Positions 1 through 64,000 of a stretch of DNA of 64,000 nucleotides are shown in pieces. Source of the stretch: Pedobacter glucosidilyticus DSM 23534 (GTDB lineage: Bacteria > Bacteroidota > Bacteroidia > Sphingobacteriales > Sphingobacteriaceae); NCBI RefSeq assembly GCF_000425145.1, contig NZ_AULF01000009.1, positions 62,001 through 126,000 on the forward strand, given 5' to 3'. The notes under the pieces were generated by a model that saw only the letters and a program-made list of their open reading frames with translations, had not been told where the DNA came from and searched no databases. Position 1 is the stretch's first letter, and each line of letters begins with the position of its first letter. The position numbers and the translations under genes are program-made.

Positions 1-1668
1 GTACAATTGAATAATTCAGGAATTGCAGATGGACAATGGCACCATGTAGCTGTTACTTATAATGGTGGTGCAGGAGCAAATTCACAAATAATCATCTATA
101 TAGACGGAGTTAGTAAACCTTTAACCTATAAGAATGGGAATGGATTGTTACCAACTTCTGGTCCTTTCATTCAGTCAGACTTTGAATTAGGAACAAATTT
201 TTCAGGTAAACTAGACGAAACCAGTGTAAGTTTATTGACTTTAAGCCAAAGTGAAGTTACAAGTGTTAGAAATGGTACTTATATAGAGAACAATACACCT
301 AGTTTCAATAAAACCAAAGTAGCAGCTTATTGGAAGTATGATGATGCTGCCACTCCTGGAAAAGATTCTAGAACTTGGTTGGGAGTACTCAATGCTTTAA
401 AATCCACAATCAATGGATATGATGGTATTAAGTTACGTTTAGGTGTTACCAACGGAGATTGGACTAGCATGATTACAAATTCTACAGCTAGACAAAATTT
501 TGCTACCAATATTAATAATATTGTTCAAACCTATGGTCTCGATGGTGTAGATTTAGATTTTGAGTGGGCGTTAAACTCTCAACAATGGGCAGATTATAGT
601 AGTACCATAATAGCAGTGGATGCAGCACTATCGCCAACATCCATCTTTTCAGTATCTCTTCACCCATTATATCATCAAATTAGTACATCAGCTATTGCAG
701 CAGTAGATTTGGTGTCTATTCAATCTTACGGCCCCAACCCTAATAGGTTTCCTTACAGCCAATTTTTAGCCGATATAACTACGGTTACAAATTATGGATT
801 TCCTAAACCTAAACTTTTAATGGGAGTACCGTTTTACGGAACTGCAAGTTCAAATCCTAGCCCAAGTGTTACTACGGGTTATAATGATATTCTCATTGCT
901 AATCCTTCATTAAATCCTGCTTTAGATGAGGCAACCGTTAATGGCACAGCTTTCACTTTTAATGGTAAAAACACCATTATATCAAAAACTATTTATACAA
1001 GAGATCAATTATTAGGTGGTATTATGTCTTGGGATTTAGGTAATGATGCTACACTTTATTCCAATCCATTATCTTTATTAAGAGCCGTAAATACAATAGC
1101 AAATGCTAATATAGGTGAGCCAGATAATTTATTCTTACCTGTTAATATTTCATCATTTTCGGTAAAAGCCAATCTTTCATCGGTAAATGTATTATGGAAA
1201 ACTTCATCAGAACAAAACAGCCAACTTTTTGAAATAGAGCGTAGTATTAATGGTGTTGATTTTTCTGTCCTTGGCTCAGTTTCTGCAAATGGTAACTCCT
1301 CAAAAATAATTTCTTATCAATTTGATGATTTATCACCAGTAACAGGTATAGCTTATTATCGCTTAAAACAAATCGATCAAGATGGTAAATTTGAATATAG
1401 CGATGTTAAGTCTGTTCATTATTACCACGGAAAAAAGGTATCCATCAATATTTACCCTAATCCTGCAAAAGATAAGTTAATAATTAGTGGACCATCCACT
1501 GATATTAAAGAAGTAGTCTTTTCAGATTTAACAGGAAGAGAATTATGGAGAAAAGCTAATCCAGAAACATCTTTAATAATTCCAGAAAACATCAGCCCTG
1601 GAATATATATACTTACAGTAATTTATAAAGACGCCGTATACCAACAAAAAGTAGTTATGCAAAATTAA
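1..1668 (+). CDS. Partial secreted LamG / GH18-like protein with T9SS sorting domain
   Basis: The reading frame is open from base 1, so the start of the gene lies outside the window. Numbering from a TTG at base 7, residues 1-95 have a LamG (concanavalin-A-like) pattern, with GQWHHVAVTYNG and a following IDG. Residues ~125-370 look like a glycoside hydrolase family 18 barrel: DGVDLDFEW at 179-187 matches the DxxDxDxE signature, putting the catalytic Glu at 186. The last ~80 residues contain YPNPAKDKLII and end in a short beta-rich tail, as in type A C-terminal domains of the type 9 secretion system, so the protein is probably exported to the surface or medium. Chitinase or endo-N-acetylglucosaminidase activity is possible. 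The first barrel strands expected before residue ~125 seem to be missing, so activity is uncertain. Confidence 0.8.
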   Translation, partial: VQLNNSGIADGQWHHVAVTYNGGAGANSQIIIYIDGVSKPLTYKNGNGLLPTSGPFIQSDFELGTNFSGKLDETSVSLLTLSQSEVTSVRNGTYIENNTPSFNKTKVAAYWKYDDAATPGKDSRTWLGVLNALKSTINGYDGIKLRLGVTNGDWTSMITNSTARQNFATNINNIVQTYGLDGVDLDFEWALNSQQWADYSSTIIAVDAALSPTSIFSVSLHPLYHQISTSAIAAVDLVSIQSYGPNPNRFPYSQFLADITTVTNYGFPKPKLLMGVPFYGTASSNPSPSVTTGYNDILIANPSLNPALDEATVNGTAFTFNGKNTIISKTIYTRDQLLGGIMSWDLGNDATLYSNPLSLLRAVNTIANANIGEPDNLFLPVNISSFSVKANLSSVNVLWKTSSEQNSQLFEIERSINGVDFSVLGSVSANGNSSKIISYQFDDLSPVTGIAYYRLKQIDQDGKFEYSDVKSVHYYHGKKVSINIYPNPAKDKLIISGPSTDIKEVVFSDLTGRELWRKANPETSLIIPENISPGIYILTVIYKDAVYQQKVVMQN

Positions 1669-1755
1669 TACAGAAACTACGGGTTAAAAATAACCTTGAT
1701 ACACAAGAAAATAATTAGAATAATCATCATTCTGCTAAGCTAAACTTTATCATTG

Positions 1756-1796
1756 ATATAAAACGGAGGATTTTATTCTCCGTTTTATATAAAAAT
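1756..1796 (+). terminator. Hairpin terminator after the GH18-like gene
   Basis: Perfect 13-bp inverted repeat, ATATAAAACGGAG at 1756-1768 and its complement at 1778-1790, followed by an A-run. With A/T runs on both sides it could work in either direction. It separates the GH18-like gene from the GH29 gene. Confidence 0.75.
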
Positions 1797-1932
1797 AAAC
1801 ACTTAAAACGTGAAAATATCAGCGATATATTGTTTGGTGATAAGCATGTTAAACTATACTAATTTTAAATCTGATACTGTAATAAAAATCCGATGAATTT
1901 AAATAATCACTTTTAACTTTAATGGTAACTAA

Positions 1933-3438
1933 ATGAAATTCTTAAAAATAACATTAACAACCCTAACAACATTACTAACGATATTAAATCATGTGAATGC
2001 CCAAAATACGGCTACTATAGAGCCAGAAGATACCGCGTATGATATTATTCGTAAGGCAGCTAATGTTACTCCTACGCCAAGACAGTTACGTTGGCAGCAA
2101 CTAGAACTAACTGCCTTTTTCCATTTTGGTGTTAACACTTATACAGGAAAAGAATGGGGTACAGGAAAAGAAAATCCTAAAATTTTTAATCCTACCAACT
2201 TAGATACCGAACAGTGGATTCGTACAGTAAAAGAGGCAGGTATTAAACAAGTAATTCTGACTGCTAAACATCACGATGGTTTTTGTTTATGGCCAACAGC
2301 TACTACAGAACATTCACTTAAAAATAGCCCTTGGAAAAATGGTAAAGGAGATGTTGTAAAAGAAGTTGCCGAGGCATGCAAGAAATATGATATAGGTTTT
2401 GGTATTTATCTCTCTCCTTGGGATATGAATGCTTCTATATATGGAACACCTGAGTATAACGATTTCTTTTTAGAACAGTTAACAGAATTGCTTACAAAAT
2501 ATGGTCAAATTGATGAGGTTTGGTTTGATGGTGCCAATGGCGAAGGTCCAAATGGAAAAAAACAAGTATATGACTTTAATAGGTGGTACACACATATACG
2601 CAAACTACAACCTCAAGCAGTTATCGCCATCATGGGGCCTGATGTGCGCTGGGTAGGTACAGAAACAGGATATGGGAGAGAAACGGAGTGGAGTGTCTTA
2701 CCAACAGCCGAGAAAGATGAAGAAAAAATTGCTTTACTCTCTCAAAAGGATGTAGCTGTAGTCCCTACGTTATCAGGGTCTTTCAGAGATCAGGATCGTG
2801 GTAGTAGAAGTAAATTAAAAGGTGCAACTGGCCTAATCTGGTATCCAGCAGAAATGGACGTTTCTATTCGTCCGGGATGGTTTTATCGCGAGACAGAAAA
2901 CGATAAAATCAAAACACCAGAAATATTACTCGATATTTATTTTGGTTCAGTAGGGAGAAATGGTGTATTACTTTTGAATATCCCTCCAGATAAACGTGGG
3001 TTGATACATGAAAATGATATAAAAGTTTTACAAGAATGGAAAAGACTTAGAGATGAGATTTTTGATGATAACCTGGTAAAAAAAGCCAAATTGAAAGGTA
3101 ATGGTGAAAAGTTAAAAGCAGTTAAAGATGATAACTATAATACTTTTTGGACAACCAAAGGAAACGATAGTACAGCTGTAATAGATTTGAGCTTTAAAAC
3201 TCCACAAACCATGAACGTATTCGAGTTGCAAGAAAATATTGCTATTGGGCAACGTATTGAGAAATTTATTGTAGAATACAAAGATGGAGAAGAATGGAAA
3301 AAAGCTATAGAAGGCACCACAGTAGGATACAAACGCTTGATACAATTTCCAGAAATAACAACTTCATTCATCCGTTTAAAAATTGTTTCTTCTCGTTTAT
3401 CACCAACACTCTCCAAAATAGGATTATACAAACAATAA
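1933..3438 (+). CDS. Alpha-L-fucosidase (GH29), secreted
   Basis: A 501-residue protein expected to release L-fucose from glycan ends in the periplasm. Residues 1-23 form a signal peptide ending HVNA-Q. The GH29 barrel follows, with HFG at 64-66, AKHHDGF at 111-117 and VWFDGANG at 197-204; Asp199 is the expected nucleophile. The last ~130 residues look like an F5/8 type C (discoidin-like) carbohydrate-binding domain, the arrangement seen in Bacteroidota GH29 enzymes. It is followed by GH2, GH43, GH127 and CE7 genes in the same direction, which suggests a shared glycan target. The family call is strong. Whether the linkage preference is alpha-1,2 or alpha-1,3/4 cannot be told from the sequence. 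Confidence 0.9.
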   Translation: MKFLKITLTTLTTLLTILNHVNAQNTATIEPEDTAYDIIRKAANVTPTPRQLRWQQLELTAFFHFGVNTYTGKEWGTGKENPKIFNPTNLDTEQWIRTVKEAGIKQVILTAKHHDGFCLWPTATTEHSLKNSPWKNGKGDVVKEVAEACKKYDIGFGIYLSPWDMNASIYGTPEYNDFFLEQLTELLTKYGQIDEVWFDGANGEGPNGKKQVYDFNRWYTHIRKLQPQAVIAIMGPDVRWVGTETGYGRETEWSVLPTAEKDEEKIALLSQKDVAVVPTLSGSFRDQDRGSRSKLKGATGLIWYPAEMDVSIRPGWFYRETENDKIKTPEILLDIYFGSVGRNGVLLLNIPPDKRGLIHENDIKVLQEWKRLRDEIFDDNLVKKAKLKGNGEKLKAVKDDNYNTFWTTKGNDSTAVIDLSFKTPQTMNVFELQENIAIGQRIEKFIVEYKDGEEWKKAIEGTTVGYKRLIQFPEITTSFIRLKIVSSRLSPTLSKIGLYKQ

Positions 3439-3605
3439 TTAAAAAAACTTATTAAAGGAATCTAAGAAATAAGGATGGATGCAAACAGTATCTATCCTTA
3501 AAAAATCTTAAAGAAATCTACCAATGATTTTAAAGCCCCAAAGGCAACTTCTAAAAAACTTTACTATACCAATCAATTTTAAAAGTAACTTCTAAACTTG
3601 TTAAG

Positions 3606-5642
3606 ATGACAAAACAATATCTTAAATCATTTTATGCCCTTATTGGCTTCTTCTTATGGACATTGCCCACATGGGCACAAAGAGATACTATTCTATTAAA
3701 TGAAAATTGGCAGTTCCTGATGGATAAAAATGCTAAAGGAATGGAACAAAAATGGTTTGAAAAGCAATTAGATAATTCTAAAACTATAAATATTCCACAT
3801 ACATGGAATGTAGAAGAAGAAAATCAGAATTTTTATGGTTGGGGATGGTATCAAAAAACGATACAAGTACCCAAATCATGGAAAGATAAAAATGTTACTA
3901 TAGAATTTGGTGCTGTAAATCATACTTCCTATATCTACTTAAATGGGAAAAAAATCTATGAAAATATAGGAGATGGCTTCAATAAATTTTATGTTAATCT
4001 TAATGGAAAACTCAACTACGGGCAAAAAAATACGTTAACAGTAGCTGTAAATAATGATTATGGGCGTAATAAAATTCCTTTCGGTAACTCGTTTGATTGG
4101 CCCAATGATGGTGGTATTATCCGTAAAGTTAAAATGATTGTAAGCGGAAAACCTGCTGCTGCTTACCTTCATGCATCATCATCTGTACATCTAGAGGATG
4201 AATCAGTAAAATTAAAACTAAAAATAGGATTTGACCAATCTCTTGATACAAAAACAAGCTTTTTGGTGAAAATCACCGAAGAAAACCAGCCTTCAAAAAA
4301 AGTAATTTGGCAAAAAGTAAGTACAGCACAATGGAAGAAAGAAGAAGCAGAAATTAATATCAAACTTGATAAAGTAAATCTTTGGCATTTTGATCGTCCA
4401 AACCTGTACAAAGTAGATGTTACCATTATAAATAATAAGAAAGCCGTTGATAAAATAGCTATAAATACAGGTTTCAGAACCTTCCAATTTAAAAATGGCA
4501 AAACCTACCTAAACGGAGAGCACATTAAATTAATGGGGATAGAGTGGACAGCTGGTTCTAACCCTAATTATGGTTTTGCAGAACCAGATAGCGAAATTAT
4601 ACGTCATGCCCGTATGATGAAAAATGTAAACGCCATATTTAGCCGTTTACATTTTACACAGGATGATTTGTTTTATGATTTCTGCGATCGGAATGGAATC
4701 TTATTACAAACAGAAGTACCACTTTGGGGTCCAGAAACGCCTGTTAATGATACCATCAAAACGTTAGCGCATACCCAACTTAACCGTATGGTTAAAAATC
4801 TTTATAATCATCCCTCTATTTTTGGATGGGGAGTAGGTAACGAGCTACGTGGGAGAGATCTGGAAATGAAAAAAATGATTAGCGGACTATTGGCTACGAC
4901 AAGAAGTTTAGATCCTAACAGAATGACAAGTTATGTAAGTAATACTTTAAAAAATGGCTTTAATACAAATTCTAATTTTGTTCCTGATGCTGGTAGCTTT
5001 GGCGATTATTTAATGATGAATGAATACGCTGCAAGCTGGTGGAACATCCCTCAAGCCAAACTTTCTAACTATCTTGATAGCATTCATCATTCTTATCCAG
5101 ATAAGCCATTCTTTATATCAGAATTTGGCCTATGTGAGCCTAATTTTAAAGGAGGCGATAAAAGACGTATAGAAGACCTCATTTACCACATGGCAGTATA
5201 TGAGTCTAAACCCTATGTAGAAGGGGCAATATATTTTGATTTAACAGATTACCGTACTCATTATCCTGGTACCATGGATAAAAATAAATTTAGGAGAAGA
5301 ATCCACGGAGTTTACGATATGTACGGAAATCCTAAACAGTCAATGGAAGTACTACGCGAAATGTCTTCTCCGTTAGAAGTGCAGTACATGTATAAAAAAA
5401 GAGGAAAGCTATGGCTCACCATTTTTGGTAGCATAGGGCTTCCCCAGCATATAGTTAAAGGGTATAAATTATATGTTTCTGATAAAACAAGTAATTATAA
5501 GCTTTATAGAGCATACCAATTGCCAGAAATTAAACCCGGGGAACGTTTAGATTTAGAAATAGATGATTTATTTAACGGAGAAGGTATTGTAACTGTAGAG
5601 CGCCCTAATGGTTATGTAGTTACGCAAAAATCATTTTATTAA
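3606..5642 (+). CDS. Glycoside hydrolase family 2 (beta-galactosidase/beta-glucuronidase-like)
   Basis: A 678-residue exo-glycosidase with a signal peptide (residues 1-24, ending PTWA-Q). An N-terminal jelly-roll domain (~30-180) is followed by an immunoglobulin-like domain (~185-290) and a TIM barrel (~300-600). The barrel shows GNE at 411-413 (acid/base Glu413) and FISEFG at 503-508 (nucleophile Glu506). It lacks the extra C-terminal domains of LacZ, so it belongs with the shorter GH2 enzymes. Beta-galactosidase, beta-glucuronidase and beta-mannosidase are all possible; the galactoside reading suits the arabinose/fucose-targeting neighbours. The gap to the GH29 gene upstream is 167 bp. Confidence 0.85.
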   Translation: MTKQYLKSFYALIGFFLWTLPTWAQRDTILLNENWQFLMDKNAKGMEQKWFEKQLDNSKTINIPHTWNVEEENQNFYGWGWYQKTIQVPKSWKDKNVTIEFGAVNHTSYIYLNGKKIYENIGDGFNKFYVNLNGKLNYGQKNTLTVAVNNDYGRNKIPFGNSFDWPNDGGIIRKVKMIVSGKPAAAYLHASSSVHLEDESVKLKLKIGFDQSLDTKTSFLVKITEENQPSKKVIWQKVSTAQWKKEEAEINIKLDKVNLWHFDRPNLYKVDVTIINNKKAVDKIAINTGFRTFQFKNGKTYLNGEHIKLMGIEWTAGSNPNYGFAEPDSEIIRHARMMKNVNAIFSRLHFTQDDLFYDFCDRNGILLQTEVPLWGPETPVNDTIKTLAHTQLNRMVKNLYNHPSIFGWGVGNELRGRDLEMKKMISGLLATTRSLDPNRMTSYVSNTLKNGFNTNSNFVPDAGSFGDYLMMNEYAASWWNIPQAKLSNYLDSIHHSYPDKPFFISEFGLCEPNFKGGDKRRIEDLIYHMAVYESKPYVEGAIYFDLTDYRTHYPGTMDKNKFRRRIHGVYDMYGNPKQSMEVLREMSSPLEVQYMYKKRGKLWLTIFGSIGLPQHIVKGYKLYVSDKTSNYKLYRAYQLPEIKPGERLDLEIDDLFNGEGIVTVERPNGYVVTQKSFY

Positions 5643-6110
5643 ATCTAAACTTAAATCAAATCATTAATGTAAAGTTGCAAACTAACGGAGTAATCCTTTT
5701 CAAATGGGGGAGACACTAGTCAAATACATGGAAAGCGTGGAAGATAGCATTCTTATGATTTTAAGATTTTTCTGCACAACCAATTGGCAAGGTGTCTACC
5801 CTATAGAGAAGGTTTAGGAGGCAAAGTATGCCTCGTGTCTTTTTCATATTTAGTACTAATAAATGCCAATTAACTAGATTTCTTTTTTTAATAAAATTAT
5901 TTCTATAATTATCTTATATTTTAAGTTGTATGGAACATCTATAATACATCCTGCACAACATAGTCACAAATTGTTGAAAAGACAGAGTAATAAAAACATT
6001 AAAACATTTCGGACTTAAAGATAAATTCAGCGACATTTTTTGTAAAGAATTTGGAAACAATAGTGAAAAAAATAAACAAATTTCGAAACGTAATTTTAAA
6101 ATTGGACGTT

Positions 6111-6214
6111 CCACCTAACCACCCAACCCCCTAACCACCCAACCACCCAACCACCTAACAAACTAACCAACCAACCACCTAATCACCTAACAAACTAACC
6201 ACCCAACCACCCAA
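6111..6214. repeat. 13-copy octanucleotide tandem repeat
   Basis: Thirteen uninterrupted 8-bp units with consensus CCACCYAA. Variants include CCACCTAA, CCACCCAA, CAAACTAA and TCACCTAA. The + strand of the array contains no G, so the two strands are strongly asymmetric. It lies ~290 bp upstream of the GH43 gene in non-coding DNA. Confidence 0.9.
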
Positions 6215-6308
6215 CACATACATCACACATAGATCACACATATCAATCCGAAGGATCACCGAAGGAAGAAAACACCAAAAACCAGACTTTTCGCCATTTT
6301 TCACTTAT

Positions 6309-6363
6309 TTCAGCAGCAAGAGCAGTAGAGCCAACAGAAGCTAATAGGTTCTATTTTGTTCTA
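6309..6363. repeat. Dispersed 55-bp repeat, copy 1
   Basis: About 50 of 55 bases match 23338-23392 by hand alignment, and all five differences are transitions. In this copy the 3' part (GGTTCTATTTTGTTCT) is partly duplicated ~30 bp downstream. Weaker similarity resumes at ~6395 (TTTGGAA). The substitutions change residues in the frames I checked, so it does not look coding. Confidence 0.75.
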
Positions 6364-6503
6364 AACAAGTTGCATAAGGTTTTATTTTGTTCTTTTAGCT
6401 CAAACACATTTGGAACTTCATTTTATATGGATAACAATTTTAGCATCTTTATGTGCGTAAAGCTTAAAAACAAGCTCTATCATTAAAACCAATTTAAGCC
6501 TCC

Positions 6504-8153
6504 ATGAGTCAGTATTTCATATTTTCAAGACTTAGAAAATTTTGTATATTATTTTTATTAAGTGTTAGCAGTACATTTGCACAAGACAAGCCCGTATTAC
6601 AAAACCCGGTTTTAAAAGGATATTATCCAGATCCAAGCATTTGCCGTGTAAATGATGATTATTATCTGGTTTGTTCAACTAACGAGTATTTTCCCGGTTT
6701 ACCCATCTTCCATAGTAAAGATTTAGCAAATTGGCAGCAAATAGGCCATGCTTTAGATAGGCCAGATCAAATAAGATTAGATAGCGTAAACCCATCAGGA
6801 GGGATTTTTGCACCTACCATCAGATACCATCAGGGGCTATACTATATTTTATGTACCAGAGCCGGTGGCGATCCTGTAAAAAGAAATTTTGTGATAACAG
6901 CAACAAATCCCGCTGGCCCATGGAGCAATCCCTATTGGCTGGAAGAAGCCCCAGGTATAGACCCTTCTTTGTTTTTTGATGACGATGGAAAAGCTTGGTA
7001 CACAGGTAATAAAATCCCAAATAAAGAAAGATATTTTAAACAAAGAGAAATTTGGTTGCAAGAGTTTGATACCAAAACCATGAAACTTAAAGGTCCGGTA
7101 ACCCTTTTATTGGATGAAGGAGCAACCAGAGAAGCCCGTAATATAGAAGCCCCACATATTTATAAGGTAAACGGTTATTATTACCTCATCATAGCAGAAG
7201 GAGGTACAGATTTTAACCATGCTGTTACTGTTTTTAGAAGTAAAAGCATTCAGGGACCTTATGAAATTGGAGCTAAAAATCCCATCATCACCAGCAGACA
7301 TTTAGGCAATCATTACCCTATACAAAATATTGGGCATGCAGATTTTGTAGAAACACAAAATGGCGAGTGGTATACCGTTTTGCTCGGAACCAGACCCTAC
7401 GGTGGAAAAGGTCTGGCTAATTTAGCTCGCGAAACTTTTATAGCACCCTTAATTTGGGAAGATGGATGGCCAGTTGTAGCACCCGGCGAAGGCAAAGTAC
7501 TCCCCCAGTTTCCTTTTCCTAATTTGCCAGCGTTTAAGGTAGCCAAGCCTGATAGAAGAGATGATTTTGATAGTGATAAATTAGCCTATCAATGGAATTT
7601 CATCAGAACACCATCAGCAAATTTATATTCGCTAACCCAAAAAGAAGGAACTTTAAGGCTATATCTGAAACCAGAAACCATTACAGAAAAAGCTAACCCA
7701 GCTTTTATTGGACGCAGGCAACAGCATATCAATTTCTCGGCAAGTACATTCATGGAGTTTAATCCAAAAAATAAAGAAACAGCAGGGTTGTTGGTTTATC
7801 AAAACCCAACCCATCATTTTAAGTTGGAGTATCTCTTACAGAATGGAAAAAAGGTGTTGCGCTTAACCAAGGTAAAAGCAGGAGAGGTAGAAATACTAGC
7901 AGAAAAAGCTGTTGATGCCAAACAATTATTTTTAAAAGTATCTGCCAAAGGTCAGGCCTATACCTTTCACTACGCTACAAAAGAAAACGAATGGAACTTA
8001 TTACTAGATGATGTGGAAGGCACCATGCTTAACAGAACAATGGCAGGAGGCTTTACAGGAGTTTACCTAGCTATGTATGCCAGTAGTAATGGTTTAAAAA
8101 CCAAGAATTATGCAGATTTTGCATGGTTTGATTATTTGGGTGAAGATAAATAG
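6504..8153 (+). CDS. GH43 beta-xylosidase/alpha-L-arabinofuranosidase
   Basis: A 549-residue secreted enzyme (signal peptide to ~residue 26, STFA-Q). The GH43 five-bladed propeller covers ~residues 30-330, with YPDPS at 41-45 (base Asp43), GIDPS at 151-155 (Asp153, pKa modulator) and NIEAPH at 213-218 (acid Glu215). All three catalytic residues are present. The C-terminal ~200 residues form a beta-sandwich domain of the kind found in long GH43 enzymes acting on xylo- or arabino-oligosaccharides. The next gene begins 49 bp downstream and encodes a beta-L-arabinofuranosidase-family enzyme, which supports arabinose-containing substrates; substrate choice is inference. Confidence 0.88.
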   Translation: MSQYFIFSRLRKFCILFLLSVSSTFAQDKPVLQNPVLKGYYPDPSICRVNDDYYLVCSTNEYFPGLPIFHSKDLANWQQIGHALDRPDQIRLDSVNPSGGIFAPTIRYHQGLYYILCTRAGGDPVKRNFVITATNPAGPWSNPYWLEEAPGIDPSLFFDDDGKAWYTGNKIPNKERYFKQREIWLQEFDTKTMKLKGPVTLLLDEGATREARNIEAPHIYKVNGYYYLIIAEGGTDFNHAVTVFRSKSIQGPYEIGAKNPIITSRHLGNHYPIQNIGHADFVETQNGEWYTVLLGTRPYGGKGLANLARETFIAPLIWEDGWPVVAPGEGKVLPQFPFPNLPAFKVAKPDRRDDFDSDKLAYQWNFIRTPSANLYSLTQKEGTLRLYLKPETITEKANPAFIGRRQQHINFSASTFMEFNPKNKETAGLLVYQNPTHHFKLEYLLQNGKKVLRLTKVKAGEVEILAEKAVDAKQLFLKVSAKGQAYTFHYATKENEWNLLLDDVEGTMLNRTMAGGFTGVYLAMYASSNGLKTKNYADFAWFDYLGEDK

Positions 8154-8202
8154 GCAGTACAACAATAATGATGTTTTTTACGATGAATAGCTCCTTCCCA
8201 TT

Positions 8203-10572
8203 ATGATTAAAAAAATTCTCCTCAGCTTCTTATGCTTTCAAACGGCTCAACTTTGCGCACAAGAGCAGCTAAAGGCCCAGCTATTTCCTCTTGCTGCTGT
8301 AAAATTAGAAGACGAACTCTTTCTTAAAGCACAACAAAATAATTTAAAGTATATATTGGCTTTAGAGCCAGATAGACTTTTAGCTCCATTTTTAAAAGAA
8401 GCCCAGCTTACGCCCAAAGCACCCATGTATGGCAATTGGGAAACCAGCGGACTCGGAGGGCAAACTGCTGGTCATTATCTTTCATCACTTGCCATGATGT
8501 ATGCCTCAACCAAAGAGCCAGAGTTGATAAAGCGGCTAAACTATATGATAGATGAGCTAGCTATATGCCAACAAAAAAATCCTGATGGATACCTTGGCGG
8601 GGTGCCTGATGGTTTAGCCATTTGGGCTGATGTAGCAAATGGAAAAATAGAAGTATCAAACTTTTCATTAAATAAAAAATGGGTGCCATGGTACAATTTA
8701 CACAAGCTTTATGCCGGCTTAATTGATGCTTATTTAATCAGCAATAACCAGAAAGCAAAACAAATACTCGTGAAACTGAGCGATTGGTGTTTAAATACTA
8801 TTGCCAATTTAAGTGATGAGCAGATGCAAAATATGTTGCGTTGCGAGCATGGCGGTATGAACGAGGTTTTAGCAGATGTAGCAGCCATCACTGGTGATGA
8901 TAAATATTTAGCGGCAGCCAAGCGCTTTTCGCATCAATTTATTCTACAACCCTTAATACAACAAAAAGATGCCCTCACCGGTCTTCATGCCAATACGCAA
9001 ATTCCAAAAGTAATTGGTTTTATGCGTATAGCAGAACTTACAAGTAACCAAAGCTGGAAAAATGCAGCTAAGTTTTTTTGGGAAAACGTAGTTTATCATA
9101 GAAGCGTAGCCATAGGAGGCAATAGCGTAAGAGAACATTTTAACAAAACCGATGATTTTTCTGAACTTATTCATCATAAAGATGGTCCAGAAACTTGCAA
9201 CAGTTATAACATGTTGAAATTAAGTAAGCAGCTGTTTCAAAATCATCCACAAGCAGCTTATATGGATTTTTATGAGAAAACCACCTATAACCATATACTA
9301 GCTTCGCAACACCCGCAACACGGAGGCTTGGTTTATTTAACCCCTATGCGGGCGCAACATTACAGAGTTTACTCTAAACCAGAGTTGGCTTTCTGGTGCT
9401 GCGTGGGTACAGGTATAGAAAACCATGCTAAATACGGCGAGTTGATTTATGCTTATCAGAAAAATGACATCTTTGTAAACCTATTCATAGCATCCACCCT
9501 AAACTGGAAAGAAAAAGGCCTGATTTTAAAACAGGAAACAAAATTTCCTTTTCAGGAATCTACAGCATTAACGCTTAAATTGGCAAAACCATCCTCATTT
9601 ACCTTATACATCAGAAAACCAGAGTGGTTAAAAAATGCTCAGATGAATATTTTAGTTAACCAAAAGACTGTAAAAGCCCAACTACAGGCAAATGGATATT
9701 ATGCTATCCAAAGAAACTGGAAAAATAATGATCAAGTAAAGCTTACCCTGCCCATGGCAACTCAAGCAGAGAAATTACCCGATCAATCTTCTTGGGTAGC
9801 TTTTAAACATGGTCCAGTAGTACTTGCTGCAGCTACCTCTTCTCAAGATTTGGTAGGTTTAGTTGCCGACGATTCCAGAAAAGGGCATATTGCTAACGGA
9901 CCAATCTATTCTGTTGCAGATGCTCCGGTTCTCATCACAACAGCTACAGATTTTAAACCCCAATTAGAAGTTATCGATAAAGAAAAACTTATTTTTAGTG
10001 CTTCCTCATACATTTATCAGGCTAAGTACAAAGACCTAAAATTGATTCCTTTTTTTAAGCTGCATGATGCTCGTTACATGCTGTATTGGCCGGTAAGTAA
10101 TCTCGAAAATGTAGAAGAAAATCGTAAGAAATGGCTGGCAGATGAGCAAAGAGTTTTACCATTAGAAACTGCCACGATAGATTTTGTGGCACCTGGCGAA
10201 CAACAGTCGGAAGTAGACCACGCTTTTGAAGGCGATCAAACAGAAAATGGATTATTTAGAGATAGGCGGTTTAGAGCCATAAAATCTTGGCTCTCCTATG
10301 AGCTTAAAAACGAGAACAAGCAGGCCAGAAAACTCCGTATTACGTATTACGGAGCCGATAAGGTAAACGGACTTCAAATTTTTATAAACGATAAGCTTTT
10401 GCAACAAGTTGTTTTAAATGGAGATAAAGGAGAAAAGTTTTTTGATGAAGAATACCCCATTCCTGATGATATACTTTCAAGCGTTGACGCTAAATCTTTA
10501 AAAGTGAAATTTGTAAATCAGGAAGCTACGCCAACAAAAATCTTTTTTATAAGACTTTTAAAAAACTTATAA
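8203..10572 (+). CDS. GH127 (DUF1680) beta-L-arabinofuranosidase family
   Basis: A 789-residue protein with a signal peptide (to ~residue 19). It has the (alpha/alpha)6 barrel of the DUF1680/GH127 family: PETCNSYN places Glu330 and Cys332, and FWCCVGTG at 397-404 places Cys399 and Cys400. Characterised GH127 enzymes use one Glu and three Cys to bind zinc, with a Cys as nucleophile, and this protein has the same set. The extra ~200 C-terminal residues suggest a further beta domain. Likely role: releasing beta-L-arabinofuranose from arabinogalactan- or extensin-type glycans. It follows the GH43 gene closely and probably shares its transcript. GH146-like specificities cannot be excluded. Confidence 0.85.
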   Translation: MIKKILLSFLCFQTAQLCAQEQLKAQLFPLAAVKLEDELFLKAQQNNLKYILALEPDRLLAPFLKEAQLTPKAPMYGNWETSGLGGQTAGHYLSSLAMMYASTKEPELIKRLNYMIDELAICQQKNPDGYLGGVPDGLAIWADVANGKIEVSNFSLNKKWVPWYNLHKLYAGLIDAYLISNNQKAKQILVKLSDWCLNTIANLSDEQMQNMLRCEHGGMNEVLADVAAITGDDKYLAAAKRFSHQFILQPLIQQKDALTGLHANTQIPKVIGFMRIAELTSNQSWKNAAKFFWENVVYHRSVAIGGNSVREHFNKTDDFSELIHHKDGPETCNSYNMLKLSKQLFQNHPQAAYMDFYEKTTYNHILASQHPQHGGLVYLTPMRAQHYRVYSKPELAFWCCVGTGIENHAKYGELIYAYQKNDIFVNLFIASTLNWKEKGLILKQETKFPFQESTALTLKLAKPSSFTLYIRKPEWLKNAQMNILVNQKTVKAQLQANGYYAIQRNWKNNDQVKLTLPMATQAEKLPDQSSWVAFKHGPVVLAAATSSQDLVGLVADDSRKGHIANGPIYSVADAPVLITTATDFKPQLEVIDKEKLIFSASSYIYQAKYKDLKLIPFFKLHDARYMLYWPVSNLENVEENRKKWLADEQRVLPLETATIDFVAPGEQQSEVDHAFEGDQTENGLFRDRRFRAIKSWLSYELKNENKQARKLRITYYGADKVNGLQIFINDKLLQQVVLNGDKGEKFFDEEYPIPDDILSSVDAKSLKVKFVNQEATPTKIFFIRLLKNL

Positions 10573-10649
10573 ATGATAAAATGATTTTTATGATTTACCT
10601 AACAATATTAACTTAGCAAATATTAGCTAACCATATACCAAACCGCAAC

Positions 10650-11963
10650 ATGAGGAATTCTATTCTTAAATTTAAAAACCTAACGTTTATCATATTAAGT
10701 TTTTTACTTGTTTTAACCGTACAGGCACAAACCAATACCACATCCAGCTTTACTTTAGTAGTTACCGCCGATAAACCTAACTGGATTTACCAATTGGGCG
10801 AGCAACCTAAATTTAAAATTACAGCCCTTCAAGACGGTAAGCAAGTTAAAAACATAAAAGTAAAGTACGAGCTTGGTCCAGAAAAAATGCCAGCTATTAA
10901 AAAGGACTCGCTAATTTTAACCAAAGGAGAAGCTTTTGTAAATGCCAATTCTTTAACAGCACCAGGTTTTTTAAGAATAACCGTTACGGCACAATCTGGA
11001 GATAAAATAGTTAAAAGTTTGGCTACAGCAGCTTTTGCTCCTGAAAGCATAAAACCTACCATTACTTTGCCTGATGATTTTAATACTTTTTGGGCAAATG
11101 CGATAAAGGAGTTAGATAAAGTGCCTTTTGATGCAAAATTAGAATTGCTAAAAGAACGTTCTACAGCCACAGTTGATGTTTACCAGCTCAATATCCAAAA
11201 CATAGGCACTTCCAGAATTTATGGTATTTTGTGTGTGCCAAAAAAAGAAGGAAAATATCCGGCCGTGTTAAAAGTACCGGGTGCTGGTGTAAGACCATAT
11301 AATGGCGATATTGCCCTGGCAGAAAAAGGTTTTATAACCTTAGAAATAGGTATACATGGTATCCCGGTTAACTTAAATGCAGGTGTTTATGATGATTTAA
11401 GAGCTGGTGCATTAGCAGGTTATCCTAGCTTTAATTTAGACAACAAAAACAGCTTTTATTATAAAAGAGTTTATTTAGGATGTATCAGAGCCTTAGATTA
11501 TTTAGCCAATCATCCAGCTTATGATGGTACTAACTTAGCTGTACAAGGTGGCAGCCAAGGTGGGGCATTATCTATTGTAACGGCAGCATTAGATAAAAGA
11601 ATTAAATATTTGGTGGCATTTTACCCAGCTTTAAGCGATGTTACAGGTTATTTATTTAATAGGGCAGGTGGCTGGCCACACTACTTCAATGCAACATCTG
11701 TAAACCTAAATAATACCAAAGCCAAGCTAGAAACTTGCCAGTATTATGATGTAGTAAATTTTGCTAAACAGTTAAAGGTTCCAGGCTTTTACAGCTGGGG
11801 ATTTAATGATGAAACCTGTCCGCCAACATCTATGTATGCAGCTTATAACAGCATTAGTGCGCCAAAAGAATTAGCTATTTACAAAGAGTCTGGACATAGA
11901 CAACTGCCCGAGCAAAAAGAACAAGCCACCAATTGGTTAATAGATAAGTTGAAAAAGCCTTAA
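10650..11963 (+). CDS. CE7-type acetyl xylan esterase / cephalosporin-C deacetylase family
   Basis: A 437-residue alpha/beta hydrolase with a signal peptide (ending VQA-Q, ~residue 26). An N-terminal beta domain (~28-130) precedes the CE7 fold. The nucleophile elbow GGSQGG is at 300-305 (Ser302). Asp387 in GFNDETCPP and His416 in ESGHRQL complete the triad. The family removes acetyl groups from xylo- and other oligosaccharides. It ends the CAZyme run; an inverted repeat and a new promoter lie before the next gene. Family assignment is firm; the acetylated substrate is unknown. Confidence 0.85.
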   Translation: MRNSILKFKNLTFIILSFLLVLTVQAQTNTTSSFTLVVTADKPNWIYQLGEQPKFKITALQDGKQVKNIKVKYELGPEKMPAIKKDSLILTKGEAFVNANSLTAPGFLRITVTAQSGDKIVKSLATAAFAPESIKPTITLPDDFNTFWANAIKELDKVPFDAKLELLKERSTATVDVYQLNIQNIGTSRIYGILCVPKKEGKYPAVLKVPGAGVRPYNGDIALAEKGFITLEIGIHGIPVNLNAGVYDDLRAGALAGYPSFNLDNKNSFYYKRVYLGCIRALDYLANHPAYDGTNLAVQGGSQGGALSIVTAALDKRIKYLVAFYPALSDVTGYLFNRAGGWPHYFNATSVNLNNTKAKLETCQYYDVVNFAKQLKVPGFYSWGFNDETCPPTSMYAAYNSISAPKELAIYKESGHRQLPEQKEQATNWLIDKLKKP

Positions 11964-11998
11964 TTGCGAAATTTAAAATAATCTTATACCCTTGTATT

Positions 11999-12020
11999 CA
12001 GAACTATTTATTTAGTTCTG
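11999..12020. promoter_or_regulatory. Perfect inverted repeat, candidate operator of the GntR regulator
   Basis: CAGAACTA, a 6-nt spacer, then TAGTTCTG: a perfect 8-bp-arm palindrome. It ends 1 bp before a TACATTTG -7 box (12022-12029) that matches the Bacteroidota TAnnTTTG consensus, so it occupies the -33 to spacer region and 38 bp remain to the start codon. A repressor bound there would block transcription, which suggests autoregulation. Confidence 0.5.
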
Positions 12021-12057
12021 TTACATTTGTATAAACACTCACTTATTTTGCTGATTA

Positions 12058-13089
12058 ATGCGTACCGATAATTTTTTTAAGCTCATCCAAATAGATGAAT
12101 ATTCTGCTACCCCAAAATACTTGCAGCTGTGCGACTCTATTGTAGAAGCCATAGAAAACGGAAAGCTTAAAAAAGGGGATGTTTTACCATCTATAAATGA
12201 GTTAAGTTATGCTTTAGATATTTCCAGAGATACAGCAGAAAAAGGATATAAGCATCTTAAAAAGCAAAACATCCTAGTATCAGTACCTGGTAAAGGCTAT
12301 TACATAGGACAAACAGATTTTAAAAAGAAAATCAGGGTGTTCTTGCTCTTCAATAAGCTATCAGCACATAAAAAAATTATTTACGATGCTTTTGTAGCCG
12401 CATTGGGTGAAGAGGCAAGTATTGATTTTTACATTTATAATAACGATTATACCATCTTTAAAAAGCTTATTCTAAGTAAAAGAAGCGATTATTCTCATTA
12501 TGTCATCATCCCACATTTTGTAGAAGGAGGTGATGATGCTTATCAAATTATCAATACCATACCAGCAGAAAAACTTATCCTATTAGACAAAAAATTAGAG
12601 GGTATAGTAGGTAATTATTCGGCAGTATATGAGAATTTCAGGCAGGATATTTACCAATCTCTCCATCAAGCTAAAAAAGAACTCTCTAAATACCACACAT
12701 TAAAGCTTATTTTTCCCGATAAAAGTTATTATCCAACAGAAATCATAGATGGTTTTAAACTTTTTTGTCAGCAATATGCCTTTAACCACCAAATCATTCA
12801 TGATATAGAATCAGAACCTATAGCAAAAGGTGAAGTTTATATCAATTTGATGGAGCATGATTTGGTTACTTTGATAGAAAAAATACTTTCTTTAAATTTT
12901 GAATTGGGTAAAGAGGTTGGCATCATCTCCTATAATGAGACACCATTAAAAAAATTATTGCTAAACGGAATTACCACCATTTCAACTGATTTTAAACTCA
13001 TGGGAACCATCGCAGCAGAGATGATAAAGAATCAAATTTCGGCACATCGCGAAATTCCATTTGCACTTACTTTAAGAGCCTCTTTATAA
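12058..13089 (+). CDS. GntR-family regulator of the rhamnose genes (LacI-type sensor domain)
   Basis: A 343-residue cytoplasmic regulator. Residues 1-~75 are a GntR winged helix (KYLQLCDSIVEAIENGKLKKGD, PSINELS, SRDTAEKGY, PGKGYYI). The remainder resembles a periplasmic-binding-protein/LacI-type ligand domain, a combination common in Bacteroidota sugar regulators. It sits directly upstream of and co-oriented with rhaT, rhaEW, rhaI and rhaB. In Bacteroidota a GntR-type RhaR often controls these genes, so rhamnose or a pathway intermediate is the likely effector; this is inference from context. An 8-bp-arm palindrome overlaps its own promoter. Confidence 0.8.
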   Translation: MRTDNFFKLIQIDEYSATPKYLQLCDSIVEAIENGKLKKGDVLPSINELSYALDISRDTAEKGYKHLKKQNILVSVPGKGYYIGQTDFKKKIRVFLLFNKLSAHKKIIYDAFVAALGEEASIDFYIYNNDYTIFKKLILSKRSDYSHYVIIPHFVEGGDDAYQIINTIPAEKLILLDKKLEGIVGNYSAVYENFRQDIYQSLHQAKKELSKYHTLKLIFPDKSYYPTEIIDGFKLFCQQYAFNHQIIHDIESEPIAKGEVYINLMEHDLVTLIEKILSLNFELGKEVGIISYNETPLKKLLLNGITTISTDFKLMGTIAAEMIKNQISAHREIPFALTLRASL

Positions 13090-13167
13090 AGAGCACATGA
13101 TGGTGCATGACAGTTTAACTAAGCTTGGTGCATATTTTAGCGCTACCAATAAGTTAAACGAATTTAC

Positions 13168-14247
13168 ATGCAAGCATTACTAGGCGTTATTTTTCATTTT
13201 ATCGGGGGCTTTGCTTCGGGTAGTTTCTACATTCCTTACAAAAAAGTTAAAGGTTGGTCTTGGGAAAGTTATTGGATAGTAGGCGGGATATTTTCTTGGC
13301 TAATTGTACCTCCTCTAGCAGCTTATTTAACCATACCAGATTTTACTGCAATTATTGCCGCTACTGATGGTGACATTTTGGGCTTAACTTACTTTTTTGG
13401 TGTTTTATGGGGAATAGGTGGCCTAACCTATGGTTTAGGAGTAAGGTATTTAGGTGTTTCTTTAGGGAGTTCAATCATTTTAGGTTTATGCTCTGTTTTT
13501 GGAGCTTTAATTCCTTCTTTTTATTATGATTTATACCCTAGTCCGGGTAAAGATTCTTTTACAGATTTAATAAACAACACTTGGGGTCAAATGGTGCTAT
13601 TAGGTATTCTGGTATGTATCATCGGAATTATCATCTGCGGAAAAGCAGGTATGATGAAGGAAAAAGATTTAAACGCCACAGAAAAGGACACTGCTAACAA
13701 TGAGTTTAAAATAGGTTTAGGACTTTTTGTAGCCATAGTTTCTGGTGTTTTGAGTGCATGTTTTGCTTTCGGTATTGATGCAGGTAAAGATATGGCCTCT
13801 ACCGCGAACGAGGTATGGAAAGCTAATAACCCCAACCAAGGCGAGTTCTTGTTTCAAAACAATGTAACTTATGTTGTTATTCTCTTAGGTGGTTTAACTA
13901 CCAATTTTATTTGGTGCATGCTGCTAAATATCCGTAACAAAACTTTCGGAGATTATACCAACACAAGCACACCACTTTTAAAAAACTATATCTTTTCTGC
14001 CTTAGCGGGCACAACATGGTTTCTGCAATTTTTCTTCTACGGTATGGGCGAAAGTAAATTAGGAAATGGCCCAAGTTCGTGGATATTACACATGGCATTT
14101 ATCATTCTTATAGCCAACCTTTGGGGTTTAATACTTAAAGAATGGAAAGGTGTAAAAAGTAAAACCTTCACTACAGTAATAGTAGGTATTCTCTTTATTA
14201 TCCTTTCTATTTTAATTGTAGGCTACGGAAACTCAATCAAATCATAA
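13168..14247 (+). CDS. rhaT: L-rhamnose/proton symporter RhaT
   Basis: A 359-residue inner-membrane protein with ten hydrophobic segments, typical of the RhaT family. The N-terminal FHFIGGFASGSFYIPYKKVKGWSWESYW and the glycine-rich GVLWGIGGLTYGLGVRYLGVSLG segment are recognisable. It should import L-rhamnose with H+. It starts 78 bp after the regulator; that gap has two GGTGCAT copies (13104-13110 and 13126-13132) and no strong promoter box. The aldolase/dehydrogenase gene begins 20 bp after its end, so they are probably co-transcribed. Confidence 0.88.
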   Translation: MQALLGVIFHFIGGFASGSFYIPYKKVKGWSWESYWIVGGIFSWLIVPPLAAYLTIPDFTAIIAATDGDILGLTYFFGVLWGIGGLTYGLGVRYLGVSLGSSIILGLCSVFGALIPSFYYDLYPSPGKDSFTDLINNTWGQMVLLGILVCIIGIIICGKAGMMKEKDLNATEKDTANNEFKIGLGLFVAIVSGVLSACFAFGIDAGKDMASTANEVWKANNPNQGEFLFQNNVTYVVILLGGLTTNFIWCMLLNIRNKTFGDYTNTSTPLLKNYIFSALAGTTWFLQFFFYGMGESKLGNGPSSWILHMAFIILIANLWGLILKEWKGVKSKTFTTVIVGILFIILSILIVGYGNSIKS

Positions 14248-14267
14248 ACAATAAAAACCAAAATAAG

Positions 14268-16388
14268 ATGTCTTTTGATACAAAGCAATTTAAACATGTA
14301 AGCTATTTATGGGATGAGGCAGAAGCAGCAAAACTTGCCGGTGATGAAGTAGCTTTATTAATTTATCGTTCAAATTTATTAGGTGCAGATTTAAGATTAA
14401 CCAACTATGGTGGTGGAAACACATCTTGCAAAGTCATAGCAAAAGATCCTTTAACAGGTGCAGATACAGAAATCATGTGGATCAAAGGCTCTGGTGGCGA
14501 TATAGGTACCCTCAAGAAAAGTGGCTTGGCAGCGCTATACGTAGACCGCTTGCGCAATTTAAAAAATATATACCGTGGGGTAGCCTATGAAGACGAGATG
14601 GTTGAACTTTTTAACCACTGTATTTACGATTTAGCTTCTAAAGCACCATCTATTGATACACCTTTACATGGTTTTTTACCATTTAAACATATAGACCATT
14701 TACATCCTGATGCAGCTATCGCTATAGCAGCAGCAAAAGATGGTAAAAAAATTACTCAAGAATTATTCAACGGAGAAATTGGTTGGGTTGAGTGGAAAAA
14801 ACCAGGTTTCGAGCTAGGCTTACAGTTAAAGCAATGTTTAGATGAAAACCCTAGTATTAAAGGTATTATGCTGGGCTCGCATGGTTTATTTACTTGGGGA
14901 GATACAGCTTACGAAAGCTACATCAATACCTTAGAGGTGATAGAGAAATGTGCGGAATACCTAGAGCAAAATTATGGTAAAAAAGGACCTGTTTTTGGTG
15001 GACAAAAAATACAAAGTCTTCCAGAAGACCAACGTAAGAAACAAGCTGCTGCTTTAGCACCTATTTTACGTGGTTTTTGCTCAAGCGAAAGAAGCATGAT
15101 TGGGCATTTTACTGATGATGCTAGAGTACTCGAGTTTATCAATTCTCATGATTTAGATAGGTTAGCACCACTAGGAACCAGTTGTCCAGACCACTTCCTA
15201 AGAACTAAAATTAGTCCTTTAGTATTAGACTTAAAGCCAGAGCAAGATTTATCAGACGTAAAAGCTATAAAAGAGCAATTAGCACCAGCATTTGAGGCTT
15301 ACCGTAAAATGTATACCAATTATTACGAGACCTGCAAGCATGATAATAGCCCGGCTATAAGAGATGCTAATCCGGTAATTATTTTATACCCAGGTGTAGG
15401 TTTATTCTCTTTCTCAAAAGATAAACAAACTACCCGTGTAGCGGCAGAATTTTATATCAATGCTATTAATGTGATGAAAGGTGCTGAAGCTATTTCAGAA
15501 TATACCTCATTACCAAGACAAGAGGCTTTTGATATTGAGTACTGGTTGCTAGAAGAAGCTAAATTACAACGTATGCCTAAGCCAAAGGCTTTATCCGGGC
15601 GTATTGCTTTAATTACAGGTAGTGCCGGTGGTATAGGTAAAGCTATTGCAAAGAAATTTGTAGAAGAAGGCGCTGTAGTTATTTTAAACGATATGAATGC
15701 AGAGCGTTTAGCTGGTGCTGGCGAAGAGTTTAAAAAGCTTTATGGTAAAGATGCTTATACCACAGCAGTTTTAGATGTTACCAATGATAGCCAAATACAA
15801 GAAGCTTTAGAAGTAGCTGCTTTGGCTTTTGGCGGGGTAGATTTAATTGTAAATAATGCTGGTTTATCTATCTCAAAATCTATAGAAGACCATACCGATA
15901 AAGATTGGGATTTACTTTACGATGTATTGGTAAAAGGCCAATTTAAAATTACCCAAGCAGGTGTAGCAATCATGCGTAAGCAAAATATTGGTGGCGATAT
16001 CATCAATATTGTGAGCAAAAACGCTTTAGTTTCTGGTCCAAATAATGCTGGTTATGGTTCTGCAAAAGCAGCGCAATTACATTTAAGCAGATTAAATGCT
16101 GCAGAATTAGGTGCTGATAAAATCCGTGTAAACGTGGTTAACCCTGATGCTGTAATCTCTGATAGTAATATCTGGGCTGGTGGCTGGGCAGAAGGCAGAG
16201 CAAAAGCTTATGGCGTTAAAGTAGAAGAACTGCCTGCTTACTATGCAAAACGTACTTTATTGAACGAGATTATTTTACCAGAAGATATTGCTAATGCTTG
16301 TTTCGCATTTGCTGGTGGTTTATTAAATAAATCAACCGGTAATGTGCTAAATGTTGATGGTGGTGTTGCCATGGCATTTGTAAGATAA
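14268..16388 (+). CDS. rhaEW: Bifunctional rhamnulose-1-phosphate aldolase / L-lactaldehyde dehydrogenase
   Basis: A 706-residue two-domain enzyme. Residues ~20-420 are a class II aldolase-like domain (NYGGGNTSCK, WIKGSGGDIG, PLHGFLPFKHIDHLHPDAAIAIAAA, GSHGLFTWG). Residues ~435-706 are a short-chain dehydrogenase, with the TGSAGGIGKA nucleotide-binding motif, NNAG and a GYGSAK catalytic Tyr-Lys pair. It should split L-rhamnulose-1-phosphate into dihydroxyacetone phosphate and lactaldehyde and oxidise the latter. This fusion is the usual rhamnose solution in Bacteroidota. It is followed by a hairpin terminator before rhaI, which may lower expression of the distal genes. Confidence 0.88.
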   Translation: MSFDTKQFKHVSYLWDEAEAAKLAGDEVALLIYRSNLLGADLRLTNYGGGNTSCKVIAKDPLTGADTEIMWIKGSGGDIGTLKKSGLAALYVDRLRNLKNIYRGVAYEDEMVELFNHCIYDLASKAPSIDTPLHGFLPFKHIDHLHPDAAIAIAAAKDGKKITQELFNGEIGWVEWKKPGFELGLQLKQCLDENPSIKGIMLGSHGLFTWGDTAYESYINTLEVIEKCAEYLEQNYGKKGPVFGGQKIQSLPEDQRKKQAAALAPILRGFCSSERSMIGHFTDDARVLEFINSHDLDRLAPLGTSCPDHFLRTKISPLVLDLKPEQDLSDVKAIKEQLAPAFEAYRKMYTNYYETCKHDNSPAIRDANPVIILYPGVGLFSFSKDKQTTRVAAEFYINAINVMKGAEAISEYTSLPRQEAFDIEYWLLEEAKLQRMPKPKALSGRIALITGSAGGIGKAIAKKFVEEGAVVILNDMNAERLAGAGEEFKKLYGKDAYTTAVLDVTNDSQIQEALEVAALAFGGVDLIVNNAGLSISKSIEDHTDKDWDLLYDVLVKGQFKITQAGVAIMRKQNIGGDIINIVSKNALVSGPNNAGYGSAKAAQLHLSRLNAAELGADKIRVNVVNPDAVISDSNIWAGGWAEGRAKAYGVKVEELPAYYAKRTLLNEIILPEDIANACFAFAGGLLNKSTGNVLNVDGGVAMAFVR

Positions 16389-16405
16389 AAAGCAGCAATG
16401 AAAAT

Positions 16406-16449
16406 ACCGATTAAGAACAATTGCTACGGTTTCTTAATCGGTTATTTTT
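16406..16449 (+). terminator. Terminator-like hairpin between rhaEW and rhaI
   Basis: Perfect 12-bp arms, ACCGATTAAGAA (16406-16417) and TTCTTAATCGGT (16431-16442), followed by TATTTTT. It lies inside the rhamnose cluster, so it may attenuate rather than end transcription, or rhaI may have its own promoter. Confidence 0.7.
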
Positions 16450-16479
16450 GATTATATTAATAAAAAACCAATTACAACC

Positions 16480-17754
16480 ATGTTGATAGAAAAAAGTCAT
16501 ATAGACCAACATAATAGCGATCATCAAGCGTCACATCAAAAAAGGTTTGATTTCATTAAATCAGAAATTCCTCAAGTAGAGGCTGTTATCCAAAAATTAA
16601 TTGATTTCCAAATAGCTATCCCTAGTTGGGCTTTAGGTACAGGTGGTACGCGTTTCGGCAGATTTTCTGGTGGTGGCGAGCCTCGTAACCTAGAAGAAAA
16701 AATTGCTGATATTGGCTTGTTGCATACATTAAACCAATCTAGTGGTGCTATATCTTTACATATTCCTTGGGATATCCCTCAAGATTATGACGCTATAAAA
16801 AATCTTACGGCAAGTCATGGTTTACGTTTTGATGCTATGAACTCTAATACCTTTCAAGATCAAAAAGGACAAGAGTTGAGCTATAAATTTGGTTCATTAC
16901 AGCATGTAAACAAAGCGGTAAGACAACAAGCTATAGCACATAATATCGAAGTTATTCAACAAGGTTTAGCATTAGGTTCAGATTCTTTAACCGTTTGGCT
17001 AGCAGATGGTTCTTGCTTTCCTGGGCAATTAAACTTCAGAAAAGCTTTCCAAAATACTTTAGAAAGCTTGCAGGAAATATATGCTGCCTTACCAAAAGAC
17101 TGGAAAATGTTTGTAGAGTATAAAGCTTTCGAACCAAATTTCTATTCGATGACCGTTGGCGATTGGGGACAGTCTTTATTATTTGCCAATAAACTAGGCC
17201 CTCAAGCTTATACTTTGGTAGATTTAGGTCATCATTTACCAAATGCCAATATAGAGCAAATAGTTTCTTTATTATTGATGGAAGGTAAACTAGGCGGTTT
17301 CCATTTTAACGATTCTAAATATGGCGATGACGATTTAACCGCAGGAAGCTTAAAACCATATCAGTTATTCTTAATATTTAACGAATTGGTAGAAGGTATG
17401 GATGCAAAAAATATGAACCACGCCAAAGATTTAGGTTGGATGATTGATGCATCGCACAACGTAAAAGATCCGTTAGAAGATTTATTACAATCTGTTGAAG
17501 CTATCATGATTGCCTATACACAAGCTTTATTGGTTGATAGAACAGCTTTACAAAAAGCTCAAGAAGAAAACGATACGGTTAAATGTCAGGAAATATTACA
17601 AAATGTTTTCCGTACCGATGTTAGAGCAATTGTAGCAGAAGCTCGTTTACGTTCTGGTGCAGCTTTAGATCCGGTAGCAGCTTACAGAAAATTAGCCGTA
17701 AGACAAGAACTTATAAAAGAAAGAGGAGCTGTAACGGTAGCAACCGGACTTTAA
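16480..17754 (+). CDS. rhaI: L-rhamnose isomerase (alternative RhaI type)
   Basis: A 424-residue TIM-barrel isomerase converting L-rhamnose to L-rhamnulose. Recognisable segments are PSWALGTGGTRFGRF (~49-63), HIPWDIPQDY (~99-108), WLADGS (~173-178), KMFVEYKAFEPNFY (~209-222), LVDLGHHLPNANIEQ and GGFHFNDSKYGDDDLTAG, which supply the metal- and sugar-binding Glu, Asp and His residues. This is the sugar-isomerase type used in Bacteroidota rather than the E. coli RhaA type. It lies between the aldolase and kinase genes as the pathway requires. The spacing from rhaEW (91 bp with a hairpin) suggests partly independent expression. Confidence 0.85.
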   Translation: MLIEKSHIDQHNSDHQASHQKRFDFIKSEIPQVEAVIQKLIDFQIAIPSWALGTGGTRFGRFSGGGEPRNLEEKIADIGLLHTLNQSSGAISLHIPWDIPQDYDAIKNLTASHGLRFDAMNSNTFQDQKGQELSYKFGSLQHVNKAVRQQAIAHNIEVIQQGLALGSDSLTVWLADGSCFPGQLNFRKAFQNTLESLQEIYAALPKDWKMFVEYKAFEPNFYSMTVGDWGQSLLFANKLGPQAYTLVDLGHHLPNANIEQIVSLLLMEGKLGGFHFNDSKYGDDDLTAGSLKPYQLFLIFNELVEGMDAKNMNHAKDLGWMIDASHNVKDPLEDLLQSVEAIMIAYTQALLVDRTALQKAQEENDTVKCQEILQNVFRTDVRAIVAEARLRSGAALDPVAAYRKLAVRQELIKERGAVTVATGL

Positions 17755-17796
17755 TATTTTAGATTTTAGAATTACAATTTTAGATTGATTTCTGAA

Positions 17797-17900
17797 GAAT
17801 TTAGAGTTTAAATGACGATTTATATTGAAGATTTTAAACTCTAAACTTTTCACTTTCAACTTAATACTTTCAACCTTTAACTTAATACTTTCAACTTAAA
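17797..17900. repeat. Inverted repeat and tandem CTTTCAACTTAATA repeats before rhaB
   Basis: The 148-bp gap before rhaB contains 13-bp arms TTTAGAGTTTAAA (17800-17812) and TTTAAACTCTAAA (17833-17845), then two to three tandem copies of an ACTTTCAACTTAAT-like unit reaching to the start codon. There is no T-run after the hairpin, so a regulatory or mRNA-stability role is as likely as termination. Confidence 0.6.
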
Positions 17901-17902
17901 AA

Positions 17903-19291
17903 ATGCTTATTCCCGTTATCGCTGTTTTTGATGTAGGTAAAACCAATAAAAAGCTTTTCCTTTTTGATGAGCAATACCATATTGTTTATGAAAAATCGGC
18001 TCGTTTTTTAGAAACCAAAGACGAAGATGGAGACAGCTGCGAGAATTTGGACAGCCTTAGATTATCAGTTTTTGATTCTTTAAATGAAGTTTTAAAAGCC
18101 AATAAATACGACATCAAAGCCATTAATTTTTCTACTTACGGGGCAAGTTTTGTATACCTTGATGAGGAAGGAAAACCCTTAACGCCACTTTACAATTATC
18201 TAAAACCTTATCCAAAAGAATTAGAAGAGTTATTTTACCAAACACATGGCAGCCCACAAAAAATAGCACAAGAAACAGCATCGCCAGCTTCGGGTAGTTT
18301 AAACTCTGGTATGCAATTGTACCGTATCAAGCATCAAAAACCTGATATTTTTAAGCAGATAAAATACGTTTTGCATCTTCCGCAATACATGAGCAATTTA
18401 ATCACTGGTAAATATTTTACCGATATGACCAGTATTGGATGCCATACCCAACTGTGGGATTTCAATAAAAAAGATTATCACCAATGGGTTTACGATGAAC
18501 AATTGGTAGAAAAGCTTCCAAAGATTTTTCCTGCTGATGATGTTATTGAAGCCTCTTTTATGGGCAAAACTTATAAAACAGGTGTAGGCTTGCATGATAG
18601 CTCGGCAGCTTTGATTCCTTATTTGGTAAATTTTAAAGAGCCTTTTGTATTGCTTTCTACTGGTACTTGGTGTATTAGTCTTAATCCGTTTAACGAAAGC
18701 CCTTTAACCTCGCAAGAGTTAGAGAACGATTGCTTAGCTTACATAGCTTATCATGGGAAACCAGTAAAAGCTTCAAGATTATTTGCAGGCTTCGAGTTAG
18801 AACAACAAAGCAAAAGAATAGCAGCACATTTTAAGGTTGATGCGCTTATTTTTAGAACCATGCCTTTTGATGCACAATTGGCAGCTCAATTAAAAGAACG
18901 CTTTAAAAATGAAGATCAAGCATCAGTAATTTTACCAAAGCAATCTACATTTGGAGGTAGAGATTTAAGCAGTTTTGCAAATGAAAAAGAAGCTTATCAT
19001 CAATTAGTGGCAGATATTATTGATTTACAATCGCAATCCACAGCTTTAATTATAAAAGGTTCTGCCATAAGGAAAATATTTGTAGATGGTGGTTTTTCAA
19101 AAAATACCATATATATGAATTTATTGGCAAGAGCATTCCCTCAGATAGAGGTTTATGCCGCCTCCATGGCTCAAGCAACGGCTTTAGGTGCTGCGGTGGC
19201 TATTCATAAACATTGGAACACAAAAGCCCTCCCAAATGATATTATAGAACTAAAGTACTATTCTGTAAATCAACCCATACTGGGCGAATAA
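17903..19291 (+). CDS. rhaB: Rhamnulokinase (FGGY carbohydrate kinase)
   Basis: A 462-residue cytoplasmic kinase that phosphorylates L-rhamnulose to L-rhamnulose-1-phosphate, the substrate of RhaEW. The N-terminal IAVFDVGKTNKKLFLFD (~5-21) is the first phosphate loop of the FGGY/actin-like fold. GVGLHDSSAALIPYL and LLSTGTWCISLNP are typical of the rhamnulokinase/xylulokinase group, and FVDGGFSKN lies near the C-terminal ATP site. A near-perfect hairpin terminator follows (19319-19349), closing the rhamnose cluster. Confidence 0.85.
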   Translation: MLIPVIAVFDVGKTNKKLFLFDEQYHIVYEKSARFLETKDEDGDSCENLDSLRLSVFDSLNEVLKANKYDIKAINFSTYGASFVYLDEEGKPLTPLYNYLKPYPKELEELFYQTHGSPQKIAQETASPASGSLNSGMQLYRIKHQKPDIFKQIKYVLHLPQYMSNLITGKYFTDMTSIGCHTQLWDFNKKDYHQWVYDEQLVEKLPKIFPADDVIEASFMGKTYKTGVGLHDSSAALIPYLVNFKEPFVLLSTGTWCISLNPFNESPLTSQELENDCLAYIAYHGKPVKASRLFAGFELEQQSKRIAAHFKVDALIFRTMPFDAQLAAQLKERFKNEDQASVILPKQSTFGGRDLSSFANEKEAYHQLVADIIDLQSQSTALIIKGSAIRKIFVDGGFSKNTIYMNLLARAFPQIEVYAASMAQATALGAAVAIHKHWNTKALPNDIIELKYYSVNQPILGE

Positions 19292-19318
19292 AAAAACATC
19301 TTTTTAAACATTTATAAT

Positions 19319-19349
19319 AGCGTTTTCTAATTTGAGGACGCTTTTTTTT
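19319..19349 (+). terminator. Terminator of the rhamnose cluster
   Basis: AGCGT (19319-19323) pairs with ACGCT (19338-19342), and an eight-base T-run follows directly. Confidence 0.75.
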
Positions 19350-19454
19350 ATGCCAAGTTTTTGCTGGTATAAAATTACCTCTTTTATCATGGGTTAAACC
19401 AATCCTATTTTATCATGTCTTAAATATATTGTTATCATAAAAATCTCAAGAGTT

Positions 19455-21356
19455 ATGAAAATCACTTTTCGTTATTTCAGTATAACTGCACTCATCATTA
19501 CCGGTTTATTGGTACTGGCTTCCTTTACTAAAGAAAAGCCGGTAAAGGCAAAGTTTTCTTTTCCTTACAAGCAAGCAGGTTTAACCGAGCGTGAAGCAGC
19601 AGCGCACCTTTTAAATAGATTTACCTATGGTATCAAACCAGGTGAAATAGATGCTGTGCTGAAAATGGGCTTAGAGAAATGGTTTGCTACTCAACTAAAA
19701 GCAAATTTAGAAGATAAAGAGTTGAAGCAAATGCTAGATAAGTATGATGCACTTCAACTCTCCAACGCACAAGTAGTAGAAAAATACCCAAGAGGTGGAG
19801 TAGTTATCAGAATGGCTATCAAAGATGGATATGTTCATAAAGACTCAGTTAATCAAAACCGGGCAGATTATCGTCAAATCATCAAAAAATATATGGATGA
19901 TAAAGATTTAAAACCACAGCAAGAGCTTTACAGACAATTTATCAGTCAAAAGATATTAAGAGCGGCTTATTCAGAAAACCAGGCTCAGGAAGTTTTAACA
20001 GAGTTTTGGTTTAACCATTTCAATGTTTCCTTAGATAAAGGGCAATGTGCCGAGTTTATACCAGCTTATGAGCGAGATGTGATTAGGCCAAATGTATTTC
20101 AGGATTTTAATATTTTATTACAAGCAACCGCAAAATCTCCGGCCATGTTAAGGTATTTAGATAATTTTTCTAGTGCTGGCCCTATGGAGATGCCTAAAAA
20201 TGCAAAAGTTAAAAGACCAGCTAATAACAACCGAGGCTTAAATGAAAACTATGCCAGAGAGGTAATGGAGTTGCATACTTTAGGTGTTGATGGTGGCTAC
20301 AGTCAGCAAGATGTAACCCAGGCTGCCCGTGTATTAACCGGTTGGACAATAGCCCCTATGAATGATGGTTATGCTGATGGGATGAAAAAAACCATGGAGA
20401 ATACACCCAAAGATAAGCTCCTTAAATCTGGCTTTGTTATAGATGGTGATTTTATGTTTGTACCTAACCGTCATGATAAAGGAGAAAAAACAGTGCTAGA
20501 TAAATACTTTCCTGCCGGTGGAGGCTATGAAGAAGGTGTTACTTTATTGAATATGCTGGCCGATCATCCATCAACAGCTAAGTTTATCTCACGTAAATTG
20601 GCTATACGTTTTGTAAGCGATAATCCTCCACAAAGCTTAATAGATAAAATGGCTAGTACCTTCCGTGAGAAAAAAGGGAATATCAGAGAGGTGATCATCA
20701 CGATGGTTACAGCTCCAGAGTTTTGGAATAAAGAGGCTTTAAGAGAAAAAACCAAATCTCCTTTTGAATTGGCTATCAGTGCTGTTAGAAGTTTAGATGC
20801 CGAGATTACCCAGCCTTATCAGTTATTTACTTGGATTAATAAAATGGGTCAGAAAATTTATTACTATCAGGCACCAACAGGTTTCCCAGATAGGGCGGCT
20901 TATTGGATAAATACAGGCTCCTTATTAAACAGAATGAATTTTGGATTAGCTATTGCATCGCAAAAAATACCGGGGGTAAGGTTTAATATACAAGCTTTAA
21001 ATCAAAACAGAGAACCAGAGAGTGCAGAGGCAGCTTTATATACCTACAGCAAAATTATGATGCCAGAGCGTAATGTGCATGAAACGGTTAAAAGGCTAAA
21101 ACCTATGGTTAATGATTCTGAGTTGAGTAAAAAGGTAGAAGCGGCAGCCAATAAAAATCAGGTGAAAACAGAAAATATGATGAATGAGGATGCCGCCTTA
21201 GGAGATGATATGATGGGAATGCAAAATATGAAAGAAAAAAATCAGCAAAAATCATCTACTCCGCCTAAACAAACCATGCAGGCAAATGCAGGGAGTAACA
21301 TGTTGGCACAAGTAGTTGGGGTAATTATTGGTTCTCCAGAGTTTCAACGTAAATAA
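19455..21356 (+). CDS. DUF1800 family protein, exported
   Basis: A 633-residue protein with an N-terminal signal or anchor (residues ~8-24, hydrophobic, then TKEKP). The body matches the DUF1800 family: AAAHLLNRFTYGIKPGEIDAVLKMGLEKWFATQL near the start, EVLTEFWFNHFNVS, ENYAREVMELHTLGVDGGYSQQDVTQAARVLTGWT in the middle and ITMVTAPEFW late. Its biochemical function is not established. It is followed 20 bp later by a DUF1501 gene; the two families are recurrent partners in Bacteroidota and Planctomycetes, so they probably act together outside the cytoplasm. A Met/Gln-rich, low-complexity tail lies at ~560-620. Confidence 0.85.
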   Translation: MKITFRYFSITALIITGLLVLASFTKEKPVKAKFSFPYKQAGLTEREAAAHLLNRFTYGIKPGEIDAVLKMGLEKWFATQLKANLEDKELKQMLDKYDALQLSNAQVVEKYPRGGVVIRMAIKDGYVHKDSVNQNRADYRQIIKKYMDDKDLKPQQELYRQFISQKILRAAYSENQAQEVLTEFWFNHFNVSLDKGQCAEFIPAYERDVIRPNVFQDFNILLQATAKSPAMLRYLDNFSSAGPMEMPKNAKVKRPANNNRGLNENYAREVMELHTLGVDGGYSQQDVTQAARVLTGWTIAPMNDGYADGMKKTMENTPKDKLLKSGFVIDGDFMFVPNRHDKGEKTVLDKYFPAGGGYEEGVTLLNMLADHPSTAKFISRKLAIRFVSDNPPQSLIDKMASTFREKKGNIREVIITMVTAPEFWNKEALREKTKSPFELAISAVRSLDAEITQPYQLFTWINKMGQKIYYYQAPTGFPDRAAYWINTGSLLNRMNFGLAIASQKIPGVRFNIQALNQNREPESAEAALYTYSKIMMPERNVHETVKRLKPMVNDSELSKKVEAAANKNQVKTENMMNEDAALGDDMMGMQNMKEKNQQKSSTPPKQTMQANAGSNMLAQVVGVIIGSPEFQRK

Positions 21357-21376
21357 TAAATTAAAATATTAAGGAT

Positions 21377-22645
21377 ATGACATCAAGGAGAGGATTTATA
21401 AAAGCAGGTGGTTTAGCTCTTTTTGGGATAGGTATTGGCGGTATTCCAACCTTCTTATCAGAAGCTGTAGCAGGTATCAGAGAGCCAGGCTTGTTCCAAC
21501 GCCGTAAAATACTGGTATGTATTTTTCAACGCGGTGCTATGGATGGTTTAATGGCTGTAACGCCTTTTAACGATGAATATTTAAAGGCTGCAAGACCAAC
21601 ACTATTTATGTCGCCCGTTAAAGCAGCAAATAAAAAACCTTTGATAGATTTAGACGGTAATTTTGGTTTACATCCATCAATGGCGGCTTTTGAGCAGGTT
21701 TTTAGAGACAAAAGGATGGCTATCGTACATGGTATTGGCTCGCCAAATACAACACGTTCCCATTTTGATGCTCAAGATTATATGGAGTCTGGTACACCTT
21801 TTAAAAAGGGAACATCTAGTGGTTGGTTAAACAGAGCGGTGGGTTTACTTGGTCATGAGGCGGCTACACCATTTCAGGCAGTAAGTTTAACATCTTCTTT
21901 ACCTCGTTCTTTTTATGGGGATAACCCTTCTTTAGCTATCAGTAATCTCCAAGATTTTAATATTCAAATGAGAGGAAACCAAGCCAGCGCTAATATGGCG
22001 GCTAAGAATTTTGAAGATTTATACGATCAAACATCTTCTGAGCTATTGAAAAATACAGGTAAAGAAAGTTTTGAGGCTATTAAAATGCTTCAAAAAACCG
22101 ATACTAAAAATTATAAGCCAGCTAATGGCGCAGTATACCCTACATCATCTTTAGGAAATTCTTTAAAGCAGATAGCTCAGCTCATTAAAATGAACGTTGG
22201 TTTAGAGGTGGCTTTCGCCGAGTCTGGTGGTTGGGATACCCACTTTAACCAAGGTACAGATACCGGTATTTTCGCTAGAAATGTTAATGATTTAAGCGAG
22301 AGTATTATGGCTTTTTGGACAGATATGGGCACTTTACAAGATGATGTTACGGTAATGACGATGACAGAATTTGGACGTACCGTTAAACAAAACGGAACTG
22401 GTGGAACAGACCACGGAAGAGCATCATGTAATTTTATTTTAGGTAATGATGTTAAAGGTGGCTTAGTACATGGTAAAGTGGCACCATTATCTGTAGAAAA
22501 TTTAGAAGATGGAAGAGATTTAGCCGTAACTACAGATTTTAGAAGTGTATTTAGTGAAGTTGCTGCAAAACATTTGAAAGTAAATAATCATGCTCAATTA
22601 TTTCCAGACTGGAATGGCAGTGCCATTGGTGTTATGAAATCTTAA
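21377..22645 (+). CDS. DUF1501 family protein with Tat signal
   Basis: A 422-residue protein beginning MTSRRGFIKAGG followed by a hydrophobic stretch, a twin-arginine signal (RR at 4-5), so it is probably folded before export. The DUF1501 fold is related to alkaline phosphatase/sulfatase-like enzymes: VCIFQRGAMDGL (~47-58), HPSMAAF, HGIGSPNTTRSHFDAQDYMESGTP, GWDTHFNQG and MTEFGRTVKQNGTGGTDHG are its conserved metal-site-like motifs. No activity has been assigned to the family. It forms an operon with the preceding DUF1800 gene. Confidence 0.85.
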   Translation: MTSRRGFIKAGGLALFGIGIGGIPTFLSEAVAGIREPGLFQRRKILVCIFQRGAMDGLMAVTPFNDEYLKAARPTLFMSPVKAANKKPLIDLDGNFGLHPSMAAFEQVFRDKRMAIVHGIGSPNTTRSHFDAQDYMESGTPFKKGTSSGWLNRAVGLLGHEAATPFQAVSLTSSLPRSFYGDNPSLAISNLQDFNIQMRGNQASANMAAKNFEDLYDQTSSELLKNTGKESFEAIKMLQKTDTKNYKPANGAVYPTSSLGNSLKQIAQLIKMNVGLEVAFAESGGWDTHFNQGTDTGIFARNVNDLSESIMAFWTDMGTLQDDVTVMTMTEFGRTVKQNGTGGTDHGRASCNFILGNDVKGGLVHGKVAPLSVENLEDGRDLAVTTDFRSVFSEVAAKHLKVNNHAQLFPDWNGSAIGVMKS

Positions 22646-22666
22646 AATGATAAAATTTCTATAAAT

Positions 22667-22791
22667 GAGGCTATCTCAAATCACCACTTTATGTCAGGCT
22701 GAGCGGAGTCGAAGCCTTTTTTGAGTATATCAGAGAACATTTCGACTCCGCTCAATGTGACAAATATGATTTCTGAGATAGCCTCTTTTTT
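22667..22791. repeat. Long composite hairpin with TGAGCGGAGTCGAA repeat; terminator
   Basis: The outer arms GAGGCTATCTCA (22667-22678; reverse complement at 22774-22785) are perfect over 12 bp and followed by six Ts, a good terminator for the DUF1501 gene. Nested inside, TGAGCGGAGTCGAA (22700-22713) pairs perfectly with 22741-22754, and TGTCA (22692-22696) with TGACA (22758-22762). The GAGCGGAGTCGAA motif is, from memory, a common dispersed intergenic palindrome in Bacteroidota. Confidence 0.8.
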
Positions 22792-22935
22792 ATGGAAAAA
22801 TCTGTATATCAAACAGATGAGATGATTGAATTTTTTAGCTTCTAAAATTGTGAATATTATTGATGATTTTTTTTCTAGAATTAAAATCAATTGATATATT
22901 TGCGCCACAGTAACAAACTCGTTTTGTACATACGA

Positions 22936-23012
22936 TCCCGAATAGCTCAGCTGGTTAGAGCATCTGACTGTTAATCAGAGGGTCGCTGGTTCGAGCCCAG
23001 CTTCGGGAGCCA
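22936..23012 (+). tRNA. tRNA-Asn (GTT)
   Basis: A complete cloverleaf: 7-bp acceptor TCCCGAA/TTCGGGA, D-loop AGCTCAGCTGGTTAGAGC, anticodon stem-loop CTGACTGTTAATCAG with anticodon GTT, T-arm GCTGGTTCGAGCCCAGC, discriminator G and encoded CCA at 23010-23012. A strong terminator follows. Confidence 0.95.
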
Positions 23013-23016
23013 GACT

Positions 23017-23056
23017 GGGCAAGCAGATTTTATCTAGCTTGCCCTTTTTCTTTTTA
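23017..23056 (+). terminator. Terminator after tRNA-Asn
   Basis: GGGCAAGC (23017-23024) pairs perfectly with GCTTGCCC (23037-23044), followed by TTTTTCTTTTT. Confidence 0.85.
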
Positions 23057-23117
23057 GTGCCTAAGTTCTTGGGATCAAGCGTAAAAGTTGGGGAGAGACA
23101 TTAAGCATATATTTTAG

Positions 23118-23330
23118 CTAGTCTAAAGAGGAATATTTGATGATTTTATAATCAGGACCATCAATATCACCAGAGAGCAATAGCTCTCTTCCCTGAGTAA
23201 TACGTTTATTAAGCTCCGTAATTTCAACGATGTATTTAGATTTATTTAGGCGGTCATGTTTAGTGACGGATTCAAAACTATCGAGTATTGCCGTTTTAAA
23301 ATGCAGAGCAAAAATATCGTTAACATTTTA
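23118..23330 (-). pseudogene. C-terminal relic of a serine-type site-specific recombinase
   Basis: On the minus strand a ~70-codon open stretch reads ...NDIFALHFKTAILDSFE, then ...KYIVEITELNKRITQGREL, then LLSGDIDGPDYKIIKYSSLD and a TAG stop (23118-23120). This pattern resembles the helical C-terminal region of large serine recombinases in Bacteroidota. Upstream (higher coordinates) the frame meets a stop at ~23328 and then runs into the 55-bp dispersed repeat, so the catalytic domain is missing. Its position beside tRNA-Asn suggests the leftover of an old mobile element. Assigned by eye. Confidence 0.5.
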
Positions 23331-23337
23331 TGCCCAC

Positions 23338-23392
23338 TTCAGCAGCAAGAGCAGTAGAGTTAACAGGAGTTGATAGGTTCTATTTTGTTCTA
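23338..23392. repeat. Dispersed 55-bp repeat, copy 2
   Basis: Matches 6309-6363 at about 50 of 55 bases. It abuts the truncated upstream side of the recombinase relic. Partial similarity extends another ~25 bp (AGCTTAAAGTATTTGGAA versus AGCTCAAACACATTTGGAA). Confidence 0.75.
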
Positions 23393-23547
23393 TTGAGCTT
23401 AAAGTATTTGGAAGCTAATCATCAGAAGTAAAGAGAAAAAAGATTTATAAAAAAACGAAGCAGAAATGAGTATCAATATCCAATAAAGATTTCACAAATA
23501 AACCTTATTAAGCTAAATATTTGTTATTTTCAGGCTTTTTGATACAA

Positions 23548-24822
23548 ATGGAAATCATCATCATTATTGCATTGATACTTTTAAACGGAGTTTTTTCTAT
23601 GAGCGAGATTGCTTTAGTCTCATCCAGAAAATTTAAATTAGAAAGTGCAGCAAAAAAGGGAAATAAAAATGCTAAAAAGGCATTAGAATTAGCAAATCAT
23701 CCCAATACATTTCTATCTACAGTACAAATAGGTATTACTTTAATTGGTATCCTTACCGGTATTTTTAGTGGTAATACTTTTACTGCTGCTTTAACCCATT
23801 GGTTTAATAGTTTTCATGTCTTACAAGCTTATAGCGAGTCTTTAGCAGTTATCACGGTTGTTGTAGGCATTACCTATTTAACCATCGTTTTCGGAGAACT
23901 TATCCCTAAAAGGGTGGGACTAAGCTTTCCAGAAAAAATCGCCTCTTTTGTTGCCATTCCCATGACAGCCTTAAGCACCATATCTAAACCCTTAATATGG
24001 TTATTAGCCAAAACAAACGATTTGTTTTTAGGCTTATTTGGTATCAAAGAGAAACAAGATGGGATCATAACAGAAGAAGAGATAAAATCTATACTAAGCG
24101 AAAGCACCAAAGGCGGAGAAATAGAAGAAATAGAACATGATATTGTAAAGCGGGTTTTTTCGTTAGGAGATCGTAAAGTTGGTCAACTCATGACGCACAG
24201 GCATGATGTAATTTGGATCAATATAGACGAGTCTTTAGAGCAAATAAGAGATAAAGTTAGCCAAGAACCCCATTCCGTTTATCCAGTTTGTGATACTACC
24301 ATAGACAAAGTGTTAGGCTTTATATCTATAAAAGTATTATTTAGTAAAGCTACCAGTTTTAATGATTTTGATATGATTAAAAATCTGGCTAAACCGCTTT
24401 ATGTGCCAGAAAGTATGCCAGCTTATCGGGTGTTAGAAATGTTTAAAATCCATAAATCTCATAGTGCTATTGTTTTGGATGAATATGGCTCTTTACAGGG
24501 TATCATCACCAAAGATGATGTTTTAGACGAATTGATAGATGATTCTATTGAGTCGGAAGATAACCAGTATCAAATTATCCAAAGAGATCAAAACTCGTGG
24601 TTTGTAGATGGACAATTGCCTTTTTTTGAATTATTAGAATTTTTTAATCTGGAAGAGGCTCATAAACCGGCCGATTTTACCACTGTTGCGGGTTTATTTA
24701 TTTCTTTGGTAAATCATATTCCAAAAACCGGCGAAAAAACAGAATGGAATGGTTTTATATTAGAAGTTTTAGATATGGATGATAACCGCGTAGATAAGCT
24801 TTTAATTACCATAAAAGAGTAG
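23548..24822 (+). CDS. CNNM/CorC-HlyC family membrane protein (DUF21 + CBS pair)
   Basis: The protein has 424 residues from ATG 23548 (MEIIIIIALILLNGVF); a TTG at 23521 would add nine residues but gives a poor N-terminus. Residues ~1-190 are the DUF21 domain with hydrophobic segments and the conserved small-residue/Ser-Glu motif (SMSEIALVSS, GELIPKRVGLSFP). A CBS pair lies at ~205-330 (VGQLMTHR, SAIVLDEYGSLQGIITKDDVLDEL) and a CorC/HlyC domain at ~345-420. Proposed roles in the family are Mg2+/divalent-cation export. The last ~25 codons and 3' flank are duplicated at 26253-26378, downstream of an inserted toxin-antitoxin pair, and the gene's probable original terminator now lies beyond the insertion. 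Confidence 0.85.
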   Translation: MEIIIIIALILLNGVFSMSEIALVSSRKFKLESAAKKGNKNAKKALELANHPNTFLSTVQIGITLIGILTGIFSGNTFTAALTHWFNSFHVLQAYSESLAVITVVVGITYLTIVFGELIPKRVGLSFPEKIASFVAIPMTALSTISKPLIWLLAKTNDLFLGLFGIKEKQDGIITEEEIKSILSESTKGGEIEEIEHDIVKRVFSLGDRKVGQLMTHRHDVIWINIDESLEQIRDKVSQEPHSVYPVCDTTIDKVLGFISIKVLFSKATSFNDFDMIKNLAKPLYVPESMPAYRVLEMFKIHKSHSAIVLDEYGSLQGIITKDDVLDELIDDSIESEDNQYQIIQRDQNSWFVDGQLPFFELLEFFNLEEAHKPADFTTVAGLFISLVNHIPKTGEKTEWNGFILEVLDMDDNRVDKLLITIKE

Positions 24823-24858
24823 TGTATAAAGCAATTATACATCCATCAAAAATAAAAA
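24733..24858. repeat. 126-bp direct repeat, left copy (3' end of the CNNM gene)
   Basis: Aligns without gaps to 26253-26378 with about 118 of 126 identical bases. It covers the final codons of the CNNM gene, its stop codon and ~35 bp of 3' flank. The two copies bracket the 24996-26139 toxin-antitoxin pair. Confidence 0.9.
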
Positions 24859-24967
24859 CGTAAACCAGGCATAAGTATCCAACACGCAGGCTTAGGCTAT
24901 ATTCGCCATCTTAAATAAGTAAGACTTAGAAAACTTTACATTATATAACATGTACTGCTTATCTCAG

Positions 24968-24989
24968 ATATAAACAAATTTGTTTATAT
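24968..24989. promoter_or_regulatory. Perfect 22-bp palindrome at the antitoxin start, candidate operator
   Basis: ATATAAACAAA (24968-24978) is followed directly by its exact reverse complement (24979-24989). Its right end overlaps TATATTTG (24985-24992), which fits TAnnTTTG, only 3 bp before the ATG at 24996. This would give a very short or leaderless transcript and direct repression by the HTH product; both are inference. Confidence 0.6.
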
Positions 24990-24995
24990 TTGAGT

Positions 24996-25484
24996 ATGCA
25001 ATTCTCTATAGATAAATATAAAGGTCTACATCCAGGAATGATATTGGAAAGGGAATTAAAGAAAAGGAAGCTTAAAAAAGCTCCTTTTGCACTATCATTA
25101 CAAGAATATCCGCAGACCTTAAATGAAATTACAAAAGGGAGACGCGGCATTACACCTGCCTTATCCCTTAAAATAGATCAAGCATTAGAATTTAAAGAGG
25201 GAACCATGCTTATTTTGCAGGCCTATTATGAGCTCGAAAAAGAAAAATTAAAAACAGAGCCGCTGCCAAATCTTTCTTTGCTAAGAAAAGCACTTTTTTG
25301 GGACACAGATATCGAAACAATAAATTGGCGTAAGCAATCTAAAGCAATCATAAAAAGAGTGTTTGAAAGAGGGAATGAGGTAGAAAAAAATGAGATCATC
25401 AGATTTTATGGTGAAAAGAAAATTAAAGAAGCTATAGGTTCTTTAGATTCCATAAAAGTTCTTAACCATAAAAGAATAGCTTAA
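24996..25484 (+). CDS. HTH antitoxin-like protein of an AbiEii-type module
   Basis: 162 residues from ATG 24996; a TTG at 24990 adds two residues. Residues ~10-75 form an XRE/HigA-like helix-turn-helix: HPGMILERELKKRKLKKAPFALSLQEYP, then LNEITKGRRGITPALSLKIDQALEF. The C-terminal half contains LLRKALFWDTDIETINWRKQ and FYGEKKIKEA, the DUF6922-like region that I recall in Bacteroidota proteins paired with nucleotidyltransferase toxins. The next gene starts 1 bp after its stop codon. A perfect palindrome overlaps its start, consistent with autorepression. The antitoxin role is inferred from pairing. Confidence 0.75.
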   Translation: MQFSIDKYKGLHPGMILERELKKRKLKKAPFALSLQEYPQTLNEITKGRRGITPALSLKIDQALEFKEGTMLILQAYYELEKEKLKTEPLPNLSLLRKALFWDTDIETINWRKQSKAIIKRVFERGNEVEKNEIIRFYGEKKIKEAIGSLDSIKVLNHKRIA

Positions 25485-25485
25485 A

Positions 25486-26139
25486 ATGCTCTATTGGAAT
25501 ACTGTTGAAAAACTTCTGAAAGAAATACTTCTCACTTTAATGTACGCACCAGAATTAAAAGATTTTAGGCTTGTTGGAGGTACTGCAATGAGTTTGCATC
25601 TCGGTCATAGGGTGTCTGTTGATATTGACCTATTTACTGATGCACCCTATGGTTCTATCAAATTCGAGGAACTTGATAAGTTCATTAAAGAAAATTTTGC
25701 TTATGTAACTGGAGATTTCGGTGGAAATCCGGGAATAGGTAAGTCTTATCTTGTTGGAAAATCTTCTAACGAAGTAGTCAAGCTAGATATTTATTATGCA
25801 ATGGATCCATTTTTTCAAGATATTGTTGAGGAAGATGGAGTAAGACTGGCGAGTTTAGAAGAAATTATAGCCATGAAAGTTGATATTATTCAGCGAATAG
25901 GAAGAAAGAAAGATTTTTGGGATTTACATGAGGTACTAAATCGTTATGACATTAATAAAATGATAGACCTTCATCGCCAAAGATTTGAACGGACTCATGA
26001 TGAGAAGCTCATAAGAGAGAACTTTTTGAATTTCACTGAAGCTGATGACGATTTAACTCCAATATGTTTAAGAGGTAAAGAATGGGTATTTATAAAAGAA
26101 GATTTTGAAGATGCAATTGAGAAATCTAATGCCAATTAA
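25486..26139 (+). CDS. AbiEii/AbiGii-type nucleotidyltransferase toxin
   Basis: A 217-residue protein with the family's signature LVGGTAMSLHLGHRVSVDIDLF: Gly31-Gly32-Thr33, then Asp46 and Asp48 as the metal-binding pair. KLDIYYAMDPF probably supplies a third acidic residue, and MKVDIIQRIGRKKDFWDLHEVL is the conserved C-terminal motif. Related proteins are toxins of AbiE-type abortive-infection modules that transfer nucleotides to tRNA or other targets. Length is shorter than AbiEii (~300) but normal for the compact Bacteroidota group. It is co-transcribed with the HTH gene upstream. Confidence 0.82.
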   Translation: MLYWNTVEKLLKEILLTLMYAPELKDFRLVGGTAMSLHLGHRVSVDIDLFTDAPYGSIKFEELDKFIKENFAYVTGDFGGNPGIGKSYLVGKSSNEVVKLDIYYAMDPFFQDIVEEDGVRLASLEEIIAMKVDIIQRIGRKKDFWDLHEVLNRYDINKMIDLHRQRFERTHDEKLIRENFLNFTEADDDLTPICLRGKEWVFIKEDFEDAIEKSNAN

Positions 26140-26252
26140 ATTACATTTAAGACTTGGTTAATTTGGATTTAATGGAAATAGATGTATGACAATAATGAAA
26201 GCACCAGTTAGTCCATGGCTATGTCTAGCCCGATAAGATTTACGCCAGTTTG

Positions 26253-26378
26253 GAAAAAACAGAATGGAACGGTTTTATATTAGAAGTTTTAGATATGGAT
26301 GATAACCGCGTAGATAAGCTTTTAATTACTATACAAGAGTAGTGTATAAAACGTTTACAAATCCATCAAAAATAAAAA
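26253..26378. repeat. 126-bp direct repeat, right copy
   Basis: Second copy of the CNNM 3' end. It reads in frame to KLLITIQE and a stop, against KLLITIKE in the intact gene. It leads directly into the hairpin at 26376-26418, which is therefore probably the original terminator of the CNNM gene. Confidence 0.9.
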
Positions 26379-26420
26379 ACACTATATGTTGGTGTTTTAA
26401 ACCTTTATATAGTGTTTTCT
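26376..26420. terminator. Bidirectional terminator between the TA islet and the OmpA gene
   Basis: AAAACACTATAT (26376-26387) pairs perfectly with ATATAGTGTTTT (26407-26418). A/T runs on both sides serve the + strand and the convergent OmpA-family gene. Confidence 0.75.
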
Positions 26421-26454
26421 ATTAAATTTACTTGTTATTTATTAAAGATAATCT

Positions 26455-27780
26455 TTAAAAAAGTGTAAACTCAACCCTACGGTTTTCTTGTCTGCCAGCA
26501 GCAGTAGTATTACTTGCTATAGGTTGGTTTGGACCGTAACCTGTAGCTTCAATTCTAGAAGCATTAACTCCTTGGCTTACTAAATAAGCTTTTACTGCTT
26601 CTGCTCTTTCTTTAGATAAACGTAAGTTTAATTCCATAGAACCTGTATTATCCGTATGGCCAGCAAGTTTAAGGCTAAAGTTTTTTTCTACCAGTAAAGC
26701 AGCAACTTTATTTAAAGTAGGATAAGATACAGAGCGTAGGGTGGATTTACCCAAATCAAATTCTAAGTTTTTAATGGCTTCATCAACAATTTTTCTATCC
26801 ACCTCGGTTACCATTATTTTTTCTCTGATAATTTGTTTTGGTGTGGTTAAAGGACATCCAGCGCCATCAACTACAGTATTTGCAGGTGTGTTAGCACATT
26901 TGTCAAATTTATTAGCTACTCCGTCACCATCATCATCGCCTAAATCTTTAGCATATTGCTCCCTGTCTCTCAAAGCATTTTGTTCTGCATTAGATAATGC
27001 TCTTCTTAGCTCTTCACTTTCTGCAGCTGTTTGTTTTCTTAAATCAGCCAAAGCGCTATAATTAGCTAATTGTGGGTTTTCTTTTTTCCCCAAAGCAAAC
27101 TCAACACCTGCATGTCCGTAAGAGAAATTATCAAATCTAGAGCCAGCAACACCATCAAAAGTGTTTGTTTTCATGAAATTTACATCATAACCCAAATCTA
27201 GGTTAACACCTTTGGCTATGCCTATTTTAAAACCTGCACCTACAGGTACAAACCAATTTTCTGCATACCCACGGTTTGGCCCCGCATTTACCACCTCAGC
27301 GTTAGAGGATAAATATCCAGCCCCAGCTTTTACATAAGGCGAAAAATATCCTTGCTCATTATTGATACTCAAATTGGCTAAAGTGAAATTGGCTGTTAAA
27401 GCAGCAGACCACTCTATATGAGATTTAAAACTTGAACCTTCATATAAGGTATTAGCAGAAGTGTTAGGAACCAAACTTGATGCTCTTAATCCTTCAACCT
27501 TACCAGCCAAAAAATCTGCCTGAATTCCAAATGATGGTATAATTTGCTTTTTTAAATAGCCACCATAACCCCAGTTTTCTTTTGGAGTATTAAAATCATT
27601 TGTTTGACCTCTGAATACCGTGTATGGAGTTAATACTCCACCATGTATACCAACGGACCACGTACGGAAATTTTTAGTTGAAAAACGAGATGTTGTCTCT
27701 GCGGTTGTTTCCTGTGCATTACTTTGTGTTGCTAAACTTGATAAAACAAGCAGCATACTAATTTTAGAAATTGTTTTCAT
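26455..27780 (-). CDS. OmpA family outer-membrane protein
   Basis: A 441-residue protein: signal peptide to ~residue 22 (ATQSNAQ), a beta-barrel region (~30-235, alternating GYGGYLKK, SPYVKAGAGYL, GAGFKIGIAKGVNLDLGYDVNF), a short charged helical linker (~240-275), a calcium-binding thrombospondin type 3 repeat (DDDGDGVANKFDKC, ~280-293) and a C-terminal OmpA peptidoglycan-binding domain (~320-441; LAGHTDNTGSMELNLRLSKERAEAV, TGYGPNQPIASN, GRQENRRVEF). It should link the outer membrane to peptidoglycan. It is a single-gene transcript reading away from ettA's 3' end. Confidence 0.9.
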   Translation of the reverse strand: MKTISKISMLLVLSSLATQSNAQETTAETTSRFSTKNFRTWSVGIHGGVLTPYTVFRGQTNDFNTPKENWGYGGYLKKQIIPSFGIQADFLAGKVEGLRASSLVPNTSANTLYEGSSFKSHIEWSAALTANFTLANLSINNEQGYFSPYVKAGAGYLSSNAEVVNAGPNRGYAENWFVPVGAGFKIGIAKGVNLDLGYDVNFMKTNTFDGVAGSRFDNFSYGHAGVEFALGKKENPQLANYSALADLRKQTAAESEELRRALSNAEQNALRDREQYAKDLGDDDGDGVANKFDKCANTPANTVVDGAGCPLTTPKQIIREKIMVTEVDRKIVDEAIKNLEFDLGKSTLRSVSYPTLNKVAALLVEKNFSLKLAGHTDNTGSMELNLRLSKERAEAVKAYLVSQGVNASRIEATGYGPNQPIASNTTAAGRQENRRVEFTLF

Positions 27781-27995
27781 AGCTTAATCAATTAAATCGG
27801 TAACATAATAAGGTTACCGAATAATAGGTGTATTAGAAAAACCCTGCCAAGAATTTTTATAAGTTATAATCAGGCTCTGTATCATAAAGAGCTGGTATTT
27901 ATCTTGAGCTTTGTTTTGTCTTGTACTCTTGGCAGTACATGATGAACCTATATTTAAGAAGATGTATGATTTTTTATGAGCTATTCTTACAAAAA

Positions 27996-28021
27996 AAGCC
28001 CGCTTCGTTAAAAGCAGGCTT
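27996..28021 (-). terminator. Terminator of ettA
   Basis: AAGCCCGCTT (27996-28005) and AAGCAGGCTT (28012-28021) pair with one mismatch. The A-run on the left (27990-27997) is the U-tract for the minus strand. Confidence 0.7.
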
Positions 28022-28041
28022 CTTAAAAATACTTATGTAGC

Positions 28042-29721
28042 TTAAGCTAGTTTTCTATATTTAATCCTTTTAGGTGTAACATCACCCAATCTCTTTTTAC
28101 GGTTTTCCTCATATTCTGAGTAATTGCCTTCAAAGAAATACACTTGCGAATCGCCTTCAAAGGCTAAAATATGGGTACAAATCCTATCTAAAAACCACCT
28201 ATCGTGAGAAATTACTACGGCACAACCTCCAAAATTCTCTAAAGCTTCTTCCAAGGCTCTTAAAGTATTCACATCTATATCATTGGTAGGCTCATCTAGT
28301 AATAAAACGTTAGAGCCTTCTTTTAAAGTAATTGCTAAATGAGCTCGATTACGTTCACCTCCAGATAAAACCCCAACTTTTTTCTGTTGGTCTGCTCCGT
28401 TAAAGTTAAATTTAGAAACATAAGCTCTAGAATTGGTGGCTTTATTTCCTAACATCATGGTCTCATGTCCGCCGGTAATATTCTCCCAAACAGATTTTTC
28501 TGGGTCTAAATCATGATGCATCTGATCTACATAACCTAATTTTACAGTCTCTCCAACTCTAAAAGTACCAGCGTCTGGCGTCTCTTGGCCAGTAATTAAC
28601 CTAAATAAAGTAGTTTTTCCGGCACCATTTGGCCCTATAATACCCACTATACCAGCCGGCGGAAGAGAGAAAGTTAAATTTTCAAATAGTACACGGTCTC
28701 CATAAGCTTTGGTTACACCATTAGCCTCAATAACCACATTACCTAATCTTGGTCCTGGCGGGATAAACAGTTCCAGTTTATCTTCTCTTTCTTTAGTTTC
28801 TTCTGATGCTAATTTCTCATAATTACCCAATCTGGCTTTAGATTTTGCATGTCTGGCTTTTGGTGCCATTCTAACCCATTCTAGTTCTCGCTCTAAAGTT
28901 TTTTGGCGTTTGCTTTCGGTTTTTTCTTCTTGGGCTAGGCGTTTAGCCTTTTGATCTAACCAAGATGAGTAATTACCTTTCCATGGAATACCTTCTCCAC
29001 GGTCTAATTCTAAAATCCAGCCAGCAACATTATCTAAGAAATACCTGTCGTGGGTAACCGCTATGACAGTTCCTTCGTAGTTTTGCAAGTGCTGCTCTAG
29101 CCAATCCACAGATTCCGCATCTAAGTGGTTGGTAGGCTCATCTAACAATAAAACAGCAGGTTCTTGTATTAATAATCGGCATAAAGCTACACGTCTTTTT
29201 TCCCCTCCTGACAATGTGGCAATCTTAGCGTCAGGTTCTGGGCAACGTAAAGCGTCCATAGCTCGCTCTAATTTTGCATCTAATTCCCATCCGTTAGCAG
29301 CATCAATTTGGTCTTGCAAAACGCCTTGTCTTGCCAAAAGTTTATCCATCGCATCAGCGTCTTCATAAACTTCGGGTAAACCAAATTTTTCGTTTATTTC
29401 TTCGTATTCTTTCAGGATGTCTGTAATCTCTTTTGCACCCTCTTCAACCACCTCTTTAACGGTTTTTTCTGGGTCTAGCTCTGGTTCTTGTGCTAGGTAG
29501 CCTACAGAAAAACCTGGAGATAATACTACTTCTCCTTGGTAAGATTTATCTAAGCCAGCAATAATTTTTAATAGGGAAGATTTACCCGATCCATTTAACC
29601 CTATTACGCCAATTTTAGCGCCGTAAAAGAAAGAAAGGTAAATATTTTTTAGTACCTGTTTCTGTGGTGGATAAATCTTATTTACCCCTGCCATTGAAAA
29701 GATTATTTTCTCGTCTGCCAT
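28042..29721 (-). CDS. ettA: Energy-dependent translational throttle protein EttA (ABC-F)
   Basis: A 559-residue cytoplasmic ABC-F protein, about the normal EttA length. Two nucleotide-binding domains: the first has Walker A GLNGSGKSS and signature LSGGEKRRVALCRLL; the second has GPNGAGKTT and LSGGERNRAHLAITL. Both have an LLLDEPTNHLD- or LLLDEPTNDID-type Walker B. A charged inter-domain linker (KAKRLAQEEKTESKRQKTLERELEWVRMAPKARHAKSKARL) is typical of EttA, which acts at the ribosomal E-site in response to the ATP/ADP ratio. The start ATG is at 29721. It is transcribed divergently from clpC. Confidence 0.92.
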   Translation of the reverse strand: MADEKIIFSMAGVNKIYPPQKQVLKNIYLSFFYGAKIGVIGLNGSGKSSLLKIIAGLDKSYQGEVVLSPGFSVGYLAQEPELDPEKTVKEVVEEGAKEITDILKEYEEINEKFGLPEVYEDADAMDKLLARQGVLQDQIDAANGWELDAKLERAMDALRCPEPDAKIATLSGGEKRRVALCRLLIQEPAVLLLDEPTNHLDAESVDWLEQHLQNYEGTVIAVTHDRYFLDNVAGWILELDRGEGIPWKGNYSSWLDQKAKRLAQEEKTESKRQKTLERELEWVRMAPKARHAKSKARLGNYEKLASEETKEREDKLELFIPPGPRLGNVVIEANGVTKAYGDRVLFENLTFSLPPAGIVGIIGPNGAGKTTLFRLITGQETPDAGTFRVGETVKLGYVDQMHHDLDPEKSVWENITGGHETMMLGNKATNSRAYVSKFNFNGADQQKKVGVLSGGERNRAHLAITLKEGSNVLLLDEPTNDIDVNTLRALEEALENFGGCAVVISHDRWFLDRICTHILAFEGDSQVYFFEGNYSEYEENRKKRLGDVTPKRIKYRKLA

Positions 29722-29913
29722 TATTTCATCAATTGAAAGGCAAATATCGTTTTTTTGGTCAGAAACAGGTAAAAATTCTTAACTTCACTAGTGTAAAGCG
29801 GTTTTCCACTATATTGGTTAAATTGTTGATAAAAACTACTAAACGTTACTCTTGCATTTCTAAAACTATTTGATACATTAGAACGTTTCTACACTTATAG
29901 AGAAAGGTATTAT

Positions 29914-32460
29914 ATGGAAGCTAAATTTTCGCCCCGAGTTAAAGACGTAATTTCTTACAGCCGTGAAGAGGCTTTAAGATTAGGTCATGATTATATTGGC
30001 ACAGAACATTTGCTATTGGGTTTGATTAGAGAAGGAGATGGGGTAGCGATAAAGATTTTAAAATCTTTGGGTGTTGATACAGCAAAGCTTCGCAGAGCTA
30101 TTGAAGATGCCGTACGTGGTACTTCTGCTATTACTGCTAATTTAGGGAACATTCCCCTAACCAAGCAAGCAGAAAAGGTATTGAAGATTACCTACTTAGA
30201 AGCTAAAATTTTTAAAAGCGATATTATAGGTACAGAGCATCTTTTATTATCCATTTTAAGAGAAGAAGATAATATTGCTTCTCAGATATTGGCGCAGTTC
30301 AATTTAAATTATGAAATATTTAAATCTGAAGTAGAAAATAATAAAGGTGGTTTTAGAGATGATCCTACAAATTCTGCAACCAGTGGTGGTGATGATGACT
30401 TTAAAGAAGAAGAGTCTTTTTCTACACCTAAGAAGGTTTCAGATATCAAATCTAAAACGCCAGTACTTGATAATTTCGGAAGAGATTTAACAAAAATGGC
30501 CGAAGACGGGAAACTAGATCCTATCGTTGGTCGCGAGAAAGAGATTGAGCGTGTGTCTCAAATTTTATCTCGTCGTAAGAAAAACAATCCTATCTTAATA
30601 GGAGAGCCTGGTGTGGGTAAATCTGCCATTGCAGAAGGTTTAGCTTTAAGAATTGTACAACGTAAAGTTTCAAGAGTATTATTTAACAAGAGAGTTGTTA
30701 CACTTGATTTAGCTTCTTTGGTGGCTGGTACAAAGTATCGTGGCCAGTTTGAAGAGCGTATGAAGGCTGTGATGAACGAGTTAGAGAAATCTCCAGATGT
30801 TATTTTGTTTATTGATGAGATTCATACCATTGTTGGTGCTGGTGGTGCCTCCGGCTCATTAGATGCTTCTAATATGTTTAAGCCTGCATTAGCTCGTGGA
30901 GAAATCCAATGCATTGGTGCTACAACTTTAGATGAATATCGTCAGTACATAGAGAAAGATGGTGCTTTAGACCGTCGTTTCCAAAAGGTGATGATAGAGC
31001 CTGCTACGCCAACAGAAACTATCGAGATTTTAAACAGAATCAAAGAAAAGTACGAAGAGCATCACGGTGTAACTTATACTGATGAGGCTATTGAAGCTTG
31101 CGTAAGCTTAACTTCAAGATACATTACGGATAGATTTTTACCAGACAAAGCTATTGATGCTTTAGACGAGGCTGGCTCTAGAGTTCACTTAACCAATATT
31201 CATGTTCCGCAAAATATCATTGATATTGAGCAAAAAATAGAACAAATAAAGGTTGAGAAGAATAAAGTAGTTCGTAGCCAAAAATACGAAGAAGCAGCAA
31301 AACTTCGCGATACTGAGAAAAATCTGTTAGAAGAATTAGATAAAGCTAAGGCAGAGTGGGAAGCAGAAACTAAAACCAAGAGATATATTGTTTCTGAGGA
31401 TAATGTAGCCGAAGTAGTTTCTATGATGACTGGTATTCCGTTACAACGTGTGGGACAAACCGATAGCCAAAAACTATTAGGTATGTTCGAGAAAATTAAC
31501 GAAAAAATTATTGGTCAGGATGATGCTATCAAGAAATTAACCAAAGCAATACAACGTACCAGAGCCGGATTAAAAGATCCTAAAAAACCAATTGGTTCTT
31601 TCATTTTCTTAGGACCTACAGGCGTTGGTAAAACAGAGTTGGCTAAAGAACTTGCCCGTTTCATGTTTGATGCAGACGATGCTTTGATTCAGATAGATAT
31701 GAGCGAGTATATGGAGAAATTTGCTGTTTCCAGATTGGTAGGAGCGCCTCCAGGTTATGTGGGTTATGAAGAGGGCGGACAGTTAACCGAGAAAGTGCGT
31801 AGAAAACCTTATGCTGTGGTATTGCTAGATGAGATTGAAAAAGCGCATCCAGATGTATTTAATATCTTATTGCAAGTTTTAGATGAAGGCCAGTTGACAG
31901 ATTCTCTAGGTCGTAAAGTCGATTTTAGAAATACCATCATCATCATGACTTCAAATATCGGAGCTCGTCAGTTAAAAGATTTTGGACAAGGTGTTGGTTT
32001 TGCAACTTCTGCTAAATTATCACAAACCGAAAGTCATAATAAAACCGTAATTGAAAGCGCTTTAAAAAGAGCATTCGCTCCTGAGTTTTTAAACCGTGTT
32101 GATGATGTAATTGTGTTTAACTCTCTTGAAAAAGAAGAAATATTCCAAATTATTGATATAGAATTAAAAGCTTTATTTGGTCGAGTTCAAACTCTGGGTT
32201 ATGATATCAAATTAACTGAAGCTGCTAAGGATTATATTGCTGAAAAAGGCTTTGATGCCAATTTTGGTGCTCGTCCTCTAAAAAGAGCTATTCAGAAATT
32301 CTTGGAAGATCCGATTGCAGAAGAAATTCTTAAAGGAGAGCTTACAGAAGGTGATACCATGGAAGTAGATTATGATAAAGAAAAAGATCAAATCCATATC
32401 ATAGGTAAAGCCGCTAAAAAGAAAAAGAAGAAGGAAGAAGAAAAAGAAGGTGGAGAATAA
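29914..32460 (+). CDS. clpC: ClpC-type AAA+ ATPase (Clp protease subunit)
   Basis: An 848-residue unfoldase for the ClpP protease. Two Clp N-terminal repeats (~5-140; [32 protein letters not shown]), the first AAA+ domain with Walker [10 protein letters not shown] (~228) and Walker [11 protein letters not shown], a UVR-like coiled coil (~430-480), and the second AAA+ domain with GPTGVGKTE and [16 protein letters not shown]. The C-terminal [14 protein letters not shown] tail is charged. An XGF-type ClpP-docking loop was not located with certainty. A strong hairpin terminator follows. Confidence 0.92.
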
Positions 32461-32481
32461 GTAGAACTTCTTCTATCAAGA

Positions 32482-32516
32482 AAAGCATCACAAATAATTG
32501 TGGTGCTTTTTTTGTT
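32482..32516 (+). terminator. Terminator of clpC
   Basis: AAAGCATCACAA (32482-32493) pairs with TTGTGGTGCTTT (32498-32509), with one G-T pair, followed by a T-run. Confidence 0.8.
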
Positions 32517-32582
32517 AGTATGCAACCATCATCATATATCAATCGTCTAATAATTAATTATTCATTTTTAAATATAACACAC

Positions 32583-32981
32583 ATGAAGAAGCTAGCCATC
32601 GTTTTATTAGGTATATTGGTGTTAGGAACATCATCTTGCCGAAAAGTAACAGAAGAATATTATACCATCCCAAATAAAACCATTTATGATGTTGTCCAAG
32701 AAAATGAATGGATTACTAATGATGGCGGAGTAACTTATTCATTTTCTATTCCTTTATCAGAAATTAATCAGAATGTTTATGATTTAGATGGTATTTTGGT
32801 TTATGGGACCTTTGTTGATGGTGAAGATGAACCTATTCCAAATGTATTTGAGGGGATTTCTTATACCTATGCCGTTAGAGTAGGGGCCATCATCATCAAG
32901 GTACAAAGTACTGATTTAGGAGTGATTAACAGACCTGGTGCTTTACCGGTTAAAATAGTGTTAATCCCGTCAGAACAATAA
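32583..32981 (+). CDS. Small lipoprotein of unknown function
   Basis: 132 residues from ATG 32583, chosen because MKKLAIVLLGILVLGTSSCRK is a lipoprotein signal with lipobox LGTSSC; the 21 codons available upstream give no plausible N-terminus. The mature part is short, acidic and beta-strand-rich (VTYSFSIPLSEINQNVYDLDGILVYGTFVDGEDEPIPNVF). I do not recognise a family. It is monocistronic, between the clpC terminator and a bidirectional terminator shared with accA. Confidence 0.75.
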   Translation: MKKLAIVLLGILVLGTSSCRKVTEEYYTIPNKTIYDVVQENEWITNDGGVTYSFSIPLSEINQNVYDLDGILVYGTFVDGEDEPIPNVFEGISYTYAVRVGAIIIKVQSTDLGVINRPGALPVKIVLIPSEQ

Positions 32982-33010
32982 GATATATTTATCATGTGTC
33001 TGGTATAAAA

Positions 33011-33049
33011 AAGCCTCAAAACCATTATTTGGTTTTGAGGCTTTTTTTA
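33011..33049. terminator. Bidirectional terminator between the lipoprotein gene and accA
   Basis: AAGCCTCAAAACCA (33011-33024) pairs perfectly with its complement at 33030-33043. A T-run follows for the + strand and an A-run precedes for the minus strand. Confidence 0.85.
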
Positions 33050-33068
33050 TCGAGTGCTGTATTAGATT

Positions 33069-34025
33069 TTAGTCTTCTACAACAACACCCATGCTGCAAA
33101 ATTTCTCAATTCTCTCATCAATTAACTTCTCGATTTTTTTAGCTTTCAGCTCAGATAAATCTGTCAGTAACTGGCTTTTGATGGTTTCTGCCATAGCTTT
33201 AGGGTCTTGATGTGCGCCACCTAAAGGTTCTTTAATAATACCATCTATCAGCTTATTGTGATACATATTATCAGCAGTAAGCTTTAAGCATTCTGCTGCT
33301 TGTTCTTTAAAATCCCAGCTTCTCCATAAAATAGAAGAACATGATTCTGGTGAAATAACAGAGTACCATGTATGCTCTAACATATAAACTTTATCTCCAA
33401 TACCTATGCCCAAAGCTCCGCCAGAAGCACCCTCACCAACAATGATACAGATGATAGGAACATTTAGCACAGACATTTCAAGTAAGTTTCTTGCAATAGC
33501 TTCACCTTGTCCACGCTCTTCGGCTTCAAGACCAGGGAAAGCACCCGGTGTATCGATAAAGGTAATAACAGGTTTGTTAAATTTTTCGGCAAGCTTCATC
33601 AGTCTCAATGCCTTTCTATATCCTTCCGGATTAGCCATACCAAAATTTCTGTACTGGCGCATTTTGGTATTTACACCTTTTTGATGACCAATAATCATCA
33701 CAGATTGCCCGGCAATAGTTCCGAAACCACCAACAATGGCTTTATCATCTTTAACGGTTCTATCACCATGCATCTCTATAAAATCATCACAAATCATTTC
33801 TATGTATTGCAATGTATAAGGTCTTTCTGGATGCCTAGAGATTTGTACTTTTTGCCAGCCTGTGAGGTTGTTATATATGTCTAGCTTGGTTTTTTGTATT
33901 TTATCTTGCAGTTCTTTCAATGTAGCAGACATATCTACCTTAGTTTTTTCTGCTACCTGCTTTACTTTTTCAACCTGTTGCTGTAAGTCTGCAATAGGTT
34001 TTTCAAAGTCGAAAGATGTATTCAT
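33069..34025 (-). CDS. accA: Acetyl-CoA carboxylase carboxyltransferase subunit alpha
   Basis: A 318-residue protein of normal AccA length for the first committed step of fatty-acid synthesis. It forms the carboxyltransferase with AccD, which is not in the window. Clear segments: [16 protein letters not shown] (N-terminal helix), [72 protein letters not shown], and [39 protein letters not shown] (oxyanion/acyl-CoA region). Start ATG at 34025. Confidence 0.93.
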
Positions 34026-34081
34026 ATCGCTCCTTTTATTTAGGTTGCTAAGTTATCGTTTAATCTTAAATTTTAAAAAAA

Positions 34082-34588
34082 CTAATTTACAACAACTAGT
34101 TGTTTGTATTTCTGGAGTTGAGTTGCAGAAAGCACTTTTTTAGTTGCGATATGAGCTTTTAAATAGGCGTTTCTTAATTCGCCCTGCAGAGCCCCGATTT
34201 TATTGGTATAAAAAATTAAAGAACCATCGTTTATTTTCTGCTCTTTAAACAAAGTATTGAGTTTACTTTCTTGAGCTAAAATGAAACTCCCCATTTCTTT
34301 AGCCTTTCTGGCCATTTCATTAAGGATTTGAGTGATTTGTGATTTTTGTGCAGCGTTTAAATTAAGTTGTTGTGCATATTGTAAAGCTTTCTGCGGTGAG
34401 GGATAATTATTTATTTCTGCTACCAAAACCAATTCAAGTGGATTTGCTTTAGTATAAGCCAAATATTGTTCATTGCTTAAATACGTTGGCTTTATACTTT
34501 TTAAAGAGTCTGTTTGGTAAGTATTAGCTTGTAACACAGAAAATCCTAATACGCAAAATAAAAGCGTAAATAGTGCAGTTTTCTTCAT
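34082..34588 (-). CDS. Periplasmic helical protein, Spy/CpxP-like
   Basis: 168 residues with a signal peptide (MKKTALFTLLFCVLGFSVLQA, cut near residue 21). The mature part is helical, with LNLNAAQKSQITQILNEMARKAKEMG and VLSATQLQKYKQL, which resemble the LTxxQ motifs of Spy/CpxP periplasmic chaperones/sensors. The family call is tentative. Its ATG immediately follows the stop codon of the 74-residue gene upstream, so the two are probably co-transcribed. Confidence 0.65.
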   Translation of the reverse strand: MKKTALFTLLFCVLGFSVLQANTYQTDSLKSIKPTYLSNEQYLAYTKANPLELVLVAEINNYPSPQKALQYAQQLNLNAAQKSQITQILNEMARKAKEMGSFILAQESKLNTLFKEQKINDGSLIFYTNKIGALQGELRNAYLKAHIATKKVLSATQLQKYKQLVVVN

Positions 34589-34813
34589 TTAATTTTCAGG
34601 TTTGATTTTATTAAGTTTCTCTTTTGCAGCATCCCATGTATTTTGCTGAGGTTTTTCTTGTGTGTTATCAATAAGTTCTTGTAGGTTAGCCAAGCCTTTT
34701 AACACTTCCTCGGCTTTAATATTTGCCTTTTTTAAATATAATAAGTCAATAATTAAAGCTTTACTATTTCCTTTATCATCTGTTATCATGCTGATGCCTG
34801 CTGTCATAATCAA
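34589..34813 (-). CDS. Small hypothetical protein upstream of the Spy-like gene
   Basis: 74 residues; the true start could be a later Met (residue 3 or 9). It contains MITDDKGNSKALIIDLLYLKKANIKAEEVLKGLANLQELID, a beta-turn-beta then helix arrangement seen in small antitoxin-like proteins, but there is no toxin partner nearby. The stop codon abuts the ATG of the next gene (TAAATG), indicating translational coupling. Function unknown. Confidence 0.6.
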   Translation of the reverse strand: MIMTAGISMITDDKGNSKALIIDLLYLKKANIKAEEVLKGLANLQELIDNTQEKPQQNTWDAAKEKLNKIKPEN

Positions 34814-34863
34814 ATATTTAACGTTTCAATAGCAAATATGGTATTAAATTTTTAAGCATAAAA

Positions 34864-34892
34864 AAAACCGGGTCTTAAACAGGCCCGGTTTT
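34864..34892 (-). terminator. Terminator of the 34912-35397 gene
   Basis: AAAACCGGG (34864-34872) pairs with CCCGGTTTT (34884-34892); the A-run on its left is the U-tract on the minus strand. Confidence 0.8.
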
Positions 34893-34911
34893 ACGTAAGG
34901 TGGTTTTAATG

Positions 34912-35397
34912 TTAAATTTTTATTGAAGTAACTGTAGTGATATTATCTTCTGGAGAAACTAATAAGATAACTTGTTTTTCTCCGCTGATTAAAGATACCC
35001 AGTATGAACCAGTGTCATCAGAAAATTGGAAATCAGATGGTCTTGAAATGATTTTAACAATTTTTTGAATTTTAGCACCAGCGTAAGTATCATAAATACT
35101 TTTTAACGCAACTTTAGAAAACTCTTCTGTTTTAACAATTTGTGTAGCAACTAAAAACTCATTTTGTAAATTGTATAAAGCGTAAGCTGGTTTATCATTT
35201 AATTTAAAAAACGCAGTTTGAAATTTTTCATTGATATTCCACTTTACATCAGTTGCGTTGTAAAAGTTATAAGCAAATTGTCTTAAAACATTTTCTGCAA
35301 CGTTTCCAGATTTTGAAGCCGCTTTAGAGTCTTTTTCGTCAGCAAAGCTTACTGTTAAACTCAATAATAGTGCGATTGATAATATAGCCTTTTTCAT
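34912..35397 (-). CDS. Secreted PepSY-like (DUF2874-like) protein
   Basis: 161 residues with a signal peptide ending SFA-D (~residue 19). The mature sequence (FYNATDVKWNINEKFQTAFFKLNDKPAYALYNLQNEFLVATQ, then IVKIISRPSDFQFSDDTGSYWVSLISGEKQVILLVSPEDNITTV) has the strand pattern of small PepSY-like periplasmic proteins common in Sphingobacteriaceae. Assignment is by pattern only. Monocistronic, with its own terminator. Confidence 0.6.
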   Translation of the reverse strand: MKKAILSIALLLSLTVSFADEKDSKAASKSGNVAENVLRQFAYNFYNATDVKWNINEKFQTAFFKLNDKPAYALYNLQNEFLVATQIVKTEEFSKVALKSIYDTYAGAKIQKIVKIISRPSDFQFSDDTGSYWVSLISGEKQVILLVSPEDNITTVTSIKI

Positions 35398-35736
35398 AAT
35401 TTTAAATTTTAAATAGTAACATAATTATTTACACAACAAAAGTATGTTAATATTATTAAATATGTAAGTAAAATTTAATTTTTATAAAAAATTCATATTA
35501 AAAAGACTTTTTAATTAAAAATGAAAAAAATCTTAGTGTAAATACTACACTATTTGATAAATTTATAAAAAGACTTGGTAGGTAAGGGTGATTTTATTTT
35601 GTAAGTGTTTGATAAAGAGCTTTTTTGTGTAAAATATTTGTTAAATAGATGTGATTTTATTGTGAATCTTGGCTTGATGAAACAAAAAAGGGCTGATTCT
35701 AAGAATCAACCCTTATTAAAAGCGTCATGATTTTGT
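35398..35736. other. 339-bp AT-rich intergenic region
   Basis: No gene seen. It should contain the promoter of the 34912-35397 gene on its left. On its right is the M1 peptidase terminator: AAGGGCTGATTCT (35688-35700) pairing with AGAATCAACCCTT (35702-35714), one mismatch. The rest is low-complexity A/T. Confidence 0.7.
35688..35714 (-). terminator. Terminator of the M1 peptidase gene
   Basis: Near-perfect 13-bp arms with a very short loop; the A-run at 35684-35689 is the U-tract on the minus strand. Confidence 0.7.
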
Positions 35737-38226
35737 TTATAATTTTTCTAAATCAGCAATATTGCTTTTTAAATATTCTATTTGAAGATTAACATCTGCT
35801 TTAGCTTGGGTAGGAGTAGAATTTAACAAATCTGTTTTTATTTTTAAAAGATTATGAAGTAAACCTATAACGTATTTATCAATACCATAAGATTTATACT
35901 GTATACCAATACCTTTTAAAAGAGCTACATTCTCGTTAAAAATGCCTGTATTTTTTATTTTGCTTAACATGCCAACATAACGCTGCATCATCTGAAACTT
36001 TTCTTCTATACCACCATCTTTAAAAGCCTTAGAAACAAAATCGAAATTATTTTCTGAACCTTCATCTGCATAAAGCGCTACCAGAGCAACAGATAAAGGG
36101 CCTCTGCTATCTTGTTCTAAAGTTTTTGCAAGTATGATTGCTTCTTTTTTATTGGTTGCAGCTAACGCTGCCAAGGCAGCGCCTTGTACCGCATACGATT
36201 TACTCTTTAAAGCTTCTTTAAACAATGTTTCATGCGAACTGTCTTTTAAAGATGCTAATGCAGTTATAGCAGCTGCTTGTACTAATGTTTTTTCATCGGT
36301 TTTAACTAAATTTTTAAGTATAGGAAGTGCTTTAGCTTTAACAGATGATTGATTTAGCTTTAGAGCATCTATGGCTTTGATTCTTATTTTGTAGTATTTA
36401 TCATTTAAAGCGCTGTGGATAATTGCTTGTGCAATTGCATCGCTACTATTTTTGCTAGCTGCGTTTAAGGCTTCTAAACGGTCAAGATACAGTGGTGCGT
36501 TCTCATATTGAAAGGCGTATTCACTTAAAGATTTTTCATCTGTTTTTTTTGCTAGTATGATTTTATCAGCATCAACATTAACTAAATCTGGTTTTTTATT
36601 TAGAGTGAAATTTAATGTGTCGGTTTTTTTAGTCATGAAATAATCGTGACGTTCTTTTTTACCACCTACATAAATATCAATTTTCATAGGTAACAAGAAT
36701 ACATCGTTTTTTTGAGTCTGATTTAATATAACTTGCTGTGTTTTTGCGCCTTCGTTCCAGCTATATTTGATGTTAAGCTCTGGATGACCTTCTCTAAAAT
36801 ACCATTGATTAAAAAACCAATTTAAGTCTTTACCAGTAACCTCTTCAAAAGCTAATCTCAATTGGTGCGCTTCGCCGGTTTTAAAGGCATTACTTTTTAG
36901 ATATAGATTTAAGCTTTTATAAAATGCATCTTCCCCAATATCATGACGAAGCATGTTTAATATACGCCCTCCTTTTTGATAAGACACTACATCAAACATA
37001 TCTTCTTTATCTTCATAATGAAATCTAATCAGATGTTTAGATTTAGCAGTAGGGTTATTAAGGTAGGCTTGCATAGCTTCATAATTATGAGCATCTCCTG
37101 CATCTTTACCAAATTTATATTCGTTCCAAAGGGTTTCGCTGATATCAGCAAAAGATTCATTAACAGATAAATTGCTCCAACTTTCGGCAGTTACGTAATC
37201 TCCAAACCAATGGTGAAAAAGTTCGTGTGCAATAACATCTTCACCAGCACTTCCATCTAACAGTTCACGGTCTGTTTGTTGAACAAAATCACCATGTATA
37301 GTGGCTGTGGTATTTTCCATTGCACCGCTTACAAAATCTCTCACTACAACTTGTGCATATTTATCCCAGGGGTAATCTATCCCTAATTTATTAGAAAAAA
37401 AGGTCATCATCTCTGGTGTATTACCAAAAATGCTTTTCGCATAAGGAGCGTACTTAGGCTCTAAATAATAGTCTACCGGTATGTTTTTCCATTTATCTTG
37501 ATAAATTTTAAAATTGCCTACAGCCATCATAAATAAATAAGGAGCGTGAGGCTTGTCCATTTTCCAAGTATCCGTACGAGTGCCATCTTTATTAGATTTT
37601 TTATTTACCAAAGTACCATTAGATAAAGTTGTATACTTTGCAGGCGCAGTTATGCTAATTTCCTGCGTGGTTTTTTGATTCGGACTATCTATGGTTGGAA
37701 ACCATACTGAAGAACTTTCAGTCTCGCCTTGTGTCCATATTTGAACAGGCTTATTTTGTATGGTACTATCAGGATTTATAAAATATAACCCTTTAGCATT
37801 GGTAATAGCTGCACTACCTTTGGCTTTAAGCTCATCGGGTTTAGCCACATAATCAATATAAACGGTATAGCTTTCTTTACTAGAATAAGTTTTATCGAGG
37901 TTTATTTTGAGTTTTAAACTATCATAGCTGTAGTTAAGCTTGCTTAGCTTATGATTAGTAACCAAAGCTACAGTTTTAATATCCATCCCTTTAGCATCTA
38001 GGGTTAAAGAATCAATAGCGTAAAAGAGAGGTTTAAGAGTTATCCAAGCTTTACCATTTAGCCTTCTTTTTTGATAATCGAAGCTAACATCTAATTTGGT
38101 GTGTATTAAATCGTTAATTTTATCAACTGTTGCCCGGTAAGCTTTTAGTGATTGTGAAAATGAGGCAGTAGGAAGAGAAAATAGTAAAATAACTACAGAT
38201 AAATACCTGAATAAGCGATAAATCAT
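35737..38226 (-). CDS. M1 family zinc aminopeptidase, exported
   Basis: 829 residues with a signal peptide (to ~residue 25, ASFSQ). An N-terminal beta domain is followed by the M1 catalytic domain: substrate-binding GAMEN at 301-305, zinc motif HELFHHWFG starting at His334 (His334, Glu335, His338) and the third ligand Glu357 in NESFAD. The C-terminal ~270 residues are helical repeats (HEAT-like: KALPILKNLVKTDEKTLVQAAAITALASLKD). It should remove N-terminal residues from peptides in the periplasm. All catalytic residues are present. It is divergent from the histidine kinase gene. Confidence 0.9.
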   Translation of the reverse strand: MIYRLFRYLSVVILLFSLPTASFSQSLKAYRATVDKINDLIHTKLDVSFDYQKRRLNGKAWITLKPLFYAIDSLTLDAKGMDIKTVALVTNHKLSKLNYSYDSLKLKINLDKTYSSKESYTVYIDYVAKPDELKAKGSAAITNAKGLYFINPDSTIQNKPVQIWTQGETESSSVWFPTIDSPNQKTTQEISITAPAKYTTLSNGTLVNKKSNKDGTRTDTWKMDKPHAPYLFMMAVGNFKIYQDKWKNIPVDYYLEPKYAPYAKSIFGNTPEMMTFFSNKLGIDYPWDKYAQVVVRDFVSGAMENTTATIHGDFVQQTDRELLDGSAGEDVIAHELFHHWFGDYVTAESWSNLSVNESFADISETLWNEYKFGKDAGDAHNYEAMQAYLNNPTAKSKHLIRFHYEDKEDMFDVVSYQKGGRILNMLRHDIGEDAFYKSLNLYLKSNAFKTGEAHQLRLAFEEVTGKDLNWFFNQWYFREGHPELNIKYSWNEGAKTQQVILNQTQKNDVFLLPMKIDIYVGGKKERHDYFMTKKTDTLNFTLNKKPDLVNVDADKIILAKKTDEKSLSEYAFQYENAPLYLDRLEALNAASKNSSDAIAQAIIHSALNDKYYKIRIKAIDALKLNQSSVKAKALPILKNLVKTDEKTLVQAAAITALASLKDSSHETLFKEALKSKSYAVQGAALAALAATNKKEAIILAKTLEQDSRGPLSVALVALYADEGSENNFDFVSKAFKDGGIEEKFQMMQRYVGMLSKIKNTGIFNENVALLKGIGIQYKSYGIDKYVIGLLHNLLKIKTDLLNSTPTQAKADVNLQIEYLKSNIADLEKL

Positions 38227-38336
38227 GTGAATTTAGTTAGTGAAGTTGCAAAGATATTTAAATTGAGTTAAAACTATTGTAGTTTCATTTGTAAAGAATT
38301 TATATCCTATTTATATTACGGCTTTAAATTGAATAC

Positions 38337-40310
38337 ATGAGTCATATATACCTAATCTTAATATACTTTCATCTATTACTCTTTCAGGGGATTGATATTA
38401 ATCATTATAAAAAGGTAATAAGCACTTCTGATAATGATTCATTAGTGGTAAATGCACACATTATGATGATGAAGTCTTTTGGACCTAATAAAATGGACTC
38501 CGTAAGATTGTATTTTAATAAAGCTTTTGACTATTCAAAAAAGAAAAACTTTTTAATAGGCGAGACTATCCTGAACCATAACATGGCTAATTTATTAAGT
38601 GTGCATGGAGATTTATCAGAAGCATTGGTTTATGCTAACGCCGCTGCTGCTGGTGCTAAAAAGCAAAAAGATGAGCTTAACCTAGCCAGGGCTTATGGAT
38701 TGTTAACGGTTATTTATGGGCGTAAGGGCGATTTTACAAAATCAGCGGCAAATGCATTTTCATCCTTAAATATTTTTGAAAAATTAAAAAATAAATCTGG
38801 TATGATTAACGCTTACATTAAATTAAGCGCAATCCATATACAAATTCATGATTTTAAAAGCGCACTTAAATACTGTAAAATTGCCGACTCTTTAAATAAA
38901 GAAGTAAAGGATAAAGATTTTGAGTTAGATATTGTAAATAATTTGGCTATAGCATTTGCAGAACAAGGTAAATTGGACGATGCTTTAGAAATGTTTAAAA
39001 GAGTAAGTAACTTAACAAAAAGGCAAAAATCTAAAATATCTGCACATGCTTCTGCACTGATGAATATTGGCTTAGTTTATAAAGAGAAAAAAGAATATAA
39101 AAAGGCCTTAGACTATTATCAACAATCTTACAAAGTTTCCTTAGATAATAATTATCCAGAGGGAATTGTAAAAAACATGCAGAATATTTCTGTTGCTTAT
39201 TATTTTATTGGTGATTATGATAAAAGTAATCAAGAGGCCTTAAAAGCCCTAGATAAATCGCGAGAAATGGGGGTTATTGATTTGGAAGTTGAGATTTTAG
39301 AAGGTTTAAGGAGTAATTATTTAAAACAGCAAGATTATAAAAATGCTCAAAAATATACAGAAGAGTATTACGAAGCAGCTATGAAGCTGAACGTTAAAGA
39401 GCGTGAGAGAGAAATTTCAGGTATTAAGGATAAGTATGAATTAGAAAAAACACAAGAGCAAGTTAAACTGCTTAATCAAATTAATGAAACAAGAACCAAG
39501 CAACGTAATTTAAGTATTATTCTTCTGGTGATTGCGTTCTTCTCTATGATTGTTTTTGCTTATTCTTATTATCGTATTAGAATTCTAAACAGGCAAAATG
39601 TTATTAACAAAGATAAATTGTTTGAGAGCAATCAAATTAAAGACAGGATATTTTCTATTATAGGTCATGATTTAAGAAGTGCCTATGTATCAACGTTAGG
39701 GATTTTAAGTCTTATCAAAGAAAACAATATATCAGAGCATGAAAAAAGCAGTATGATAGATCGTGTTATTCATCAATCTGAAACTGCATTAGAAACTTTA
39801 GATAAATTATTACATTGGGGCTACAGCCAAATAAGAGGAGCTAAAATTACGCTAGAGGATTTTAATTGCGCAACACCCATTAAGCAAACTTTAGATTTTT
39901 TACAGCAACTAATTCAAGAGAAACAGGTGGTTGTTGATAATCAGATTAATGAGGAAATATGTGTTTTGGCTGATAAAAATCATTTCAATTTTATCATAAG
40001 AAATCTAATTTCAAATGCAGTAAAGTTTACACCCAATGGTGGTAAAATAACTTTGAAATCTCAAGAAGAAAAAGATAGTTTTAAGTTTTTTATTACTGAT
40101 AGTGGTGTTGGTATTGCTAAAGCAAGATTAGAAAAAATTTTTACTGCCGACTCTTCAAGTACAAGTGGTACTCAAAACGAAAAGGGTACAGGATTAGGAT
40201 TGATCATCTGTAAAGAGTTTATAGAAAGTAACGGCGGTAAAATTGAAGTAAATAGTATAGAAGGAGTAGGAACTACTTTTAGCTTTACTTTAAAGAAGGG
40301 AAAATGTTAA
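38337..40310 (+). CDS. TPR sensor histidine kinase
   Basis: 657 residues. An N-terminal hydrophobic segment (~2-20) is followed by about six TPR repeats (~55-340; ALKYCKIADSLNKE, ALDYYQQSYKVSLDN), a transmembrane helix (~391-414), a short coiled coil, then a HisKA domain with FSIIGHDLRS (phosphoacceptor His444) and a HATPase domain (NLISNAVKFTPNGG, DSGVGIAKARLEKIF, GTGLGLIICKEFIE). No response regulator is adjacent, so it is an orphan kinase in this window. The TPR region presumably senses a protein partner in the periplasm. Confidence 0.88.
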   Translation: MSHIYLILIYFHLLLFQGIDINHYKKVISTSDNDSLVVNAHIMMMKSFGPNKMDSVRLYFNKAFDYSKKKNFLIGETILNHNMANLLSVHGDLSEALVYANAAAAGAKKQKDELNLARAYGLLTVIYGRKGDFTKSAANAFSSLNIFEKLKNKSGMINAYIKLSAIHIQIHDFKSALKYCKIADSLNKEVKDKDFELDIVNNLAIAFAEQGKLDDALEMFKRVSNLTKRQKSKISAHASALMNIGLVYKEKKEYKKALDYYQQSYKVSLDNNYPEGIVKNMQNISVAYYFIGDYDKSNQEALKALDKSREMGVIDLEVEILEGLRSNYLKQQDYKNAQKYTEEYYEAAMKLNVKEREREISGIKDKYELEKTQEQVKLLNQINETRTKQRNLSIILLVIAFFSMIVFAYSYYRIRILNRQNVINKDKLFESNQIKDRIFSIIGHDLRSAYVSTLGILSLIKENNISEHEKSSMIDRVIHQSETALETLDKLLHWGYSQIRGAKITLEDFNCATPIKQTLDFLQQLIQEKQVVVDNQINEEICVLADKNHFNFIIRNLISNAVKFTPNGGKITLKSQEEKDSFKFFITDSGVGIAKARLEKIFTADSSSTSGTQNEKGTGLGLIICKEFIESNGGKIEVNSIEGVGTTFSFTLKKGKC

Positions 40311-40312
40311 TG

Positions 40313-40355
40313 AAAAGAGAATGTCTCCAATACAATTTTTGAGGCATTCTCTTTT
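40313..40355. terminator. Bidirectional terminator between the kinase and bacilliredoxin genes
   Basis: AAAAGAGAATG (40313-40323) pairs perfectly with CATTCTCTTTT (40345-40355); the genes converge here. Confidence 0.8.
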
Positions 40356-40361
40356 AAGAAA

Positions 40362-40772
40362 TTAACAATATTGTTCAAAAGCACCAATCAAATTATCTGC
40401 TATCATTTGTGCTGGGCGACCTTCAATTTGATGTCTTTCTATAATGTGTACCAATTTACCATCTTTAAATAAAGCCATTGATGGCGATGATGGTGGGTAA
40501 GGCAACATGTAATTACGGGCAGCATCTACAGCGTCTTTCTCCATTCCGGCAAAAACAGTTACAATTTTACTAGGCTTTTTGCCTTCCTGTACCGCAATTT
40601 TAGCAGCCGGACGGGCATTTGCAGCAGCACAACCACAAACAGAGTTAACTACAACAAATGTTGTACCTTCTGTTTCTATAGCTTGTTTTACTTCATCAGC
40701 ATTTTTTAATTCTTCAAAACCAACACTAGTTAAGTCGGTTCTCATTGGGGCAACTAAATATTCTGGATACAT
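40362..40772 (-). CDS. Bacilliredoxin (BrxA/BrxB, YphP/YqiW family)
   Basis: A 136-residue thioredoxin-fold protein with the CGC active site at 46-48 (VVNSVCGCAAANARP). The length and YPPSSPSMALFKDGKLVHIIERHQIEGR region match the family, which removes bacillithiol from oxidised proteins. This implies the organism makes bacillithiol, though the biosynthesis genes are not in the window. Start ATG at 40772. Confidence 0.85.
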   Translation of the reverse strand: MYPEYLVAPMRTDLTSVGFEELKNADEVKQAIETEGTTFVVVNSVCGCAAANARPAAKIAVQEGKKPSKIVTVFAGMEKDAVDAARNYMLPYPPSSPSMALFKDGKLVHIIERHQIEGRPAQMIADNLIGAFEQYC

Positions 40773-40931
40773 TTTCTTTGTATTTACGATTTACGAATTA
40801 AGATTTTTCTTTTTACAAGCACAAAATTAAGCTTTTAACCAAATGCTAACAATAAAGCATATCAACTGGATGTCATAAAAGAATTGAATCATAGTATAAA
40901 TAATTGAGTTTGGGGTTTAATAGAACTTATG

Positions 40932-40948
40932 GTTTACAATTTGTAAAC
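40932..40948. promoter_or_regulatory. Palindromic candidate operator upstream of higBA
   Basis: GTTTACAA, one base, TTGTAAAC: a perfect 8-bp-arm palindrome, 6 bp before a TACCTTTG -7 box (40955-40962). It lies over the -33 region, as expected for HigA autorepression. Confidence 0.55.
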
Positions 40949-40967
40949 TTTTTTTACCTTTGAGTAG

Positions 40968-41282
40968 ATGAATCATTTTAACATCATAAAGCGTAGCACC
41001 TTAATTGAATTTTATACTAAGTATCCTGATGCTAAAAAGCCTATAGAACTTTGGTATTCTGAAATTAGAGAAAGTGATTTTAGCAATTTTAATGAGTTAA
41101 AGGCCGTTTATAAGCATGCAAGTGTAGTAGCAAATAACAGAGTTGTGTTTAATATAAAAGGTAATAACTACAGATTAGTTGTAAAGATTAACTTTTACAC
41201 TAAGCAAATTTTTATCATCTGGTTTGGTACACATAAAGATTACAATAAAATAGATGTAGAAACTATAAGCTATAAAAAATGA
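40968..41282 (+). CDS. higB: HigB family toxin
   Basis: 104 residues, matching the HigB/RelE-like mRNA interferase family of Bacteroidota (MNHFNIIKRSTLIEFYTKYPDAKKPIELWYSEIRESDFSNFNELKAVYKHA, then NNRVVFNIKGNNYRLVVKINFYTKQIFIIWFGTHKDYNKID). It should cleave mRNA at the ribosome when released from HigA. Its last four bases overlap the ATG of the antitoxin gene. Toxin-first order is typical of higBA. Confidence 0.85.
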   Translation: MNHFNIIKRSTLIEFYTKYPDAKKPIELWYSEIRESDFSNFNELKAVYKHASVVANNRVVFNIKGNNYRLVVKINFYTKQIFIIWFGTHKDYNKIDVETISYKK

Positions 41283-41638
41283 ATTGGACAATTTTAAAAA
41301 CAGAAAGCGATTATAATAAAGCCTTAGAGAGGCTAGACATAATTTTTGATGCTGAACCTAATAGCCCTGATTTTGCAGAAGCTGAATTATTAGGATTGCT
41401 TATCAGTAATTATGAGGATAAGCATTATCCAATAGCCAGCCCCAATCCCATAGAAGCTATAAAATTGAAGATGGAAGAATTAGGATTAAAGAATAAAGAC
41501 CTACAGCCTTATATTGGGTCTAAAAGCTACGTATCTTCTATACTAAGCGGTAAAAGGGAAATAACATTGCGTATAGCTAATATTTTACACCATAAACTCG
41601 GTATCCCTACTGTGGTATTCTTTAACGCAAACGTTTAA
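41279..41638 (+). CDS. higA: HigA family antitoxin
   Basis: 119 residues. The N-terminal half is helical and acidic (toxin-binding in this family). The C-terminal half has the helix-turn-helix GLKNKDLQPYIGSKSYVSSILSGKREITLRIANILHHKLGIP. The overlapping ATGA with higB shows coupling. It probably binds the palindrome at 40932-40948. Confidence 0.85.
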   Translation: MNWTILKTESDYNKALERLDIIFDAEPNSPDFAEAELLGLLISNYEDKHYPIASPNPIEAIKLKMEELGLKNKDLQPYIGSKSYVSSILSGKREITLRIANILHHKLGIPTVVFFNANV

Positions 41639-41669
41639 TAGGATTTGATTACCATTAAATTTAGAAATT

Positions 41670-41937
41670 ATGACCATGTTTGCGCCAGCACATCCGGGGG
41701 AATTAATAAAAGAAACCATAGAGGGATTGAGAGAAGAAACCAGTAATAAAACTGACTTTGGAAGAAGTTGCTGCTGGGTTAGAAATTAGTCGTAAAACTT
41801 TATCTGCCATCATCAATCAGAAGCAAGGTATTAGTCTTGAAATGGCATTAAAACTCGCCAAAGTTTTTAATACAAGTCTTGATTTTTGGTTAAGAGCACA
41901 AGAAAATTATAATCTTGCGCAGGCTGAAAAAAAGTGA
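41670..41937 (+). pseudogene. Frameshifted HigA/VapI-type antitoxin relic
   Basis: From ATG 41670 the frame reads MTMFAPAHPGELIKETIEGLREE, the usual start of HigA/VapI antidotes, then hits a stop. One frame over, from ~41745, it continues LTLEEVAAGLEISRKTLSA, then ISLEMALKLAKVFNTSLDFWL to TGA at 41935-41937. The total length (268 nt) is one base over a multiple of three, so a single-base insertion or an equivalent shift has broken the helix-turn-helix gene. No cognate toxin gene is next to it. It lies just outside the left end of the ahcY-targeting element. Confidence 0.75.
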
Positions 41938-41949
41938 ATACCGATAATA

Positions 41950-42084
41950 TCAGGGTTTTTTGGAGAGAAGCTGTGGCGGTATTGTAGATTGTAAAACTCC
42001 ATTAGTTGCATCAATCGCCTCACCTATTTTCAAAAGTTCTTCTATTTGTGATATTTTAAACTCTTTTTTATAGTAATCTTCCAT
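41950..42084 (-). CDS. Possible 44-residue hypothetical protein
   Basis: ATG at 42084 to TGA at 41950-41952 encodes MEDYYKKEFKISQIEELL, continuing as a short charged helix. No family is recognised. It may be real or the remnant of a toxin/antitoxin-type gene in this decayed stretch. No clear promoter. Confidence 0.3.
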   Translation of the reverse strand: MEDYYKKEFKISQIEELLKIGEAIDATNGVLQSTIPPQLLSKKP

Positions 42085-42152
42085 TTTATAATGAATTTTA
42101 GATGAGGGCTATAAAAATACCAAAATCTTAACAATCTCATTACCATTAACCA

Positions 42153-42184
42153 TTTGAATTTCATCCGCCTAAGCGGTATCTTTG
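42153..42184 (+). promoter_or_regulatory. Orphaned ahcY promoter at the left end of the element
   Basis: TTTG (42153-42156), 20 bp, then TATCTTTG (42177-42184): an excellent Bacteroidota sigma-A (TTTG / TAnnTTTG) promoter. It reads into the ATG at 42207, which is the start of ahcY's first four codons inside the left attachment site. A CCGC-CTAA-GCGG palindrome (42165-42176) fills the spacer and may be an operator. The intact ahcY gene now stands 10.5 kb away. Confidence 0.75.
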
Positions 42185-42202
42185 CAGCTCACAAAATAAA
42201 AA

Positions 42203-42219
42203 AACTATGTCATCAGTAG
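42203..42219. other. Left attachment site (attL core)
   Basis: AACTATGTCATCAGTAG is identical to 52749-52765. The match extends to 26 of 28 bases over 42194-42221 and 52740-52767. It includes the ahcY start codon and Met-Ser-Ser-Val codons; here the frame ends after eight codons. Confidence 0.85.
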
Positions 42220-42256
42220 TGATAATTTTATAGATTTCATAGTTTTGCACCATATT

Positions 42257-42295
42257 AAAAAAAGCTTATAATAGTGATTTATAGGCTTTTTTTAT
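42257..42295 (+). terminator. Terminator just inside attL
   Basis: AAAAAAAGCTTATAA (42257-42271) pairs with TTATAGGCTTTTTTT (42279-42293) with one G-T pair, ending in a T-run. It faces transcription from the orphaned ahcY promoter and so insulates the integrase gene from it. Confidence 0.75.
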
Positions 42296-42323
42296 TTAAT
42301 AATATTTCGTGGTATTAATAAAA

Positions 42324-42345
42324 GGTGTGCAAATGGTGTGCAAAT
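42324..42345 (+). repeat. Two tandem 11-bp repeats, candidate arm-type integrase sites (left)
   Basis: GGTGTGCAAAT occurs twice in direct tandem (42324-42334, 42335-42345), immediately upstream of a TATATTTG -7 box (42349-42356) and the integrase ATG. The same pair, slightly diverged and in the same orientation, lies at the right end. Confidence 0.7.
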
Positions 42346-42360
42346 TCTTATATTTGTAAT

Positions 42361-43620
42361 ATGGCATCAGCGCAAATCTATTTAGACAAAAGGCGACAAA
42401 AAGCAGACGGTAGTTTTCCTATTAAAATACGTGTGGGTAATGGTAAAGAGGTTCGGTATTATAGTACCGTACACAATTGCAATGGCCCTCATCATAAAGA
42501 GGAGTTTGACAAAATTATAACTGGGGGAGGACGGAATAAAACTATAATTAAAAAGCATGATGATTTGATAAGTTTACTTAATAAGGCAACGCAAATTATC
42601 GACACTCTTTATCCCTTTGATTTTGATACATTCGAAGTTAGATTTCGTCAAAAAGGTAATAGGTTAGATTTAATTTCCCTATTAATAAGTAAATCAGAAA
42701 AACTTAGATTAGAAGAAAAGTTTGGGAATGCTAATTTATACAAACAAGCTGCAAACCTCTTAACTGTTTACATATCAGAAAAAAATAACAGTGAGTTGTT
42801 ATTAAATAGTATCACACCTAAATACTTAAGTGAGTTTGAGTCTTGGGCCTTAAGCATAAAAAACAATAAGAAAGAACCTAAGTACTCGAAAACTACCCTA
42901 TCAATCTACATGATTAGAGTAAGGGCAATTTTTAACGATGCTATCAGCGATCAAGTTGTACACCCTTCTGTTTACCCTTTCCACACTCCACAAAATAATA
43001 GGGGTTATAAAATACCAGTACCAGCCGGAAACAAAAGAGCCTTGACGAAAGCTCAAATAATGCAAATTTTGAATTATGAGGCTTTGACCGATAAGCAGCA
43101 ACAAGCAAAGGACTTTTTCATATTCTCATACCTAGCTAGCGGAATGAATCTTATAGATATATTTTCCCTTCGTTGGTCTGATGTAAAAGGCGATGTCTTT
43201 ACTTTTATAAGGAAAAAAACAGCCGGTAAAACAGGCGGACGAAATGTAATTTCTATCACCTTAAACAAGGTCATGTTTGATATAATAGACAGACAAGGGA
43301 ATAAAAGAGGAACCAGTCCCCTAGTGTTCAAAATATTAAATCCTAATGCTTCAGAATTAGAAATCCAAAAAACCACAAGGCTCGTAATTGCAAGCATTAA
43401 TTCCAATCTTAAAAAGATAGCTGCCAAATTAGATATTACAACCGATATATCTAGCTATTACGCTAGACATAGCTTTAGCACCAACCTAATGAACAATAAC
43501 GCCCCAGTAGTATTTATTAGCAAGCAGTTAGGGCATACTAGTATAAAAACAACAGAGAATTATTTAGGTGAGTTCACAGATAATAACGCTCAATCTTACA
43601 CCGATAATCTTTTAGACTAG
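42361..43620 (+). CDS. int: Tyrosine recombinase (integrase) of the element
   Basis: 419 residues from ATG 42361; an upstream GTG at 42325 lies within the tandem repeats and is unlikely. Domains: N-terminal arm-binding region (QIYLDKRRQKADGSFPIKIRVG), SAM-like core-binding region (~120-215) and C-terminal catalytic domain. In the catalytic domain SGMNLIDIFSLRWSD corresponds to the first Arg motif but has Asn instead of Arg, a substitution-type change also known for the CTnDOT integrase. SYYARHSFSTNL gives the second Arg-His, and QLGHTSIKTTENYLGEF gives LGH and the nucleophile Tyr. It should join the element to the ahcY site. Confidence 0.92.
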   Translation: MASAQIYLDKRRQKADGSFPIKIRVGNGKEVRYYSTVHNCNGPHHKEEFDKIITGGGRNKTIIKKHDDLISLLNKATQIIDTLYPFDFDTFEVRFRQKGNRLDLISLLISKSEKLRLEEKFGNANLYKQAANLLTVYISEKNNSELLLNSITPKYLSEFESWALSIKNNKKEPKYSKTTLSIYMIRVRAIFNDAISDQVVHPSVYPFHTPQNNRGYKIPVPAGNKRALTKAQIMQILNYEALTDKQQQAKDFFIFSYLASGMNLIDIFSLRWSDVKGDVFTFIRKKTAGKTGGRNVISITLNKVMFDIIDRQGNKRGTSPLVFKILNPNASELEIQKTTRLVIASINSNLKKIAAKLDITTDISSYYARHSFSTNLMNNNAPVVFISKQLGHTSIKTTENYLGEFTDNNAQSYTDNLLD

Positions 43621-44007
43621 AATTGTCATATTACAGTCAGTATTTTTTATTATTTGTCTTAAAATTTTAAGATGAATAACAAAAAAGACCTAATTATTAT
43701 ACGTTTTTATTACGATTGCCAAAGGCAAACATCTATAAATCAGTTATTTGTAAAATATTTAATGTTTAACTAAGGTATATATTAGTATATTTGGGCAAGC
43801 GAAAGACAGATATTTTAATCTGATTTTTATAGACGGTTTCACGCTCGTAAACGGCTATGATTGATAAAAGAAATATTGTGGCTTAAGTCGCTTCGACTTT
43901 ACTGAAAAATCGCAAAAACGCAAAAAAGGAAAAAAGACCACTACGTAAAAAGTTGAGAATTAAAAGCAAGGGCGTTTGCTAATCATTAATCTTTAAAATT
44001 TACGAAA
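43621..44007. other. 387-bp non-coding region downstream of int
   Basis: No gene seen. It contains a candidate -7 box TATATTTG (43786-43793) and a perfect small hairpin AAGTCG-CTT-CGACTT (43885-43899) within a ~200-bp leader before the first HTH gene. It may hold the promoter of the 44008-48361 operon and possibly a structured leader or small RNA. Confidence 0.5.
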
Positions 44008-44202
44008 GTGAATAAACCTGATGTGTATGGCCTGAAAGGTCTCCAAGAACTTCTAAATTGCTCTAAGTTTACAGCGCAGAAAATCAAAAATAGCGGAAAA
44101 ATACCTTTTATTTCTGTTGGTAAAAAACTAGCATTCAATAGTGAAGAAGTATTACAAGCGTTAACTACTAAGGCAAAGGAGGGTCTACCCAATGCAAACT
44201 AA
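44008..44202 (+). CDS. Small HTH protein (DUF3853/excisionase-like)
   Basis: 64 residues. DVYGLKGLQELLNCSKFTAQKIKNSGKIPFISVGKKLAFNSEEVLQAL has the winged-helix pattern of MerR-type excisionases and DUF3853 proteins. GTG start at 44008. It overlaps the next HTH gene by 11 bp. Likely a recombination directionality factor or element regulator. Confidence 0.7.
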   Translation: MNKPDVYGLKGLQELLNCSKFTAQKIKNSGKIPFISVGKKLAFNSEEVLQALTTKAKEGLPNAN

Positions 44203-44527
44203 TGTAATGCAAAATCCTTTTGAGTTAATCCTTAATAAACTCAATCATTTAGAAAGCCTGATAGGTTCTGCTGCAACACAATCCTCAACGTCTTTTAAAT
44301 ATTTAAGCGTTGTTGAAGCAGCTCGGTTTTTAGATAAAACACCCAACGCTTTACGTGTAATGGTCTGCAAAAACCAAATAAAACACATTAAGAAAGGTGG
44401 AAAGCTTTATTTTCTTCAATCCGATATTGAAGAATATATGGAAAGCGGAAGGGTTGAAATAAAAAGCAAGGAAGACCCGATAGAAGCTTTAAAAGTTGGC
44501 AATAAAAAGAAAGGAGTCTCAAAATAA
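44192..44527 (+). CDS. Excisionase-family HTH protein
   Basis: 111 residues. The core KYLSVVEAARFLDKTPNALRVMVCKNQIKHIKKGGKLYFLQSDIEEYMESG (~33-85) is a clear HTH_17/excisionase domain, preceded by a helical N-terminus (possible coiled coil). Its stop codon overlaps the next start by one base. Together with the preceding HTH gene it could set excision versus integration or control replication genes. Confidence 0.8.
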   Translation: MQTNVMQNPFELILNKLNHLESLIGSAATQSSTSFKYLSVVEAARFLDKTPNALRVMVCKNQIKHIKKGGKLYFLQSDIEEYMESGRVEIKSKEDPIEALKVGNKKKGVSK

Positions 44528-44814
44528 TGAAAACTCCTTTTACTCTCTCTAATTTCGCAAGGCAAGGCAAAACTAAGAATAAAAAACGAAATTCAAAACC
44601 CTTACACAATAATATATCACTGTATACCAATAACTTAATAATAGATATTGCGCCTTACAATACCCAAAAATGTTATATAACTGTTAAGTGTAATGATATA
44701 GTCATCCTATCGGGTATAACTGATATTAAATATCTCAATGACCCTAATATCTTTTACCAAAAAGTAAAGGCTGCTTTGCCAGAATTTTTTAATAATAAGG
44801 GGGGACATAAATGA
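44527..44814 (+). CDS. Hypothetical element protein
   Basis: 95 residues. The N-terminus is basic (SNFARQGKTKNKKRNSKP); the rest is beta-rich (NLIIDIAPYNTQKCYITVKCNDIVILSGI). No family recognised. It overlaps both neighbours by 1-4 bp, so it belongs to the replication operon. Confidence 0.65.
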   Translation: MKTPFTLSNFARQGKTKNKKRNSKPLHNNISLYTNNLIIDIAPYNTQKCYITVKCNDIVILSGITDIKYLNDPNIFYQKVKAALPEFFNNKGGHK

Positions 44815-45854
44815 ACGCTTTAGAAGCCAAAACGATAGGCCTTAAAATAGCCCCGGATTACTCTAGATTCTTAATACACCAATGCTTGGATTTACCTAAA
44901 CCAGAAAGCGTTTTTAGTATTAACGGTATTTCCCTTTTTACAAAGAAATCCCTTTCTCTAGTTAAAGCTAAAGCTAAAGCAGGCAAGACGTCGGCTGTCG
45001 CTTGGATGATTGCACAAATGCTAAAAGACAAGGTTTCAGTTATTTGGTTTGATACAGAACAAGGGTCGTACTATGGCAGCAGAACGCAGCACTGGATACT
45101 ATCTATTGCTTTTTTAGATTCTTCAGAATTTCTACAGTATTATGATTTAAAAACCCTGTCACCTAATGAGAGACTTGAAGCGATAGAACAAATATTATAT
45201 AATAATAAACCTGAGGTTGTTGTAATTGATGGTGTAAGGGATTTAGTAAGTAGCATTAATAACGAGGATCAAGTATCAAACGTTATAACCCATTTAATGC
45301 AATGGGTAGAGAATTACAATTGCCACATAATAAATATTTTACATCAAAATAAATCTGACAATAACGCTAGGGGCCATTTAGGTACAGAATTAAATAATAA
45401 GGTGGAAATAGCGTTAAAAGTTGAGACAGACGCTATCAATCAAATTCTTATATCCCCGGAATTATCAAGGGGCTTACCATTTGAGGGTTTCGCACTTGGT
45501 AGGTCAGATGCTGGAATACCTTATTTAATTAAAGATTGGCTTTCACCTGAATCCGCAAAAACCAAAAACAAAAAGCCCTTACCTACTCAAATTGATTATG
45601 AATTTCATGTTAGTGTTTTACAAAAGGTTTTCCATAATGAACATCAATTAAATGGTTCAAATTTTTACAACGAATTTATAGTCGCTTACAATTCTCTTGT
45701 AGATGCCACGATTGATAAAATGGTTTATAACCGATCAAGGGAATTTCTAAATTTTTATGTGAGAGAAAAATACTTATGCCTTCAAAAAGGTAAGCGAAAC
45801 AACGAAATTTTATACGAACTAAACCCGGAAAAAGAAGATGATAAATTCATTTAA
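44811..45854 (+). CDS. RepA-like RecA-fold ATPase (AAA_25)
   Basis: 347 residues. The Walker A motif is variant, KAKAGKTSAVAWM (~55-67). The Walker B is VVVIDGVRDLVSS (~140-152), with HIINILHQNK (~175) as a sensor-like strand. This matches the RepA/DnaB-like hexameric helicase family carried by plasmids and phage satellites. The C-terminal ~80 residues may be a winged helix. It directly precedes an iteron-like region and the primase gene, which supports a role in element replication. Confidence 0.8.
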   Translation: MNALEAKTIGLKIAPDYSRFLIHQCLDLPKPESVFSINGISLFTKKSLSLVKAKAKAGKTSAVAWMIAQMLKDKVSVIWFDTEQGSYYGSRTQHWILSIAFLDSSEFLQYYDLKTLSPNERLEAIEQILYNNKPEVVVIDGVRDLVSSINNEDQVSNVITHLMQWVENYNCHIINILHQNKSDNNARGHLGTELNNKVEIALKVETDAINQILISPELSRGLPFEGFALGRSDAGIPYLIKDWLSPESAKTKNKKPLPTQIDYEFHVSVLQKVFHNEHQLNGSNFYNEFIVAYNSLVDATIDKMVYNRSREFLNFYVREKYLCLQKGKRNNEILYELNPEKEDDKFI

Positions 45855-45879
45855 GGACGTCGGTTCGATAGTAGATAAC

Positions 45880-46022
45880 GGTTTGTTAACAAACCAAAAT
45901 AACAAACCGGTTTTGGGTTTGTGGTTTGTTATCCCCCTATATATAGGGGGTAACTAACACACCAAACCACGAATAAAAAAGTATAAAAATTTGAAAGCAG
46001 GTAATTAGTAAAATAACAAACC
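45880..46022. other. Iteron-like region, candidate replication origin
   Basis: Six matches to AACAAACC or its complement occur in 143 bp: 45880-45887 and 45888-45895 (forming a perfect 16-bp palindrome), 45901-45908, 45916-45922 (partial), 45923-45930, and 46015-46022, with a further variant ACCAAACC at 45961-45968. An 18-bp perfect palindrome, CCCCCTATA/TATAGGGGG (45933-45950), sits in the middle. The region lies between the ATPase and primase genes. Confidence 0.6.
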
Positions 46023-46033
46023 GAAAAGTCATT

Positions 46034-47080
46034 ATGGAAATATCAAAATTTGAGAAAATACATTTTTTAAAACCGATAGCCACTATTCACCCCTTAGAGC
46101 CTTTTCTTGACATGGGTTGTAAAGACATCATTGAAAGCATAAGAGCCGAACCGATTGAGGATATACAAAAGCTGATGAAGACCGAGAATTTACCCGCCTT
46201 CACAGCAAGCGGTACTTTTTCACCAACTCGAAATGAAGCCAGTTTAAAGAAGCATAGCGGCTGCATAGCCTTTGACATTGACAAATTGAAAGCGTTTGAG
46301 GTTGACCCCTTAAAACGTTTACTGAAAGACGACCCGTTCGTTTATGCTTGTAGCTTATCTGCAAGAGGTAAAGGCCTTTGTGGCTTATTTAAAATTTCAG
46401 AGCCAGCATTTCATAAAAAACATTTTGCAGCAATGGAAAGGTATTTCTTAATGACGTATCATGTAAAATTAGACCCCGCCCCCAGTAATGTGGCAAGTGG
46501 TAGGTTTTACAGCTATGATGCAAACCCTTTTATAAACGAAAAATCAAAAATATTTGAATATTTATATGATGAACCTAAAAAGCCAAAAAACAACTATTCT
46601 GGTAAAAGTAATAGTTATAGCGTAGCAGATGATTTTAACATTAGAGGCGGGGCGTTAATTGAAGAACTTTTAATCGAACACGGTTGGGCTTATATTGAAA
46701 CAAAAGGCACAAACAATAGATACACAAGGCCCGGTAAGACCTCGGGTATTAGTGCAAATTATTGTAGTGAAAGAAAACTATTCTTCGTATGGTCAACTGA
46801 CCCCGACACAGGTTTAAAAGTCGACAGAGCTAAAGCTTTTAATCATTGGGCCGTATTCGTTCAACTAGAGTGCAACGGCGATCAAAAAGAAGCTGCCAGA
46901 AAGTTATACGCTTTAGGCTATGGGAACCCCTTGGACATTACACCACACGTTGAAGCCCCTGAGATAATCGATTTATCAAAGTTATTCAATTTTCCTTTTT
47001 TAATCCCTGCAAACTCTTTAGAGGTTAAAATCTGTGATGAAATATTAACCCCTCAACAATTTAATCAAATATTAACATGA
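46034..47080 (+). CDS. BT4734-like primase / VirE-N domain protein
   Basis: 348 residues. The N-terminal part (EDIQKLMKTENLPAFTASGTF, KKHSGCIAFDIDKL, DDPFVYACSLSARGKGLCGLFKI, FLMTYHVKLDPAPSNVASGRFYSYDAN) is the BT4734/BF3469-type domain related to archaeo-eukaryotic primases: FDID supplies the metal acids and SGRFYSYD the conserved C-terminal motif. The rest resembles the PriCT-like region. A full-length partner is often fused to a helicase; here it stands alone, with the ATPase encoded just upstream. It should initiate element replication. Confidence 0.8.
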   Translation: MEISKFEKIHFLKPIATIHPLEPFLDMGCKDIIESIRAEPIEDIQKLMKTENLPAFTASGTFSPTRNEASLKKHSGCIAFDIDKLKAFEVDPLKRLLKDDPFVYACSLSARGKGLCGLFKISEPAFHKKHFAAMERYFLMTYHVKLDPAPSNVASGRFYSYDANPFINEKSKIFEYLYDEPKKPKNNYSGKSNSYSVADDFNIRGGALIEELLIEHGWAYIETKGTNNRYTRPGKTSGISANYCSERKLFFVWSTDPDTGLKVDRAKAFNHWAVFVQLECNGDQKEAARKLYALGYGNPLDITPHVEAPEIIDLSKLFNFPFLIPANSLEVKICDEILTPQQFNQILT

Positions 47081-47271
47081 CAAATAGTGAGAAAATTAAG
47101 AAAGTTATTCAAAACACCCAATTAATATAACAAACTTTAGAAGCTTGGAACAATAAGCCAGATTTAGACACTTGCTTGACAATCAATCAGATATATCTTG
47201 AGTCAAATAGGCTCTTGTTTCAGGTTTTAATCTCAGTTTCCGAAAAACTTGAAAGTATAGACTTTGAGTAA
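47077..47271 (+). pseudogene. Small gene interrupted by one in-frame stop
   Basis: ATG 47077 overlaps the primase TGA (ATGA). The frame reads MTNSEKIKKVIQNTQLI, then TAA (47128-47130), then continues open for 46 codons (QTLEAWNNKPDLDTCLTINQ..., ending ESIDFE) to TAA at 47269-47271. The coding-like continuation suggests a single nonsense mutation in a ~64-residue protein. Product unrecognised. Confidence 0.5.
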
Positions 47272-47328
47272 ATGGTTAATAAATGAAATACGAATAATAA
47301 ATGTCAAATAAACACTTAATAAATAAAA

Positions 47329-47523
47329 ATGGAACAGAAACTAATTGCAGAAATGCTACAAAATTTGGATGAGGCCTCAAAAGAGCTCAGGAAATTACAG
47401 CCACCGAAAGAAGAAGACCCTGCAAAGGTATCGGAGCCGGTTAAGAATTATCTCGACTGGCAAAAATCAGAAAACGAGAAAAGAGAAGCAGCCAAAAAGC
47501 AAGGAATCTATAAAGGGTATTAA
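47329..47523 (+). CDS. Small acidic/helical hypothetical protein
   Basis: 64 residues, highly charged (EQKLIAEMLQNLDEASKELRKLQPPKEEDP, EKREAAKKQG), probably helical. No family recognised. ATG start with a purine-rich stretch upstream; 12 bp before the next gene. Confidence 0.6.
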   Translation: MEQKLIAEMLQNLDEASKELRKLQPPKEEDPAKVSEPVKNYLDWQKSENEKREAAKKQGIYKGY

Positions 47524-47535
47524 TAATTAAACAAA

Positions 47536-47736
47536 ATGGAAAATATAATAATATCGCCCCCTATTATCAAAACTAGCACCTTTCAGGGTGCTACGAACTA
47601 CATCGATATGTATAATGAAAAGAAAGCTCTTTTAGCTGCAATCGAAAACGGAACAGCTTATACAGTTAGTGCTGAACTAAACAACTTTTTAAAACACACA
47701 GACCCAAATTTATACCACACTATTAACGCTTTATAA
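47536..47736 (+). CDS. Small hypothetical protein
   Basis: 66 residues (MENIIISPPIIKTSTF, NYIDMYNEKKALLAAIENGTAYTVSAELNNFLKHTDP). No family recognised; short, mixed helix/strand. Closely spaced genes on both sides suggest one operon from ~44 kb to the terminator at 48395. Confidence 0.6.
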   Translation: MENIIISPPIIKTSTFQGATNYIDMYNEKKALLAAIENGTAYTVSAELNNFLKHTDPNLYHTINAL

Positions 47737-47737
47737 C

Positions 47738-48361
47738 ATGGAAAAGATATTTATCTCAATTGATTCAAAAAAACAAAATAAATCTTTATCGAACTTACAA
47801 TTACTCTCTGATGCTCTTAAAAACGCTAATGACGTTCTACTTAGAATTATTGGTAATCCATTAGATACCAATATTGCTAAAACATTAGTTTTCAAAGGAA
47901 TTGATGTTTTTGTAGGTGATTTTGTCAAGAATTTTGAATTACAACTTAAGAAAGAAAACAAACCTTTACTATATATCCAAAATAGTTGTAATGATATAAA
48001 AGAACCACTTCTTGAAGACTTAAAAGAAGCTTTTGAACCTATCAAAAACATACCCTATAAGGATTATTTCAAGTATATAGCTCTCCATAAAAATGGCAAT
48101 CCGTTAATTCTGGAGAATGCCCAAAAAGATATAACTGAAGATTGTACAATTTATGCAGATTCAGAAGCAAAAATACAGCTACATAAAAAACATTTAGAGG
48201 CTGTTAAGATTTTAAATGAATTATCAAACGCATACTACGAGTTATTCCAGCGAAGACTAACCATGTATGACTTTTATGGAACTTTTCTGAAATTTAATGA
48301 TAATGGTCAACTTATTCCTGTAGAAATACCATATAATTTATCAATTGAAAACAGAAATTAA
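47738..48361 (+). CDS. Hypothetical element protein, 207 residues
   Basis: Mostly helical, Lys/Asn/Leu-rich protein with no signal peptide or recognisable motif. The start codon is 1 bp from the preceding stop. It is the last gene before a strong terminator, so it ends the replication-module transcript. Confidence 0.65.
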   Translation: MEKIFISIDSKKQNKSLSNLQLLSDALKNANDVLLRIIGNPLDTNIAKTLVFKGIDVFVGDFVKNFELQLKKENKPLLYIQNSCNDIKEPLLEDLKEAFEPIKNIPYKDYFKYIALHKNGNPLILENAQKDITEDCTIYADSEAKIQLHKKHLEAVKILNELSNAYYELFQRRLTMYDFYGTFLKFNDNGQLIPVEIPYNLSIENRN

Positions 48362-48394
48362 TAATTAACCGAAGGGGCGCAAATTCGGGCATAG

Positions 48395-48440
48395 AATAAG
48401 GGTAAATATTTGTTAATGAGATATTTACCCTTATTTTTAT
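48395..48440 (+). terminator. Terminator ending the replication-module operon
   Basis: AATAAGGGTAAATAT (48395-48409) pairs perfectly with its complement at 48421-48435, followed by TTTATT. Confidence 0.8.
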
Positions 48441-48461
48441 TAGACTTTTAAAATTATTTAT

Positions 48462-48638
48462 ATGCCTGTAGATATATCAAACGGTGGCTTAAACTTTAGT
48501 AGTGATTTAGACCCTCAAGGATTTGTACAGGGCGCAAATACTATTAAACAGAAAGAAGCTGAACTAAGAAAGGTTGTAGCTGACGGAGCAAAACAGCAAA
48601 AGTTTTACACCGATGAAATGTTACAGAGCTGGATTTGA
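48462..48638 (+). pseudogene. Truncated phage tape-measure-like N-terminus
   Basis: A 58-codon frame, MPVDISNGGLNFSSDLDPQGF, then VQGANTIKQKEAELRK and a helical stretch, ending at TGA 48636-48638. The glycine/Asp-rich start followed by a coiled-coil-like run resembles the first residues of tail tape-measure proteins in Bacteroidota phages. Real tape-measure proteins exceed 600 residues, so this would be a remnant. Assigned by resemblance only; a genuine small protein is possible. Confidence 0.4.
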
Positions 48639-49275
48639 TTTGAGCAAAAAGCAGTTTGACTTCCATGTAGTTACCGCCAAAGAGCAACTAGACATAGCCA
48701 TGAGTATAATATTAGCAAGTATAGATTTAGAAGGTGAAAACATATATGTGGGTACCGACAAGAAAGCATTTAATATAAAAAGCGGTTTACCCTTAAAGGA
48801 AGAGGTTACAAAACTATATGAGATAAGACCCAGATTATTTTTTGCAGGTAATGGAGTAGATGATATTATTTATAGAGTAAAAGAAATACTGATAGAAAGC
48901 AACGATAAATCAGTTGAGGATTTGTTTACTATCATCAATAATATTAAAGTTTCTACGATAGAGGTTAACAATAAAATAATTGGGGACTGCGTATTTGTTA
49001 TTTGTGGTCTGCTAAACGATAAACCTTTCATTTATGTTAGAGATACCAAAAGCGGTCAAAGCCACTTATTGAAGCCAAAATCCGGCAGGATAATTTATGT
49101 TCTAGCGACTTTTAATGATGAAGTAGCAAAAGAACTACATTCCTACTTTCCTTCGCAGTACAACCGTTTAAACGATTGTTCAGCCTCAATATTAAATACT
49201 TTAAGGAAAGGGAGCACCTTATGTAATACAATTGGTGAAACTTTCGATATAAAAACCACAAAATTAAGCAGATGA
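48613..49275 (+). CDS. Hypothetical protein with possible Ntn-hydrolase-like fold
   Basis: 220 residues from ATG 48613, but ATG 48700 (residue 30) is an attractive alternative: it gives MSIILASIDLEGENIYVGTDKKAF, followed by EEVTKLYEIRPRLFFAGNGVDDI. A Ser/Thr just after Met, two strands, an Asp, a Lys and an AGxG turn are reminiscent of HslV/proteasome-type Ntn hydrolases, but this is a fold-level guess. The first 29 codons overlap the tape-measure-like fragment and may be its frameshifted continuation. Its stop overlaps the start of the next gene (ATGA). Confidence 0.5.
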   Translation: MKCYRAGFDLSKKQFDFHVVTAKEQLDIAMSIILASIDLEGENIYVGTDKKAFNIKSGLPLKEEVTKLYEIRPRLFFAGNGVDDIIYRVKEILIESNDKSVEDLFTIINNIKVSTIEVNNKIIGDCVFVICGLLNDKPFIYVRDTKSGQSHLLKPKSGRIIYVLATFNDEVAKELHSYFPSQYNRLNDCSASILNTLRKGSTLCNTIGETFDIKTTKLSR

Positions 49276-50111
49276 ATAAAACAACAAGATTAAAATTTAA
49301 AGTAAGTGCTCTTAATAATAGATGTGCTTCAGGTGTTATGTTAGTTGGCGATGCTGCCGGTAATAACAACGCCGGTGTGTCTGGTGTGGTAGATGCCACA
49401 CCCGGCAATAGTGTAAGGTTTTGGGCTGGAGCTCCTTATGCAGATCGGAATACAGCACCTTATAGAGTTCAGCAAGATGGTAGTTTTTATTCAACTAAAG
49501 GCAAGATAGGTTGTTTAGATATAGGTGTTAATGATTTACGTCTTGGGGACGAAAGTAGTTGGGCAGCTAACAGCAATTATATTACTATATCAGAAAGTTA
49601 TTTTTTATATAGAAAAAACGGCAATGTTGTAGGAAACAAAAGAGAAGTTGCATTTGATTTATACAGCAATCAACTGGGTAGTCCCAATACCATATCCTTT
49701 AAAGTTGAAAATTCTACTGAAAACAGTGGTATTTTTGGAGGTGCAAATGTGGCTGTTCTAGGCGATGCTAAGAACGGAAACCTAAACTATGCTTTCTATG
49801 CGGGTAATGGACTTTCAAAATTCAGAGGTATAGAAAATGAAGTTAAAATTTCAGCATCAGGCTATACTTTAACTAAAGATGATTACTATGTATTAATTAC
49901 CTCAGGCGGTAATGTTTTTTTACCGGCCAATCCAGAAGAAGGTCGCACCGTTTGGGTGGCAAAAAATACCGCTTCAACGGTAACCCTTCAAGGAAACGGC
50001 AAAACAATCTTTGTTAGAAATGATGGTGGAAATAGTGCTATAACCTTACAATGGTCTATGCAATTAATTTATGCTGGTGGTGCATGGAGATTATTGCAAC
50101 AATTGGTTTAA
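49272..50111 (+). CDS. Phage tail/fibre-like protein
   Basis: 279 residues without a signal peptide, glycine- and asparagine-rich and beta-rich: GVMLVGDAAGNNNAGVSGVVDA, GDESSWAANSNYITIS, and a C-terminal SGYTLTKDDYYVLITSGGNVFLPANPEEGRTVWVAKNTASTVTLQGNGKTIFV. That C-terminal module resembles receptor-end domains of phage tail fibres. It is the last + strand gene of a short unit with the Ntn-like gene, ending at a perfect terminator. Phage origin is inference. Confidence 0.55.
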   Translation: MNKTTRLKFKVSALNNRCASGVMLVGDAAGNNNAGVSGVVDATPGNSVRFWAGAPYADRNTAPYRVQQDGSFYSTKGKIGCLDIGVNDLRLGDESSWAANSNYITISESYFLYRKNGNVVGNKREVAFDLYSNQLGSPNTISFKVENSTENSGIFGGANVAVLGDAKNGNLNYAFYAGNGLSKFRGIENEVKISASGYTLTKDDYYVLITSGGNVFLPANPEEGRTVWVAKNTASTVTLQGNGKTIFVRNDGGNSAITLQWSMQLIYAGGAWRLLQQLV

Positions 50112-50120
50112 TATATCGAA

Positions 50121-50157
50121 TTCAGTAGTACTTGTTGATTCCTGAAGTACTACTGAA
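50121..50157. terminator. Bidirectional terminator between convergent genes
   Basis: TTCAGTAGTACTT (50121-50133) pairs perfectly with AAGTACTACTGAA (50145-50157). The right arm overlaps the stop codon of the lipoprotein gene. No long T-run, so strength is uncertain. Confidence 0.6.
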
Positions 50158-50536
50158 TTACTAAGCTATCCATGGCATTTTCATCAAGCATTTTTTTTAC
50201 GTCTGGTACGCTTTTAGCCCTGTCTTGTAGTCTACTAACTAAATTTTCATCGAGCTTAATAGTCAAGTCCATGTTCTTTTTATCAACGATTGAAAAACCT
50301 GTTGGTTCACCAAAAAAGGTCAATTCCTTTTGTTTTATCATTTCTTTATAGAACAAATCTAGCGCTTCCATGTATGCCGTTGTATCATTTTCTGATTGGA
50401 TTGAATAAGTGGAATCCTTTTCATAAAAATTAAGCGTTAAACGATACTCATTTAAATTAGCTGTTGTCGGTTTATTTGAACTGCCTTTACAAGAGATGAT
50501 AAAAAGAGCCAAAGCGAATAGTAATGATTTTTTCAT
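50150..50536 (-). CDS. Small lipoprotein carried by the element
   Basis: 128 residues. MKKSLLFALALFIISCKGSS is a lipoprotein signal with lipobox LFIISC, Cys16 lipidated. The mature part is acidic (NEYRLTLNFYEKDSTYSIQSENDTTAYMEALDLFYKEM, ending LDENAMDSLVIQ). No family recognised. Prophage- or satellite-encoded surface lipoproteins often alter phage adsorption or exclude superinfection; that role here is a guess. It is read from the left side of the divergent control region, after the 77-residue gene. Confidence 0.7.
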   Translation of the reverse strand: MKKSLLFALALFIISCKGSSNKPTTANLNEYRLTLNFYEKDSTYSIQSENDTTAYMEALDLFYKEMIKQKELTFFGEPTGFSIVDKKNMDLTIKLDENLVSRLQDRAKSVPDVKKMLDENAMDSLVIQ

Positions 50537-50568
50537 AGTACTAAAATATTAAAAAAACATATTACTAT

Positions 50569-50802
50569 CTAATCCTTAGGAGCTTTATCGTTTATCGCAT
50601 CCGCTAAATCTTTTAGAACCCCCCAGGCTTTTTTCAAATCTTCATCCGTTAATTGCTGGGTACTGTGTCCAGACTTTACTCTATTAACCTTATTATAGAG
50701 TCTTGAGCGTGGATTGCTTTTACCTTCGTACATTTTGTTAGCTATACCAGTAGCGTTTATCTCTGGACGCTCTAAAATCTCTTTAAAATCTTCTTCCTTC
50801 AT
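50569..50802 (-). CDS. Small hypothetical protein, possible element regulator
   Basis: 77 residues (MKEEDFKEILERPEINATGIANKMYEGKSNPRSRLYNKVNRVKSG, then LTDEDLKKAWGVLKDLADAI). A helical, lysine-rich protein in which the first half could be a helix-turn-helix. It is transcribed leftward from the divergent regulatory region, the position expected for a repressor of the rightward genes. Unproven. Confidence 0.55.
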   Translation of the reverse strand: MKEEDFKEILERPEINATGIANKMYEGKSNPRSRLYNKVNRVKSGHSTQQLTDEDLKKAWGVLKDLADAINDKAPKD

Positions 50803-50827
50803 ACTGTAAAGATAATAATAATCTAAA

Positions 50828-50897
50828 TTGAATTATACTTTTGTATAACATTACGTTTCTATGACAAATAAACAATAATTGAATTATACATTTGTAT
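50828..50897 (+). promoter_or_regulatory. Duplicated promoter/operator in the divergent control region
   Basis: TTGAATTATACTTTTGTAT (50828-50846) and TTGAATTATACATTTGTAT (50879-50897) match at 18 of 19 bases. Each contains a TAnnTTTG box (TACTTTTG, TACATTTG). The second is also an imperfect palindrome (GAATTATAC...GTATCATTC). They lie between the leftward 50569-50802 gene and the rightward small-gene operon. Confidence 0.6.
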
Positions 50898-50920
50898 CAT
50901 TCAATTAATAATAGCGGTAT

Positions 50921-51100
50921 ATGAAATCTATAAAGTTACAAAAACAGTTAAATGCAGAATACGCAAAAAGAAACCCTAATATGCCTAAGGTTCTAGACCT
51001 GTATGTTAGAATGAACGAAGAAAAAGTTAAAGAAGGTTTGCCCTACTTAAGACTTGAAAATTTAGAAAAAAGAATCGCACTTAGATCATCAATAATTTAA
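50921..51100 (+). CDS. Small hypothetical protein, first gene of the rightward operon
   Basis: 59 residues, MKSIKLQKQLNAEYAKRNP then MPKVLDLYVRMNEEKVKEGLPYL, basic and helical. It starts 23 bp after the second repeated promoter element. No family recognised; the next gene starts 5 bp downstream. Confidence 0.55.
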   Translation: MKSIKLQKQLNAEYAKRNPNMPKVLDLYVRMNEEKVKEGLPYLRLENLEKRIALRSSII

Positions 51101-51105
51101 TAAGT

Positions 51106-51402
51106 ATGAGATCATTAGTATTTAAAACTGCATGGCAGTTAAATAGCAGCTTCAAGAATTTTTCAGAGGCATTAAAACACGCCTGGGCAATAATAAAGTT
51201 GAAATATAAGATGCTCAAAGGTGTTGTAGAATTTGCTTATAAAAAAGTTGATGGCAGTATAAGAACAGCCGTTGGGACACTACACGCACCTCATGTCAAT
51301 TACGAATTCAAAGGGCAACCTAGTAGCAACAAAACAATGGCATATTTTGACCTTGAACAAGGTTCATTCAGAAGTTTTAAAATTGAAAATTTAATCTATT
51401 AA
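51106..51402 (+). CDS. DUF2693-like SH3-fold protein
   Basis: 98 residues: MRSLVFKTAWQLNSSFKNFSEALKHAWAIIKLKYKMLKGVVEFAYKKVDGSIRTAVGTL, then TMAYFDLEQGSFRSFKIENL. A helix followed by a small beta barrel as in DUF2693/SH3-barrel proteins, which are common in Bacteroidota mobile elements and bear a WYL-like FRSFKI end. Function unknown, possibly nucleic-acid or ligand binding. Confidence 0.7.
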   Translation: MRSLVFKTAWQLNSSFKNFSEALKHAWAIIKLKYKMLKGVVEFAYKKVDGSIRTAVGTLHAPHVNYEFKGQPSSNKTMAYFDLEQGSFRSFKIENLIY

Positions 51403-51405
51403 GCT

Positions 51406-51543
51406 ATGATAACGACAATTGAGCAGTACAAAATTTGGATTGAGAACGCACCTTTAGAAGAAGTTATAAAGATGGGAGAAGAACTGTTAGATATTCTTAA
51501 CTGCGAAATTTTAGGTGTGAAACTCTTAATAGACGAAAAGTAA
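51406..51543 (+). CDS. Small hypothetical protein, 45 residues
   Basis: MITTIEQYKIWIENAPLEEV then MGEELLDILNCEILGVKLLIDEK; acidic. Its stop overlaps the next start (TAATG), supporting that it is translated. Confidence 0.5.
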   Translation: MITTIEQYKIWIENAPLEEVIKMGEELLDILNCEILGVKLLIDEK

Positions 51544-51923
51544 TGGATACTATAGAACAAATTGCGAAAGCTAGACAACTCGGTCATTTAATGAGATTTG
51601 AAGTGCAAAAAAGACCGAACAATACGGACATTGTAGAAGGCACCATACTTTACGCTGTACCTATGTGTAGTGAAAATTTATATTTTCAATTTACAGACGG
51701 TAAACCTAACACCTTTATTGTTGTAGATGATGAAAGTATAGAAGTATTAACTGTAAACCCAAATAAGAGGGTAGAAATAGAAATGATGAATGCTATTAAA
51801 CCAAATATATGGGTGGTTATGTCCCGGCAAGAAAATTTGAAGGTATCTACCAGAAGATTAGAACTGTATAAACAATTTCCCCATCTATTGCCCTCAGTTA
51901 AACTTAAATTGAACGCGAACTAA
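51543..51923 (+). CDS. Hypothetical protein, possible small beta-barrel
   Basis: 126 residues: RQLGHLMRFEVQKRPNNTDIVEGTILYAVPMCSENLYFQFTDGKPNTFIVVDDESIEVL is strand-rich and could be another SH3-like barrel; the C-terminus is basic. No definite family. Coupled to the preceding small gene. Confidence 0.6.
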   Translation: MDTIEQIAKARQLGHLMRFEVQKRPNNTDIVEGTILYAVPMCSENLYFQFTDGKPNTFIVVDDESIEVLTVNPNKRVEIEMMNAIKPNIWVVMSRQENLKVSTRRLELYKQFPHLLPSVKLKLNAN

Positions 51924-51935
51924 TAAAACACAAAA

Positions 51936-52211
51936 ATGGAAATAACACTTTTAACCCTTAGAAACATGTTGGCTGATGCAGCTGAAATTGGAGCTCAAAC
52001 AGCATTAACAAAAGCCGGTCTAATCAAGCCTTGGATAAGTAAAGCAGAAGCTTTTAGAAGATATGGTGAGAAAACTGTAAAGCGTTGGATAGCAGAAGGT
52101 CAAGTAAAACTAAGATACCCTAGCATTAATGCTGTAAAAAAGCATATCAATTTAGAAGAGATTGAAGCTGTAAATAAAGCCTATAATACCCCTATTTATA
52201 AACACTTTTAA
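51936..52211 (+). CDS. Putative DNA-binding HTH protein
   Basis: 91 residues: PWISKAEAFRRYGEKTVKRWIAEGQVKLRYPSINAVKKHINLEEIEAV has a helix-turn-helix of the excisionase/MerR type (SKAEAFRRYG..TVKRWIAEG). It may be a third regulator or the directionality factor of the element. Confidence 0.6.
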   Translation: MEITLLTLRNMLADAAEIGAQTALTKAGLIKPWISKAEAFRRYGEKTVKRWIAEGQVKLRYPSINAVKKHINLEEIEAVNKAYNTPIYKHF

Positions 52212-52231
52212 GGTTTTTACTATATTAGGGT

Positions 52232-52573
52232 ATGAAAACCCTAACCTTACAAATCACAAAATTAAACTTCGATGCTATTCTAGACGGTAGTCAAAAGCAA
52301 GAAGAAAGGCAAATCTGGCCTAATACAGTAAAACGATATATCGTTGACCCTGATGCGCTGGAATTGGAACTTATCAAATACGATGCTCTTTATCTCATCA
52401 ATGGTAGGCAAAAGAACGCTAGACGTTTAACTGTGGAAGTATTAGATGCTGAATTGTTTTTTGAGGTAGATGAAGAAAACAAACAAATAACCTACTTTGA
52501 GAATGGGATTGAATACGATTTAGCATTTGTAAGTTATTCGCTGGGCAAAATCCTTTCAACTGAAAATTGTTAA
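52232..52573 (+). CDS. ASCH-domain (PUA-like) protein
   Basis: 113 residues: MKTLTLQITKLNFDAILDGSQKQEERQIWPNTVKRYI (conserved TL.I.k..FDAIL.G.K.EE.R pattern) and LINGRQKNARRLTVEVLDAELF are characteristic of ASCH domains, which bind RNA or modified nucleotides. Last gene of the element; followed by a terminator. Confidence 0.75.
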   Translation: MKTLTLQITKLNFDAILDGSQKQEERQIWPNTVKRYIVDPDALELELIKYDALYLINGRQKNARRLTVEVLDAELFFEVDEENKQITYFENGIEYDLAFVSYSLGKILSTENC

Positions 52574-52589
52574 CGTCATTAGTCTTTAT

Positions 52590-52620
52590 AATCCTTGTCA
52601 TAATACGGCAAGGGTTTTTA
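52590..52620 (+). terminator. Terminator after the ASCH gene
   Basis: AATCCTTG (52590-52597) pairs with CAAGGGTT (52609-52616) with one mismatch, followed by TTTATTT. It would stop element transcripts before ahcY. Confidence 0.65.
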
Positions 52621-52649
52621 TTTGATTAGTTTTCCAATTAAACTTTATT

Positions 52650-52657
52650 TAGATTTG
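52650..52657 (+). promoter_or_regulatory. Candidate replacement -7 box for ahcY within the element's right end
   Basis: TAGATTTG fits TAnnTTTG and lies 96 bp upstream of the ahcY ATG, after the ASCH terminator. No good TTTG -33 box at the right spacing was found. A near-match TAAAATTTG lies at ~52704-52712. Weak. Confidence 0.3.
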
Positions 52658-52675
52658 TCTAAGATAATCACGCAA

Positions 52676-52697
52676 GGTGTGTAAATAGTGTGCAAAT
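52676..52697 (+). repeat. Two tandem 11-bp repeats, candidate arm-type integrase sites (right)
   Basis: GGTGTGTAAAT (52676-52686) and AGTGTGCAAAT (52687-52697) in direct tandem match the left-end pair with one difference each. They lie 52 bp before the attR core. Confidence 0.7.
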
Positions 52698-52748
52698 ATG
52701 ATTTTAAAATTTGCGTAACTAATTGATTATTAAAAAATTAAATAAAAC

Positions 52749-52765
52749 AACTATGTCATCAGTAG
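52749..52765. other. Right attachment site (attR core) at the ahcY start
   Basis: AACTATGTCATCAGTAG, identical to 42203-42219; the ATG at 52753-52755 is the ahcY start codon. Confidence 0.85.
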
Positions 52766-54069
52766 AGACAACTTACGTACCTTACAAAGTGAAGGATATT
52801 TCCTTGGCCGAATGGGGAAGAAAAGAAATTGAATTAGCCGAGGCAGAAATGCCAGGTTTAATGGCTCTTAGAGAAGAATTTGGCGCAAGCAAACCTTTAA
52901 AAGGAGCAAGAATTGCAGGATGCTTACACATGACCATCCAAACTGCAGTTTTAATTGAAACTTTAGTAGAATTAGGAGCAGATGTTACTTGGTCTTCTTG
53001 TAATATTTTCTCAACTCAAGATCACGCAGCTGCTGCAATTGCTGCCGCAGGTATCCCTGTTTACGCATGGAAAGGCATGAATGCAGAAGAGTTTGATTGG
53101 TGTATTGAGCAAACCTTATTCTTTGGCGAAAACCGCGAGCCTCTAAACATGATTTTAGATGATGGTGGCGATTTAACCAATATGGTTTTAGATAAATATC
53201 CAGAACTAGCAGCAGGTATCAAAGGAATCTCAGAAGAAACAACTACAGGTGTTTTACGCTTACACGATCGCGTTAAAAAAGGAACACTTCCAATGCCGGC
53301 AATCAATATTAACGATTCTGTAACCAAATCTAAATTCGATAATAAATATGGCTGTCGCGAGTCTTTAGTAGATGCTATCCGCAGAGCTACAGACGTTATG
53401 ATGGCTGGTAAAGTAGCTGTTGTTTGCGGTTATGGCGATGTTGGTAAAGGTTCTGCAGACTCTTTACGTAACGCAGGTGTTAGAGTTATTGTTACAGAAA
53501 TAGACCCAATTTGTGCTTTACAAGCTGCAATGGAAGGTTTCGAAGTTAAAAAGCTCGCTACCGCTATCAAAGAGGCAGATATTGTGGTAACAGCAACTGG
53601 TAACAAAGACATCGTAAGAGGCGAGCATTTTAAAGCCTTAAAAGATAAAGCTATCGTTTGTAACATTGGTCACTTCGATAACGAGATTGATATGGCTTGG
53701 TTAAACGCAAACTATGGCGATACCAAAATCGAAATTAAACCACAGGTAGATAAATATACTATTGATGGTAAAGACGTTATCGTTTTAGCAGAAGGTCGTT
53801 TAGTTAATTTAGGTTGCGCAACTGGTCACCCATCATTTGTAATGTCTAACTCCTTTACAAACCAAACTTTAGCGCAAATAGAGTTATATACAAACTCATC
53901 AGCTTACGAAAACAAAGTTTATGTTTTACCAAAAACATTAGACGAGAAAGTAGCTCGTTTGCATTTAGCAAAAATCGGTGTCGAGTTAGAAGAACTTCGT
54001 CAAGACCAAGCAGAATACATTGGTGTTACTGTACAAGGTCCTTTCAAATCAGACGCATACCGTTATTAA
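52753..54069 (+). CDS. ahcY: Adenosylhomocysteinase
   Basis: 438 residues from ATG 52753 ([35 protein letters not shown]); an in-frame upstream ATT at 52723 is not a credible start. It hydrolyses S-adenosylhomocysteine to adenosine and homocysteine in the methyl cycle. Diagnostic segments: [36 protein letters not shown]-binding [16 protein letters not shown] (~233-248) and [11 protein letters not shown]; it ends SDAYRY. The start codon lies inside the attachment site, so the coding sequence is intact but the promoter was replaced by the element's right end. Confidence 0.95.
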
Positions 54070-54084
54070 TATTTTTAATTGTTG

Positions 54085-54102
54085 TCCCGATAGCTATCGG
54101 GA
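54085..54102. repeat. 18-bp palindrome TCCCGATAGCTATCGGGA
   Basis: Perfect palindrome 3' of ahcY. From memory it matches a widespread intergenic palindrome in Sphingobacteria and Flavobacteria; only one copy was seen in this window. Confidence 0.8.
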
Positions 54103-54117
54103 GACGATTAATCCAAG

Positions 54118-54146
54118 CCGCTCTGTACCCACAGGGCGGTTTTTTT
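54118..54146 (+). terminator. Terminator of ahcY
   Basis: CCGCTCTGT (54118-54126) pairs with ACAGGGCGG (54131-54139) with one G-T pair, followed by a seven-base T-run. Confidence 0.85.
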
Positions 54147-54344
54147 ATGTAGTTACGGAGGAGTTTTATTAAGAAAAGCAATGGCAGCATTTCATTTTAA
54201 GGCTAGTCCGGTGCTTTGCTTTACTCCTCGTCCATTTTACGTAAAAGCTACAAATGTACTGCGGGGTATCGCCCACGCCCCGGTTTATTTTTCAAAACCT
54301 GTACTAAGTATTTACAGTATCACAGCATAATGATACCTTTGTAT

Positions 54345-55067
54345 ATGTCATTAGCCAAATTATCAGTAAACATCAATAAAATAGCCACTTTAAGAAACTC
54401 AAGAGGTGGTAATAACCCTAATGTATTACAAACAGCATTAGACTGCGAGCGTTTTGGAGCACAAGGAATAACCGTACATCCTCGTCCCGATGAAAGACAT
54501 ATTCGCTATCAAGATGTTTACGATTTAAAAGGCCAAATCCAAACAGAATTTAACATAGAAGGCAATTGCCAAGAAGAAAAATTTGTAGAATTGGTTTTAG
54601 CAAATAAACCAGCACAAGTAACTTTAGTACCCGATGCTTTAGGGCAAATTACCTCTAACCACGGTTGGGATACTATCAAACATCAAAACTATTTACAAGA
54701 TATTATTGCTGTTTTTAAGCAAGCTGGTATCAGGGTATCTATCTTTGTAGATCCTAATCCAGAAATGGTTGAAGCCGCAAAAACTACAGGTACAGATAGA
54801 ATAGAACTTTATACAGAGTCTTACGCGGTAAATTATCATCAAGATAAAGAAAAAGCTATATTACCTTATGTAAAAGCAGCCGAAATGGCCAATAAAGTAG
54901 GTTTAGGCATCAATGCCGGGCATGATTTAGATTTACATAATCTTCAATATTTTGCGCAAAATATACCAGGTTTGTTAGAAGTTAGTATAGGGCATGCACT
55001 TATTTGCGATGCACTTTATCTAGGCTTAGAAAATACTATCCAAAGATATTTGTATCAGTTGAAATAA
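54345..55067 (+). CDS. pdxJ: Pyridoxine 5'-phosphate synthase
   Basis: 240 residues from ATG 54345 ([25 protein letters not shown]), the normal PdxJ N-terminus; an open frame from 54216 is only upstream DNA. It condenses 1-deoxyxylulose 5-phosphate with aminoacetone phosphate in vitamin B6 synthesis. Diagnostic parts: [73 protein letters not shown] and [26 protein letters not shown] box lies at 54334-54341, very close to the start. Confidence 0.93.
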
Positions 55068-55091
55068 TTATATTTACACAAAGCACTTATC

Positions 55092-55340
55092 ATGACAATC
55101 TCAGCAATAAGAATCAAATTACAAGAATATATAAAAGTGGCAGATGAAAAAAAAGTCAAAGCTATTTTTGCACTTTTAGAAGATGATATTGTAAAAGATT
55201 TTAATTGGTGGGAAGATAAAGACTTAGTAAAGGATTTTGAGGACAGGGTAAAAAAATGCAAGAATGGTACAAATAAGGCCTTTTCTTTGGAAGAAATAGA
55301 TGCAGATATAGAGAAAATAAAAGCTAACACTATTTCATGA
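55092..55340 (+). CDS. Putative antitoxin of a RelE/ParE-type pair
   Basis: 82 residues: MTISAIRIKLQEYIKVADEKKVKAIFALLEDDI, then an acidic C-terminus (KDKDLVKDFEDRVKKCKNG, SLEEIDADIEKIKAN). A helical, acidic protein like the short antitoxins preceding RelE/ParE toxins in Bacteroidota. The stop overlaps the toxin start by four bases. Confidence 0.75.
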   Translation: MTISAIRIKLQEYIKVADEKKVKAIFALLEDDIVKDFNWWEDKDLVKDFEDRVKKCKNGTNKAFSLEEIDADIEKIKANTIS

Positions 55341-55630
55341 GCTATAAAGTACTACTAACGAAAAAGAGTAGGAAAGAATTTCTGGATGCTTTTTGTTGGT
55401 ATCAAGAACAAAAATTAGGTTTAGGTGATGATTTTAAAACCGAGATTTATAAACATCTTAATTTAATATCAGAAAATCCAAAACACTATCCCAAAAAGAT
55501 AAGAGAACTAAGAGAATTGGTTGTCAAAAAATTTCCATTTATCATCATTTACAGTATAGATGAAACCTCTAGGATTATCTATATAGCTTCCATCTTTCAT
55601 TTCAAAAGAAACCCAAAAAACAAGGTTTAA
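55337..55630 (+). CDS. RelE/ParE family toxin
   Basis: 97 residues: YKVLLTKKSRKEFLDAFCWYQEQKLGLGDDFKTEIYKHLNLISENPKHYPKKIRELRELVVKKFPFIIIYSIDETSRIIYIASIFHFKRNP, the classic RelE/ParE superfamily pattern (LxxIxxNPxxYP, FPFxIxY, IxIxxIFHxRRxP). Target may be gyrase or mRNA; not decidable here. Coupled to the antitoxin gene upstream. Confidence 0.85.
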   Translation: MSYKVLLTKKSRKEFLDAFCWYQEQKLGLGDDFKTEIYKHLNLISENPKHYPKKIRELRELVVKKFPFIIIYSIDETSRIIYIASIFHFKRNPKNKV

Positions 55631-55735
55631 ACTTTTAAGCTACTTGTATTTTAATCTTTACAATTTCATGCTGTTTCTATTATAAAAGCACCCTCATTTT
55701 TCATAATTTTGCGCATCTTAAAAACTTCCGTTTAA

Positions 55736-58618
55736 ATGAAATTAAATGTTGATTATCAGGAACTGTTCGAGCAAAGGCATATTGCACCAAATGAGCAGCA
55801 TACCCAAGAAATGTTAGATGCTGTTGGGGTAAATTCTTTAGAAGAACTAATTGCCCAAACAGTGCCGCAAAACATACGTCTTAAAGGTGCTATGGATTTA
55901 CCTTCGGCAAAAAGTGAGTTCGAATACCTGAATCATCTTAAACAAACGGCTTCTAAAAACAAGATTTTTAAATCGTACATAGGGCAAGGTTATTACGGTG
56001 TTATTGTGCCAGGTGTTATCCAAAGAAACATTTTAGAAAACCCAGGATGGTACACGCAATACACACCTTATCAGGCAGAAATTGCGCAAGGTAGATTACA
56101 AGCGCTATTAAATTTCCAAACGATGGTTATTGATTTAACCGGAATGGAAATAGCCAATGCGTCTTTGTTAGATGAAGGAACTGCAGCTGCAGAAGCGATG
56201 TTTATGCAATATAGTTTAAGGAAAAATAATGCTGCAAAAACATTTTTCGTTTCTGAGGAAGTATTCCCACAAACCATAGATATTCTAAAAACACGTTCGC
56301 AGCCTTATGGTATAGAGCTTGTTATCGGCGACCATAGAACCGTAGAGCTAACAGAAGATATGTTTGGTGCTATTGTTCAATACCCAGCAGGTAATGGTGA
56401 AGTATTTGACTATAGCGATTTTGCTAATAAAGCTCATGAAAAAAATATAAAACTTACTGTTGCGGCAGATATTATGAGTTTAGCTTTATTAACTCCTCCA
56501 GGAGAATGGGGCGCTGATATTGTTGTAGGTACAACCCAACGTTTTGGTATTCCAATGGGTTTTGGTGGGCCTCATGCCGCTTTTTTTGCTACAAAAGAAG
56601 AGTACAAAAGGTCTATGCCAGGCCGTATCATTGGGGTAACTATTGATGCTCATGGAAATTACGCTTTGCGTATGGCCTTACAAACCAGAGAGCAACATAT
56701 CAGAAGAGATAAAGCAACTTCAAATATTTGTACGGCTCAAGCTTTATTGGCTATTATGGCTGGTATGTATGCTACTTACCATGGCCCTAAAGGGCTTAAA
56801 CTTATAGCAGAAAGAATACATGGTTTAGCTGTTTTATTGTCTAATGCTTTACAACAGCTAGGTTATAAACAAGAAAACCAAGCTTATTTTGATACGGTAA
56901 GGTTTAACGTAGGAGCATTGGTAAATGCTATCAAAGCAGAAGCTTTAAATAACGAAGTTAACTTAAACTACCAAGGTGAAATCGTAACCATTGCTATTGA
57001 TGAGACTACCTCTGTAGCAGATATTAAAACCTTAGTAAGATTCTTTGGAAAAGTAAAAGGTATCAATCAAAATGATATAGATGTTGATGCTTTAAGAGGA
57101 GATTTAGCAAGTACTATTCCTGTTTCTTTAACTAGAACATCAGCTTATTTAACGCATCCTATATTTAATAGTCATCACTCAGAACATGAGTTGCTGCGTT
57201 ATATCAAATCTTTAGAAGCAAAAGATTTATCCTTATGCCACTCTATGATAGCTTTAGGTTCATGTACCATGAAATTGAATGCTACCACAGAAATGATTCC
57301 GGTTACTTGGCCAGAGTTTGGAAATTTGCATCCTTTTGCGCCAATAGATCAAACTGGTGGTTATATGCAGATTATGGATGAGTTAAACCGTTGGTTAAGC
57401 GAAATAACCGGCTTTGCATCCATGAGCTTACAACCAAATGCTGGTGCACAAGGTGAGTATGCAGGTTTAATGGTTATCAGAGCCTATCATCAAGATAGAG
57501 GAGATTTCCATAGAAATATTGCTTTAATTCCATCTTCTGCACATGGTACAAACCCGGCTTCTGCTGCTATGGCAGGAATGAAAATCGTGGTAACTAAATG
57601 TGACGAAAAAGGAAACATTGATGTTGAAGATTTAAGAGTAAAAGCAGAAGAACACTCTGCTAACTTAAGTTGTTTAATGGTAACATATCCATCAACTCAT
57701 GGTGTTTTTGAAGAGTCTATCATAGAAATCTGTGATATTATCCATCAGCATGGAGGGCAGGTTTATATGGATGGTGCCAACATGAACGCACAAGTAGGTT
57801 TAACATCTCCGGCAAATATTGGTGCCGATGTTTGTCACCTCAACTTACATAAAACATTTTGCATTCCACATGGAGGTGGTGGCCCAGGTATGGGGCCAAT
57901 TGGTGTAGCTAAACATTTAGTTCCGTATTTGCCTGGGCATGCTGTGGTAGATATCGGTCAAGAAAAATCTATAAATGCAGTTTCGGCGGCACCTTGGGGT
58001 TCTGCATCTATTTTATTAATTTCTCATGCCTATATAGCTATGATGGGAGCTGAGGGCTTAACTAACGCTACTAAATATGCTATCCTAAATGCAAATTATA
58101 TCAAAGCTAGGTTAGAACAAAATTATCCAGTATTATACTCAGGAGCGAATGGAAGATGTGCACATGAGATGATTTTGGATTGCCGAGAGTTTAAAACTTT
58201 AGGTATCGAGGTTACAGATATCGCTAAAAGATTGATGGATTACGGTTTCCATGCACCAACAGTTTCATTCCCTGTGGCTGGTACAGTGATGGTAGAGCCT
58301 ACAGAATCTGAACCTAAACACGAGTTAGACAGATTCTGTGATGCTATGATAGCTATAAGAAATGAAATAGCTGATATTGAAACTGGTTTATTAGACAAAG
58401 CAAATAATCCTTTAAAGAATGCGCCACATACCGCTGCAATAGTAACAGGTAATGATTGGGATAAACCTTATACCAGACAAAAAGCGGCATTCCCTCTACC
58501 TTATGTGGCTCAGTATAAATTTTGGCCTTCCGTAGGTAGGGTTAATGATACCCATGGTGATAGAACTTTAATCTGTTCTTGTCCACCATTAGAAACCTAC
58601 TTAGAAGAAACTGTTTAA
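55736..58618 (+). CDS. gcvP: Glycine dehydrogenase (aminomethyl-transferring), P protein
   Basis: A 960-residue single-chain P protein of the glycine cleavage system, releasing CO2 from glycine with pyridoxal phosphate. N-terminal half: [66 protein letters not shown]-terminal half: [51 protein letters not shown], and [24 protein letters not shown], where Lys706 should form the PLP Schiff base. It sits two genes downstream of pdxJ, which makes the PLP precursor, possibly by chance. A perfect terminator follows. Confidence 0.95.
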
Positions 58619-58641
58619 GAAAGAGAATAACTTCATTCATA

Positions 58642-58670
58642 AAAAAAAGCTGGATTATCCAGCTTTTTTT
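58642..58670 (+). terminator. Terminator of gcvP
   Basis: AAAAAAAGCTGGA (58642-58654) pairs perfectly with TCCAGCTTTTTTT (58658-58670). Confidence 0.9.
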
Positions 58671-58744
58671 GTTTAAGTTTAAAACATAAAATAAATATTT
58701 TACAAGAAAAATATTGTCATTAAAATTATGTTTCAGCTATAAGT

Positions 58745-60952
58745 ATGCGGTTTTTAATATCATTTTTAACTAGCTTTCTTTTAGTACTTAAAATTTTAAA
58801 TGCTTCTGAAAAAGACACGATTAAGCTTCAGCTCAAATGGCGTCATCAATTTCAGTTTGCAGGTTATTATGCGGCACTTATTAGAGGGTATTATAAGGAA
58901 GAAGGTTTAAATGTTCAGTTAATTTCTGGAGGTCCATCAGTATCACCTATCAATGAAGTTTTAAAAGGCAGAGCCGATGTCGCAATTTTTGATCCTAATA
59001 TAATTCTTAGAAATTCTAAAAAGAATCCTTTAGTTGTTTTAGCAACTATCATGCAATCATCTCCCTATGTAGTCTTAAGTTTAAAAGAAAAAAATATATT
59101 AAAACCTTCTGATTTAATAGGTAAAACAATCTTAGCAGATCAAGATCAAGGATGGAATATTGTTAAAGCTACTTTACTAAAAGAAGGTATAAAGGAAGAC
59201 TTAATAAATATAATCCCTAGAAAAAAAGATTCAGAAGAAATTGCCGACGGCAAAGCCGATGCTGTTGTTACCTATATTACCACACAACCACAAAGACTTC
59301 ATCAATTAGGGTTAAAGCTCAATATGATTAGGCCAGTAGAATATGGTGTTGATTTTTATGGAGATGTTTTGTTTACAACTAGATCTTTTGCTTACCGTAA
59401 TACCCAAGTAACAGATGCATTTATTAGGGCAACCTTAAAAGGCTGGGAATATGCACTAGCGCATGAAGATGAAATGATTACCTATATTCTAACATTACCA
59501 GGTGTTAAAGAGCATGGTAATAACAAAGCTTTTTTAAAGGTAGAAGCAGCGGAAGTAAGGAAGCTAATCATGCCAGATTTAGTACAAATTGGTCACATGA
59601 ATTTAGGTAGATGGCAGTATATGCTTCAAATTTACCAACAATTAGGTATTGCAAACAAAGATTTAACTTTAAAGGATTTTATCTACAACGCAGAAGATCG
59701 CAGCTTAAGTAAATGGCTTAAACCCTTAATTTATCTAAGTATTGTTGTTTTAATTGTTATCGTTATTATTTCTTTTATCAATTGGCAATTGAGAAAAAGA
59801 GTTAGAGTTAAAACAGCAGAGTTATCGGCAGAAATTGAAAGTAGAAAAGCTGCCGAGAGCTTTGCTAAAAGGAATGAACAAAAGTTAAAGTTGGCTATAA
59901 AAAGTGCAAATATTGGTCTTTGGGATTGGGATTTACAGCAACAAAAAGCTTTTGTGAGTAAAGATTGGTGCAAGATCTTAGGAATAACTTATCAAGAAAC
60001 ATTAAATCAAATAAATTTACTGCATTATATACATCCCAATGACAGGTTAAATGTTGTTAAAAGTTTTCTACGATTTAGAAACAGTATTGAAAAGCAACAA
60101 ATTGTACAATTTAGATTAAAAAGTAATCATGGAGATTATTTATATGTTATGGCCTCCTTTACTTTTGGAGAACAAATAGCTAAGCATATCGTATCAGGCA
60201 TTGTGATTAATATTGATACCATTAAACGTAAAGAATTTCAACTCATCAAAGTTTCGGAAGAATTATTAAGAAGCAACAGCGAGCTTAAAAAGTTTGCTTA
60301 TATCACTTCTCATAATTTAAGAGCACCCATAGTAAATCTGGAAACACTGTTTAATATGTTGCATCTTCCTGATCTAAATCACGAACAAGCCATTATTATT
60401 GATAAAATAAATATCTCCATTCAAAAACTCAGCAACGTATTAAATGATTTGATAGAAATTGTCTCTCATCAAATTGCATCAGAAAATAAATATCCAGTAA
60501 AAATTAATCTTGAAGAAGAGTTCGTAAAAGTAATTACTTCCCTAGAGCCTCAAATACTAAAAGCCAACGCTAAAATAAGATTGCATTTTGAAGAAAACTT
60601 TCTGTTTTACCCTAAGCAATATTTTGAAAGTGCTATCTATTGTTTATTAACCAATACTTTAAAATATAAATCAAATGATAGAAATTTAGAAATAAATATC
60701 TCAACACTTAAAGTAGAAAATCAAGTTATCTTAAAAGTTTCTGATAATGGTTTGGGTATTGATATGAAAAAAAATGGAGATAAAATTTTTGGTTTGTATC
60801 AAAGATTTCATGAAAATATTGAAGGTAAGGGATTAGGTTTATTTATATTAAAATCCCATTTAGAATCTTTAGGTGCGTCAATAGAAGTAAGTAGCCAATT
60901 AAATTTAGGAAGTACTTTTATACTAACATTTAACCAATCCGAATACATTTAA
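58745..60952 (+). CDS. NMT1/THI5-type binding protein fused to PAS histidine kinase
   Basis: 735 residues. Signal sequence (~1-20), then a periplasmic-binding NMT1/THI5-like domain (~25-305; LQLKWRHQFQFAGYYAALIRGYYKEEGL, ADVAIFDPN, GWNIVKATLLKEG), a transmembrane helix (~326-350), a PAS domain (~380-500; IGLWDWDLQQQKAFVSKDWCKILG), HisKA with ITSHNLRAPIVNLE (His523) and HATPase (DNGLGIDMKKNGDKIFGLYQRFHENIEGKGLGLFILKSHLE). The NMT1 domain normally binds pyrimidine or aromatic solutes, so this kinase probably senses a small periplasmic ligand. No adjacent response regulator; the nearest receiver is at 62014. Confidence 0.88.
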   Translation: MRFLISFLTSFLLVLKILNASEKDTIKLQLKWRHQFQFAGYYAALIRGYYKEEGLNVQLISGGPSVSPINEVLKGRADVAIFDPNIILRNSKKNPLVVLATIMQSSPYVVLSLKEKNILKPSDLIGKTILADQDQGWNIVKATLLKEGIKEDLINIIPRKKDSEEIADGKADAVVTYITTQPQRLHQLGLKLNMIRPVEYGVDFYGDVLFTTRSFAYRNTQVTDAFIRATLKGWEYALAHEDEMITYILTLPGVKEHGNNKAFLKVEAAEVRKLIMPDLVQIGHMNLGRWQYMLQIYQQLGIANKDLTLKDFIYNAEDRSLSKWLKPLIYLSIVVLIVIVIISFINWQLRKRVRVKTAELSAEIESRKAAESFAKRNEQKLKLAIKSANIGLWDWDLQQQKAFVSKDWCKILGITYQETLNQINLLHYIHPNDRLNVVKSFLRFRNSIEKQQIVQFRLKSNHGDYLYVMASFTFGEQIAKHIVSGIVINIDTIKRKEFQLIKVSEELLRSNSELKKFAYITSHNLRAPIVNLETLFNMLHLPDLNHEQAIIIDKINISIQKLSNVLNDLIEIVSHQIASENKYPVKINLEEEFVKVITSLEPQILKANAKIRLHFEENFLFYPKQYFESAIYCLLTNTLKYKSNDRNLEINISTLKVENQVILKVSDNGLGIDMKKNGDKIFGLYQRFHENIEGKGLGLFILKSHLESLGASIEVSSQLNLGSTFILTFNQSEYI

Positions 60953-61047
60953 ACTGCTTTTGATAATGTCAGTATAATGTAAATAGATATTTACATGTTT
61001 AAACATGTAAATTATTTATGTAGGTTTGCAATACAAAATTAAAAATT

Positions 61048-61635
61048 ATGAAAAAAGGAATATTATTAATTGCTTTAGTAAGCATGATTATGGTAGCATT
61101 TAAGCCTGCCGTTGTAGAGTATAAAGTTGATACTCAAAAATCAAAAATCGAATGGATTGGTAAAAAAGTTACAGGTGAGCACCGAGGTGAAATCAAACTT
61201 TCATCAGGCGTATTAAACTATAATGGAAATGCGTTGTCTGGAGGTAACTTCATCATCAATATGAACAGCATGACAGTAACTGATTTGGAAGGTGAGATGA
61301 ATGCAAAATTGTTAGGGCATTTAAAAGCCGACGACTTTTTTGGAGTAGATAAACATGCGCAATCAAAATTTACAATCACTAAAGTTACTCCTGTTAGTTC
61401 TGGAAAAGTAAATATTACTGGTAATTTAACTATAAAAGGGATTACCCAGCCTATAACATTTCCTGCCGCTGTAAGTATTAAGAATGGTGTTTTGGTAGCA
61501 GTTGCTCAAGGTGTTAAAGTAGATAGAACTAAATATGATATCAAATACGGCTCTAAAAGTTTCTTTGATAGCTTAGGAGATAAAGCAATTAATGATGATT
61601 TCGAGCTTAATATTAATTTAGTTGCTAAAAAATAA
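61048..61635 (+). CDS. YceI family periplasmic protein
   Basis: 195 residues with a signal sequence (~1-20). VEYKVDTQKSKIEWIGKKVTGEHRGEIKLSSG and LNITGNLTIKGITQPITFPA-type strands are typical of the lipocalin-like YceI fold that binds isoprenoid lipids. FFGVDKHAQSKFTITKV is the conserved central motif. Precise role unknown; monocistronic with a following hairpin. Confidence 0.88.
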   Translation: MKKGILLIALVSMIMVAFKPAVVEYKVDTQKSKIEWIGKKVTGEHRGEIKLSSGVLNYNGNALSGGNFIINMNSMTVTDLEGEMNAKLLGHLKADDFFGVDKHAQSKFTITKVTPVSSGKVNITGNLTIKGITQPITFPAAVSIKNGVLVAVAQGVKVDRTKYDIKYGSKSFFDSLGDKAINDDFELNINLVAKK

Positions 61636-62013
61636 GCAATAGAATTATTTAAAATCATCAATAAGGGGATAAGTATAAACACTTTATCCCCTTTTTTTAT
61701 TTTGTGTAGAAAATAATGCTTGTAATTAACCAATAGTGTATATTTGTCCCCAATAAATGTTTCCCAAATAGCATTACAACTTTAAATGTTAAATAAATAC
61801 AAATTAAAATACAGTATTGTATTCCTTATATAGATTATATATGATTAATCTTTACGAATTAATATTTATGGTATAAAACTTGAGACAATTTTTAAATTAT
61901 ACTGTATCAATTATGATTAATGATTATAATAGCGGAATAATTTTATTAGGCTAACTCGAAACTTTATAATTAATAAAAACTTTATTTAAACTCTTTCGTA
62001 AAAGAGCCCATAT
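61636..62013. other. 378-bp intergenic region before the receiver gene
   Basis: AAGGGGATAA (61663-61672) pairs with TTATCCCCTT (61684-61693) as a terminator for the YceI gene, followed by a T-run. A TATATTTG -7 box lies at 61739-61746, giving a possible ~260-bp leader for the receiver gene. Otherwise AT-rich with nothing recognised. Confidence 0.6.
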
Positions 62014-62424
62014 ATGATGAATCAAGCCTTACATATTTTAATTATTGATGATGACGAAATCAATAATTTTATAGCCGCTAAACTAATAGACAAGATACCA
62101 CCAAGAGCAAAAGTTTCTACTTGTTTAAATGGACAAGAAGGGATAGATTATATTATTTCTGGGTTAAATAACCAAGAAGAGCTTCCTGATATTATTTTTT
62201 TAGATATCAATATGCCTGTTATGAATGGTTGGGAGTTTTTAGAAGAGTACGCTAAAATAGCTCATCAGCTATCAAAAAAGATAGTTATCAATATGCTTTC
62301 TTCATCTGTATACAATGATGATATCAGTAAATCAAAAACTTTTTCTACAGTAAACAAATTTATTTCTAAACCATTAACTGTAGAAAAGATAAAGAGTTTG
62401 TATGATAGTTTAGGTATTAACTAA
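62014..62424 (+). CDS. Single-domain response regulator (receiver only)
   Basis: 136 residues, CheY-like: IDDDEINNF (~11-19), phosphoacceptor Asp64 in FLDINMPVMNGW, SSS (conserved Ser/Thr position) and ISKPL (conserved Lys). There is no output domain, so it acts through protein-protein contact, perhaps with the NMT1 kinase at 58745 or another kinase. Its 3' end overlaps the convergent MBL gene by 8 bp. Confidence 0.88.
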   Translation: MMNQALHILIIDDDEINNFIAAKLIDKIPPRAKVSTCLNGQEGIDYIISGLNNQEELPDIIFLDINMPVMNGWEFLEEYAKIAHQLSKKIVINMLSSSVYNDDISKSKTFSTVNKFISKPLTVEKIKSLYDSLGIN

Positions 62425-63193
62425 AAGCACTTACCGTAATATTTCCTTGTTCGTCTTCTTTTACTGTACCGATAGTCCTGTTTTTAGCATGATAAAATAA
62501 GCAAATCCAATGGTTTTGTGCTGCTTTTTTACCATATTCAGTTCTTAAATCTTTAGCTAGTTTTCCATCAAAATCATATTTAGCTATAAAATTTCTTTGT
62601 AACTGTTCTGGTTCAGGCACTACATCGCCACCAAAAAAAATCTCTTGGTCTGCATTTTTTATATAATATACTTGGTGAAATTCACAATGCCCACCGGTAA
62701 GTTCATAACTAATTTCATCGGTTAAGATTCCATTTCCATCAATAAAATGAACTTGTCCTGATCTTTGTATCACATCAAAAATCTCTGTTTTATATGAGGA
62801 TGATTGCTTAGCATAAGCCGTTTCCCACTCGCCCCTTTGGATAATGTATTCTGCGTTAGCAAAGCTAGGTTCTAATTTGCCCTGATTATTCCAAACCATC
62901 CCACCACTATGGTCATAATGTAAATGAGACATTAAAACTTTAGTAACATCATCCGGATGATAACCTGCTTTTTTAATATTTTCATGTAAAATAAGATTGC
63001 CTTTCTCATCATGATAACCTAAACCCGTATCTAGAATTAATAATTCCTTTTCAGTTTTAATCAAAAACGGATTGATGTGTATAAACAATGAAGCAGGTCT
63101 TTCGCTTGCTTTATGAATGCTAGGGTCAAAGGGGATAAATTTCTTTGATGAATCTACAGAGTATGAACCTTCTTTAAGTGCTATAATTTCCAA
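62417..63193 (-). CDS. MBL-fold metallo-hydrolase
   Basis: 258 residues. MSHLHYDHSGGM carries the HxHxDH zinc motif, LILDTGLGYHDEKG and ELTGGHCEFHQVYYI fit the beta-lactamase fold, and IFFGGDVVPE and CLFYHAKN supply later ligands (Asp and His). No signal peptide. Substrate unknown; lactonases, glyoxalase II and related enzymes share this fold. It overlaps the receiver gene tail to tail. Confidence 0.85.
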   Translation of the reverse strand: MEIIALKEGSYSVDSSKKFIPFDPSIHKASERPASLFIHINPFLIKTEKELLILDTGLGYHDEKGNLILHENIKKAGYHPDDVTKVLMSHLHYDHSGGMVWNNQGKLEPSFANAEYIIQRGEWETAYAKQSSSYKTEIFDVIQRSGQVHFIDGNGILTDEISYELTGGHCEFHQVYYIKNADQEIFFGGDVVPEPEQLQRNFIAKYDFDGKLAKDLRTEYGKKAAQNHWICLFYHAKNRTIGTVKEDEQGNITVSAFS

Positions 63194-63300
63194 AATGCTA
63201 GTTTTTTGTAATTTAAATAAGACATAATCAGTGGCTTACAATTCTTTTTTATGGAGCTTATTGATTATTGTATCTTTACTGTGTTACATTGCGCAAATAT

Positions 63301-64000
63301 ATGGAAAAAAGGTGGGTAGAGCATTCGATACAAGATATAGAAACTGTTAAATTACTCTCAGAAGAGTTAAATATAGATGAGATTTTAGCTCAAATGTTGG
63401 TTGCCAGAGGTATAAAAACTTTTGAGCAAGCTAAACTATTTTTTAGACCATCTTTGGATGATTTGCATGACCCATTTTTAATGAATGGGATGGAAGAAGC
63501 CGTATCCAGAATACAAAGAGCCATCAAAAACCAAGAGCATATTTTAATTTATGGAGATTATGATGTTGATGGTACAACTTCTGTAGCTTTAACCTATTCT
63601 TTCTTTAAAGATTTATATCCTCATTTAACTTATTATATTCCAGATAGATATGTAGAGGGCTATGGTATATCAACACAAGGGATTGATTATGCCACTCATC
63701 ATGGTATAAGCCTTATAATAGCTTTAGATTGTGGTATCAAATCTATTGATAAGGTTGAGTATGCAAAAGAAAAGGGAATAGATTTTATCATTTGCGACCA
63801 TCACCTACCGGGAGATGAAATTCCGGATGCTGTTGCTGTGCTAGACCCAAAACGTAAAGATTGTCATTACCCATATAAAGAGCTTTCTGGTTGTGGTTTA
63901 GGCTTTAAACTAATTCAGGCTTTTGCATCTAGAAATAACATCCCACAAGAAAAGGTGTTAAAATATCTTGATTTGGTAGTGGTAAGTATTGCTTCGGATA
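63301..64000 (+). CDS. recJ: Partial RecJ single-strand DNA exonuclease (5' part)
   Basis: The gene begins at ATG 63301 and runs off the window (233 codons seen). MEKRWVEHSIQDIETVKLLSEELNIDEILAQMLVARGI is the RecJ N-terminus. LIYGDYDVDGTTSVAL and ALDCGIKS carry the metal-binding Asp residues, and FIICDHHLPGDEIPDAVAVLDPKR contains the DHH motif. It degrades single-stranded DNA 5' to 3' in repair and recombination. Divergent from the MBL gene. Confidence 0.92.
   Translation, partial: MEKRWVEHSIQDIETVKLLSEELNIDEILAQMLVARGIKTFEQAKLFFRPSLDDLHDPFLMNGMEEAVSRIQRAIKNQEHILIYGDYDVDGTTSVALTYSFFKDLYPHLTYYIPDRYVEGYGISTQGIDYATHHGISLIIALDCGIKSIDKVEYAKEKGIDFIICDHHLPGDEIPDAVAVLDPKRKDCHYPYKELSGCGLGFKLIQAFASRNNIPQEKVLKYLDLVVVSIASD

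Follow-up and report, generated by a model that had tools for sequence, protein, structure and literature searches.

The window, by which we mean the whole 64,000-nt stretch of Pedobacter glucosidilyticus DSM 23534 DNA that was analysed, carries an integrated element inserted at the 5′ end of the housekeeping gene ahcY. The element is bounded by 17-bp exact direct repeats at 42203–42219 and 52749–52765 and is therefore 10,546 bp long, so that the size of 10.5 kb given in an earlier reading made from the letters alone (the sequence-only reading) held, with its borders corrected to these repeats. The left repeat (attL core, AACTATGTCATCAGTAG) duplicates the ahcY 5′ end, the right one (attR core) has the ahcY start codon inside it (ATG at 52753), and the joined empty site was matched without a break in three genomes of the same genus. 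The ahcY site, where the same gene order had been proposed as something to look for in other genomes, is empty in the sister genomes, and elements of the same plan sit at other sites in other genera. A tandem GTGTGCAAAT repeat near the left end (42322–42345), overlapping the int promoter, is a probable integrase arm site, with a 92% copy near the right end (52674–52697) as its putative arm-type counterpart. The element now separates ahcY from its native promoter, whose −7 box (TATCTTTG, 42177–42184, + strand, with TTTG 20 nt upstream) we take to be such from the Bacteroidota consensus; a TAGATTTG box at the right end of the element (52650–52657, + strand) is a candidate replacement promoter, its spacing of 25 nt being long.

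The left part of the element encodes, all on the + strand, a 419-aa tyrosine integrase (42361–43620; PF00589, E = 5.9e-17; PF13102, 3e-13; phrog_1, 1.6e-32), an excisionase-like HTH protein of the DUF3853 family (44008–44202; 3.5e-6), an HTH_17 excisionase/regulator-like protein (44192–44527; 7e-11), a 95-aa ORF with no profile match (44527–44814), an AAA_25 (RepA/KaiC-like) replication ATPase (44811–45854; 3.8e-9) and a BT4734-type primase (46034–47080; 6.9e-14). Profile searches thus bore out the integrase, two excisionase-like proteins, ATPase and primase of the sequence-only reading (PF00589, DUF3853, HTH_17, AAA_25 and BT4734-like, respectively). Downstream on the same strand lie ORFs of 64 aa (47329–47523), whose sole packaging name, phrog_606, came with a non-credible E of 0.046; of 66 aa (47536–47736), with no match and no demonstrable homology to DUF5681-like small genes of relatives; and of 207 aa (47738–48361), with no credible match, its shuffle tests against genes of relatives being weak and homology not demonstrable. 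The ‘tape-measure start’ proposed earlier is a 58-aa ORF (48462–48638, + strand), for which no phage match was found and which did barely better than shuffled sequence (5/1000 against the best of seven tape-measure starts, 21–451/1000 against the other six), so that its reading as a possible tape-measure 5′ stub is no more than suggestive. A tape-measure match in another genome, G173, was a chance match within a non-phage protein.

The ‘tail fibre’ of the sequence-only reading was indeed tail-protein-like (49272–50111, + strand; phrog_19846, 1.2e-13) and proved to be the C-terminal domain of a large tail protein, its product matching the last part of a prophage tail protein (residues 640–907 of 910) at 32% identity over 270 aa. 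It is preceded, with an ATGA overlap, by an ORF whose fold the earlier reading had not mentioned (48700–49275, + strand), corresponding to the N-terminal part of the tail protein in relatives. A first structural model was poor (pLDDT 46), and the use of three homologous sequences raised pLDDT to 72; this homologue model gave 340 PDB matches at E ≤ 0.001, the best 50 of which were all 20S proteasome. With S2, D20 and K37 invariant across the three homologues, the domain is predicted to have a proteasome fold with the nucleophile, Asp and Lys of proteasome-like Ntn hydrolases. The proteasome-fibre gene is a single ORF in two other elements (G266 and L020) and two ORFs in the window; in the collections searched, its homologues were found in just three genomes and none within a complete phage, and a single scan of genome contigs returned solely a locus (L066) of Arcticibacter eurypsychrophilus, also of the Sphingobacteriaceae, in agreement with the family named in the sequence-only reading.

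On the − strand there follow a putative lipoprotein (50150–50536), with a weak phrog_11687 match and a gene at the same place in a relative (L166), a designation made earlier and based on its signal-like start, and a DUF5053-like small protein that may be a regulator (50569–50802; 8e-5). The remaining genes are on the + strand: a 59-aa ORF (50921–51100), a WYL_2 small protein (51106–51402; 1e-23), ORFs of 45 aa (51406–51543) and 126 aa (51543–51923), a phrog_17289-like small protein (51936–52211; 2.3e-7), which is 48% identical over 50 aa to a protein of L020 and has relatives in full prophages (L029/L030), and a phrog_625-like small protein (52232–52573; 5.3e-12), the 59-, 45- and 126-aa ORFs having no match.

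Profile searches recognised no terminase, portal, capsid or relaxase among the window ORFs tested, in keeping with the absence of packaging and capsid genes reported earlier, nor any TerS, capsid-redirection, capsid-size or mobilization gene. Between its att sites the window thus lacks the TerL, portal and major capsid of a complete prophage; the capsid, portal, TerL and TerS of a cf-PICI; and the relaxase or mobilization protein of an integrative mobilizable element. PICMIs are defined by integration beside fis and a DUF3987/DUF5906 primase (PMC10803314), in place of which the window has ahcY and the BT4734-type primase. From the PICI set it has int, HTH and primase, capsid-redirection and terS not being seen, and it shows the general make-up of a satellite, namely an integrase with att sites, its own regulation and replication, and no autonomous virion set. 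In its own genome, phrog_2 returned PhoH and an AAA helicase only and Terminase_3 nothing, so that no resident helper was found by these two terminase profiles.

Elements built on a common plan (integrase, HTH, replication module and phage relics, with no head genes recognised) occur at other sites in other Sphingobacteriaceae genera, and primases of six of them are 30–40% identical to that of the window. They include L020 (13.3 kb, 17-bp exact repeats), L021 (12.05 kb, 15-bp exact repeats), L024 (11.0 kb, a 47-bp exact repeat at a tRNA end) and the element of genome G088 (L162/L166; 20.1 kb, 19-bp exact repeats). The L020 and L021 ATPases are ~40% identical to that of the window, and the replication proteins of these two are 92% identical to each other, whereas their middles differ and neither has a head. 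The G088 element encodes TerS (PF03592, 1.5e-22; phrog_51, 1.6e-30), which another relative (L110) also carries, together with a neck protein and a tape measure (phrog_18891, 6.7e-91), and no TerL, portal or capsid was found in it; the place expected for head genes holds small genes conserved in L021 (40–53% identity) and a 66–68-aa gene that G266 has too. Its DUF5053-like and WYL_2 proteins are 51% and 59% identical, respectively, to those of the window, and the WYL_2 of G266 is 43% identical. The same G088 genome has a full prophage with TerL, portal (6.7e-193) and head proteins. The tape measures of this prophage and of the element share 57% identity over 642 aa, the next best value being 39% among loci examined and ≤38% among the best-listed INPHARED records. 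DNA common to the two is confined to the tape-measure gene, with no shared cos-like stretch seen.

Several limits apply to this grouping. The ‘lineage’ is a mosaic, since integrase types differ among members, the subset of tail genes also varies from member to member, and the head-less status of G266 is uncertain because the homologue there sits in an IS21-truncated remnant. As candidates for TerS, the DUF5681-like genes had a phage match that does not adjoin a terminase. The BT4734 primase does not by itself mark a satellite, since it also turns up in mobilizable and other small integrated elements. Related ATPases occur, too, in faecal records named ‘Bacteriophage sp.’, which were considered as packaged satellites but include TraG/VirB-like and relaxase genes and are conjugative or mobilizable elements.

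We estimate at about one half the probability that we are dealing with a phage-derived mobile element, integrated and head-less, that belongs in reduced form to a satellite-like, helper-dependent lineage of Sphingobacteriaceae. For the lineage, we favour this over simple prophage decay because several att-bounded elements of the same plan are head-less, one of them having TerS without TerL, portal or capsid beside a complete prophage. The window copy itself is probably reduced or stranded, since it has no recognised TerS, its fusion gene is in two pieces and the two terminase profiles gave no resident helper. Excision, packaging and transfer are predicted from gene content: on induction or helper infection the element would excise, its DNA would be replicated by its own ATPase and primase, and the helper large terminase would package it into a helper head, while the proteasome-fold and fibre products might act at the tail tip, either as a self-processing adsorption part or by interfering with the helper tail.

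Both readings offered earlier, phage satellite and deleted prophage, stay plausible, with the relatives on the side of the former for the lineage and the window copy showing reduction. A cryptic prophage is a tentative explanation that we hold to be somewhat improbable: a single internal deletion would have removed packaging, head and most tail genes, the left side retaining the integrase with the replication and early genes, and the right side the final tail gene with the small-gene regulon. The gene order is indeed that of a circular phage map minus packaging–head–tail; the order in G266 (tape measure, distal tail genes, fused proteasome-fibre gene, then WYL_2) parallels the possible stub, proteasome-fibre and WYL_2 of the window; and the window ATPase clusters, as expected under deletion, with the ATPases of complete temperate phages (96% support) and not with those of mobilizable elements. 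That clustering, the split fibre gene and the varying tail-gene subsets, which decay could yield too, are points against the satellite reading. Nonetheless, a deletion sits poorly with a head-less plan that recurs, att sites intact, across several genera, with the near-identical replication proteins and differing, head-less middles of L020 and L021, and with G088, where TerS, neck and tape measure persist and genes conserved in other head-less elements fill the head-cluster place; moreover, the stub that would be its main scar is statistically weak. Full prophages that add structural genes to this gene set, named in the sequence-only reading as pointing to simple decay, were not found among ~400 family genomes, INPHARED phages and pattern-based IMG/VR scans, where the full prophages that did turn up share only a related ATPase paired with a different primase; nor did these collections yield a complete phage sharing genes from both sides of the deletion, an absence that is no proof. 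That the element is an integrative mobilizable one, dependent on a conjugation helper for its movement and carrying its phage genes as passengers, is very unlikely, for although many elements of that type have related ATPases (beside MobC, a relaxase and a different, CHC2-like primase in the L031–L043 translations read), as do conjugative faecal contigs, and one genome (G017) pairs a BT4734-type primase with a relaxase, the window ORFs include no relaxase or mobilization gene, the right half is phage-like and the ATPase groups with those of phages.

Pseudomonadota and Bacillota have well-documented phage satellites, and we found no description of any in Bacteroidota in the literature searched. 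The shared build of the relatives suggests that the element comes from a scarcely described class of genetic parasites that rely on shells made by other viruses, and the G088 element with its co-resident complete prophage and matching tape measure constitutes a candidate satellite–helper pair that can be tested directly.

Like PICI, P4-like, PLE and PICMI satellites (PMC10803314, PMC11389934), the window element is ~10 kb long (P4 ~10, PICI ~9.5, cf-PICI ~14 and PLE ~18 kb; PMC10803314), with integrase, AlpA-like HTH, primase, att sites and no complete virion set, and some SaPIs carry TerS, as does the G088 relative. It differs from them in its replication genes, in having tail genes in place of capsid-remodelling genes and in its Bacteroidota host. 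Not all satellites have a gene or signal that redirects packaging (TerS, cos/pac, Rpp), PICMIs being without one. Sphingobacteriaceae temperate siphophage prophages (L027–L030, L060–L064) share with the window a related AAA ATPase and the tail-protein C-terminal domain but have full TerL, portal, head and tail genes, a different primase in those read and no proteasome-fibre gene that we could find, and NBU-like Bacteroidota mobilizable elements share integrase, HTH and a related ATPase but alone have relaxase and MobC. The proteasome homologue FC4, described from Firmicutes only, has a C-terminal phage-tail-like domain, with PPH/AAH as phage homologues (PMC8665760); compared by description, it resembles the window and its relatives in joining a proteasome-like domain to a tail-like part, which here occurs in head-less Bacteroidota elements and, in the window, as two ORFs. 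Capsid-forming PICIs and MulchRoom/MiniFlayer (PMC10690885), the latter carrying a tail-fibre gene, likewise divide virion parts between satellite and helper, but they make their own capsid and terminase and take tails from the helper, whereas the window has tail parts and no head genes. The same-plan, head-less set with TerS and tail genes offers a case in which the satellite may supply tail instead of head. That these are ‘reverse cf-PICIs’ of Bacteroidota, relying on a helper for head, portal and large terminase and contributing TerS and tail parts of their own (tape measure, neck or proteasome-fold fibre), is an unlikely reading which, if true, would imply a chimeric particle with altered tail or adsorption specificity.

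The element is inserted at the 5′ end of ahcY (TIGR00936, 5.2e-191): exact 17-bp repeats, AACTATGTCATCAGTAG, flank it at 42203 and 52749, the right-hand copy containing the ahcY start codon (ATG, 52753), and insertion is demonstrated by the joined empty site (617 nt), which matches unbroken over the junction in three same-genus genomes. A 92% copy of AAGGTGTGCAAATGGTGTGCAAAT lies just inside each end (42322 and 52674), a placement that suggests integrase arm sites. Integration cuts ahcY off from its native promoter box, TATCTTTG (42177–42184), now on the left side of the element. The TAGATTTG box at the right end (52650–52657) may be a substitute and, since an arm-type repeat follows it, integrase binding might affect ahcY expression. 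Outside the element, two ORFs just left of attL (40968–41638) form a candidate defence pair whose sequences read as a HigBA-type toxin-antitoxin, matching PD-Lambda-2 A at 4.9e-33 and, over only the first 118 of 402 positions, B at 1e-34; right of ahcY, translations at 55092–55630 read as a RelE/ParE-like two-gene pair, for which PADLOC and NCBIfam gave no match.

Profile matches backed the integrase, excisionase-like proteins, ATPase and primase of the sequence-only reading: there are two HTH proteins, the ATPase falls in AAA_25 and the primase is of BT4734 type. In agreement with its lack of recognised packaging and capsid genes, no large terminase (TerL), small terminase (TerS), portal or capsid family matched in the element. 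What it called ‘tail-fibre-like’ has a tail-protein C-terminal domain; support for its ‘tape-measure start’ was weak. The right part of the element contains the tail-protein domain together with one WYL_2 and one DUF5053-like gene, two small genes matched by phrog profiles only, and unknown ORFs.

Of 401 Sphingobacteriaceae genomes, 25 have homologues of the ATPase, which lie in full prophages (L027–L030, tested for TerL in L027–L029 and for portal and head in L029), mobilizable elements with relaxase, and head-less elements. BT4734-type primase and exact att repeats accompany head-lessness in the window element, L020 (Arcticibacter eurypsychrophilus, 13.3 kb), L021 (12.05 kb) and L024 (11.0 kb, at a tRNA end), the last encoding a 645-aa relative of a Cellulophaga phage phi46:1 virion protein proven by mass spectrometry. 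No head genes were found in the IMG/VR contigs L110 and L094/L163, which may be fragments. L110 (14.35 kb) encodes integrase, ATPase and primase along with a TerS (phrog_606, 1.8e-47), a neck protein and a tape-measure-like protein, whereas L094/L163 (14.8 kb) has an ATPase, a primase, a neck gene and a tail protein of 1230 aa. Small DUF5681-like proteins, possibly packaging-related, recur in head-less elements (L021 10665–10901 and 12073–12378; L024 10094–10441; L070 4615–4821); those that Pfam matched scored weakly (0.014 to 1.9e-5). Two further IMG/VR contigs, L131 and L124 (12.3 and 14.5 kb), combine an integrase, an ATPase and a BT4734-type primase with a capsid gene (phrog_617, 1.4e-30 in L131) and with genes resembling those of a protease and a tape measure. 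TerL and portal were seen in neither contig, and both are possibly capsid-forming satellites of Bacteroidota, or fragments. L157 (IMG/VR, 9.7 kb) is probably complete, given its 123-bp direct terminal repeat; it has integrase, ATPase-like and primase genes, and protease-like and TerS-like genes assigned by eye only.

In a tree built by a quick method, one group (96% support, base unresolved) unites the ATPases of the window, the L020/L021 pair and full phages, so the window replication ATPase is phage-like. Those of L022, L024 and L026 fall elsewhere, with L094 and L110; thus at least two ATPase branches include the head-less state. The tree is compatible with either an old satellite lineage swapping modules or repeated derivation from phages.

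The 20.1-kb element L162/L166 of genome G088, bounded by 19-bp repeats, has integrase, HTH, primase and DUF5906-like genes and TerS (PF03592, 1.5e-22), neck, terminator-like protein and tape measure, after which lipoprotein-like, DUF5053-like (51% identity to the window) and WYL_2 (59%) genes keep the window order. Between its TerS and neck, where small genes conserved in L021 are found, it has no TerL, portal, protease or capsid gene. G088 also holds a complete prophage, identified by its TerL (7e-29), its portal (6.7e-193) and two head proteins, whose tape measure is 57% identical to that of the element across 642 residues; the next best among the loci compared reached 39% (G266 remnant), and INPHARED identities were at most 38% among the matches listed. 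The tape measure is the sole protein the two have in common at E ≤ 1e-3.

We give a satellite-like lineage a probability of about one half. Four points favour helper dependence of the lineage: TerS is present where TerL is lacking, head-lessness recurs in elements whose att sites are intact, sizes are near those of known satellites, and the co-resident prophage has a matching tape measure. Simple prophage decay is a less probable alternative. For the window copy itself we favour reduction or lost mobility, because its fibre gene is split, no TerS is recognised and two profiles found no TerL in the genome. A conjugative hitch-hiker is improbable; relaxase-bearing elements do carry ATPase homologues, and the profile search matched no relaxase family among the element ORFs. 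Our literature search, which covered few subscription papers, found no description of Bacteroidota satellites.

The split fibre gene comprises two ORFs. The proteasome-fold ORF (48700–49275) shows homology to the N-terminal portion of genes that are undivided in L020 (432 aa) and G266 (391 aa); the tail C-terminal-domain ORF (49272–50111) matches the C-terminal region of the G266 product and also the C-terminal ends of tail proteins from prophages. The L020 domain, modelled from three sequences (pLDDT 72, pTM 0.71), had 340 matches in the PDB at E ≤ 0.001, and the top 50 consisted entirely of subunits of the 20S proteasome (TM about 0.5). Ser2, Asp20 and Lys37, invariant in the homologues, appear, when aligned by eye, to sit where the proteasome nucleophile, Asp and Lys are expected. 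In profile and pattern searches, the domain turned up only in the window, G055 and G266, apart from a marginal local match to an unrelated protein of G062. The G266 gene belongs to a phage-like remnant with IS21-type istA/istB at its truncated left end (L070 1869–3951). FC4, a proteasome homologue from Firmicutes, likewise combines a proteasome-like domain with a phage-tail-like C-terminus (PMC8665760), as do these proteasome-fibre genes of Bacteroidota.
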